From contig JAAYAK010000040.1 of assembly GCA_012719415.1 (NCBI GenBank), forward strand, positions 1 through 37,531: a stretch of 37,531 nucleotides of DNA. The letters run 5' to 3'. The notes under the pieces are model-generated. The model made no database searches. It saw only the letters and a list, made by a program, of their open reading frames with translations, and was not told where the DNA came from. The DNA is from Syntrophorhabdus sp. (GTDB lineage: Bacteria > Desulfobacterota > Syntrophorhabdia > Syntrophorhabdales > Syntrophorhabdaceae). Made by a program: the position numbers and the translations under genes. Shown one piece after another: positions 1 through 37,531 of this stretch (positions are counted from its first letter, which is position 1; each line of letters starts with the position of its first letter).

Positions 1-992
1 TAGGCCTGCTTGTCGCCGCGGAATGACTGCGTCCGCGTCCTGAATTTCTTGAGGGCGCCCCGCATGTCGGTGATGGTGCCCGAGAACCTGCGGTTCGGTA
101 TCTCCCAGTAGGGGACCTCTTCGACGGAGCTGGAGAAGACGTAGATCTTCAGGGTGTCCCGGGCGCTCCGGCCGATGAGCTCCGTCAGGGCGAGCGAGAT
201 GTCCATCGCGGCGTGGAGCTTGTCACCTTCCATGCTCCCGCTTGCGTCGATGATAAGGCCATTCACTATGCGGGACATGACAACGGTCTCGCGGACGCGG
301 ACATCCTTCTCCTCGAAGCGGACGGGGCAGGTGCCGGGCCTTCTTTCCAGGGCGGCAAGGAGCGTCGCCTGCGTGTCTATCCGCGCGAACTCGTCGCCGA
401 ACTCGTACCTGCGCGTGACGAAGCCCTCGCTCGTGCCGAACCCTTCGTCCCCGGTGGGGTTCGGTCCCGAGGGGCCTGGGCGCACGGTCTCCATGATCCT
501 CCTCAGGATGTGGCCCGCAAGCCGCCTGCAGCCTCTCGGGGTCAGGCGGCAGGTGCCATTGAGGACGTCGATGAGCCGCGCGTCGATGAAGGCGGAAAGG
601 GCCTCCATCACGTCCCTTTCCTCTACGTATTCCCGCGCCATGTCCTCGTGGGCCACCCGCTCCTCCAGTGCGTGACGGGAGGTGTCGTTGAGGTAGCCGT
701 CGATGAGCCCCCCGGCTCCTCCTCCCCGGGAGAGCTCGCCGAGAAGGTCGTCAAAGAGGTTGTCCCGCATGCGGGAAAGGCTCCTGAGGTCCTCTTGGGA
801 CGACTGCCTCCGCGCCTCCTTCCGCCGGCTGGCGGCATCCCGCACCTTTTCGAAGAAACCCTCCGCCTGGTGGCGGCTGAGGCTCGCGAGTGTCCCTATA
901 TCCCTGGTATGCGTGTGGGCCATGTCATAGAGCATCCTCTCCAGGCTGTCGTCGGAGCGGACGCACAGGTTGCAGAGCTGCCGATGGTTCAT
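1..992 (-). CDS. VWA-domain protein, 3' end cut by window edge
   Basis: Read on the minus strand from an ATG at 992, the frame stays open to the left edge, giving about 330 residues without a stop. The N-terminal part is helical and charged. Near residue 245 comes the MIDAS metal-binding motif DASGSM, preceded by a hydrophobic strand (NGLIID), which is the start of a von Willebrand factor A domain. The start codon overlaps the stop of the upstream AAA ATPase in an ATGA arrangement, so the two are translationally coupled. AAA plus VWA pairs (MoxR/CoxE, BchI/BchD, RavA/ViaA types) act as ATP-driven chaperones that insert metals or remodel protein complexes; the client here is unknown. Plus-strand open frames over this region are shadows, since they lack a recognisable domain while this frame has MIDAS. 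Confidence 0.85.
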   Translation of the reverse strand, partial: MNHRQLCNLCVRSDDSLERMLYDMAHTHTRDIGTLASLSRHQAEGFFEKVRDAASRRKEARRQSSQEDLRSLSRMRDNLFDDLLGELSRGGGAGGLIDGYLNDTSRHALEERVAHEDMAREYVEERDVMEALSAFIDARLIDVLNGTCRLTPRGCRRLAGHILRRIMETVRPGPSGPNPTGDEGFGTSEGFVTRRYEFGDEFARIDTQATLLAALERRPGTCPVRFEEKDVRVRETVVMSRIVNGLIIDASGSMEGDKLHAAMDISLALTELIGRSARDTLKIYVFSSSVEEVPYWEIPNRRFSGTITDMRGALKKFRTRTQSFRGDKQA

Positions 993-2554
993 GAACGTCC
1001 CTTGGCCCAGGAGACCTCGCGCGGCACGTGGATGTCCGCCCCCGCGGGTGCGGTGAGCGAACCGTTGGCGATGAGGATGTTGGCGATGAATTCGGCGCAG
1101 GCGCCGAGGTATTCCCTGTGGACCCCCTTCTTCCGCCCCGCGAGCTTGATGAGCATTGCGTCGTCCGGGAAGGCCCTGCCGCCGTCCGTCCGCGCGCCCG
1201 CCCTCTCGAGCTGCCCGATGATGTCGCGGACGGCCGGGGCGCTCTGCGCTATCCTGTCCGCCCAGCGGCTACGCGGAAGGGGAATGATGTCCGTCAGTTC
1301 CCGCACGGCCTCGGGCACCATCCATGACGGGGTCATCTCCTCCGCCATGGAGATGAGCGCCGTCCGCAGGAGGTCATCGGAGAGCTCGTCGACCCTGCGG
1401 AAGGTCTCACCGGGGTCCTCCGGCTCGACGAGGTCCTGCCTGAGGTGCATCCTGCCCCGAAGGGCGAGCTTGACGCCCCGCGCGGCATCCCCCATGGAGG
1501 CCACCTGCGAGCCGCGCATCAGTGCCGTGGAGTACGTGTGGTCGAGGGAGTGTGTCGTTCCCCGTATGCTCGAACTGCGCTCGAGCCACCGGCACATCCT
1601 GCTCTGCCTCACGGACCTGTTGATGAGGGTGAGAAGCCACCAGGGGGCAAAGGTATCGCGCTTCGCCGAATCCTCCGGCGGCATGTCGAAGGAAAACCGG
1701 GGCGCTTCAGGAACAGGATCGGGATTCCCGCGGCGGGACACCCTGCCCGTCATGATGCCCAGCTCCACGTCCTCTTCGGGGAGGTCGAGATAGATCGTCT
1801 CGAGTCTGTCGATGAGCGGCCTCGGCACCTCGTTGACGTGGGAGAAACCCTCGGGGTTCCCCGTCGCCACGACGCAGAGGTCGAGGGGATACTCCCAGCC
1901 ATACTCCTCGAGAATCGTCTTCTGCTCTTCCAGGATGGGGTGGAGCAGGACCTGCACCTTCGTCCTGATGGCGGGCAGCTCATCGACGAAGAGAAGCCCC
2001 CTGTTGGCGCGGAAGACACCCGTGCCGGTGAACGTCCGGGGATCGTCGGGGCTCATCCCCGAGGCTATCGCCTGGATGTCCTTGAGGCCGAGGAGCTTCG
2101 CCTCGTTGGTGTACTCGTTCCCCTGGACACGGGAGAAACGCTCCGCGCCCGTCACCCACTCGACGCCGAACTCCTTCACCGGGTCGGCCACGGAGGCGCA
2201 GCGCGGGCAGAGCTTCCGTCTGCCCCAGGCCGGGTCGTCATTGTAGGGACAGCCCGCGATGCGCGGCACGGGCGGCAGGAGGTCCACGATCGACCGGACG
2301 AGCCGCGTCTTCCCCGTGCCCTCCTCGGAGATGAGATAGGGGTGCGCCCTCGAAAGAATCGCCCGTATCACGTCTTCCTTCGCCTCGGCGCGACCCTGAA
2401 TGAGGGGGATGACGTCCTCGCCACTTTTCATCCTCTCGAGAATAGCGTATCTTAATTGGTGGAACACGGAAGAAGGGTGATAACCTTCCATCAGTTCGGC
2501 TGTCTTCGTATGTGAGAAGGTAAGGACCATGAGCGTCACTGATTCTAATATCAT
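989..2554 (-). CDS. MoxR/magnesium-chelatase-like AAA+ ATPase
   Basis: About 521 residues from the ATG at 2554. A Walker A-like loop SEEGTGKT lies near residues 76-83, with Ser in place of the usual first Gly. A cysteine cluster follows (CPYNDD near 102, CPRC near 116-119), then Walker B LLFVDE near 187-192 and a sensor-like ATGNPEG. This architecture matches ChlI/BchI-like chaperone ATPases. The start is uncertain: ATGs at 2554 and 2491 and a further one near GERMKSGED are all possible, and none has a clear ribosome-binding site. The frame continues upstream to 3238, but that part overlaps the divergent gene at 2582 and is spurious. The stop overlaps the start of the VWA gene, so the pair should act together. 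Confidence 0.88.
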   Translation of the reverse strand: MILESVTLMVLTFSHTKTAELMEGYHPSSVFHQLRYAILERMKSGEDVIPLIQGRAEAKEDVIRAILSRAHPYLISEEGTGKTRLVRSIVDLLPPVPRIAGCPYNDDPAWGRRKLCPRCASVADPVKEFGVEWVTGAERFSRVQGNEYTNEAKLLGLKDIQAIASGMSPDDPRTFTGTGVFRANRGLLFVDELPAIRTKVQVLLHPILEEQKTILEEYGWEYPLDLCVVATGNPEGFSHVNEVPRPLIDRLETIYLDLPEEDVELGIMTGRVSRRGNPDPVPEAPRFSFDMPPEDSAKRDTFAPWWLLTLINRSVRQSRMCRWLERSSSIRGTTHSLDHTYSTALMRGSQVASMGDAARGVKLALRGRMHLRQDLVEPEDPGETFRRVDELSDDLLRTALISMAEEMTPSWMVPEAVRELTDIIPLPRSRWADRIAQSAPAVRDIIGQLERAGARTDGGRAFPDDAMLIKLAGRKKGVHREYLGACAEFIANILIANGSLTAPAGADIHVPREVSWAKGRS

Positions 2555-2581
2555 AGCGGAACATCCGAGGTTGCGCAACCG

Positions 2582-3298
2582 GTGAGCACCTTCGAGATGC
2601 TCCTTTCCATGCCCGCGATCCCCGCGATCATGGCGGCCCTTATCGAGAACCCCGAGGGGATGGAGGAGTCGTCCATCGAGCTTGCCGCGGATGACCCCGG
2701 GAGGCTCGAAGAGGCCTTGAACACCCTGGCACAGCGGGGCCTCATCGTAAGGCACGCGGGGCGTGTCTCCCTGCCGCCCGGAGGGCAGGCGCTGGAACTC
2801 GCCCGCGGGATCGTCGCAGCCTTCGAGGAGCTCAGGTCTCTCACGGAGGCATCCTTTATGATCCGCGGGATCCTCACCGCCACCGAGTACTACCGGTGCC
2901 TCGTCCACAGGGACACGATGTTCGCCATCCTCACGGAAGACGGGGCCGACGGGGACCAGCTCGGCAAGGTGCTCGCCGCCGAAGAAAGGCAGGGATACGT
3001 CGAGAACGTCGACATCGCGTACCGCGCGCGCGGCGGTTTGAAGGAAAAGTTCTTCCCCTTCATCCCCCACCATCATTACGACGACTTCGTCTACATGCAC
3101 TCCCGGGCGGCGCACGGCGGACAGCCCGCGACCGGCGGCCCCGCCATATCCGTCGTCGAGGAACGCTATCTCCTCGCCAACCTCCCGCCATCCTTGGCCG
3201 AACAGGCCCGCCGATACATGCGCGAGAACAAACCCCACATCCTCAGCAGGGTCCGCAACGAGGCCTTCGACATTATCTGGTGGTATGACAGGTACTGA
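2582..3298 (+). CDS. Winged-helix-like hypothetical protein
   Basis: A 238-residue protein starting at a GTG (2582), with GAGG 11 bases upstream; an in-frame ATG at 2597 is the alternative. The N-terminal 85 residues look like a winged helix: a helix, an acidic helix-turn segment, then HAGRVSLPP resembling a wing hairpin. The C-terminal part carries a His-rich stretch (IPHHHYDDF near residue 160) and ends in WWYDRY. I do not recognise a named family. It diverges from the AAA/VWA operon with only about 27 bp between starts, so it may regulate or share control with that operon. This is inference from position and fold impression only. Confidence 0.75.
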   Translation: MSTFEMLLSMPAIPAIMAALIENPEGMEESSIELAADDPGRLEEALNTLAQRGLIVRHAGRVSLPPGGQALELARGIVAAFEELRSLTEASFMIRGILTATEYYRCLVHRDTMFAILTEDGADGDQLGKVLAAEERQGYVENVDIAYRARGGLKEKFFPFIPHHHYDDFVYMHSRAAHGGQPATGGPAISVVEERYLLANLPPSLAEQARRYMRENKPHILSRVRNEAFDIIWWYDRY

Positions 3299-3301
3299 GA
3301 A

Positions 3302-3567
3302 GACCGTTAGAACCGCTTGAACAGCTTGAACCGCTTGAGCGTTACAAACAGAAGATAGAAAAATGGCGGTGGGGTCCCGGGCCGGTCTGTGTTACGTCGT
3401 CATCCCGGCTTTATCGACGACCTGTTGAGAGTTGGAGACTTCTTCTTCAATGGAAAACGTTCTTGAATCTCCTGCCCCTACTCGGCTCAAGCGGTTCAAA
3501 CCATCTTTTCTCGGTTCAAGCGGCTCAAGCTGTCTTCTCTCGGTTCAAGCGGCTCAAGCGGTCTTTT
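3302..3567. repeat. Tandem 9-bp-unit inverted repeat element (CGGTTCAAG type)
   Basis: The left arm (about 3305-3340) has units reading CTTGAACCG. The right arm (about 3480-3567) has five or more units of the complementary form CGGTTCAAG or CGGCTCAAG in three clusters. A partial CGTCATCCCGGC motif at about 3400 resembles the palindromic element at 24300. No coding potential was seen in this stretch. Confidence 0.7.
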
Positions 3568-3578
3568 CCCTGTTGCGT

Positions 3579-3607
3579 TTGACTTTCGGAGGGGATTAAG
3601 TTAGATT
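3579..3607 (+). promoter_or_regulatory. Sigma70-type promoter for the fdh operon
   Basis: TTGACT (3579-3584), a 17-bp spacer and TAGATT (3602-3607) make a near-consensus promoter. Transcription would start near 3614, about 55-70 bases upstream of the conserved leader. Confidence 0.6.
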
Positions 3608-3667
3608 AGCTATTATTCAAAAAGGTATGAGGAATATGTACAGGATAGCATATATACTTCCGCAATC

Positions 3668-3810
3668 AGGTTGAGGAACATATCGGGAGCCCGGGTGGTT
3701 TCCCGTTGTGACCGTGTTCGCAGTTTCTCCGCCTTAACCTCACGATCTGCCTCTCCCGGGGTCCGGCGCAGGAGTCTGCGGCCGGATCTTTTGTTTTAGG
3801 GGAGGTCTTC
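3668..3810 (+). promoter_or_regulatory. Structured 5' leader, copy A (riboswitch/attenuator-like)
   Basis: This stretch is clearly homologous to 13379-13522. It contains a 5-bp stem (3684-3688 with 3701-3705) around a 12-base loop GCCCGGGTGGTT, then a conserved block ending in CCGCCTTA (about 3728-3735), then an intrinsic terminator (3760-3797), and directly after it a strong ribosome-binding site GGGGAGG and an ATG at 3811. Compared with copy B, the first stem keeps pairing through an A-U to G-C change, as does the terminator stem. A terminator placed just before a ribosome-binding site is the layout of transcription-controlling riboswitches or attenuators. I could not match it to a riboswitch class I know. 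The ligand or trigger is unknown. Confidence 0.7.
3760..3797 (+). terminator. Intrinsic terminator within leader A
   Basis: GGTCCGG plus GCAG pairs with CTGC plus CCGGATC, with a small internal loop and a GAGT tetraloop. The tract TTTTGTTTT follows at 3789-3797. It lies before the coding region, so it fits conditional attenuation rather than an operon end. Confidence 0.75.
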
Positions 3811-3990
3811 ATGCCAAACCGCCTGCCAGCGAGGCCGGTCTTGGTTCTTGATCTCAGTATCCATGATGCGCTTTCTACGATTCCGGGTTGTGCCCGAACA
3901 GCGTGTTCCCCCGCTTCCGGGAGCACAGGGCCGGCCGGGGAAACGCGGCACTCCGGGCTTGTGGTGAACCGAGCACTCGTAATGAGATAA
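3811..3990 (+). CDS. Possible 59-residue leader ORF
   Basis: An ATG at 3811 sits at the same place, after the same terminator and with the same kind of strong ribosome-binding site, as the start of the double-cubane gene at 13523. The frame closes at TAA 3988-3990, 14 bases before fdhA. The product is rich in Pro, Ser and Gly and has no recognisable domain. It could be a real small protein, a remnant of a gene formerly behind this leader, or part of a long untranslated region. The evidence is only the start context. Confidence 0.3.
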   Translation: MPNRLPARPVLVLDLSIHDALSTIPGCARTACSPASGSTGPAGETRHSGLVVNRALVMR

Positions 3991-4004
3991 GGGAGGGATT
4001 ATTG

Positions 4005-6689
4005 ATGGAGATTACGATCAACGGGAAGGTTTGTGAAGGCGATGAAGGTCAGACGATCCTCGATGTAGCCAGAGCCAACGGGTTTTACATCCCGACCCTG
4101 TGCCATCTGGAGGGTCTGGCCCCAACCGGCGCCTGCCGGATCTGCGTGGTGGAGGTCGAAGGCCAGCGAAACCTGGCAGCTTCCTGCTCGACTCCTGTAA
4201 CTTCGGGAATGGTGGTGAAAACCGACAGCGAGCGCGTCTTGAGCGCCCGCCGTTTCATTGTTGAGCTTTTGGTATCGTGCCATCCGCTGGACTGCATGAC
4301 GTGCGAAAAGATGGGCAATTGCACCCTGCAGGACCTGGCGTACGAACTGAAGGTCGACCCGTCCCGGATGAACGGGGAAAGGTATAGCCATCCCATCGAC
4401 ATCTCCAATCCTTTCATAATACGTGATTACAACAAGTGCATCCTCTGCTTGAGATGCGTCCGTGTCTGCAAGGAGCTCCAGGGGATAGAGGCCATCAAAA
4501 CCATCAATCGCGGGTTCGACACCAAGATCGCCACCGCCTACGACACGCCTCTGCAGGAAAGCAATTGCGTTTTCTGCGGACAATGCGTGCAGGTCTGCCC
4601 CGTGGGGGCTTTAACAGAAAGGAAGGCAACTGGTCTGGGGCGTACCTACGAGACCCACAAGGTCCGCACGACCTGCCCGTACTGTGGTGTCGGCTGCCAG
4701 CTTGACCTTCATGTCAAGGGAGAACGGATAGTGAGGGTGACCGGCGTCGAGGACGGCCTGCCGAACCAGGGCCGCCTGTGCGTCAAGGGCCGTTTCGGCT
4801 ACGATTTTATCTACTCCGGGGACAGGCTCACCACACCGCTCATCCGCGAAGACAACGGGCAATTCCGGGAGGCCTCCTGGGACGAAGCCCTTGATCTCAT
4901 AGCGAGCAAGTTCACCAGGATAATTGAGGAATCCGGTCCCGATGCAGTTGCGGGTGTCAGCTGCGCGCGAAGCATCAACGAAGATTCCTACAATATGCAA
5001 AAACTGTTCAGGGCCGTCTTTCAGACAAACAACATCGACCACTGCGCCCGGGTCTGTCACGCACCGACGGTCGCCGGCCTTGCCGCGTCCTTCGGGTCGG
5101 GGGCCGGCACCAACTCCATCATCGAGTACAAGAACGCGAAGATGTTCTTCCTCATCGGAACGAACATGACGGAAGCCCACCCTGTTGCCTCCTATTATGT
5201 CAAGGAAGCGGTCTCGAAGGGAGCGAAACTCATCGTTGCCGATCCGCGCAAGCATGAGCTCGCGAAACGCGCCGACATATTCGCGCAGATCAAGGTCGGC
5301 TCCGACGTGGCCTTCCTCAACGGCATCATGAACGTGCTCATCAACGAGGACCTGTATGACAGGAAGTTCGTGGAAAACCATTGCACAGGGTTTGAAGACC
5401 TCAAGAAAACTGTCATGGACTACCCTCCGGAGAAAGCGGCCGAGATATCCGGAGTGCCCGCGGAGGAAATAGTCCGGATAGCCCGGGAAATGGCGGCCAC
5501 CAAACCGATGATGCTGATCTACACGCTCGGGATAACGGAACACTCCTGCGGCACGAACAATGTGATGAGCTGCGCGAACCTTCAAATGCTGCTCGGGAAC
5601 ATGGGGGTCGAATTCGGTGGTGTGAACCCGCTGCGCGGACAGAACAACGTGCAGGGCGCCTGCGACATGGGCGCACTGCCGAATGTCTTTCCCGGGTATC
5701 AGAGCGTGACCGTACCGGAGAACAGGGAGAAGTTCGTGAAAGCCTGGGGCGTCAAGAACCTCCCCGATAAGCCGGGGCTGGTGATACCTGCCATGATGGA
5801 GGGACTGCTCACGAAGAAGATACGGGCACTCTGGGTATTCGGGGAAAACCTGGCCAATGCTGAACCAAACATCGCACACGCCGAAAAGTGCCTGAGTTCC
5901 GCGGAATTTCTCGTTGTTCAGGACGTCTTTCCCAACGAGACGACCAGATTTGCCCACGTTATCCTGCCGTCCGCTTCCTGGTGTGAAGACGAAGGAACCT
6001 TCACAAGCCTGGAGAGGCGGGTGAGTATGGTCAGGACGATCAAGAGCCCTCCCGGCATCGCGAAACCGAACTGGTGGATATTCAAGGAAACGGCGAGGAA
6101 GATGGGGCATGACTGGGCGTCCGGCAGTGGGCGGGAGATCTGCGACAACGAGCTCGCTGTCCTGTGCCCGATGTTTGGCGGCATCACGTTCTCCCGGATC
6201 GAAAAGGACGGACTTCAGTGGCCATGCCCCAACGAAGACCACCCCGGCACCACGATCGTTCACAGGGACGGTCAATTCACACACGGTAAAGGGATCCTCA
6301 AGGGCATCGAATGGACTCCTCCGGAAGAGGTCCCCGACAGGGATTACCCCTTTGTCTTGAGCACCGGCAGAAGGCTTTCCCAGTATCACACGAGGACCCA
6401 GACCGGGAGAAGCGGCATGGATTTCATCTACAGCCGTGAGACCGCTGATATCTCCATCGATGACGCGAGAGAGAAGGGCATATCAGACGGAGACATGGTT
6501 ATCGTGGAATCAAGACGCGGAAAAGTCACCGTGCCGGCGCGCGTCACGGACATGATACCGAAAGGCATGGTGTGGATGACGTTCCACTACCGCGATGGCA
6601 ACTGCAACTGGCTTACCAACAACGCTTATGACGTTGTGACAAAGACACCTGAGTACAAGGCATGCGCCGTGAATGTCCAGAAGGCGTGA
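4005..6689 (+). CDS. fdhA: Formate dehydrogenase catalytic subunit with NuoG-like N-terminus
   Basis: An 894-residue cytoplasmic iron-sulfur/molybdopterin enzyme that oxidises formate to CO2 or runs in reverse. In order: a [2Fe-2S] domain (Cys33, 44, 47, 61), a His-Cys3 [4Fe-4S] site (His93, Cys97, 100, 106), two ferredoxin clusters (Cys145-155 and Cys188-198), the molybdopterin-domain [4Fe-4S] site (Cys224, 227, 231, 259), then the catalytic domain and the C-terminal dinucleotide-binding domain. The metal-ligand motif is HCARVCHAP with Cys351 followed by His352, so this is the Cys form, not selenocysteine. The start is the ATG at 4005, with GGGAGGG ahead; the frame is open further upstream but without support. 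It is first in a run with hdrA and mvhD, so electrons probably pass to HdrA. Mo versus W cannot be read from sequence. Confidence 0.95.
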   Translation: MEITINGKVCEGDEGQTILDVARANGFYIPTLCHLEGLAPTGACRICVVEVEGQRNLAASCSTPVTSGMVVKTDSERVLSARRFIVELLVSCHPLDCMTCEKMGNCTLQDLAYELKVDPSRMNGERYSHPIDISNPFIIRDYNKCILCLRCVRVCKELQGIEAIKTINRGFDTKIATAYDTPLQESNCVFCGQCVQVCPVGALTERKATGLGRTYETHKVRTTCPYCGVGCQLDLHVKGERIVRVTGVEDGLPNQGRLCVKGRFGYDFIYSGDRLTTPLIREDNGQFREASWDEALDLIASKFTRIIEESGPDAVAGVSCARSINEDSYNMQKLFRAVFQTNNIDHCARVCHAPTVAGLAASFGSGAGTNSIIEYKNAKMFFLIGTNMTEAHPVASYYVKEAVSKGAKLIVADPRKHELAKRADIFAQIKVGSDVAFLNGIMNVLINEDLYDRKFVENHCTGFEDLKKTVMDYPPEKAAEISGVPAEEIVRIAREMAATKPMMLIYTLGITEHSCGTNNVMSCANLQMLLGNMGVEFGGVNPLRGQNNVQGACDMGALPNVFPGYQSVTVPENREKFVKAWGVKNLPDKPGLVIPAMMEGLLTKKIRALWVFGENLANAEPNIAHAEKCLSSAEFLVVQDVFPNETTRFAHVILPSASWCEDEGTFTSLERRVSMVRTIKSPPGIAKPNWWIFKETARKMGHDWASGSGREICDNELAVLCPMFGGITFSRIEKDGLQWPCPNEDHPGTTIVHRDGQFTHGKGILKGIEWTPPEEVPDRDYPFVLSTGRRLSQYHTRTQTGRSGMDFIYSRETADISIDDAREKGISDGDMVIVESRRGKVTVPARVTDMIPKGMVWMTFHYRDGNCNWLTNNAYDVVTKTPEYKACAVNVQKA

Positions 6690-6812
6690 TGAAGGGATCG
6701 AACATGTGCCCTTTCTCTTCCCGGGATCCAATGCCGAGGCGTGCCGACCAGACTATTTTTGGAACAGAACCGGAATCTTTCGGGCACTGAATAATTGGAC
6801 GAGGTGACAAGA

Positions 6813-9800
6813 GTGGAAAAAGAGGTTATGGAAACGGAACAGGCCAAGGGTCATCTTCGCAAAAATCTCCAGCAGGGCAACTTCGGTGATGTCATGATCG
6901 TCGGCGGCGGCATCAGCGGCATACAGGCCGCGCTTGACCTCGGCACCGCCGGATTCAAGGTCTACTTCGTGGAGAAATCGCCCACCGTCGGCGGCAAGAT
7001 GGCACATCTCGACAAGACATTCCCCACCAACGACTGCTCCATGTGCATCGAATCCCCCAAGTTCGTCGAATGCAAGAGACATCCCAACATAGAGATGCTG
7101 ACCTACTCCGAGGTGGAGAAGGTCGAGGGGGAAGCGGGCGATTTCACGGTGACCGTCGTGAAGAAACCGCGATACGTGGACGAGACCAAATGCACCGGCT
7201 GCACGGTGTGCGTGGAATACTGTCCCGTCAAGTACCCCGACCAGTTCAACCAGGGTATCTCGAACAACAAGGCCATCCACATCTACTTCGCGCAGGCGAT
7301 CCCGCTGGTGACCTACGTGGACGACAGCTGCCTCTATCTCAAGGAAGGCAAGTGCCGCATCTGCGAGGCGGCCTGCAAGACGCACGCGATAGACTTCGAT
7401 CAGAAGCCGGAAAGGGTGGAGATAAAGGTGGGGGCCATCATCCTGTCGCCGGGCATCGAGCCCTTCGACGCCCGCCTCAGGGAGGAATACCACTACGGCG
7501 ACTTCGTGAACGTCGTCAACGCCCTCGACTACGAAAGGCTCCTGTGCGCCACAGGGCCCTACGAGGGGGAGATACTGCGGGCCTCCGACAGGAAGCACCC
7601 GCACAACATAGCGTGGATACACTGCGTGGGCTCCCGGCAGGTCACCGAAGGGGGCAACAGCTACTGCTCTGCGGTGTGCTGCACCTACACCCAGAAGCAG
7701 GTCATCCTCACGAAGGACCATGACGACGGCGCCAGGTGCACCATATTCCACAACGACATCCGTTCGTACGGCAAGGACTTCGAGCGCTTCTACCAGAGGA
7801 CGGAGAACCTCCCCGGCGTCCGGTTCATCAGGAGCTATGTCTCCATAGAGCGCGAAGACCCGGTGACGAAGAACGTGACCGTACGGTATTCGACCCCTGA
7901 CGACGGGGTGAAGGAAGAGGAGTTCGACATGGTGGTGCTCTCCGTCGGGCTCGCGCCGCCCGCCAATCTCAAGGGCATCGCGGACGCCTTCGGCATCGAG
8001 CTCAACTCCCACGGATTCTGCAAGATAGATCCTGCCAATCCGCTCCTGACGACCCGCCCGGGGATATTCGTCAGCGGCGCCTTCCAGGGGCCCATGGACA
8101 TACCCGAATCGGTCCTGAGCGCGAGCGGTGCCGGTTCTCTCTGCGGGGAGATCCTCTCCTACAGGCGGGGCAACCTCTCGAAAGAGAGGGTCTATCCCGA
8201 GGAAAGGGACGTCTCCGGTGAGGAGCCGAGGATAGGGGTCTACGTGTGCCACTGCGGAGCCAACATCGGAAGGATAGTGAACGTGCCCGAAACGGTGGCA
8301 TACTCCCTCTCACTCCCCAATGTGGTCCACGCCGAGGAAAGTCTTTTCATCTGTTCCACCGAGGCCGCGGCGATGCTCGCGAAGGATATCGAGGGGCGGG
8401 GTCTCAACAGGGTCATCGTTGCCGCCTGCACCCCGAGGACGCACGAGCCTCTCTTCAGGGACACCCTGCGCGAGGCGGGGATCAACCAGTACTACTATGA
8501 CATGGCGAACATCAGGGAGCATTGCTCCTGGGTCCATTCGAAGGAAAAGGAGGCGGCCACGCAGAAGGCGAAGGACATCATCAGGATGTCCGTGGCGAGG
8601 TCCTGCCACCTTGAGCCCCTTCAGGAGTTCGACCTGCCCGTCGACAAGAGGGCCCTTGTGATGGGCGGCGGGATCTCGGGCATGACGAGCGCCCTGTCCA
8701 TCGCGAAGCAGGGTCACGAGGTCTGGCTGGTGGAGAAGGAAAAGGAGTTGGGCGGGATGGTGCGCAAGCTCCACTACACCCTCGAGGGGCTCGACGTCCA
8801 GGCGTTCCTTAAAGACCTTGTGGCAAAGGTCTACAGCCACCCCATGATACACGTTTACACCGGTGCCACCATTCCGGAGGCAACGGGCTACGTCGGCAAC
8901 TTCCAGACGAAGATAGAGTCGAGCCGCGGGACCGTCGAGATAAAGCATGGTGCCACCGTCATCGCGATAGGCGCCGACCTCTACACTCCGACGGAATACC
9001 TCTACGGGAAAGACGACAGGGTGATGAACCACCTGGAACTGGAGGAAAAGATCGCCGCTGGAGACGAAAAGGTCCTCGGCGCGAAGAGCGCGGTCATGAT
9101 ACAGTGCGTCGGCTGCCGCAACGAGGAGCGCAACTACTGCAGCAGGATATGCTGCAGCGAGTCCATCAAAAACGCCCTTCTCCTGAAGGAAAGAAACCCG
9201 GACATGGACGTCTGCGTCCTCTTCCGGGACATGCGGACATACGGGTTCAAGGAGGACTATTACAGGGAAGCGGCGGGGAAAGGCGTCAGGTTCATCCGCT
9301 ACGAGCCCGATAACAAGCCGCTCGTGGAACCCGGCAAGGCGGAGGACGGCCGGGACGTACTCAAGGTGACGGCCCCGGACTATGTCCTCGGGAAAGGGAT
9401 CGAGATCGACGCCGACCTTGTCGTGCTGGCTGCCGCCATTATCCCCTCGGCGGAAAGCCAGGACGTGTCCAAGCTTTTCAAGGTTGCCCTCGGACCCGAC
9501 GGCTTCTGCCAGGAGGCCCACGTGAAGTTAAGGCCCGTCGATTTTGCCGCGGAGGGGGTCTATCTCTGCGGGACCGCGCATTACCCCAAGCTCATGTCCG
9601 AGGCGATAAGCCAGGCTTACGGGGCGGCGGGGCGGGCCCTGACGCTTCTCGCGAACGATACCGTGGTGGCCTCCGGCTCTGTCTGCGCCGTCAACGAAAA
9701 GCAGTGCATGGGATGCGGCGCCTGCGCGCCGGCCTGCACGTACAACGCCATCGAGCTTCGCGAGACAAAGCAGGGACGAAAGGCCGAGGTCATTCCCGTT

Positions 9801-9956
9801 CTCTGCAAGGGATGCGGCCTGTGCAACTCGAAGTGCCCGACGGGTGCCATCCAGCTCAAGCATTACACCGACGAGGAGATCTTCAGCCAGATACTCGCGG
9901 GGCTCCACAAGGGCGACATCGTGGAACAGAAAGATGCGGCGGTCGGCAATGCCTAA
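6813..9956 (+). CDS. hdrA: HdrA-type electron-bifurcating flavoprotein (double FAD domain)
   Basis: About 1047 residues. It has two Rossmann FAD motifs: GGGISG near residue 31 and again near residue 616. A Cys-rich insert follows the first (NDCSMC near 74) with a ferredoxin motif CTGCTVCVEYC. The middle holds the typical HdrA stretch VCHCGANIG and AACTPRTHEP. The C-terminus carries two [4Fe-4S] motifs, CMGCGACAPAC (about 964) and CKGCGLCNSKC (about 998). HdrA splits electron pairs in heterodisulfide reductase-type complexes. I chose the GTG at 6813 because GAGGTGA lies a few bases upstream; TTG 6795 and ATG 6828 are alternatives. It sits between fdhA and the MvhD-like gene, and no hdrB or hdrC is present, so the final acceptor module is not encoded here. 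Confidence 0.92.
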   Translation: MEKEVMETEQAKGHLRKNLQQGNFGDVMIVGGGISGIQAALDLGTAGFKVYFVEKSPTVGGKMAHLDKTFPTNDCSMCIESPKFVECKRHPNIEMLTYSEVEKVEGEAGDFTVTVVKKPRYVDETKCTGCTVCVEYCPVKYPDQFNQGISNNKAIHIYFAQAIPLVTYVDDSCLYLKEGKCRICEAACKTHAIDFDQKPERVEIKVGAIILSPGIEPFDARLREEYHYGDFVNVVNALDYERLLCATGPYEGEILRASDRKHPHNIAWIHCVGSRQVTEGGNSYCSAVCCTYTQKQVILTKDHDDGARCTIFHNDIRSYGKDFERFYQRTENLPGVRFIRSYVSIEREDPVTKNVTVRYSTPDDGVKEEEFDMVVLSVGLAPPANLKGIADAFGIELNSHGFCKIDPANPLLTTRPGIFVSGAFQGPMDIPESVLSASGAGSLCGEILSYRRGNLSKERVYPEERDVSGEEPRIGVYVCHCGANIGRIVNVPETVAYSLSLPNVVHAEESLFICSTEAAAMLAKDIEGRGLNRVIVAACTPRTHEPLFRDTLREAGINQYYYDMANIREHCSWVHSKEKEAATQKAKDIIRMSVARSCHLEPLQEFDLPVDKRALVMGGGISGMTSALSIAKQGHEVWLVEKEKELGGMVRKLHYTLEGLDVQAFLKDLVAKVYSHPMIHVYTGATIPEATGYVGNFQTKIESSRGTVEIKHGATVIAIGADLYTPTEYLYGKDDRVMNHLELEEKIAAGDEKVLGAKSAVMIQCVGCRNEERNYCSRICCSESIKNALLLKERNPDMDVCVLFRDMRTYGFKEDYYREAAGKGVRFIRYEPDNKPLVEPGKAEDGRDVLKVTAPDYVLGKGIEIDADLVVLAAAIIPSAESQDVSKLFKVALGPDGFCQEAHVKLRPVDFAAEGVYLCGTAHYPKLMSEAISQAYGAAGRALTLLANDTVVASGSVCAVNEKQCMGCGACAPACTYNAIELRETKQGRKAEVIPVLCKGCGLCNSKCPTGAIQLKHYTDEEIFSQILAGLHKGDIVEQKDAAVGNA

Positions 9957-10014
9957 CAGCGCATATCAGCGTACCGCTGGAATACAGGATAAGAGATCAG
10001 GGAGGTAAGAGAGG

Positions 10015-10875
10015 ATGAGTTCAGAAGGCCAATTCAAACCGAAGATGCTGGGTATCATATGCAACTGGTGCTGCTATGGCGGGGCGGACCTTTGTGGGGT
10101 CTCCCGTTTTCAATACCCCACGTACATACGATTGATACGGGTGATGTGCTCCGGAAGGGTCGACCTCAAGCACATACTCCTCGCTTTCGCGAACGGAGTG
10201 GACGGGATGTTCGTCGGCGGCTGCCACATAAACGACTGCCATTATAATCCCGAGGGGAATTACGACGCCATGAGCATGGTGAACCTCTGCAGGAAGCTCC
10301 TCGAACACATCGGCATAAACCCGAAGAGACTGCGCCTCGAATGGGTCTCCGCAGGCGAGGGCATCCGCTTTGCCAACATCATGAACGAGTTCGCCCGGGA
10401 GATAGAGGAATTGGGGCCTCTCGGAAAGAGCGAGGGGCTGGAGACGGCGGAACTCAACGCGCGGATCGAGAGGATCGCGAAACTCGTCCCCTATATAAAG
10501 CTGGAGAAAATGAAGAAGCTCGCCCTCCACGACATAAACGAGGATTACACGAAGCTCTACACCTCCGAGGAGATAGAGAGCCTTATCCGGGAGGCACCAT
10601 CGTACTGGATCGATCCGGACAGATGTCAGGCCTGCATGACCTGCGCCCGGAGATGCCCGGCGGACGCGATCATCAGCGCGAAGAGCCAGGTCCACGTGAT
10701 CGATCAGGACAAATGCATCCGGTGCGGGACGTGCCTTACGGCCTGTCCGTCCAAATTCGGCGCCGTGACGAAGCTCGTGGGCAAACCCGTTCCACCGCCT
10801 CTTCCCGAAGAGAAGAGGGCCATAGTCAGAAAGGGAAAGGAAGGCGCAGGGGAAAACAGCCCGGTTGCCGGCTGA
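10015..10875 (+). CDS. MvhD-like [2Fe-2S] subunit fused to 2x[4Fe-4S] ferredoxin
   Basis: A 286-residue protein. Residues 1-140 match the MvhD/FlpD family, which wires a hydrogenase or formate dehydrogenase to HdrA: conserved cysteines at CNWCCYGG (about 16-20) and GGCHINDCHY (about 70-75). The C-terminal third holds two ferredoxin motifs, CQACMTCARRC (about 204) and CIRCGTCLTAC (about 234), which classical MvhD lacks. A strong ribosome-binding site GGGAGGTAAGAGAGG precedes the ATG. Lying directly after hdrA, it most likely carries electrons between FdhA and HdrA. The basic, Pro-rich C-terminal tail looks disordered. Confidence 0.9.
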   Translation: MSSEGQFKPKMLGIICNWCCYGGADLCGVSRFQYPTYIRLIRVMCSGRVDLKHILLAFANGVDGMFVGGCHINDCHYNPEGNYDAMSMVNLCRKLLEHIGINPKRLRLEWVSAGEGIRFANIMNEFAREIEELGPLGKSEGLETAELNARIERIAKLVPYIKLEKMKKLALHDINEDYTKLYTSEEIESLIREAPSYWIDPDRCQACMTCARRCPADAIISAKSQVHVIDQDKCIRCGTCLTACPSKFGAVTKLVGKPVPPPLPEEKRAIVRKGKEGAGENSPVAG

Positions 10876-10899
10876 AAGGCCATCAGGGGTTTGCAGCAC

Positions 10900-11172
10900 A
10901 TGTCCGAATACATAGACGCGAAAGGTCTGGGTTGCGCTGAGCCGGTCCTCCTTGCCAGGCGATCCATCGAACTCAATGACGAGACCACGATCATCGTGGA
11001 CACCCGGGAATCTCTGGAGAACATTCGGGTCCTGGCCAGGCACACGGGGTGTTCGATTGAGGTCGCCGAGGAACCGGGAGGCATCTACTCGATAACGTTG
11101 AAGAAAAAACCGGACACGGCGGGCTACGCCCGCGAGTCCCAGCAGAGTGCCAACAAAAGGAACGACGAGTGA
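10900..11172 (+). CDS. TusA/SirA-like sulfur-carrier protein
   Basis: About 90 residues from the ATG at 10900. The opening DAKGLGCAEPVLLAR matches the TusA/YedF signature, but the first Pro of the usual CPxP motif is Ala while the sulfur-carrying Cys is kept. The family passes persulfide sulfur to cofactor or tRNA modification systems. Its stop overlaps the next gene's start (TGATG), so it is coupled to a molybdopterin oxidoreductase. A role in sulfurating that enzyme's metal centre, as FdhD does for formate dehydrogenases, is plausible but inferred. Confidence 0.8.
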   Translation: MSEYIDAKGLGCAEPVLLARRSIELNDETTIIVDTRESLENIRVLARHTGCSIEVAEEPGGIYSITLKKKPDTAGYARESQQSANKRNDE

Positions 11173-13262
11173 TGACATATTCAGACCAGCCGATTCCCGG
11201 GTCCGCCGACGAAGGGCCGGAGGAATTCACCGGTAACCGCACCGTCTGCGGTATCTGCAGCGGCACGTGCGGAATGATGCTCAAACTGGAGAACGGGCAG
11301 CTCTCCGCCATTGAAGGCGATCACGACCACCCGGTAAGCAGGGGACATATCTGTCCCAAGGGACGCGCCCTGCCGGAAATGTTCAGAACGCCTGACCGGC
11401 TGCGGCACCCGGTCAGGAAGGTGGGGCCCGGCGCCTGGGAAGAGGTATCGTGGGAGGAGGCCTTCGCGGTCCTTTCGGAAAAGCTGGACGGAATACGAAG
11501 GAAATACGGCCCCGAGGCACTGGCGGTCCACGTGGGACACGCGGGAGTGGGGAAGGAATTTCTGCCCTACGCCGAACGCTTCTGCGCCCTCTACGGCACA
11601 CCCAATTTCTCGACCTGCGGCAGCCATTGCTACGAATCAAAATCAATGGCCAACATGGTCACCTTCGGCAAGATGCCGATCGGTGATTACGCGCGGAGCA
11701 AATGCATCGTCCTGTGGGGGAAGAACCCGGGTTCATCCGCCCCTTCTTTCGTCAACGAGATCGCCGAGGCAAGAAAACGGGGATGCGCGCTCATCGTCAT
11801 AGACCCGAGAAGGACGCCTCTCGCCGAAAAGGCGGACCTGCATCTCCAGGTAAGGCCGGGCACGGACGGCGCCCTGGCTCTGAGCCTTCTTCACCTGATA
11901 GTCCAGGAACACCTCTACGACAAGGACTTTGTCGAAAGATGGACGGTCGGTTTTGACGCTCTTTGTCACGCTGTTGATGCCTATCCGCCGGAGGAGGTGG
12001 AGAGGATCACGGGCATACCGGCGGGACGGGTACGAAAGGCGGCCCGGCTTTACGCGTCGGCACCGGCCGCCTGCATATCCCTGGGCGTGGCTGTTGAACT
12101 GAGCACAAACGGTTTTCAGGCCGCCCGCGGCATCGCCGCTCTTCAGGCTATCACAGGCAATCTCGATATCGCCGGCGGGGCCGTCTTCCTCAATGAGGCA
12201 CCGCTGTCGGACCTGCAACTGATGCCGGGCAGCGGAGTGAAACAGGCTATCGGTGCCGATGAATACCCGTTGTTCCACAAGGTCTCGCGAAACGCGCAGG
12301 CAAATCTTTACGCTCGGGCCATCCTGGAGGAAAAACCCTATCCTTTGAAGGGCCTCGTCGTGGCCGGAAGCAACCCCGTGCTCACCTGGCCCAATTCAGG
12401 CCGGGTCCGGGAGGCGCTGTCAAGGCTTGAATTCCTGGCCGTGATCGATCCTGTCATGACGGCAACGGCACGCGCGGCTCATCTCGTCCTCCCCTGCGCG
12501 TCCTTTCTCGGGGGCCATGAGCTGTGGGAGAGTTCCCATATCTCCCTCGAACCCCGTATCGGGCTCGCCCCGAAGATATGCAATGACGGGGGATTGCCCA
12601 CACACTGGGAAATATGGAGAGAGATCGCGGTCCGCATGGGCCATTCGGATTCTTTTCCCTGGAGGACGGAGGAAGAGGCCATCACCTTCAGGCTGAAGGC
12701 CCTGGAACTCACCTGTGATGACCTGAGAGACATGCCGGAAGGTTACCCCTATCACCGCTGGACAGCGAAGAAATACGAAAAGGAAGGCTTCAATACGGAT
12801 TCAGGCAAGGTCGAGATCTATTCGGGCCTGCTCAGGCGCCACGATTACGACCCGGTCCCCACCTATGCCGAACCCGCCGAGAGCCCCCTTTCGACCCCGG
12901 ATGTCGCGTCCCGGTTCCCCCTTGTGCTCACAACGGGCGCCCGAAGGCTCGAATACCTCCATTCCCGCTTCCGCAATGTCGCCTCGCTGCGGACCCGCGT
13001 CCCGGAGCCGTACGTCGAGATCCATCCTTCCACAGCGGAAAGTCTCGGGGTGAAGGATGGCGACATGGTCCTCGTCGAGACATTAAGAGGGAGCATCGAG
13101 GTCAGGGCAAAGCGGACTCCGTCAATACTCGCCGGTGTTATCTCCATGTCTCACGGTTGGGATGAAGCCAACGCGAATGTGCTCACCGACGACGCGTGTC
13201 TCGACCCTGTCAGCGGATTCCCCGGCGGACGCTGTCTTCTTGCCCGGATCGTGCGACGCTGA
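11172..13262 (+). CDS. Molybdopterin (Mo/W-bisPGD) oxidoreductase, substrate unknown
   Basis: A 696-residue single-polypeptide member of the DMSO reductase superfamily. The N-terminal [4Fe-4S] site is CGICSGTC plus CPKG (Cys26, 29, 33, 61). The probable metal ligand is Cys149 or Cys153 in STCGSHCYESKS. Molybdopterin and dinucleotide-binding domains follow, ending with VKDGDMVLVE typical of the C-terminal barrel. No Tat or Sec signal is visible, so it should be cytoplasmic. The size and short N-terminus resemble thiosulfate/polysulfide reductase chain A and acetylene hydratase-type enzymes more than FdhA. It has no adjacent membrane or ferredoxin subunit of its own apart from the fdh-hdr operon. 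The start overlaps the upstream stop by one base. Confidence 0.88.
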   Translation: MTYSDQPIPGSADEGPEEFTGNRTVCGICSGTCGMMLKLENGQLSAIEGDHDHPVSRGHICPKGRALPEMFRTPDRLRHPVRKVGPGAWEEVSWEEAFAVLSEKLDGIRRKYGPEALAVHVGHAGVGKEFLPYAERFCALYGTPNFSTCGSHCYESKSMANMVTFGKMPIGDYARSKCIVLWGKNPGSSAPSFVNEIAEARKRGCALIVIDPRRTPLAEKADLHLQVRPGTDGALALSLLHLIVQEHLYDKDFVERWTVGFDALCHAVDAYPPEEVERITGIPAGRVRKAARLYASAPAACISLGVAVELSTNGFQAARGIAALQAITGNLDIAGGAVFLNEAPLSDLQLMPGSGVKQAIGADEYPLFHKVSRNAQANLYARAILEEKPYPLKGLVVAGSNPVLTWPNSGRVREALSRLEFLAVIDPVMTATARAAHLVLPCASFLGGHELWESSHISLEPRIGLAPKICNDGGLPTHWEIWREIAVRMGHSDSFPWRTEEEAITFRLKALELTCDDLRDMPEGYPYHRWTAKKYEKEGFNTDSGKVEIYSGLLRRHDYDPVPTYAEPAESPLSTPDVASRFPLVLTTGARRLEYLHSRFRNVASLRTRVPEPYVEIHPSTAESLGVKDGDMVLVETLRGSIEVRAKRTPSILAGVISMSHGWDEANANVLTDDACLDPVSGFPGGRCLLARIVRR

Positions 13263-13293
13263 CACCCCCTGACCACCCCCGCCCGCACAAAGC

Positions 13294-13322
13294 TTGACAT
13301 CTCCAAGTCCATTCAGTTACAT
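13294..13322 (+). promoter_or_regulatory. Sigma70-type promoter for the double-cubane operon
   Basis: TTGACA (13294-13299), a 17-bp spacer and TTACAT (13317-13322). It stands at about the same distance before leader B as the promoter at 3579 does before leader A. Confidence 0.6.
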
Positions 13323-13378
13323 TATCTCACAAATAACTGTAAAGACTATGTTCAGAACAACAAACATATTCATTCCAT

Positions 13379-13522
13379 TGGGCTGAGCAGTGTACCGGGG
13401 GCCCGGGCGGTTCCCCGTCACAACGGTGCTCGCGGTTTCCCCACCTTAGATCTTCGAATGACCTCCTCAAAGGGTCCGGTGCGGGTATCCGCGGCCGGAT
13501 CTTTTATTTTCAGGAGGTTTTC
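13379..13522 (+). promoter_or_regulatory. Structured 5' leader, copy B (riboswitch/attenuator-like)
   Basis: Homologue of 3668-3810. The stem CGGGG/CCCCG (13396-13400 with 13413-13417) encloses the 12-base loop GCCCGGGCGGTT, which differs from copy A at one base. The stretch GGTTTCCCCACCTTA follows, then a terminator (13473-13510), the ribosome-binding site CAGGAGG and the ATG at 13523. Similarity to copy A stops at the ATG, so the duplication is regulatory, not genic. Confidence 0.7.
13473..13510 (+). terminator. Intrinsic terminator within leader B
   Basis: GGTCCGG plus GCGG pairs with CCGC plus CCGGATC around a GTAT loop, followed by TTTTATTTT. The GCGG/CCGC pair corresponds to GCAG/CTGC in copy A, a pairing-preserving change. 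Confidence 0.75.
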
Positions 13523-14803
13523 ATGTCAGATTACACACAGATGTGGTCGGATCTCGGCCTTGACCTCAAGGGCCATGACGCGCTCCTGTCCGTCCTTGGC
13601 GGCGCGTATCAGGACATCTTCCTTTCCCAGAAGAACCGGCCTGAGGGGATGAAATACTTCGACTTCGTGATGAGCGAGGTGCACGGCCTCAGGATCAAAG
13701 AACTCATGGACGCGAAGGCTGAGGGCCGCATCGTTGTGGGTTCCTACTGTGTTTTCGTACCCGAGGAGCTTATCCTCGCGGTGGACGGTGTGTCCGTCGG
13801 TCTCTGCGCGGGAGCGGAGTTCAACTTCGAGGGCGCCGAGGAGGTGGTCCCCAGGAATCTCTGCCCGCTGATCAAGTCCGCCTTCGGTTTCAAGCGGGGC
13901 CTCGTGTGCCCCTACCTCGAGGCGAGCGATATCGTCGTCGGCGAGAACACCTGTGACGGCAAGAAGAAGTCCTACGAGGTCCTCGGACCCATGGTGAAGG
14001 ACCTCCATATCATGGACCTGCCCCAGATGAAAAGCGGTCCCGGGAGAGCACTTCTCAAGGAAGAGTACGCAAGGTTCGTCACAAGGCTCGAAGAGAAGAG
14101 CGGACGGAAGGTCACCGTCGAAAGCCTGAAACAAGGCATAGCGACCGTGAACGCCAAGAGACAGGCCGTGAAGCGCCTCGCCGAGCTGCGCAAGGCCGAC
14201 CCCGCCCCGATCTCCGGCCTCGACGCGCTTCTCGTCAACCAGATCTTCTTCTACGACGATCCGGCGCGCTTCACCGCTTCCGTCAACGCCCTCTGCGATG
14301 AGCTTGAGGAGCGCGTGAAGAAGGGCGAAGGAGTGCTCCCGAAGGGAACGCCCCGCCTTGTCATCTCGGGATGCCCCATGGCGGTACCCAACTGGAAGGT
14401 CCCGTTCATCGTTGAAACCAGCGGGGCCGTGATCGTGGCCGAAGAATCCTGTGTGGGGGAACGCGGTACGAGGTGGCTCACCGAGACGCAGGGTTCCACC
14501 CTGCCGGAGATGCTCGACGCGATCACCGAACGCTACTTCAACATCGATTGCGCCGTCTTCACGCCGAATCCCTCCCGCGTTGACCACGTCGGGGACATGT
14601 TCGGCAGGTACGGCGCCCGTGGCGTTATCCATTACAGCCTCCAGTTCTGCCAGCCCTACCTGGTGGAGAGCGGTCCCGTGGAAGCAGCCCTCGAAGGTTC
14701 GGGCATTCCGGTCCTGCGCCTCGAAACGGACTACAGCCAGGAAGACATGGGTCAACTCAAGACCCGGATCGAGGCGTTCGTCGAAAGGATCCATCAAGGA
14801 TGA
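13523..14803 (+). CDS. Double-cubane / 2-hydroxyacyl-CoA dehydratase family protein 1
   Basis: A 426-residue member of the HgdB/BcrBC/YjiM family, with the hallmark NLCPLIKSAFGF (Cys114) and ENTCDGKKK (Cys144). Other cysteines are Cys76, 95, 129, 284 (SGCPM), 310, 343 and 376 (LQFCQPY). Some of these should ligate a [4Fe-4S] or double-cubane [8Fe-9S] cluster. Such proteins receive a very low-potential electron from an ATP-driven activator and reduce difficult substrates. Compared with YjiM-like proteins it has about 35 extra N-terminal residues, and the CSC motif near the third domain is reduced to a single Cys343. The start is fixed by AGGAGG at 13512-13517. The stop overlaps the activase start (ATGA). 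The substrate is unknown; a benzoyl-CoA-reductase-like or dehydratase role cannot be excluded. Confidence 0.88.
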   Translation: MSDYTQMWSDLGLDLKGHDALLSVLGGAYQDIFLSQKNRPEGMKYFDFVMSEVHGLRIKELMDAKAEGRIVVGSYCVFVPEELILAVDGVSVGLCAGAEFNFEGAEEVVPRNLCPLIKSAFGFKRGLVCPYLEASDIVVGENTCDGKKKSYEVLGPMVKDLHIMDLPQMKSGPGRALLKEEYARFVTRLEEKSGRKVTVESLKQGIATVNAKRQAVKRLAELRKADPAPISGLDALLVNQIFFYDDPARFTASVNALCDELEERVKKGEGVLPKGTPRLVISGCPMAVPNWKVPFIVETSGAVIVAEESCVGERGTRWLTETQGSTLPEMLDAITERYFNIDCAVFTPNPSRVDHVGDMFGRYGARGVIHYSLQFCQPYLVESGPVEAALEGSGIPVLRLETDYSQEDMGQLKTRIEAFVERIHQG

Positions 14804-15612
14804 GGACGGCCGGCCTCGACATCGGTTCACGGACCGTGAAACTCGTGGTCATTGAGCAAGGCGAGACGGTCCTCACACGCAAGGGCCTCACCTCACACGA
14901 CCCCCTGGAAGCGGCACGTGCCCTCATGGAGGAGGTCCATTACGACACCATTGTGGCCACCGGATACGGCCGTCACCTCCTGAAGGGGCACCTCGACTGC
15001 CCCGTCATCAGCGAGATCAAGGCCTTCGCCCTGGGGGCGAAGGCCATTCACCCGTCCTGCAGGGTGATCCTCGACATCGGAGGGCAGGACACGAAGGTCA
15101 TCTCCTTGAGCGAGGGCGGCGAGATGAGCAAGTTTGAGATGAACGACAAGTGTGCCGCCGGCACGGGCCGCTTCCTCGAGATCATGGCGCATGCCCTCGG
15201 CTACACCCTGGAGGAGTTCCCGAAGGCAGCACTGTCAGCGGGGCGCTTCGAGAAAATAAACAGCATGTGCACGGTCTTCGCGGAATCCGAGGTCATATCG
15301 CTCACGGCAAAGGGGGCCGCTCGCTCCGAGGTGGCGCTCGGCATCCACAGGGCCATCGTGAGCCGCTCGACAGCCCTGCTCCGGCGCATAGCACCGTCGG
15401 GTGAGGTCTTTTTCGCCGGAGGCGTCGCGCTCAACAGTTGCGTTGAAGCCTTGTTAGCCGAGGAGCTGGCGCGCCCGGTCGTGGTCCCTCCGGACCCGCA
15501 GAGCGTGGGAGCCTTGGGCGCTGCGATCCATGCCGCCTCGGCAAGACCACGCCGGGAGTCGGCAAAAGAGGGGTCGGGCGGGTATGATAACAGCGAAAGG
15601 AGCGTGGAATGA
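14800..15612 (+). CDS. YjiL/HgdC/BcrD-type ATP-dependent activase
   Basis: A 270-residue ASKHA-fold ATPase that hydrolyses ATP to push an electron onto double-cubane or dehydratase partners. Phosphate-binding motifs LDIGSRTVK (6-14) and LDIGGQDTK (91-99) are present, as is the ATGYGR helix. The bridging [4Fe-4S] cluster ligands are Cys118 in NDKCAAGTGRF and Cys157 in NSMCTVFAES; one cluster is shared by the homodimer. The C-terminal tail (about 25 residues, Arg/Ser/Gly-rich) exceeds the fold. It overlaps both neighbours by ATGA, so all three proteins are made together, which supports it being the activator of both flanking paralogues. Confidence 0.92.
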   Translation: MRTAGLDIGSRTVKLVVIEQGETVLTRKGLTSHDPLEAARALMEEVHYDTIVATGYGRHLLKGHLDCPVISEIKAFALGAKAIHPSCRVILDIGGQDTKVISLSEGGEMSKFEMNDKCAAGTGRFLEIMAHALGYTLEEFPKAALSAGRFEKINSMCTVFAESEVISLTAKGAARSEVALGIHRAIVSRSTALLRRIAPSGEVFFAGGVALNSCVEALLAEELARPVVVPPDPQSVGALGAAIHAASARPRRESAKEGSGGYDNSERSVE

Positions 15613-16769
15613 AGGGAACCGTTGAACCTCTTATCAACGATGAATACACCGGCGGCCCCCCCACGAAAAGGGTTCTTGCCCGTCTTCAGAAAAAACGGGC
15701 GAACGGAAAGAAGGTCGCCGGGGTTTACTGCGGGTATGCGCCGGCCGAGCTTATCCTGGCCATGGATATCGCACCGGCAACGCTCTGCGCCTTTTCCGAC
15801 GGAACGATAGAGGCGGCGGAAACTGTCCTTCCTGCCAATCTCTGCCCCCTTATCAAGTCCAGCTACGGTTTCATCATCACCGATACCTGTCCTTTCTATG
15901 GGCTCTCCGATGTCATCATAGGCGAAACGACCTGTGATGGCAAGAAGAAGATGTTCGAACTCATAGCGGACGTGAAGCCCACCTATATCATGGATCTGCC
16001 CCAGGTCCCCGACGAGAACGAGGCGGTCGTGAACTGGACGTTGATGATCGGAAAGCTCCGGAGATTTCTCGAAGAAACCCTCGGGGCCGGAACGACTGAG
16101 GACGCTATCGAGGCCGCCATCGTGGACAGCAACCGCAAGAGCGCCATGATGCGGAAGGTCTTTGAGTATGCGGCGGTCAAGCCTTCCATCGTGGGCTGGC
16201 GGGAGATATATGACCTTGCCTTTCTGGCCCAGGGATCGAGGGGGGAAGAAATGGAGCCCTTTTGTGATAAGGCAATAGAAGTTCTTGATGCTCGCCGGGA
16301 GGCCGGATACGTCTACGGCTCTGCCGGGGCTCCCCGCGTGCTCGTGACCGGTTGTCCCGTCAGCGGCGATGCCGAAAAGGTCTTCAGGATCATTGAAGAG
16401 GCAGGCGGCGTGATCGTCGCCCTCGACGCATGCTCGGGATTCAAGCCTTTCATGACGGACATCGAAGAAGGCACCGGAAACCCCGTAAGGGCGCTCAGCG
16501 AGCGTTATCTCAAGATACCCTGCTCCTGCATGACCCCCAACGCCCGGCGCCTCACCGAAATGACCCGTCTCATAGAGAAGTTCAGGCCCGATGCCGTCAT
16601 CGACGTCGTGCTCCAAGCGTGCCATTCCTTCAACATCGAATCGCATAAGGTGGGCAAGCACGTTGAGAAGAGCCACGGCCTGCCGTTCCTCAAGATAGTG
16701 ACGGACTTTTCCCTGGGTGACGTCGAACAGATACGCACGCGCGTGGAGGCCCTTCTGGAGTCCTGCTGA
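15609..16769 (+). CDS. Double-cubane / YjiM-like protein 2
   Basis: A 386-residue protein closely resembling E. coli YjiM along its length: YCGYAPAELI (Cys41), NLCPLIKSSYGF (Cys79), Cys94, ETTCDGKKK (Cys109), TGCPVSG (Cys249), Cys275, CSCMTPN (Cys305, 307) and LQACHSF (Cys338). This cysteine set is the one expected for double-cubane cluster proteins, whose known members reduce small molecules such as acetylene and azide in vitro. It differs from protein 1 in length and in keeping the CSC motif, so the two are not redundant copies. They may form a heterodimer, as in BcrB/BcrC or HgdA/HgdB. That pairing is inference. Confidence 0.9.
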   Translation: MKGTVEPLINDEYTGGPPTKRVLARLQKKRANGKKVAGVYCGYAPAELILAMDIAPATLCAFSDGTIEAAETVLPANLCPLIKSSYGFIITDTCPFYGLSDVIIGETTCDGKKKMFELIADVKPTYIMDLPQVPDENEAVVNWTLMIGKLRRFLEETLGAGTTEDAIEAAIVDSNRKSAMMRKVFEYAAVKPSIVGWREIYDLAFLAQGSRGEEMEPFCDKAIEVLDARREAGYVYGSAGAPRVLVTGCPVSGDAEKVFRIIEEAGGVIVALDACSGFKPFMTDIEEGTGNPVRALSERYLKIPCSCMTPNARRLTEMTRLIEKFRPDAVIDVVLQACHSFNIESHKVGKHVEKSHGLPFLKIVTDFSLGDVEQIRTRVEALLESC

Positions 16770-16779
16770 GCCCTGTCGC

Positions 16780-16817
16780 ACCGGTATCGATCCGGCAAAG
16801 GGAACGCCTTTTCCGGT
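16780..16817 (+). promoter_or_regulatory. Nested stem-loop between double-cubane genes and ABC importer
   Basis: ACCGG (16780-16784) pairs with CCGGT (16813-16817), and inside it AAAGG (16797-16801) pairs with CCTTT (16807-16811). There is no U-tract, so it is more likely an mRNA-stability or processing element than a terminator. Confidence 0.4.
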
Positions 16818-16847
16818 ACAGGAATATCACAATAAGAGGAGGTATGA

Positions 16848-17960
16848 ATGCATATGTTCAAGAGTTTGAAGCTGATGCCCTTTGTCGCGATCTTTGCGGT
16901 CTTCGTCCTTGTCTCCGGCGCCTTCGCCGCGGACGTCCCGAATCTGAAGGTGGGCTATATCTTCACGACCCATCACACGTCGTTCATCGTGGCGGCGAAA
17001 AAAGGGGAGGCCTTCAAAGACATGGGGGTCTACCTTCGGCCTGTCATTGACAAGGACAAGTACGAACTGGTGGCAGGCGGGAAAGCCATAGCCGTCCTCC
17101 AGCTGATCGTGGCGAAAAGCGGATCGGAGACGGCCGCCCTCTTCGCGCGCAACCAGCTCGACCTGGCCATGGCCTCGGTGACCGCCATCATGGCCGGGAT
17201 AGACAAGGGCACCCCGATGAAGATCTTAAGCCCCCTGCAGACAGAGGGCATGGGCCTCGTGGTCCCCAAGGATTCCCCGCTCACCGATTGGAACTCCTTC
17301 ATGGAGAACGTGAAGAAGGCTTCAAAACCTGTCAAGATCGGGTACCACTCGCCGACGAGCGCGCCGAAGATCGTCCTGGAAGCAGCGCTGAAGAATGCCG
17401 GCATCAAGGTCACGGAAGACCCCAACGACCAGTCGGCCAAAATCCTCCTCGCGGACCTCAAGGGCACGACGAACATGATCCCCGCGCTGGCGAGCAAGCA
17501 GGTCGACGCGATCGTGGGGCCTTCACCCTTCCCTGAGGTAGCCGTCAGCCGGGGCGTGGGAAAGATCCTTATCGACCTCAGGGACCTGCCGCCAAAAGGC
17601 TACTGGCATGACTTCCCCTGCTGCGTCACGGCGGCGAGCGGTGAGACCATCGCAAAACACCCCGAGGTGGTGCAGAAGTTCGTGGAGCTCATCGCGAAGG
17701 CCAACGTCTGGTGCAACAAGAACAGGATGGAGGCGGCAACGATCACCGCGGAATGGATCGGCCTGCCCGCCGACGCGGCCAAAGCGTCGACACTCGTCTT
17801 TCTGGCGAAATTCAACAAGAGCTGGATGCGGGGTGCCGACAAGCTGATGGGCGTCCTCAACGGAATGGGAAACTTCAAGGGCTCGCTGAAAGGCAAGAAG
17901 ATCGACGAGGTGAAACCGGTGCTCTTCGATATGCGCTTCATCGACAAGGTGAAGATGTAG
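16848..17960 (+). CDS. ABC importer substrate-binding protein (SsuA/TauA/NMT1-like)
   Basis: A 370-residue exported protein. A Sec signal peptide with hydrophobic core FVAIFAVFVLVSG ends in AFAAD, cleaved near residue 28. The mature part opens with the KVGYIFTTHHTSFIVAAKKG pattern typical of periplasmic solute-binding proteins for sulfonate, nitrate or thiamine-precursor type ligands, though the ligand pocket cannot be assigned. It is anchored or free in the periplasm and hands its ligand to the permease encoded two bases downstream. The start at 16848 is fixed by AGAGGAGG five bases upstream; an ATG at 16844 in another frame is spurious. Its place directly after the double-cubane genes suggests it may import their substrate. 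Confidence 0.9.
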   Translation: MHMFKSLKLMPFVAIFAVFVLVSGAFAADVPNLKVGYIFTTHHTSFIVAAKKGEAFKDMGVYLRPVIDKDKYELVAGGKAIAVLQLIVAKSGSETAALFARNQLDLAMASVTAIMAGIDKGTPMKILSPLQTEGMGLVVPKDSPLTDWNSFMENVKKASKPVKIGYHSPTSAPKIVLEAALKNAGIKVTEDPNDQSAKILLADLKGTTNMIPALASKQVDAIVGPSPFPEVAVSRGVGKILIDLRDLPPKGYWHDFPCCVTAASGETIAKHPEVVQKFVELIAKANVWCNKNRMEAATITAEWIGLPADAAKASTLVFLAKFNKSWMRGADKLMGVLNGMGNFKGSLKGKKIDEVKPVLFDMRFIDKVKM

Positions 17961-17961
17961 A

Positions 17962-18804
17962 ATGGGCCTGAAGAGCATACTTGTCAGGGCGGGAGCCTAT
18001 GTGCTCGTGCCCTGCCTCTTCCTTGTATTCTGGGACATTATGGCCCGGCAACTGAACAATGAGGTCATCCTGCCCGGTGTCGGGCAGGTGACCGAGTTGT
18101 TCCTCAAGCCGACGGAGAGCCTTATCGCGATGGGGTCCCTCGTCATCAACGTCGCCATCAGTCTCGTCAGGGTGCTGGCAGGCTACCTGCTGGCTGTCTG
18201 TATCGCCGTGCCTCTGGGGATCCTGATGGGATATTACGGCATGGCCTTTAGGCTCCTCAACGGCTTCGTGGCGCTTTTCAGACCCATTCCGCCGCTGGCC
18301 TGGGTACCGCTCGTGCTTGCATGGTTCGGGGTGGCAAGCCTGGCGACCCTCTTCGACGTGCAAAAGGGATTGGGCTACGTCTACCTCAATAATCTCAAGT
18401 TCTCCATGGTCTTCATCATCTTCATCGGGGCCTTCTACCCGATCCTGACGAGCACCATACACGGTGTGATGAGCGTGCGGAGCACCCTTCTGGACTCGGC
18501 GCGGGTGTTGGGGGCAAGCGAAAGAGACATCTTCCGGAAGATCCTCCTGCCCGCTTCCTCCCCGTCCATAGTCAACGGCATGCGGATAGGGCTGGGTGTG
18601 GCCTGGATGTGCCTCGTGTCCGCGGAGATGCTCCCGGGGAGCCTCTCCGGCGTCGGCTACCTCATCACCCACGCTTATACTCTGGCGAGGACGGACATCG
18701 TGATCGCCGGCATGATCAGCATCGGGGCCATCGGCGCCTTCCTCGACCTCTTCTTCCGTGTCATCGAGAACCGCAGGTTCGCGTGGACGAGGCTGACACG
18801 ATGA
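17962..18804 (+). CDS. ABC importer permease (SsuC/TauC-like)
   Basis: A 280-residue inner-membrane protein with about six hydrophobic segments. The cytoplasmic EAA loop that docks the ATPase reads LGASERDIFRKILLP (about residues 183-197). It starts one base after the stop of the binding protein and overlaps the ATPase start by ATGA, so all three importer parts are one unit. Aromatic and Pro-rich LFRPIPPLAWVPL is a family hallmark. Substrate unknown. Confidence 0.92.
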   Translation: MGLKSILVRAGAYVLVPCLFLVFWDIMARQLNNEVILPGVGQVTELFLKPTESLIAMGSLVINVAISLVRVLAGYLLAVCIAVPLGILMGYYGMAFRLLNGFVALFRPIPPLAWVPLVLAWFGVASLATLFDVQKGLGYVYLNNLKFSMVFIIFIGAFYPILTSTIHGVMSVRSTLLDSARVLGASERDIFRKILLPASSPSIVNGMRIGLGVAWMCLVSAEMLPGSLSGVGYLITHAYTLARTDIVIAGMISIGAIGAFLDLFFRVIENRRFAWTRLTR

Positions 18805-19607
18805 CGACCGCCCCTATTCTCCGCATCGAGGCCCTGCGCAAGGACTTCCGGACAAACAACGGCACCGCCCTCAAGGCGGTGGCCGAGGCGACCTTCGACA
18901 TCCCCGAGAACGATTTCGTGTGCATCGTCGGGCCGTCGGGGTGTGGGAAATCGACCCTGCTAAGGATGATCGCGGGCCTCGAGACGGCCACCGCCGGCAG
19001 GATAGACTACCGGGGGGAAACGGTTTCCCGGCCACGCAGGGAGATCGGGATGGTCTTCCAGGAATACTCGCTCCTGCCGTGGCGCGACGTCCTCGACAAC
19101 GTATCACTCGGCCCGGAGTTCCTGGGAGCGCCGCGAGACGAGCGGGAGGCGAAGGCCATGGAGTATCTGCGCCTCGTCGGAATGGAGGATTTCTCGCGGG
19201 CCTTTCCCCACGAGCTCTCGGGGGGCATGAGGCAGCGTGTCGCCATCGTACGGGCCCTCGCCAACGACCCCGATGTCCTTCTCATGGACGAGCCCTTCGG
19301 GGCCCTTGACGCCCACACGCGCATCCTGCTCCAGAAGGAGCTCCTTCGCATCTGGGAAAACCATCGCAAGACGATCCTCTTCGTGACCCACGGCGTCGAC
19401 GAGGCCATCTACCTTGCCGACCGCATCATGGTCATGTCCGCGCGCCCCGGAAGGATACTCGACATCATCGACGTCGACATGGAGCGGCCCAGGCTCCGCG
19501 CTCACCCCTCCTACGGACCGCTTGCCGAGAGGATCCTCGCCGTCCTCGAACAGGAGGCCACCACCTCCTTCCGCGACACCGCCGCAGCGCACCACGGGGA
19601 AGACTAA
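18801..19607 (+). CDS. ABC importer ATPase (SsuB/TauB-like)
   Basis: A 268-residue nucleotide-binding subunit. Walker A is GPSGCGKST (44-52), Q-loop FQEYSLLPW, signature LSGGM, Walker B LLMDEPFGALD, and switch His in THGVDEA. The LLPW after the Q-loop is typical of the nitrate/sulfonate/taurine subclass. It is the last gene of the operon that starts at 13523; a repeat element follows within a few bases. Confidence 0.94.
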   Translation: MTTAPILRIEALRKDFRTNNGTALKAVAEATFDIPENDFVCIVGPSGCGKSTLLRMIAGLETATAGRIDYRGETVSRPRREIGMVFQEYSLLPWRDVLDNVSLGPEFLGAPRDEREAKAMEYLRLVGMEDFSRAFPHELSGGMRQRVAIVRALANDPDVLLMDEPFGALDAHTRILLQKELLRIWENHRKTILFVTHGVDEAIYLADRIMVMSARPGRILDIIDVDMERPRLRAHPSYGPLAERILAVLEQEATTSFRDTAAAHHGED

Positions 19608-19609
19608 GA

Positions 19610-19722
19610 AACGGTTCAAGGGTTCAAGAGTTCAAAGTTAAGAGACATCGAGAACGGAGCTGTCCTGTCCTGTTCCTTTACCCTTGAACCTTTGAACTTT
19701 GGAACCCTTGAACTTTCTTTTT
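19610..19722. repeat. Tandem 8-9-bp-unit inverted repeat element (GGTTCAAG type)
   Basis: The left arm (19613-19640) repeats GTTCAAG. The right arm (19679-19718) repeats CTTGAAC with variants. The spacer of about 40 bases is Cys/Pro-codon-free noise with no ORF. It follows the ABC operon and ends in TTTCTTTTTGTTC, so it could end transcription. Confidence 0.7.
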
Positions 19723-19790
19723 GTTCTGGATTAGACTAGCGGCGGGCGTGTCCGGTGGACGCGGTCCAATACAGCAAGGCGGGTGAGGTT

Positions 19791-20042
19791 ATGGCAAAGC
19801 ATTCCCATCTTTTCGTCGAGAACTTCGACGGGTTTCTCGGTTACGGCATGGACAGGAAGACGGACGAGAACACGGTGCAGGCCTACCTCCAGAAATTCTC
19901 CGACGACGCGCTTATGAAGATCATGCTCAAGAGGATGTCCGATGAGGACCTGGCGGAGGTCTTCGAGGTCCTGGGCAAGATGCTCAAGAAACACCTCACC
20001 GAACCCGAATACCACGAATTGTTCTTAAAGGACGAAAGGTAA
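19791..20042 (+). CDS. Small helical hypothetical protein
   Basis: 83 residues from the ATG at 19791, preceded by GTGAGG; an upstream GTG at 19755 lacks a ribosome-binding site. The sequence is mostly amphipathic helix (DDALMKIMLKRMSDEDLAEV) and acidic-basic mixed, with no Cys motif, signal or membrane segment. I do not recognise the family. It stands alone between a repeat element and a convergent gene. Confidence 0.65.
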   Translation: MAKHSHLFVENFDGFLGYGMDRKTDENTVQAYLQKFSDDALMKIMLKRMSDEDLAEVFEVLGKMLKKHLTEPEYHELFLKDER

Positions 20043-20168
20043 TGGCAACCTCACTGTAGCACGCAGGTTTGCTGAGATGGAGAAGCGGAATTCCTCTCCC
20101 GGCATATTGATCACGGGAAGCTCCTTCCGGGGCAAGGAAAAGTTTAAGGGGAAGTCACCGGGCAGGAG

Positions 20169-20411
20169 CTAGTTAAGGATGTTGAAGCTTGCCGGGATCT
20201 TGCGTTTGCATATGGGGCAGACAGGCTCGATGAGCGTGTATGTCTTCCCGAAGACGTCTACGCTCTTGAAGAATACCCCCGGAGCGTCGCACAGATTCTT
20301 CTCGCTGAAGATCTTGCCGCATTCGCACACGGGATATTCCTGACGTATCGTCGTTCCCCTGAATGCCTGATCCGCGTACCTGGTGACCAATTTTTGTTCT
20401 TCCGTCGTCAT
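20169..20411 (-). CDS. Small zinc-ribbon protein
   Basis: 80 residues, with two Cys pairs: CECGKIF near residue 29 and CPICKRK near residue 65, plus an extra Cys at 41. This spacing fits a zinc ribbon or rubredoxin-like knuckle. AAGGAG lies about 14 bases before the ATG, a little far. It could bind nucleic acid or a protein partner; no function is known. Convergent with the small gene at 19791. Confidence 0.7.
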   Translation of the reverse strand: MTTEEQKLVTRYADQAFRGTTIRQEYPVCECGKIFSEKNLCDAPGVFFKSVDVFGKTYTLIEPVCPICKRKIPASFNILN

Positions 20412-20725
20412 GGCTGTAATATAATCTCCTTATCTTTCTTTGGCAACCCTGCCCCTGATGCTGCGGCATTCCCGACATTGCCTCATCGGCGCCGTCTACA
20501 GGTATACTCGGTATGGGCGGGGGGAAACTTAAAGAAAACCGTTGCGGGTTGCGGGTTGCTGGTCAGAGACCGTCACAAGTCTGAAAGCGAGGAGAGACTG
20601 CCGGGGCGTTGGGGGGGCGGGAGCGTGTGCATTCCTGTGGAATTTTCCGGGGAATCCATATATCATATCGTTGCCATTTAGGACACATCACTGACAACAC
20701 ATGAGGATGCTACCAGGGAGGGCGT
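20412..20725. other. Intergenic region before the purF-like gene
   Basis: No ORF supported. It holds a short tandem of GGGTTGC units at about 20541-20560, a one-armed relative of the other intergenic repeats, and an AT-richer stretch near 20655-20700 where the purF-like promoter would lie. I could not pick a convincing -35/-10 pair. Confidence 0.5.
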
Positions 20726-22138
20726 ATGAGCGGAGTTTTCGGCATAATATCGAAGAAAAATTGCGCGAGCAACCTGCTCTACGGTACCGATTATCACTCG
20801 CATATGGGAACGGAATATGGAGGGATGGCCGTACTGGGAGACCGGTTCCACCGCAGTATACACGATATCAGCAAATCCCAGTTCAAGTCGAAGTTCTTCG
20901 AAGAATACAAGGAGATGAAGGGTAATTCGGGCATCGGGGTCATCAGCGATCGCGATACCCAACCCCTTATCATTGGTTCCAAGTTCGGCACCTTCGCCAT
21001 TGTTTCCTCAGGCATCGTGGAGAACGCGGCCGAGCTCGCCAAGGAACTCCTCGACAGCGGCGAGACGTTCAGCGAGATGTCCGGAGGCGGCATCAATTCG
21101 GTGGAGCTCATCGCGAAGCTCATCACCCAGGGCAAAACCCTTATCGAGGGCATCAAGGGTGTCTATGAACGCATCGAGGGCTCAGCCTCCATTCTGCTCC
21201 TCAAGGAAGACGGTTTGTACGCGGCGAGGGACCGTCTGGGACGCACGCCGCTCGTCATCGGCGAGAAGGACGGCGACCATGCCGTGGCCACCGAGGACTG
21301 TTCCTTCCTGAACCTGGGGTTCCGGAGGGTCAGGTTCATCGAGCCGGGGGAGATCGTGAGCCTCAGCCCCTCGGGTCTGCGGAGCGAACTGCCGGGCAGG
21401 GACCGGAACCAGATATGCGCCTTCCTGTGGATATACACAGGGTATCCGGCCTCCAGTTACGAAGGGATTAACGTGGAGGTGGTCCGCGAGCGCTCGGGAC
21501 GGGCTCTCGCCAGGGGCGACAACGTCGATGCCGACCTTGTTGCCGGCGTCCCCGACTCGGGCGTCGGCCACGCCATCGGTTACTCCATGGAATCGGGACT
21601 CCCCTACCGCAGACCGCTGGTCAAGTACACGCCGGGATACGGCAGGAGCTACACGCCTCCCTCCCAGGAGATACGGGACCTCGTGGCCACCATGAAGCTC
21701 ATACCCGTGCGAGACGTCATCGCCGGCAACCGCATCGTCCTGTGCGAGGACTCCATCGTGCGGGGCACACAGCTCAAGAATTTCACCGTCGTCAAGCTCT
21801 GGGATTCAGGCGCGAAGGAGATCCACATCCGCCCGGCCTGTCCGCCCCTCATGTACCACTGCAAATTCGCCCTCTCCACCCGGTCCGTCGACGAACTCGT
21901 CGCCCGCCGCGCCATAAACGCCCTTGAAGGCGGGCGCACGGACAATATCGCGGAGTATCTCGATGACACCTCGGAGAAATACCGGAAGATGGTCGACTGG
22001 ATCGCGCGGGAGATAAACGTCACGACGCTCAAGTTCCAGAAGATCGATGATATGATAGCGGCCATCGGCCTGCCCCGGGAAAAGCTCTGCCTCCACTGCT
22101 GGATCGGAGAGGGAAACCCAGCCTGCTGTGCGCGATAG
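20726..22138 (+). CDS. PurF-like phosphoribosyltransferase with degenerate glutaminase domain
   Basis: 470 residues with the two-domain layout of amidophosphoribosyltransferase. True PurF has Cys as the first residue after Met, used for glutamine hydrolysis; here the start is MSGVFGI, with codon AGC (Ser). The other glutaminase residues are also gone: the GHxRYST segment reads NSGIGVISD, the HNGN segment reads SSGIVEN, and the later Asp region reads GGGINSVE. The phosphoribosyltransferase half is better kept: GVPDSGVGHAIGY, PSQEIR and the PRPP loop CEDSIVRGTQL. Cysteines consistent with a [4Fe-4S] cluster remain (ICAF, ACPP, CLHC). The start is fixed by GGAGG ahead. It is probably ammonia-dependent or has a different acceptor, and is not the housekeeping PurF. 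Confidence 0.85.
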   Translation: MSGVFGIISKKNCASNLLYGTDYHSHMGTEYGGMAVLGDRFHRSIHDISKSQFKSKFFEEYKEMKGNSGIGVISDRDTQPLIIGSKFGTFAIVSSGIVENAAELAKELLDSGETFSEMSGGGINSVELIAKLITQGKTLIEGIKGVYERIEGSASILLLKEDGLYAARDRLGRTPLVIGEKDGDHAVATEDCSFLNLGFRRVRFIEPGEIVSLSPSGLRSELPGRDRNQICAFLWIYTGYPASSYEGINVEVVRERSGRALARGDNVDADLVAGVPDSGVGHAIGYSMESGLPYRRPLVKYTPGYGRSYTPPSQEIRDLVATMKLIPVRDVIAGNRIVLCEDSIVRGTQLKNFTVVKLWDSGAKEIHIRPACPPLMYHCKFALSTRSVDELVARRAINALEGGRTDNIAEYLDDTSEKYRKMVDWIAREINVTTLKFQKIDDMIAAIGLPREKLCLHCWIGEGNPACCAR

Positions 22139-22170
22139 ACGCTTAACGCGAGGCCACATGAGGGGGAACA

Positions 22171-23148
22171 ATGAAAAACATCATCGCCGTCGACATAGGG
22201 GGAACGAACAGCCGCTTCGCCCATTTCACCGTTGAAGACAGCGGGAGCCTGTCATGCGTCGACAGGGTGGAATTGAAGACCGCGAACGCCTCGTCCCTCG
22301 ACGACCTCATCGACAGGGCCCTCGGCCTTAAGTCCATACCGGCGGGAGTGTCCTGGGACATCGTGGTCCTTGCCGTTCCTGGCGCCGTCAAGGAGAACAC
22401 CTGCGCCTCGCTGGCGAACGTCTCCTGGGACGTGGACGTTTCGGGCCTCCGCGCGCGCCTTGCCGGCACGAGGGTATTCCTCATCAACGACTTCGTCGCG
22501 CAGGCCTTTGCCTGCCCTCTTGCGGAGAGACTGGAGACACAGGCGGTTCAGGCGGGGGTACCCGAGCCCCGGGCGGCCATGGCGGTGATCGGCGCTGGAA
22601 CGGGCCTCGGGCACTGTGCCCTTCTGGCCACGGACGGGGGCGGCTTCCTGCCCCTGCCCTCGGAGGCGGGCCACGCCGCGTTCCCTTTCTACGGGAAAAC
22701 GGAAACGGCATACCGCGATTTTCTCATGGAAAGGACCGGGGCGGAGTATCCCTACGGCGATATCGTCGTGAGCGGACCGGGCCTCACGCACCTCCACGCC
22801 TTTCTGACGGGGCGGGAGATGAGCCCGAAGGACATCGTCGCCGAGATCCCTCCGGAGTCGGAGACGACCGTCCTCTTCTCGCGCTTCTACGCTCGTGCCT
22901 GCCGCAATTACGCGCTGACGGTCCTTGCCCTGGGAGGGCTTTTCATCGCCGGCGGCGTCGCGATGAAGAACCCTTTTCTCGTCGTGAACGACCATTTCAG
23001 GAAGGAATTCACCGAATCCCGGCACTACGGTCCCATGCTCAGACAGATCCCCGTGTCCCTCATAGTGAGCGAGGACAGCGGCCTGTGGGGCGCGGCGCAT
23101 TATGGGATGATCAAAGGCAAAAGCGGGCAACGAACGGGCAATAGGTGA
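22171..23148 (+). CDS. glk: Glucokinase
   Basis: A 325-residue glucokinase of the Glk (not ROK) family. The phosphate-binding DIGGTNSRF is at residues 8-16, a second motif GAGTGLGHC near 146, the sugar-binding SEAGHAAF near 168 and GGVAMKN near 271. It phosphorylates glucose with ATP. It starts 33 bases after the purF-like gene with GGGGG ahead, so the two are probably co-transcribed. An operon with nucleotide enzymes is unusual for a glucokinase. Confidence 0.9.
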   Translation: MKNIIAVDIGGTNSRFAHFTVEDSGSLSCVDRVELKTANASSLDDLIDRALGLKSIPAGVSWDIVVLAVPGAVKENTCASLANVSWDVDVSGLRARLAGTRVFLINDFVAQAFACPLAERLETQAVQAGVPEPRAAMAVIGAGTGLGHCALLATDGGGFLPLPSEAGHAAFPFYGKTETAYRDFLMERTGAEYPYGDIVVSGPGLTHLHAFLTGREMSPKDIVAEIPPESETTVLFSRFYARACRNYALTVLALGGLFIAGGVAMKNPFLVVNDHFRKEFTESRHYGPMLRQIPVSLIVSEDSGLWGAAHYGMIKGKSGQRTGNR

Positions 23149-23243
23149 TGGGTCATGGGAAAAGAAGAAGGGCCAGGGGCGGGTAATAGCCGACTGGCGG
23201 GAAAGATAGTTTCAGGTTTCAGGCTGCAGGCAAAAGAAAATAT
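23137..23243. repeat. Short-unit tandem repeats (GGGTCAT and TTTCAGG types)
   Basis: Units of about 7 bp: AGGTGATGGGTCATGGG at the left overlaps the end of glk, and AGTTTCAGGTTTCAGG lies at 23208-23223. The segment separates glk and the guaA-like gene and has no ORF. Confidence 0.5.
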
Positions 23244-23258
23244 CAAAGGAGGGTGCTG

Positions 23259-24227
23259 ATGGCGGGTGGCAGGGAGATCAAGGCAAAGGGAATGAACGTG
23301 AAGAAGTTCATCGAGGAAAAGGCGGCTGAGATACAGGCGGCCGTCGGCACGGGGGTGGCGATCAACGCCCTGTCGGGCGGGGTCGACTCATCGGTGGTCA
23401 CCATGCTCGGCCACAAGGCGCTGGGTGAGAGGCTGAAGACCTATTTCATCGACACCGGCCTCATGCGAAAGGACGAGCCGCAGCGGATACAGGCGATCTT
23501 CAAGGGTCTTGGCGTCACCATAGAGATTGTCGACGCGAAGGCGAAGTTCTTCAAGGCGCTTAAAGGGTTGACGGACCCGGAGGAAAAGCGCGAGGCCATC
23601 ACCCAGACATTCTACAAGGATGTCTTCGGCAAGCTTGTCACGAAAAGCAAGGCGAAACACCTTCTGCAGGGGACGATCCTCACCGACATCGACGAGACCG
23701 TCGCGGGCATCAAGAGGCAGCACAATGTCTTCGAACAGCTCGGCATAGACCCCAAAAAGACCTTCGGCTATCATATCCTGGAACCCCTCGTGCAGCTTCG
23801 GAAGGACGGCGTGAGAAAGGTCGGGTCGGCCCTGGGTCTTCCCGCATCCATGTACAAGAGGATACCCTTCCCGGGTCCGGCGCTCGCCGCCCGCGTCGTT
23901 GGTGAGGTCACGCCGGAAAAGGTGGAGATCGTGAGGCTCGCGACTGTCGTCGTCGAGGAGGAGCTCGCGAAGGTGAAGGCCTTCCAGTACCTGGCGATCC
24001 TTCACGAGGACAGGATGACAGGGATGCGCGACGGCAGGAGGGACTTCGGCCGCCAGATCGAGGTCAGGTGCTGGGATTCCGTGGACGCACGCAAGGCCAC
24101 GCCGACAAACCTCCCTTACTCGAAGCTCACGCGTATAGCTTCGAGGATCTGCAAGGAAGTGCCCGGCGTCGTGAGCGTGACCTACAACATCGCAACGAAA
24201 CCGCCTTCAACGATAGAGGCGATATAG
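23259..24227 (+). CDS. GuaA-type ATP-pyrophosphatase, no glutaminase domain, divergent
   Basis: 322 residues covering only the synthetase and dimerisation parts of GMP synthase. The PP-loop SGGVDSSVV lies near residue 43 and PFPGPALA near 206. Standard GuaA has an N-terminal glutaminase, absent here as in split archaeal enzymes, but no separate glutaminase gene is nearby. The HHNVGGLP signature is altered to QHNVFEQLG, and the usual C-terminal IEWE that closes over XMP is IEAI. The start at 23259 has AAAGGAGGG ahead. It may be an ammonia-dependent GMP synthase or a paralogue acting on another substrate. Confidence 0.85.
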   Translation: MAGGREIKAKGMNVKKFIEEKAAEIQAAVGTGVAINALSGGVDSSVVTMLGHKALGERLKTYFIDTGLMRKDEPQRIQAIFKGLGVTIEIVDAKAKFFKALKGLTDPEEKREAITQTFYKDVFGKLVTKSKAKHLLQGTILTDIDETVAGIKRQHNVFEQLGIDPKKTFGYHILEPLVQLRKDGVRKVGSALGLPASMYKRIPFPGPALAARVVGEVTPEKVEIVRLATVVVEEELAKVKAFQYLAILHEDRMTGMRDGRRDFGRQIEVRCWDSVDARKATPTNLPYSKLTRIASRICKEVPGVVSVTYNIATKPPSTIEAI

Positions 24228-24233
24228 AGAAGG

Positions 24234-24266
24234 GGTTCAAGGTTGCAAGGTTCAACAGGCGGTTGA
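24234..24266. repeat. One-armed GGTTCAAG repeat
   Basis: Three units of the GGTTCAAG type directly after the guaA-like stop, related to the elements at 3302 and 19610. Confidence 0.5.
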
Positions 24267-24299
24267 CGAAGTGATCTCTGAAGGCGGTTCGTACTCATT

Positions 24300-24380
24300 C
24301 GTCATTCCGGCGAAGGCCGGAATCCAGGAAAAACGAGGAGTTAGAAAAACCTCTGGATTCCGGCCTTCGCCGGAATGACG
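24300..24380. repeat. 28-bp perfect inverted repeat (REP/MITE-like palindrome)
   Basis: Arms at 24300-24327 and 24353-24380 are perfect reverse complements, with a 25-bp spacer. Each arm is itself a hairpin, ATTCCGGCGAAGGCCGGAAT. Outside, CTCATT and AATGAG extend the symmetry. A half element recurs at 35584-35611. This is typical of a dispersed palindromic repeat; it could also act as a transcription end. Confidence 0.8.
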
Positions 24381-24437
24381 TAGAAAATGAGTTTATCAAC
24401 AGCCTGTCAAGGGTTTAGGGGCGAGGAAAAAGGGCGG

Positions 24438-25286
24438 ATGATCAACCGGGGGTTCGTTATCAGGCGGATGACGCTCGAGGATGTTGAGGTTGCCGTGGAA
24501 TGGGCGGCGGAGGAAGGGTGGAACCCGGGACTCACCGACGCCGCCTGTTTTTACCACGCGGACCCCGATGGTTTCTTCATCGGGGAAGTGGACGGCCGTC
24601 CGGTGGGGTGCGTCTCGGCCGTGTCCTACGGTGAATCCTTCGGTTTTATAGGCTTCTACATCGTCCGCAAGGAACTGCGCGGAAAATGGTACGGTGTTGA
24701 GCTTGGAAGATGGGCGATGAGCCGTCTCGGCGCCCGTAACATCGGCATAGACGGAGTGGTGGCAAAGATCAGGAACTATGAGAAGTTCGGTTTCACCCTC
24801 GCCCACAGGAACATCCGCTACAAGGGCCGGGGAAGCGGGGCATCGAACCCCGCGGGCATCGTCGATCTCACAACCCTCCCCTTCGATGCCGTCGTCTCCT
24901 ACGATTCGGGCATCTTCCCCGCGCGACGGGCAAGGTTCCTCGAAAAGTGGATCATCCGCCCCGACGGGACGGCCCTGGGTCTTGCCGAAGGTGGCAGGAT
25001 CAAAGGCTACGGTGTCATACGCCCCTGCAGGACGGGGTTCAAAATAGGACCTCTTTTCGCCGATTCTCCCGATATCGCCGAACAGTTGTTCGACGCGCTG
25101 ACAGGAAACGTGCCGGAGCGGGCGCCGGTGTTCCTGGACATCCCGGCAAACAATCCGGCTGCGGTCGCCTTCGTGCGGGACCACGGCATGACATCCGTGT
25201 TCGAAACAGGCAGGATGTACAGCAGGGAGGCTCCCGCCGTTCCCATGGAGAAGGTCTTCGGCATCACGAGTTTCGAGCTCGGCTGA
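24438..25286 (+). CDS. GNAT-family acetyltransferase (two-domain)
   Basis: 282 residues. The N-terminal GNAT domain has the acetyl-CoA region IVRKELRGKWYGVELGR near residues 75-91, matching motif A with its R/Q-x-x-G-x-G/A loop partly changed. After it comes NYEKFGF, the usual C-terminal strand. A second domain (about 130-280), of the kind seen in two-domain YitH-like acetyltransferases, contains DIPANNPAAVAF. The acceptor is unknown. The start at 24438 has AAGGGCGG ahead; the open frame begins at 24387 without support. Confidence 0.85.
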   Translation: MINRGFVIRRMTLEDVEVAVEWAAEEGWNPGLTDAACFYHADPDGFFIGEVDGRPVGCVSAVSYGESFGFIGFYIVRKELRGKWYGVELGRWAMSRLGARNIGIDGVVAKIRNYEKFGFTLAHRNIRYKGRGSGASNPAGIVDLTTLPFDAVVSYDSGIFPARRARFLEKWIIRPDGTALGLAEGGRIKGYGVIRPCRTGFKIGPLFADSPDIAEQLFDALTGNVPERAPVFLDIPANNPAAVAFVRDHGMTSVFETGRMYSREAPAVPMEKVFGITSFELG

Positions 25287-25306
25287 GGGAGCCGGAGATC
25301 CCTCAG
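25283..25306. terminator. Perfect 8-bp hairpin at the acetyltransferase stop codon
   Basis: CTGAGGGA (25283-25290) pairs with TCCCTCAG (25299-25306) and includes the TGA stop. No U-tract follows, so it may stabilise the 3' end or end transcription weakly. Confidence 0.45.
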
Positions 25307-25372
25307 CAATTCCCCTGAAAAGCGGCTATACTTGAATTAGGCAGAGATCATACGCAAAGGAGATGATGTGCG

Positions 25373-25777
25373 ATGCTCATGCCGACAAGGATACTTGTGC
25401 CCACCGATTTTTCGGAGCATTCCGACAAGGCGCTGAAACAGGCCCTCGACATCGCAAGAGAGTACCAGGCCAAGGTCTTCGTCACCCACGTGATAGCTGT
25501 CATTCGCCCGGAGTTCGAGAACGTTCTGCGATGGGAGGCGCAGGAAAGACTGAGAAACCAGCTCGACAGGGTCCCCCGGGCCGGGAGCCTCGATGTGGCA
25601 ACCGATGTGCGGACGGGTATCGTCTATGAAGAGATACTGAAGGAAAGCGAGGAGAAGGGGATCGACCTCATCGTGATCGCCTCCCTCGGCCAATCGGGTA
25701 TCGCGAAATATCTTGTTGGCGGGGTGGCAAGGAACGTGCTGAAAGGCTCGAAATGCCCCGTGCTGCTCACGAGGTGA
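25373..25777 (+). CDS. Universal stress protein (UspA family)
   Basis: 134 residues, a single Usp domain. It opens with ILVPTDFSEHSDKAL, with the nucleotide-contacting Asp, and ends with the glycine-rich GQSGIAKYLVGGVARNVL and CPVLL, as in ATP-binding members. It forms cytoplasmic dimers that help survival under stress. AAGGAG lies about 10 bases before the ATG; an in-frame ATG six bases on is possible. Confidence 0.93.
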   Translation: MLMPTRILVPTDFSEHSDKALKQALDIAREYQAKVFVTHVIAVIRPEFENVLRWEAQERLRNQLDRVPRAGSLDVATDVRTGIVYEEILKESEEKGIDLIVIASLGQSGIAKYLVGGVARNVLKGSKCPVLLTR

Positions 25778-25863
25778 GAAACACGGGAGACCCCCGCCGC
25801 GCCGGGCCGGGGGATACGCGGGCATATCCTGGCACCGCGAGGCATGCAAAAGGGGGTGTGCTG

Positions 25864-26166
25864 ATGTATACGCGACTGATCCTGGTCAACTTCGGACCGG
25901 GGATGCATTCAACGGGGGAGATGGTGGCCGACACATTTGCCCCCATTTACAAGACGATGAGAGGATTCAAGGGGGCCACATTCTTTGCCGACCGTGATAC
26001 GGGAGAATGCGGCGCGTTGAGCCTCTGGGAATCGAAGGAAGATGCCGAAGCCGCCACAGTGAGCCTGTGGCCGAAGCTGCAGCAGGTCGCGGGCGGCCTT
26101 CTCAAAGGGCCGCCGCTCGTGCGGACCTTTGAGCTGTACGAACCGAAGGAACTGCCGCCCGAATAG
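25864..26166 (+). CDS. ABM-like dimeric alpha/beta-barrel protein
   Basis: 100 residues with the ferredoxin-like pattern of the antibiotic biosynthesis monooxygenase superfamily: strand YTRLILVNF, helix, then FKGATFFAD and GALSLWESKEDAEAA, the last being a strong family signature. Members bind small ligands or heme or act as monooxygenases; no catalytic claim is possible here. GGGGGTG precedes the ATG. A GC-rich hairpin (CCCCCG/CGGGGG) separates it from the stress protein. Confidence 0.75.
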   Translation: MYTRLILVNFGPGMHSTGEMVADTFAPIYKTMRGFKGATFFADRDTGECGALSLWESKEDAEAATVSLWPKLQQVAGGLLKGPPLVRTFELYEPKELPPE

Positions 26167-26169
26167 GAC

Positions 26170-26197
26170 TTGACAGATGAAGAAGACGTGCTATTAC
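26170..26197 (+). promoter_or_regulatory. Promoter for the candidate small RNA
   Basis: TTGACA (26170-26175), a 16-bp spacer and TATTAC (26192-26197). The -35 is consensus and the -10 is a 4/6 match. Confidence 0.45.
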
Positions 26198-26204
26198 TGT
26201 ACTA

Positions 26205-26352
26205 TATAGGGCGGATAAGCCCAGGCAACGAGTAAATGAAGGGACTATCTGAGTCGAAGGAGCCCAACTTCGAACCTCTTCATTGAAAGTCGAAAACAGG
26301 ATTCAAACGCGCGTGAACCTGTCGCAGCCTGGATATCCACCCTCTTTTTTTG
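26205..26352 (+). ncRNA. Candidate structured small RNA
   Basis: No ORF. A closing stem pairs GGATA (26213-26217) and CCAGGC (26221-26226) with GCCTGG (26327-26332) and TATCC (26334-26338). Inside are two hairpins: AATGAAG/CTTCATT (26235-26241 with 26278-26284) enclosing TCGAAG/CTTCGA (26254-26259 with 26268-26273), and CAGG-TTCA/TGAA-CCTG with one bulged A (26297-26305 with 26314-26321). A seven-T tract at 26345-26351 follows the closing stem. Promoter, three-way-junction-like fold and U-tract together support a discrete transcript of about 145 nt. It does not resemble SRP RNA, tmRNA or RNase P RNA as I know them. Several GGA motifs are present, as in CsrA-binding RNAs, but their loop placement is not convincing. 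Confidence 0.55.
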
Positions 26353-26484
26353 CGGCTTTCACGGTCCCTGCAGATCAAGGGCACCGGGGTCACGGTCAGG
26401 GTGCCGCCCGGTCCCCGTCACCATGCCATGCGCGGGCCGCTGACAGCCTGGGGGTAGGAAGCGCCAGGTCAAACGAGGGGGCCT

Positions 26485-26513
26485 TTGACACTCAGGTGCT
26501 TTTATGCTAACAT
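26485..26513 (+). promoter_or_regulatory. Strong sigma70-type promoter upstream of the rnk-like gene
   Basis: TTGACA (26485-26490), exactly 17 bp, TAACAT (26508-26513). Transcription from here would give the rnk-like gene an untranslated leader of about 265 bases. Apart from this promoter and the RNA above, 26353-26785 shows no supported gene. Confidence 0.65.
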
Positions 26514-26785
26514 TCCTCATGTCCATCACGCCGACAGACGGTTTCCGTTACATCTTCCATCTCCCCGTGGACATTCCCAGGCTCGCCTTCAAGACAGCTC
26601 TTTAATACTGGATACCGAGCGCATCACCGGGGCGGGAAGCCGCACGCTTCCTTGGGTCCGATGGTGACCGCGATGCTCTTAAGGCGCTTGATGTCATGCA
26701 CATGGGGAACAATGAGACGGACCAAGACGTGATCGGCATGACGAAGGAACCCTCCTTCGCCAAAGAACGTACAGGGGGTGACGTT

Positions 26786-27193
26786 ATGAAGACTGGCGAA
26801 ATCTACATAACGGAGCACGACATGCGGAGGCTTCGGGCGTTGATCGAGATATACGGTGGGAGCGATAAACCCTATCTCGACCGCCTGGAGGAAGAACTCG
26901 ACAGGGCGAAGGTGGTAGGCCCCAGGGAGATTCCCGCAGACGTCGTCACCATGAACTCCGTCGTCCGCATCAGGGACCTCGATACCGGCGAAGAAAGGTC
27001 CTTCGCCCTTGTGTTCCCCAACAAGACGGCCATGGGTGAAAAGGCCATCTCCGTTCTGGCGCCCATCGGGACCGCTCTCATCGGTTGCCGCGAAGGTGAC
27101 AACCTCAACTGGGAGGTCCCGGCAGGAACAAGGAGAATACAGATAACCCAGATCGTCTACCAACCGGAGAGGATCGGCAACTATGACCTCTAG
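26786..27193 (+). CDS. rnk: Rnk-like GreA/GreB-family transcription factor
   Basis: 135 residues. A short N-terminal helical part (TEHDMRRLRALIE) is followed by a GreA/GreB C-terminal domain: SVVRIRDLDTGEERSFALVFP, ISVLAPIGTALIGCREGD and IQITQIVYQPE. Rnk proteins bind RNA polymerase in the secondary channel without the long GreA coiled coil and affect nucleoside diphosphate kinase levels in E. coli. The start at 26786 has GGGGGTGA ahead; the upstream open frame lacks homology. Confidence 0.88.
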   Translation: MKTGEIYITEHDMRRLRALIEIYGGSDKPYLDRLEEELDRAKVVGPREIPADVVTMNSVVRIRDLDTGEERSFALVFPNKTAMGEKAISVLAPIGTALIGCREGDNLNWEVPAGTRRIQITQIVYQPERIGNYDL

Positions 27194-27247
27194 CCCGGAT
27201 GGAAAACACCCCCCGGTCTGTGCTACATTCTCACGGAAGGAGATGGT

Positions 27248-27901
27248 ATGTATCCGGACTCTGCAGCATGTAATGTGGATGTAGTCCTCTTTGACTTCGG
27301 CGGCGTTCTCGCCGACGAAGGGTTCGCGAACGGCCTCAAGGCCATCGCGCAAAGACACGGCCTCGACGAAACGGACTTCATCAACCTCGCCCGCGACCTC
27401 ATCCACAGGACAGGCTACATAACTGGTCGGGGCCGTGAACCCTCATACTGGCAGGCCATCCGCAGGGCCACGGGAATCACCGGGGACGATGCCACCCTTC
27501 GGAACGAGATCCTGTCCCGCTTCATCCCCCGGCCCTATATGATCCACATCGTGAAGAGACTGCGAACGGCGGGCATCCGTGTCGTCATACTCAGCGATCA
27601 GACCAACTGGCTCGATGAACTCAACGAACTGCACCGCTTCTTCAAGCACTTCAACATTGTCTACAACAGCTATCATCTCGGGAAGAGCAAGGCCGACCCC
27701 ACGCACTTCTCCGACACCGTCTCCAAACTTCACGCCGCACCGGACCGCATGCTCTTCATCGACGACGACGAAGGCCACTGCGAAAGGGCCCGCATGGCAG
27801 GCATAAACGCAATCCGCTTCACCGGCCGGGAACAATTCCTCACAGACCTCTCCCAATACTGCCCCGGAGACTGGACGGAACAAAGAGAAGACACAGTCTG
27901 A
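27248..27901 (+). CDS. HAD-superfamily hydrolase (YihX-like)
   Basis: 217 residues. Motif I is LFDFGGVLAD, with the nucleophile Asp16 but Gly at the +2 position, as in the YihX and epoxide-hydrolase-N-terminal group. Motif II is VVILSDQTN, and motif III/IV is GKSKADPTHF with FIDDDEGHCERAR. It probably removes phosphate from a sugar phosphate or nucleotide in the cytoplasm. AAGGAGATGG stands just before the ATG. Confidence 0.9.
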   Translation: MYPDSAACNVDVVLFDFGGVLADEGFANGLKAIAQRHGLDETDFINLARDLIHRTGYITGRGREPSYWQAIRRATGITGDDATLRNEILSRFIPRPYMIHIVKRLRTAGIRVVILSDQTNWLDELNELHRFFKHFNIVYNSYHLGKSKADPTHFSDTVSKLHAAPDRMLFIDDDEGHCERARMAGINAIRFTGREQFLTDLSQYCPGDWTEQREDTV

Positions 27902-27904
27902 AGG

Positions 27905-28062
27905 ATTTGCCTCTCGCCCGTTCCTCACTTCGTTCGTCTCTCAAGCCCGCAAAAGACGCAGAGAAAAGATTCGGCCGGATTTCGAAGCCTCCCAAAATCC
28001 GGCCGGCTTTGCATCCCGCTGAAGCGGGAGGCAAAGGAGAGAGTTTTCCTTTTAGGTGGAAA
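27905..28062 (+). repeat. Large intergenic inverted element, left copy
   Basis: It contains CTCTCGCCCG, GACGCAGAGAAAAGATT, a 10-bp hairpin GGCCGGATTT/AAATCCGGCC and a small hairpin CCCGCT/AGCGGG. The same order of blocks occurs in reverse complement at 28186-28362. No ORF. The spacer 28063-28185 holds a tandem of ATAGGACC-like units. Confidence 0.7.
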
Positions 28063-28185
28063 TGATGGGGAGAGGATAGGAGTTGTGGGGTGAGGTAGTG
28101 TAGGAGGCTGGAGGATGGTTATAGGACCCATCGGACATATAGGACCTATAGGCCCTATGACGACAGGGGGGGATGAGGGGGGATA

Positions 28186-28362
28186 ACTCCTTCAGGATAA
28201 AAAAACTGTTCCTTTCTCTCCCGACGGGACGGCGGGACGAGAAGGCCGCCGGATCTTGGGAGGCTCCAAGATCCGGCGGCAATCTTTTCTCTCTTTTCAG
28301 TCTTTCTCTGCGTCCTTTGCGAACTCGAGCGAAGCGGGCGAGAGATAATGTCTTTGTCTTTC
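28186..28362 (-). repeat. Large intergenic inverted element, right copy
   Basis: Reverse-oriented copy of 27905-28062. It includes the perfect 15-bp stem at 28245-28280 and the GACGCAGAGAAA and CTCTCGCCCG blocks near the right end. It abuts the stop of the GGGtGRT gene. Confidence 0.7.
28245..28297 (+). terminator. Intrinsic terminator, 15-bp stem with T-rich tail
   Basis: A 15-bp perfect stem (28245-28259 with 28266-28280) and a 6-base loop are followed by AATCTTTTCTCTCTTTTC. It can end plus-strand transcripts from the HAD gene before the convergent gene. A weaker hairpin with an A7 run at 28198-28204 could serve the minus strand. Confidence 0.6.
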
Positions 28363-28364
28363 GC

Positions 28365-29360
28365 CTACCCCGCCTGCTCTATCGCCACCGCTACCGAGAC
28401 GGTCGCGCCGACCATGGGGTTGTTGCCCATGCCGAGGAAGCCCATCATCTCGACGTGCGCCGGAACCGATGACGAGCCCGCGAACTGCGCGTCCGAATGC
28501 ATCCGGCCCATCGTGTCCGTCATGCCGTATGATGCCGGGCCCGCTGCCATGTTGTCGGGATGGAGCGTCCGGCCCGTGCCTCCCCCCGACGCGACGGAGA
28601 AATACTTCCGTCCAGCCTCGTTGCACTCCTTCTTGTAGGTGCCGGCAACGGGATGCTGGAAGCGGGTCGGGTTCGTCGAGTTCCCGGTGATGGAGACATC
28701 CACCTTCTCGTGGTGCATGATGGCGACGCCTTCGCGCACGTCATCCGCCCCATAGCACCTCACCGCCGCCCTGTCGCCCTTCGAATAGGGCCGGCTTTCC
28801 ACGATCTCCAGCTTTCCCGAGTGATAGTCGAATTTGGTCCGCACGTACGTGAAGCCGTTTATCCGGGAAATGATCTGCGCCGCGTCCTTCCCGAGACCGT
28901 TGAGGACGACGTGCAGGGGTTCCTTCCTGACCTTGTTCGCCGATTTGGCGATGCCGATGGCCCCTTCCGCGGCGGCAAAGGATTCATGTCCCGCGACAAA
29001 GGCAAAACATTTCGTATCCTCCCTCAAAAGCATGGCGGCAAGATTCCCGTGCCCCAGTCCCACCGTCCGGTCATCGGCAACGGAACCGGGAATGCAGAAG
29101 GCCTGCAGGCCCTCGCCTATTGCCTCGGCCGCATCCGCCGCCTTCGTGCGGCCTTTCTTTATGGCGATGGCCGCCCCAACAATGTACGCCCATCCAGCGT
29201 TCTCGAAACATATCGGCTGGGTTTCCTTCGCTATCCTGTACGGATCTATGCCCTTCGCGTCACAGATCGCCTTCGCGTCCTCTATCGACTTGATCCCGTA
29301 TTTACTCAACACGGTATTGATCTGCCCGATCCTTCTATCGTAGTTCTCGAAAAGTGCCAT
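28365..29360 (-). CDS. GGGtGRT-family protein
   Basis: A 331-residue protein with the name-giving motif GGGTGRT at residues 259-265 in VASGGGTGRTLHPDN. Other Gly/Ala-rich stretches (GWAYIVGAAIAI and the C-terminal MGFLGMGNNPMVGATVSVAVA) are near-hydrophobic but not clear membrane spans. The family is conserved in anaerobes; its function is unknown. It follows the IscU-like gene by 14 bases in the same direction, the usual partner for this family, so a shared Fe-S role is likely. AAGGAGGG stands before the start. Confidence 0.92.
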   Translation of the reverse strand: MALFENYDRRIGQINTVLSKYGIKSIEDAKAICDAKGIDPYRIAKETQPICFENAGWAYIVGAAIAIKKGRTKAADAAEAIGEGLQAFCIPGSVADDRTVGLGHGNLAAMLLREDTKCFAFVAGHESFAAAEGAIGIAKSANKVRKEPLHVVLNGLGKDAAQIISRINGFTYVRTKFDYHSGKLEIVESRPYSKGDRAAVRCYGADDVREGVAIMHHEKVDVSITGNSTNPTRFQHPVAGTYKKECNEAGRKYFSVASGGGTGRTLHPDNMAAGPASYGMTDTMGRMHSDAQFAGSSSVPAHVEMMGFLGMGNNPMVGATVSVAVAIEQAG

Positions 29361-29374
29361 ATCGTCATCCCTCC

Positions 29375-30067
29375 TTATTCATGCCTGGGGTCAATGAGCT
29401 TCACGGCCTCGTCGACCCTTCCGTATTTCCCGGAAGCCTTCTGAAGGGCCTCGTTGGCGTCCATGCCCTTCGCTATCATCTCCATCATCCTGCCCAGGCT
29501 CACGAATTCGTACCCGATTATCTCGTTGTTCTCGTCGAGGGCTATCTTTCGTACGTAACCCTCGGTCATCTCAAGGTACCGGGGTCCTTTTGCCACGGTC
29601 CCGTACATGGTGGCGATCTGGCTGCGCAGTCCCTTCCCCAGGTCCTCGAGCCCGGCACCTATCGCGAGCCCGCCCTCGGAGAATGCCGACTGGCTCCTGC
29701 CGTAAACGATCTGGAGGAAGAGTTCCCTCATCGCCGTGTTTATCGCGTCACAAACGAGGTCCGTGTTGAGCGCCTCGAGTATGGTCTTGCCGGGCAGTAT
29801 CTCGCAGGCCATGGCGGCCGAATGGGTCATGCCCGAGCATCCGAGCGCCTCAACAAGCGCCTCCTCGATGATCCCGTCCTTGACGTTGAGCGTCAGCTTG
29901 CACGTCCCCTGCTGGGGGGCGCACCAGCCTATACCATGCGTAAAAGCGCATATATCCTTGATCTCCTTTACCTGCGTCCATTTGCCTTCCTGCGGTATCG
30001 GCGCCGGGCCATGGTCTGCCCCTTTCGTTACGGAGCACATCTTCTCCACTTCCTGAGAGTACATCAT
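29375..30067 (-). CDS. IscU/NifU-N-like Fe-S scaffold protein
   Basis: 230 residues. The NifU N-terminal fold is shown by CKLTLNVKDGIIEEALVEA, then GCSGM at Cys77 followed by a small-residue helix and LPGKTILEAL, matching the IscU GCG-plus-helix and the G-K-T-x-x-E-A motif. Extra cysteines lie at 40, 49 and 56 (CAFTHGIGWC). The C-terminal half is specific to the GGGtGRT-associated group. It should assemble or carry a cluster for a partner. The start at 30067 is preceded by AAGGAGG. Confidence 0.85.
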   Translation of the reverse strand: MMYSQEVEKMCSVTKGADHGPAPIPQEGKWTQVKEIKDICAFTHGIGWCAPQQGTCKLTLNVKDGIIEEALVEALGCSGMTHSAAMACEILPGKTILEALNTDLVCDAINTAMRELFLQIVYGRSQSAFSEGGLAIGAGLEDLGKGLRSQIATMYGTVAKGPRYLEMTEGYVRKIALDENNEIIGYEFVSLGRMMEMIAKGMDANEALQKASGKYGRVDEAVKLIDPRHE

Positions 30068-30169
30068 GAGCGTATATCCTCCTTGGTTGGTTTTTTGCGG
30101 TCAGTCAGCGTGAAAAGACAAAGCGCCTATAGTATACTACTCCGTCGGGGCTGATGTCATGAAGGAAAC

Positions 30170-30362
30170 GGGTTAGAACCGATAAGACGGTTAGAACCGT
30201 TGGAGCCGCTGGAACCGTTAGAACGGAAGAGACAAGGCAGGAACAATCTCAAGCAGTTGGAATCCTGGGAAAGAGAAAGATTGCAGGGTCATCCAGCGAC
30301 AGAGGGTATTTCCGGTTCTTCCATTCTAACGGTTCTAACTGTTCCAACGGTTCTAACGGTCT
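30170..30362. repeat. Tandem 9-bp-unit inverted repeat element (GGTTAGAAC type)
   Basis: The left arm (30172-30225) has units GGTTAGAACC, GTTGGAGCC and GCTGGAACC. The right arm (30312-30362) repeats GGTTCTAAC and GTTCCAAC in reverse complement, ending in CTTTTT. No ORF in between. Confidence 0.7.
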
Positions 30363-30365
30363 TTT

Positions 30366-30869
30366 TCAGTATTCCTTCGTCTTTTTCCGCTTCTTTTCGA
30401 TCCTGGCCTCTTTTTCCTGTTCGTAGATGTCCTCGGTGAGAGTGGCTACGCGTTCGCGCCAGCGGGGGTCGTTCTTGTTGAGTTCGACCTCTTCGTAAAA
30501 GTCGGATATGCTGTGATTGAGAAGTTTGTAGGGGTTGTCTTCGGATTCTATGTCAAAGAAGGTGTGCCGCAGTTCGTGACGCAAGATCTTGACCCTGTCG
30601 AGATCGGTGATGTTCTCCCAGCATTTCTTGTCGAGGGTGATGATGTAATCGTACCCCTCGATGGCGTCGCCCCCGTTCTTCGTGAGGTGGCGCATAAGGT
30701 CGTTCGTCTTGATGATCCGGGCGAGGACGAGCATCCCGCCTGACTTCCTTTTTTTCAGGTCAAAGAGAACTTTTATCTTCGCGTTGACCAGTTCGGGAAA
30801 ATCCTGCGTCCTCACCTCCCTGAGCAGGGTGAGGACGTGGTCGTTCACTTCGTCATAGCGCAATCCCAT
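30366..30869 (-). CDS. Putative metallopeptidase-like protein (HELRH)
   Basis: 167 residues from the ATG at 30869, preceded by AGGAGG. The motif ILRHELRHTFFD is a zinc-binding HExxH variant, with a following Glu-rich stretch (YEEVELN) that could supply the third ligand. It resembles the putative phage metallopeptidase family. A lysine-rich tail follows. The frame opens further upstream without support. Whether it is an active protease is unknown. Confidence 0.75.
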   Translation of the reverse strand: MGLRYDEVNDHVLTLLREVRTQDFPELVNAKIKVLFDLKKRKSGGMLVLARIIKTNDLMRHLTKNGGDAIEGYDYIITLDKKCWENITDLDRVKILRHELRHTFFDIESEDNPYKLLNHSISDFYEEVELNKNDPRWRERVATLTEDIYEQEKEARIEKKRKKTKEY

Positions 30870-31035
30870 AGTGCCTCCTGAAGATGATGCGAGTATTAAG
30901 CGGACGGGGAAGATTACCACGAGGGGGCGTCAAAAAGCAAGGAACCGGGACAGGGGGGGCATCCTTGACACGAAGAGGACGGAACCGGTATAAGGAACAT
31001 GACGGATGCAAGGCACGAAAAAGAGGAGGATTACG

Positions 31036-32019
31036 ATGACAGTCGGCGGGACACGCGGCGGCTCATGGGTGAGAAGGATCCTCGTTGCGTGGTTCACCGT
31101 CTTTGCCGCGCTCTTTCTCACCGCCTGCTCCACCTCTTCGTCACTCCCGGAGCGCCAGGGGTTCGTTGAGGTCACGGGCGGCAGGGTCTGGTACCGCATC
31201 GTCGGCTCCGGCAGCGCCACCCCCGTGGTCGTTCTCCATGGCGGGCCCGGCGCCGCGAGCGACTACCTCAAACCCCTGGAAAGACTCGCCAAGGACAGAT
31301 CCGTCATCTTCTACGACCAGCTCGGCTGCGGCAGGTCGGAACGTCCCGCTGACAGGTCGCTCTGGCGCATCGAAAGGTTCGTTGAGGAGCTCTCGCAGCT
31401 GCGCGCGGCGCTCAAACTGAAGGAGATCCACCTCTACGGGCACTCCTGGGGGACAATGCTGGCTGTGGACTATATGCTGACGAATCCTTCCGGGGTAAAG
31501 AGCCTTATACTCGCTAGCCCGTGCCTCAGCGCAAAGCGATGGGTCGAGGACGCCAATGTCCTCATCGCGCAGCTTCCACCCGACACTCAGAGACTGATCC
31601 GCAGCCACGAGAAGGCGGGCACCACGGACTCCAGGGAATACGATGCGGCCGTCACGGAGTACCTCAAACGCCACCTGTGCCGTCTCGACCCCTGGCCGGA
31701 GGACCTGACACGGTCATTGGCCGCGTCGAACGCGGAGATATACAAGCAGATGTGGGGACCGAGCGAGTTCTACCCCACGGGCGACCTCAAGACATACGAC
31801 AGGGTGGACCGTCTCCGCGAGATCACGGTTCCCACCCTCTTCACCGCGGGCCGGTACGACGAGGCAACCCCCGGCGCGACAACCTGGTACAGTTCCCACC
31901 TTCCCGGCTCCACCGTCAGGATCTTCGAAAAAAGCTCCCACCTTGCGATGTTCGAGGAACAGGAAGAATATGTGAAGACCTTGAGGGAGTTTATGAAAAG
32001 AACAGAAGGCAGGTTATAG
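31036..32019 (+). CDS. Lipoprotein alpha/beta hydrolase, proline iminopeptidase-like
   Basis: 327 residues. A lipoprotein signal with a hydrophobic core and the lipobox LTAC (Cys31) should anchor it in the membrane, facing the periplasm. The hydrolase fold shows the oxyanion HGGPG (68-72), nucleophile elbow GHSWG (Ser137), an acid in AGRYDEATPG and a His in KSSHLAMFE. HGGPG and GHSWGT are typical of proline iminopeptidases; those are usually cytoplasmic, so the lipid anchor is less common. The start at 31036 is fixed by AGGAGG six bases ahead; the ATG at 31006 is not. Confidence 0.9.
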   Translation: MTVGGTRGGSWVRRILVAWFTVFAALFLTACSTSSSLPERQGFVEVTGGRVWYRIVGSGSATPVVVLHGGPGAASDYLKPLERLAKDRSVIFYDQLGCGRSERPADRSLWRIERFVEELSQLRAALKLKEIHLYGHSWGTMLAVDYMLTNPSGVKSLILASPCLSAKRWVEDANVLIAQLPPDTQRLIRSHEKAGTTDSREYDAAVTEYLKRHLCRLDPWPEDLTRSLAASNAEIYKQMWGPSEFYPTGDLKTYDRVDRLREITVPTLFTAGRYDEATPGATTWYSSHLPGSTVRIFEKSSHLAMFEEQEEYVKTLREFMKRTEGRL

Positions 32020-32100
32020 GTTATAGGCTATGGGCTATGGGGAAAGGCCACTCCCATCCTTCTGTGTCCATCACCCATGACCTATGACCCATTACCTGTC
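32014..32100. repeat. Tandem 7-bp-unit inverted repeat element (GGTTATA type)
   Basis: The left arm (32014-32042) repeats GGTTATA then GGCTATG. The right arm (32068-32098) carries the complement, CCATGAC CTATGAC CCATTAC. It sits between the convergent hydrolase and zinc-ribbon genes. Confidence 0.65.
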
Positions 32101-32101
32101 T

Positions 32102-32323
32102 TCATTTTCTATACCAGTTCTTCCCCGTTTCCTTGACGTAGATCCGGGTGATGGTACCGCAGTCGTCGCAGACGTCGGCGTAGAAAGGTTCCGTGCCCCC
32201 CAGAACGAATTTGGTCTTGTAGGCGAGCCCTATCCTGCCCGCGTCCGCCGTCTGATCGACCCTTACGCCAACGACGATGTTGCCGCCCCCGCAATGGGGG
32301 CATTTACCGGTCTTTTCGTCCAT
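32102..32323 (-). CDS. Small zinc-ribbon protein
   Basis: 73 residues. Two knuckles, CPHCGGG (residue 8) and CDDCGTI (about residue 52), form a zinc ribbon. GGAGG lies four bases before the ATG. The role is not known; such proteins often bind nucleic acids or act as adaptors. Confidence 0.75.
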   Translation of the reverse strand: MDEKTGKCPHCGGGNIVVGVRVDQTADAGRIGLAYKTKFVLGGTEPFYADVCDDCGTITRIYVKETGKNWYRK

Positions 32324-32442
32324 AGCGCCTCCGCACTTTAGGTCTTGCCCGATCCCCTGATCAAAGGAGCTGGGACAGCCTAAAACGTCTGTTGAGGCAT
32401 GTCAATACGAAGAGAGCCAGAGCATCCGGTTCACCTCAGATG

Positions 32443-33087
32443 CTAAAGTACCTTCTTGGGAGCTGGAATCTTCGTTTCGATGAAATCCACATGTTCAGAC
32501 AGCTCCGGCCTGACAGAGTTTCTCAACGGATCGAGGCAGACCTGCATGCCGTTGCGGCGAGCAAATTTCAGGACCGGCACAATATCGGCGTCTCCTGTAA
32601 TGATTATTAGGAGGTCAGCCAGCCTCTCCATCGCTATACACGTAATGTCCAGTCCAAGCTTCATATCGACTGCCTTCTGTTCTATTAGTGGTTTGAAATC
32701 GTCTTCTGTCAACTGGTCAACGGTTATCGTCTTGTTCAGAAGCAGTTGGAGCTTATCGGGTTTTATGAGCCACTCGTTATTTCGCCATACGGTCTTTCCG
32801 AGACGTAGTGCGAAATTGGGCGTTGTCTTTATTGAATTCAACAGTTTTGTCTGCTCTACGGCAACCCTGGTCGTGCCAAAATCGATACTCTTTTTCGTGA
32901 TTGGATTATGTCCCTTCTTATCAAGCGGCTCCGTGTCATAGTAAAAAATACGATACAAATAATCATCTGTCCTTAAGTGCTTAACACAGTATTTTCTGAT
33001 TTCTGGTCCGGAATAGTAGAACGTCTTGTACTTGTAAATTTTCTTCCTCATGAACCAGCCGTCAATCATGAACACCACTTTTCGCAC
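32443..33087 (-). CDS. NYN-domain (PIN-like) putative ribonuclease
   Basis: 214 residues of the LabA/NYN group. Acidic metal-site residues: Asp9 in FMIDGWF, Asp141 and Asp147 in DMKLGLD, and Asp166/168 in ITGDADIVPVL. It likely cuts RNA. The start is a GTG at 33087 with a GGGGGG tract five bases ahead. The gene and its flanks (about 32400-33300) are clearly AT-richer and use A/T-ending codons far more than neighbours, a sign of recent transfer. Confidence 0.85.
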   Translation of the reverse strand: MRKVVFMIDGWFMRKKIYKYKTFYYSGPEIRKYCVKHLRTDDYLYRIFYYDTEPLDKKGHNPITKKSIDFGTTRVAVEQTKLLNSIKTTPNFALRLGKTVWRNNEWLIKPDKLQLLLNKTITVDQLTEDDFKPLIEQKAVDMKLGLDITCIAMERLADLLIIITGDADIVPVLKFARRNGMQVCLDPLRNSVRPELSEHVDFIETKIPAPKKVL

Positions 33088-33305
33088 AAGTACCCCCCTC
33101 TAGAAATGCAATGCCCCTTGGTCGGCTTCGAAGTTTTTATTACAAAATCGAAACGTTGCAAGGGGCGTTTTGTATTCAATCCAAATGCTTCTTGGTTAAT
33201 TATCGTCATATCTAACAGAAAGTCAATGGTTTTTTCTTGCATCCTCTCACGCGAATGTCCAGTCCAATCCGCCTGTTTAACGTTCCAAAAGGCGACGTCA
33301 TGTTG
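33088..33305. other. AT-richer intergenic segment
   Basis: No gene seen. GCCCCTTG (about 33111) and CAAGGGGC (about 33159) form a potential long-loop stem. The base composition matches the NYN gene, so this segment may belong to the same acquired piece. Confidence 0.4.
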
Positions 33306-33638
33306 TCACTCCGGTGTCCTCTCGTTTAGCTCTTCATCTCCCGTGTCCGGCACACTCGCGCTGCTCAGGCTCCGTCGTTTTGCGTCACCCGCTACCGCCT
33401 CTTCGAGGATGAGGACCTCGTTCCTTTTTCTCTTTTCCATCCGTCTCAGGAGAGCCTCGATGTTCTCGACGAGTTGGGCTGCCGTGACCCTGCCCGCGGC
33501 GTAGTCCTCTTTCTGTGACGCGATGGAGGAGATGAGATCGACGGCGACTATCTTCTGCGCGAAGAAGAGGTCGTAGGCGGTAACGGTGGCCGCCGAGCAG
33601 GCGATGGACGTGGCGATCACGATGACAAACCCTTTCAT
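33306..33638 (-). CDS. Single-pass membrane protein, TrbI (F-type)-like
   Basis: 110 residues from the ATG at 33638. An N-terminal hydrophobic segment (FVIVIATSIACSAATVTA) is followed by a helical domain with VAVDLISSIASQK and a conserved-looking VLILEEAVAGDA, which resembles F-type TrbI of conjugation systems. The match is by pattern only. No other transfer gene is in the window, so it may be a lone relative. It lies 17 bases after the NusA-like gene in the same direction. Confidence 0.6.
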   Translation of the reverse strand: MKGFVIVIATSIACSAATVTAYDLFFAQKIVAVDLISSIASQKEDYAAGRVTAAQLVENIEALLRRMEKRKRNEVLILEEAVAGDAKRRSLSSASVPDTGDEELNERTPE

Positions 33639-33654
33639 GCCGAGGCCCTTCCTG

Positions 33655-34332
33655 TCAGTTCCTCCCCTCTGCACAGACGCCCTCCTTTCCCCCGGGTTCT
33701 TCCGCGGCGCTCTTTATCATGATCCTGACGTTGAGAAGCTTGGCCGCGGTCGCGACGTTGGCGCCCCCCTTCCCGACAAAGAAACCGCAATATCGGGGGT
33801 CGACCCTTACGATGGCCTCCCGCAGACCCTGCGAGTAGTGGACCTCCACCACTTTGTCCGCCGGCGCCGGGACGAGGGAGTTGACGATGTACTCCCTGAT
33901 ATCCGTACTGTAGCGGACAATGGTGATGGTGTCCGTGGTGTACTCCTTCACCCTGTCGAGATAGGGCAGAGATGCCATGAGCGGGTCCACGTCCCCGAGG
34001 CCCTCGACGGAAACCTTGGCGAAAGGGCCTTTGACCACGCTCGCCGCCCTTCGGACCCGAACCCTTCCGTCGCGTATGACGGGTGAGAGAACCTCCTCGG
34101 TGACCCGGCGAAAGTACTGCGGCGACCTCTGGCTAAGAAAGATCCCGCCCTTTCCCATCATGAACACCGCGGCCATCGTCTCCTCCCCCTGCCTGTACTC
34201 CCTGCCGGCGAATCTTTTCGGAAGGTAGGCCAAAAGGTCCGTTCCCGCCAGGAGGACAAGATAGACGTCCTTACCGGGAAGGTTCTTCACGATGGCACAT
34301 CGCACAAGGCGACCTATCTTGATCGTCGTCAT
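33655..34332 (-). CDS. NusA paralogue lacking the polymerase-binding N-terminal domain
   Basis: 225 residues. It begins with an S1-like barrel (KIGRLVRCAIVKN), then FLSQRSPQYFRRVTEEV, which corresponds to the NusA SR-x-P-x-F segment. KH1 follows, but its GxxG loop is replaced (LPYLDRV); the strand TITIVRYSTD matches NusA IDIVRWSxD. KH2 keeps GKGGANVATAAKLL. Full NusA has about 130 extra residues at the N-terminus and often acidic C-terminal repeats. It could bind RNA without direct polymerase contact. GGGGGAG precedes the start. Confidence 0.82.
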   Translation of the reverse strand: MTTIKIGRLVRCAIVKNLPGKDVYLVLLAGTDLLAYLPKRFAGREYRQGEETMAAVFMMGKGGIFLSQRSPQYFRRVTEEVLSPVIRDGRVRVRRAASVVKGPFAKVSVEGLGDVDPLMASLPYLDRVKEYTTDTITIVRYSTDIREYIVNSLVPAPADKVVEVHYSQGLREAIVRVDPRYCGFFVGKGGANVATAAKLLNVRIMIKSAAEEPGGKEGVCAEGRN

Positions 34333-34419
34333 ATTGATCTCCCCCGCTGTATATTCACTGCAAGGGGGTATTACTTCCTGGAGAGAAAAAAAGACCGAAA
34401 AAAAAGCAAAGGCGGGTGA

Positions 34420-34528
34420 GAGGTTATGGGTGATGGGTTATGGGGAAATGTTTCAGTGTGTTTCCCGTGACCTCCCACCCGTTACCCGCCCCTCGTCCCT
34501 GAAACCTTGAACCTCTGAAACCTTCCTT
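34420..34528. repeat. Tandem 7-bp-unit repeat element (GGGTTAT type)
   Basis: Left units GGTTATG, GGTGATG, GGTTATG; right arm with CGTGACC, CCGTTACC; then a TGAAACC/TTGAACC set. It lies between divergent genes, so a terminator role alone does not explain it. Confidence 0.6.
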
Positions 34529-34566
34529 GTATACTCTTGGCCAAATACGCGCGCGAGGTGAATGAG

Positions 34567-34758
34567 ATGGAATGCACGATGGAGAAGAACAAGACCGCCT
34601 GCACCTGCACCTACGATCCCTGTCCCCGGAAAGGAAAGTGTTGCGAATGCGTCGCCTACCACCGGGCAAAGAAACAGCTCCCCGGCTGCTTCTTCTCAAA
34701 GGAAGGCGAGGCCTCCTACGACCGGTCGTACAGCCGGTTCGTGATGGAAAATAGTTGA
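34567..34758 (+). CDS. DUF6485-like small Cys-rich protein
   Basis: 63 residues from the ATG at 34567, with GAGGTG ahead. The pattern CTCTYDPCPRKGKCCECVAYH then LPGCFF matches a small conserved family of anaerobes with six Cys and probable metal binding. No function is known to me. Confidence 0.75.
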   Translation: MECTMEKNKTACTCTYDPCPRKGKCCECVAYHRAKKQLPGCFFSKEGEASYDRSYSRFVMENS

Positions 34759-34769
34759 AAAAACAGTTT

Positions 34770-34895
34770 TCGGTGCTAAGTTTTAAGTTTTACGTGAAAG
34801 ACCTTTCGCTTGAGAGGATGTTTGTACGTTCAACGGAATGCGGGAAAGTGTCCTAAGGCTTTTAACTTAAAACCTAACACTTAAAACTTAACACC
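34770..34895. repeat. Tandem-unit inverted repeat element (AAGTTTT type)
   Basis: The left arm (about 34771-34796) starts CGGTGCTAAGTTTTAAG. The right arm (about 34858-34895) is its near-exact complement, ending CTTAACACCG. It lies between convergent genes. Confidence 0.7.
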
Positions 34896-34902
34896 GTCTT
34901 TC

Positions 34903-35394
34903 CTATTCTTCCAACTCCTCGATCACTTCCTGGGCCTTTACGCGGACCTCTTTTATCCTGTGGGCCATGGCGGCGATGGAGATCTTTCGCTTCGCGTCCT
35001 CCTTCTGGCGCGGCGGCAATGACGCGTAGAGTTCCCGGAGTTTGTCGAGGGTGGCATTGCACACATCGGCATCCTTCAGATCCAGGAAGAGGATGAGCGT
35101 GGGACCGTCGTCGGGCAGGCCGTACTTTGCCATGTATTTCTCGGCCTGTTTCTCAAAGGCCTCCGAACCGTAGGCGTTGTGCAACCTGGCGAAGAGCTTG
35201 TCGTGCTCGGGGGTTCCCTTGTCACCCTTGAAAAGCCTGTCCAGCGCATCCCTTACCCTTCCCTGCTGCCAGCGGTCCTTCGGAGCTTCCTTCTTTTTTC
35301 CGGCCCCCTTTTCCTGCCTGCCGTAAAAGGTGCTCCTGTCCCTGCGACGGTCCAGTTCCCGCCAATCAGGTCTTTCGTCGTCGTAATCTCCCAT
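34903..35394 (-). CDS. Hypothetical charged, helical protein
   Basis: 163 residues from the ATG at 35394, with GAGG ahead. A basic, disordered N-terminus (WRELDRRRDRSTF, Lys-rich to about 40) is followed by helices: RVRDALDRLF, FEKQAEKYMAKYG and a C-terminal coiled coil. No Cys motif or membrane segment. The family is not recognised; similar proteins seem to occur in Deltaproteobacteria. An upstream start at 35505 is possible but unsupported. Confidence 0.7.
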   Translation of the reverse strand: MGDYDDERPDWRELDRRRDRSTFYGRQEKGAGKKKEAPKDRWQQGRVRDALDRLFKGDKGTPEHDKLFARLHNAYGSEAFEKQAEKYMAKYGLPDDGPTLILFLDLKDADVCNATLDKLRELYASLPPRQKEDAKRKISIAAMAHRIKEVRVKAQEVIEELEE

Positions 35395-35583
35395 CACTAC
35401 CTCATCCAGGGTTTTTTCTTTATTATACCCCTTCCCTATCCAGATTCCACCCCTTTCTGAAACAAGGTATCCCGCCCGAAGAGCACGCCCCGAAACCCTC
35501 AACAAGCTGCTGGTAGAGCCCTCTTTGCCGTTACCCCCGGGGCTGGTCCCGGATCTGAAGCGTTCTTAATGCCGACATCGCTC

Positions 35584-35611
35584 CTGGATCCCGGCCTTCG
35601 CCGGGATGACG
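35584..35611 (+). repeat. Half copy of the 28-bp palindromic element
   Basis: Same as the right arm at 24353-24380 except two changes that compensate each other in the stem (ATCCCGG with CCGGGAT). It stands in the 35395-35766 intergenic region. Confidence 0.7.
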
Positions 35612-35630
35612 AATGCAAGAGAACCTTCGT

Positions 35631-35698
35631 ACACCCAACCGCTTCCAACGGTTCCAACGGTTCTAACGCTTCCAACGGTTCTAACGGTTCCACCCGTC
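35631..35698. repeat. Tandem 9-bp GGTTCCAAC/GGTTCTAAC repeat
   Basis: About seven units, some shortened, upstream of the sdh promoter; the matching left arm is not seen nearby. Confidence 0.65.
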
Positions 35699-35708
35699 TC
35701 CAAATCCC

Positions 35709-35738
35709 TTGACAAATCTCCGCGCGCCATGATGATAT
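35709..35738 (+). promoter_or_regulatory. Promoter for the sdh operon
   Basis: TTGACA (35709-35714), 18 bp, TGATAT (35733-35738). AAGGAG follows before the ATG at 35767. Confidence 0.5.
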
Positions 35739-35766
35739 TGTCTGAAACGAGAGCCAAGGAGCGGCC

Positions 35767-36072
35767 ATGTTCATATGGCTTTTTCACCGGATAAGCGGCG
35801 TTTCCCTTATCGTTCTTTTCGGCGTCAAGATACTTACCAGCTACTTCCTCTTCACTGAGGACAAGAAACCCGATTGGGCACTAAGCCTCCATCGGCAACC
35901 TGTTCTCGACGTACTCATACTCCTTCTCTTCACCTTCCACAGCATCTACGGCATCCGAACGATCGTCATGGATCTCGGCTACAGGAACGAAAAGAGGCTC
36001 TTCGTCGCCTCCAACCTGGTCGCCGCCGTCATTTCGGCGGCCCTCGTGTACCTTTATCTCGTGATCTCATGA
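35767..36072 (+). CDS. sdhC: Succinate dehydrogenase/fumarate reductase membrane anchor
   Basis: 101 residues with three membrane segments (about 10-29, 48-63, 81-99). HRISGVSLI at the start matches the heme/quinone-site R-x-S-G of cytochrome b anchors, and His58 in TFHSIYG is a candidate heme ligand. It carries electrons between the quinone pool and the iron-sulfur subunit. It is shorter than a usual anchor pair, and no second anchor is present before sdhA. The stop overlaps the sdhA start (ATGA). Confidence 0.88.
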   Translation: MFIWLFHRISGVSLIVLFGVKILTSYFLFTEDKKPDWALSLHRQPVLDVLILLLFTFHSIYGIRTIVMDLGYRNEKRLFVASNLVAAVISAALVYLYLVIS

Positions 36073-37531
36073 CGGCTCTTTCCCACGATGTGCTCATAGT
36101 CGGCGGAGGTCTCGCGGGATTGCGGGCCGCGGTCGGGCTTTGCGATACCTACGATGTGGCCCTCATATCCAAGGTCCATCCCATACGGTCCCATTCGATC
36201 GCGGCCCAGGGCGGCATCAACGCGGCGCTGGCCAACAACCCCGGCGGAAAGGACGACACGTGGGAAAAGCACGCCTTCGACACGATCAAGGGCAGTGACT
36301 ACCTTGCCGACCAGGATGCCGTCGAGGCCATGTGCCGGGAGGCACCGGGCATCGTCTACGAGATGGAGCACTGGGGCTGTCCCTTCAGCCGCTTTCCAGA
36401 CGGCTCCATAGCCCAGCGGCCCTTCGGGGGAGCGGGATACCCGAGGACCTGCTACTCCACCGACCTCACCGGCCACGTTCTCCTCAACACCCTTTACGAG
36501 CGGGCGGTGATGAAAGGCGTCCGGGTTTATCCCGAATGGTACGTCACGGGTCTCGCGATCGACGATGGCGTCTGTCACGGCGTCGCGGCCTTCGACCTCA
36601 TGAACGGCGAGGTCGTGCCCATCGCGGCGAAGGCAACGGTCTTCGCCACGGGAGGATACGGCCGCGTCTACTTCTATTCCACGAACGCCCTCATCAACAC
36701 GGGAAGCGGCATCGGCATCGCCTACAAGGCAGGAGTGCCCCTGAAAGACATGGAGTTCGTGCAGTTCCACCCCACGGGGCTCATCGGCACGAACATCCTC
36801 ATGACCGAGGCCTGCCGCGGAGAAGGCGGGTACCTCGTCAACAGCAGGGGCGAGCGCTTCATGGAACGGTATGCCCCCAGGGCGATGGAGCTCGCGCCGC
36901 GGGACATCGTCTCCCGAAGCATCCAGACGGAGATCAATGAAGGCAGGGGCTTCGACCACCCGCTTGGCACGTACATAAAGCTCGACCTCACGCACCTGGG
37001 GGAGCAGAAGATCCTCGCGAAACTCCCGGGCATACGGAAGATCTGCATCGACTTCATCGGCATCGATCCCATACGGGAACCCATACCCATCATGCCCTGC
37101 CAGCACTATTCCATGGGCGGCATCGATACGAACGCCAGGACCGAGACCGGGGTGCCGGGGTTCTTCGCCGCCGGTGAATGCGCCTGCGTGAGCGTCCACG
37201 GGGGCAACAGGCTCGGCGGGAATTCGCTTCTCGAGACGATCGTCTTCGGGAAGACGGCCGCCGGCGCCGTCGATGAATACCTGTCGCGGCGGCCCGGGGC
37301 GGCCAGGGAAGAGGTCGTTCTCACCGCCGCGCGTAAGACGGAAGAAAAGATGACCGCCCTCGTCGCGGGTGGAAGGGAGAAGACCTTTTCCCTTCACGGG
37401 GAACTCGCCAGGACGATGAGCATGAACGTGGGGATCTTCCGCGAACGGGCCGAAATGGAGAAGGCCCTCGAAGACATCGGCCGCATCAGGGAGCGCTACC
37501 GGAACGTCGGGGTGTCGTCTCCGGCCCGACA
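36069..37531 (+). CDS. sdhA: Succinate dehydrogenase/fumarate reductase flavoprotein, 3' end cut
   Basis: The first 487 residues are in the window, open to the right edge. Rossmann motif VGGGLAG (11-17); covalent FAD His42 in RSHSIAAQGG; catalytic region CRGEGGYLVNSRGERFM near residue 247; substrate His in QHYSMGG near 345; FAD tail in NRLGGNSLLE near 380. It interconverts succinate and fumarate on the cytoplasmic face. The start at 36069 overlaps the anchor gene. Long minus-strand frames across the gene are shadows. Direction of catalysis cannot be told from sequence. Confidence 0.93.
   Translation, partial: MTALSHDVLIVGGGLAGLRAAVGLCDTYDVALISKVHPIRSHSIAAQGGINAALANNPGGKDDTWEKHAFDTIKGSDYLADQDAVEAMCREAPGIVYEMEHWGCPFSRFPDGSIAQRPFGGAGYPRTCYSTDLTGHVLLNTLYERAVMKGVRVYPEWYVTGLAIDDGVCHGVAAFDLMNGEVVPIAAKATVFATGGYGRVYFYSTNALINTGSGIGIAYKAGVPLKDMEFVQFHPTGLIGTNILMTEACRGEGGYLVNSRGERFMERYAPRAMELAPRDIVSRSIQTEINEGRGFDHPLGTYIKLDLTHLGEQKILAKLPGIRKICIDFIGIDPIREPIPIMPCQHYSMGGIDTNARTETGVPGFFAAGECACVSVHGGNRLGGNSLLETIVFGKTAAGAVDEYLSRRPGAAREEVVLTAARKTEEKMTALVAGGREKTFSLHGELARTMSMNVGIFRERAEMEKALEDIGRIRERYRNVGVSSPAR

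What the first reader, a model, noticed from the sequence alone, without database searches (positions are those of the whole stretch)
26205..26352. Candidate structured small RNA with own promoter and U-tract
A gene-free stretch holds a promoter-like pair, an 11-bp interrupted closing stem, two internal hairpins (one with 8 pairs and a bulged A), and a seven-T tract. The parts are ordered as in an independent small RNA. I cannot match it to a known class.
Basis: seen in the sequence. Interest (0 to 1): 0.65.

Follow-up and report, generated by a model that had tools for sequence, protein, structure and literature searches.

The report
New structured small RNA in Syntrophorhabdus
A stretch between two genes of a syntrophic bacterium encodes a roughly 146-letter folded RNA that matches no family in the Rfam library; copies in nine related genomes keep the same fold, promoter and end although the letters change, so it is very probably a real RNA gene whose job is still unknown.

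Summary
Window 26206-26351 (+) is one of 13 homologous copies in 9 genomes of class Syntrophorhabdia: ten in seven Syntrophorhabdus genomes (four copies in one), one in another genus of the family, and two in another family of the order. All 13 have TTGACA followed exactly 19 nt later by TG(C/T)T, an extended -10 promoter with a 16-nt spacer. All have a 146-165 nt body and a 3' T-rich tract. The fold is shared: a closing stem, P2/P2b and hairpin P3. Fourteen pairs change on both sides with pairing kept (shuffles 6.9 ± 1.6, 0/500 reach it). P2 carries an invariant AGUA/GAA, the signature of a bulged-G (sarcin-ricin) module. The P3 loop is self-complementary in 11/13 copies (13/13 with G·U). No Rfam family matches. 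6S RNA lies elsewhere in the genome, and the genome shows neither CsrA nor Hfq. Neighbour genes differ between copies. It is therefore a new, narrowly distributed, stand-alone structured RNA family. My preferred but unproven mechanism is a folded RNA acting through its shape, possibly as a loop-loop dimer, rather than an Hfq-type antisense RNA or a riboswitch. Transcription itself is untested.

The parts
26170..26197 (+). Promoter: -35 TTGACA 26170-26175, 16-nt spacer, extended -10 TGC-TATTAC (TG at 26189-26190, hexamer 26192-26197)
   Evidence: Sequence; TTGACA and TG(C/T)T exactly 19 nt apart in 13/13 copies
26206..26351 (+). Predicted small RNA, about 146 nt; start inferred from the promoter (about 26204-26208), end from the U-tract
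   Evidence: Fold z -3.38; 13 homologues; covariation
26209..26216 (+). P1 5' strand, GGGCGGAU, pairs with 26335-26342 (AUCCACCC)
   Evidence: the C-A mismatch is U-A in 4 copies and C-G in 1
26221..26226 (+). P1b 5' strand CCAGGC, pairs with 26327-26332 (GCCUGG); lies in the conserved AGCCCARGCA stretch
26228..26229 (+). P2a, 2 pairs below the AGUA/GAA module, with 26289-26290
   Evidence: Both pairs have double changes: AU/GC and CG/GC
26231..26234 (+). AGUA, opposite GAA at 26285-26287: putative bulged-G (sarcin-ricin / loop E) module
   Evidence: Invariant in 13/13 copies with a Watson-Crick pair above it that switches GC/AU; the 3D module is inferred from sequence signature
26235..26243 (+). 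P2 5' strand AAUGAAGGG, pairs with 26276-26284
26254..26273 (+). P2b hairpin, UCGAAG (26254-26259) with CUUCGA (26268-26273); loop variable
   Evidence: Stem rewritten as CGGAGUGA/UCACUCCG and CGAGUCU/AGACUCG in distant copies
26285..26287 (+). GAA strand of the AGUA/GAA module
26296..26322 (+). P3 hairpin with bulged A26301: ACAGG/CCUGU and UUCA/UGAA
   Evidence: Upper stem becomes UUUA/UAAA and CUCC/GGAG in relatives
26306..26313 (+). P3 loop AACGCGCG with self-complementary CGCGCG
   Evidence: Self-complementary 6-mer in 11/13 copies by Watson-Crick pairs, 13/13 with G-U
26327..26342 (+). 3' strands of P1b (26327-26332) and P1 (26335-26342)
26345..26351 (+). U7 tract directly after the closing stem; likely terminator
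   Evidence: T-rich tract in 13/13 copies; not scored by the terminator scan, which allows loops of 3-8 nt only

Best explanation
A stand-alone RNA gene. RNA polymerase starts about 7 nt after an extended -10 promoter and stops at the U-tract that follows the closing stem, giving a compact RNA of about 146 nt whose 5' and 3' ends are sealed together by P1. The RNA folds into a junction with a long arm (P2/P2b) carrying a bulged-G (AGUA/GAA) module and a short arm (P3) whose loop is self-complementary. I think it most likely works in trans through its folded shape, as a binding scaffold and possibly as a homodimer joined by P3 kissing loops, rather than by Hfq-assisted antisense pairing or as a leader of a gene. 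Shown by computation: homologous family, conserved promoter and end, conserved pairing, absence from Rfam, separate 6S, no CsrA or Hfq match. Inferred: transcript, 3D module, dimer, partner.
For: Family of 13 copies by covariance model (E 1e-20 to 1e-56). Promoter spacing exact in 13/13. Covariation 14 pairs against 6.9, 0/500 shuffles, at most 5 when slid; helices rewritten in distant copies. AGUA/GAA invariant. Loop self-complementary in 11/13, 13/13 with G-U; loop of G045a is UUGGCCA, unrelated in letters but still palindromic, and the two G045 loops pair with each other at -7.1 kcal/mol while pairing at only -0.1 to -2.3 with loops of other lineages. No intramolecular 5-mer partner for the loop except one chance case in G001. 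No Hfq, no CsrA in the window genome, 6S separate. Neighbours differ between copies; promoter-like site for the next gene at 26485-26513.
Against: No transcript data. The dimer rests on few independent loop types: 4.6% of random 8-mers hold a Watson-Crick palindrome of 6 and 14.7% do with G-U allowed, and GC-rich CGCGCG dominates; G045b pairs with itself only weakly (-1.8). The family is patchy: 5 of 12 Syntrophorhabdus genomes have no match, three of them over 90% complete, so it is not a housekeeping RNA. The bulged-G module is inferred from letters only.
Confidence: 0.5

Rival explanations
1. Antisense small RNA: the RNA pairs with messenger RNAs through exposed stretches such as the P2/P2b internal loop (GGGACUAUCUGAG) or the P3 loop, without Hfq.
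For: Own promoter and U-tract, several paralogues in one genome, exposed conserved stretches in the genus.
Against: No Hfq match in any of 12 genomes; both ends are locked in a stem; the internal-loop letters are not kept in the G045 copies while the helices are.
Confidence: 0.27
2. Cis-acting leader or riboswitch: the RNA ends early transcripts of the next gene and lets some through on a signal, with P1 plus U-tract as the terminator.
For: In G005 one copy lies 176 nt before usp and another 143 nt before a cold-shock gene, same strand.
Against: Downstream genes differ in every context and are on the opposite strand in G008; rnk/greA here has its own promoter-like site; the RfaM cspA leader match starts about 60 nt after the RNA in G005c.
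Confidence: 0.1
3. Protein-sequestering RNA of the 6S or CsrB type, or a divergent member of these.
For: Similar size; several GGA triplets; sealed ends as in 6S.
Against: A clear 6S gene lies elsewhere in the same genome (103.6 bits, gathering 46.4); no CsrA in the window genome; GGA triplets are not kept in loops of distant copies.
Confidence: 0.05
4. Not an RNA: a conserved DNA feature, mobile repeat or coding sequence.
For: Patchy and multicopy; the G-U count does not decide the strand.
Against: Compensatory changes, exact promoter spacing, stops in all frames, no match among phage or plasmid records, copies too diverged (73-88%) for recent transposition.
Confidence: 0.05

Closest known systems
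Stand-alone structured bacterial ncRNA candidates found by comparative genomics (the kind in Rfam)
   Same: Own promoter, terminator-like end, covarying fold, no fixed neighbour, unknown function.
   Different: No sequence or model match to any of the 4227 Rfam families; confined to Syntrophorhabdia in the searches done.
6S RNA (RF00013)
   Same: Size, ends sealed by a stem, trans-acting gene.
   Different: Not a single long hairpin with a central bubble; true 6S is present elsewhere in the genome.
OLE, ROOL and GOLLD RNAs (homo-oligomers, PMC12286853)
   Same: If the P3 loops kiss, an RNA-only homo-oligomer is the shared idea; kissing loops are among their contacts.
   Different: Those are large ornate RNAs; this is about 150 nt, and its dimer is only predicted.
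HIV-1 dimer initiation hairpin (from memory)
   Same: A short hairpin whose loop holds a 6-nt palindrome; used here only as a mechanistic analogy.
   Different: No homology; different context and organism.

Membership tests
Any Rfam 15 family | Match at or above gathering score | tested here: not met
   None in the window; only chance-level matches at permissive thresholds over the RNA in 13 copies
6S RNA | Matches RF00013 | tested here: not met
   The genome's 6S is on another contig, G000:C53:15875-16051
CsrB/RsmY-type CsrA sponge | CsrA encoded in the genome | tested here: not met
   PF02599 absent from G000 and from 11 of 12 genus genomes
CsrB/RsmY-type CsrA sponge | Repeated GGA in hairpin loops, conserved | tested here: not met
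   GGA not kept in loops of G045 copies
Hfq-dependent antisense sRNA | Hfq encoded in the genome | tested here: not met
   PF17209 absent from 12/12 genomes; controls ring
Riboswitch or leader | Constant position before a conserved gene class | tested here: not met
   Different or convergent neighbours
Stand-alone structured small RNA | Own promoter | tested here: met
   Exact TTGACA-to-TG spacing in 13/13; activity untested
Stand-alone structured small RNA | Conserved pairing with compensatory changes | tested here: met
Stand-alone structured small RNA | Discrete transcript | not testable with these tools
   No expression data held
Bulged-G (sarcin-ricin) module | AGUA/GAA between two helices | tested here: met
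   13/13, with a Watson-Crick pair above and compensatory pairs below; motif signature from own knowledge, 3D untested
Kissing-loop homodimer | Conserved self-complementary loop | tested here: inconclusive
   11/13 Watson-Crick, 13/13 with G-U, but few independent types

The most novel reading that the evidence does not exclude
A new class of short (about 150 nt) bacterial RNA that assembles into homodimers, and heterodimers between paralogues, through lineage-specific kissing loops, with a bulged-G module as the docking site for an unknown partner, acting without Hfq or CsrA.
Probability: 0.2. Interest if true: 0.72.

Novelty: new member of a known kind. Interest (0 to 1): 0.5.

Why it matters
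It adds a well-supported RNA family to a class of syntrophic anaerobes for which a literature search returned no small-RNA work, in genomes with no detectable Hfq and almost no CsrA, so it may show how such bacteria regulate by RNA. The self-complementary loop and the bulged-G module make simple, direct experiments possible on a short RNA.

Tried and rejected
Rfam at gathering and permissive thresholds: nothing. blastn in the family: only genus-level homologues; the covariance model was needed to reach other genera. Phylum-wide model search (395 genomes): only a 22-bit match in G359 that lacks the promoter and drops to 13 bits with the second model; rejected. Phylum-wide pattern with 2 mismatches: 11 genomes, about as many as the reversed control pattern, and only G000 and G029 confirmed by the model. 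Pattern scan of GTDB representative genomes: 23 stretches; the 7 confirmed are all in genomes already found. Viral contigs: one stretch, not confirmed; phages and plasmids none. Weak matches in G006, G020 and G038 are ordinary short terminators sharing only the P1 letters and T-tract. G-U/A-C asymmetry as a strand test: 26 against 24, inconclusive; strand is set by promoter and T-tract. A stress-gene theme (usp, hsp20, cspA, cstA near several copies) is noted but not tested statistically. Literature searches for Syntrophorhabdus small RNAs and for a DsrA-type palindrome gave nothing of use.

Full report
Observation. It folds at -49.1 kcal/mol against -35.75 +/- 3.95 for dinucleotide shuffles (z -3.38, 0/200). 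The closing stem is P1 (7 of 8 pairs) plus P1b (6 pairs); the hairpin with a bulged A is P3 (9 pairs).

Family. In Syntrophorhabdus (identified through G002, whose contig is Syntrophorhabdus sp. PtaB.Bin047), blastn finds ten copies in seven of twelve genomes, four of them in G005. A covariance model built from these adds one copy in another genus of the family, G029 (96 bits), and two in G045, another family of the order (60 and 48 bits). A second model from all 13 finds the same 13 and no more in 46 genomes of the class. Identity between copies falls to 44-53% for G045. Outside the class nothing survived checking, although the large searches score few candidates per genome and weak relatives may be missed. 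Five of twelve genus genomes lack it; G003 and G007 are incomplete, but G006, G009 and G010 are 92-99% complete.

It is an RNA. On the MAFFT alignment A6, which was made without reference to structure, the 37-pair structure forms standard pairs in 90.2% of cells. Fourteen pairs change on both sides (shuffles 6.9 +/- 1.6), 30 cells do (9.5 +/- 2.4), and no shuffle of 500 reaches any measure; sliding the partner strand gives at most 5 pairs. The shuffle control ignores relatedness and the structure was partly derived from these sequences, so the number is not a probability, but whole helices are rewritten in the distant copies: P2b UCGAAG/CUUCGA becomes CGGAGUGA/UCACUCCG in G029 and CGAGUCU/AGACUCG in G045b; P3b UUCA/UGAA becomes UUUA/UAAA in G008 and CUCC/GGAG in G029 and G045. 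No reading frame is kept.

It is its own transcription unit. In 13/13 copies TTGACA and TG(C/T)T lie exactly 19 nt apart, i.e. a 16-nt spacer to the -10, and the body ends in a T-rich tract. In the window the next gene, a Rnk/GreA-type protein, has a promoter-like site of its own at 26485-26513. The neighbours are not constant: usp and a 100-aa unknown protein upstream here; hsp20 and usp, PAS and Nramp, a cold-shock gene, or an unknown 333-aa protein in G005; CstA and a macro-domain protein in G011; a convergent PAP2 gene in G008; FHA in G029; a kinase region in G045b. The G005 copies do not form one clade (G005d groups with G011, support 90; G005a with G005b, 72), so duplication is probably older than the species, with later losses; support is modest.

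P2 is interrupted by AGUA opposite GAA in all 13 copies, with a Watson-Crick pair directly above that switches G-C (9) and A-U (4) and two pairs below that also covary; in six Syntrophorhabdus copies one nucleotide bulges just above. AGUA/GAA is the signature of the bulged-G (sarcin-ricin) module (own knowledge; the motif is discussed in PMC8450098, which I did not find to print these letters). The P3 loop is 8 nt and contains a self-complementary 6-mer: CGCGCG, GCGCGC or, with unrelated letters, UGGCCA in G045a; 11/13 by Watson-Crick, 13/13 with G-U. The loops of the two G045 paralogues pair with each other (-7.1 kcal/mol) but not with those of other lineages. That pattern is what kissing between copies in one cell would give, but independent loop types are few and a random 8-mer has a 4.6% (14.7% with G-U) chance.

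What it is not. No Rfam match. 6S RNA is elsewhere in the genome (103.6 bits). CsrA is absent from the window genome and 10 of the other 11, Hfq from all 12; profile searches can miss divergent proteins, but both rang in control genomes.

Mechanism. Existence as an RNA gene: about 0.93. That it acts in trans through its folded shape rather than by pairing or in cis: about 0.5. That it dimerises through P3: about 0.2-0.25. Nothing here identifies a partner. The novelty is that of a new family within a known kind, the stand-alone structured bacterial RNAs.

Noticed in passing
window 25864-26166 (+): A 100-aa protein (MYTRLILVNFGPG...) directly before the RNA has no Pfam match but is 83-97% identical in eight other Syntrophorhabdus genomes, next to usp in several.
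   Followed up: partly
window 26485-26513 (+): A strong promoter-like site (TTGACA-17-TAACAT with TG) that probably serves the Rnk/GreA-type gene 26696-27193.
   Followed up: no
L051 8286-8438 and 10381-10536; L053 8564-8728; L050 7607-7761: Several copies lie near stress or starvation genes (hsp20, usp, cspA, cstA). Suggestive of a stress role, not tested statistically.
   Followed up: partly
genomes G000-G011: Syntrophorhabdus genomes show no Hfq and, with one exception (G003), no CsrA by profile search, while keeping 6S RNA.
   Followed up: partly
L062 1501-1530, L064 1501-1535: Ordinary terminators in relatives share the GGGYGGA/UCCACCC letters and T-tract of P1, so this part alone is not diagnostic of the family.
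   Followed up: yes
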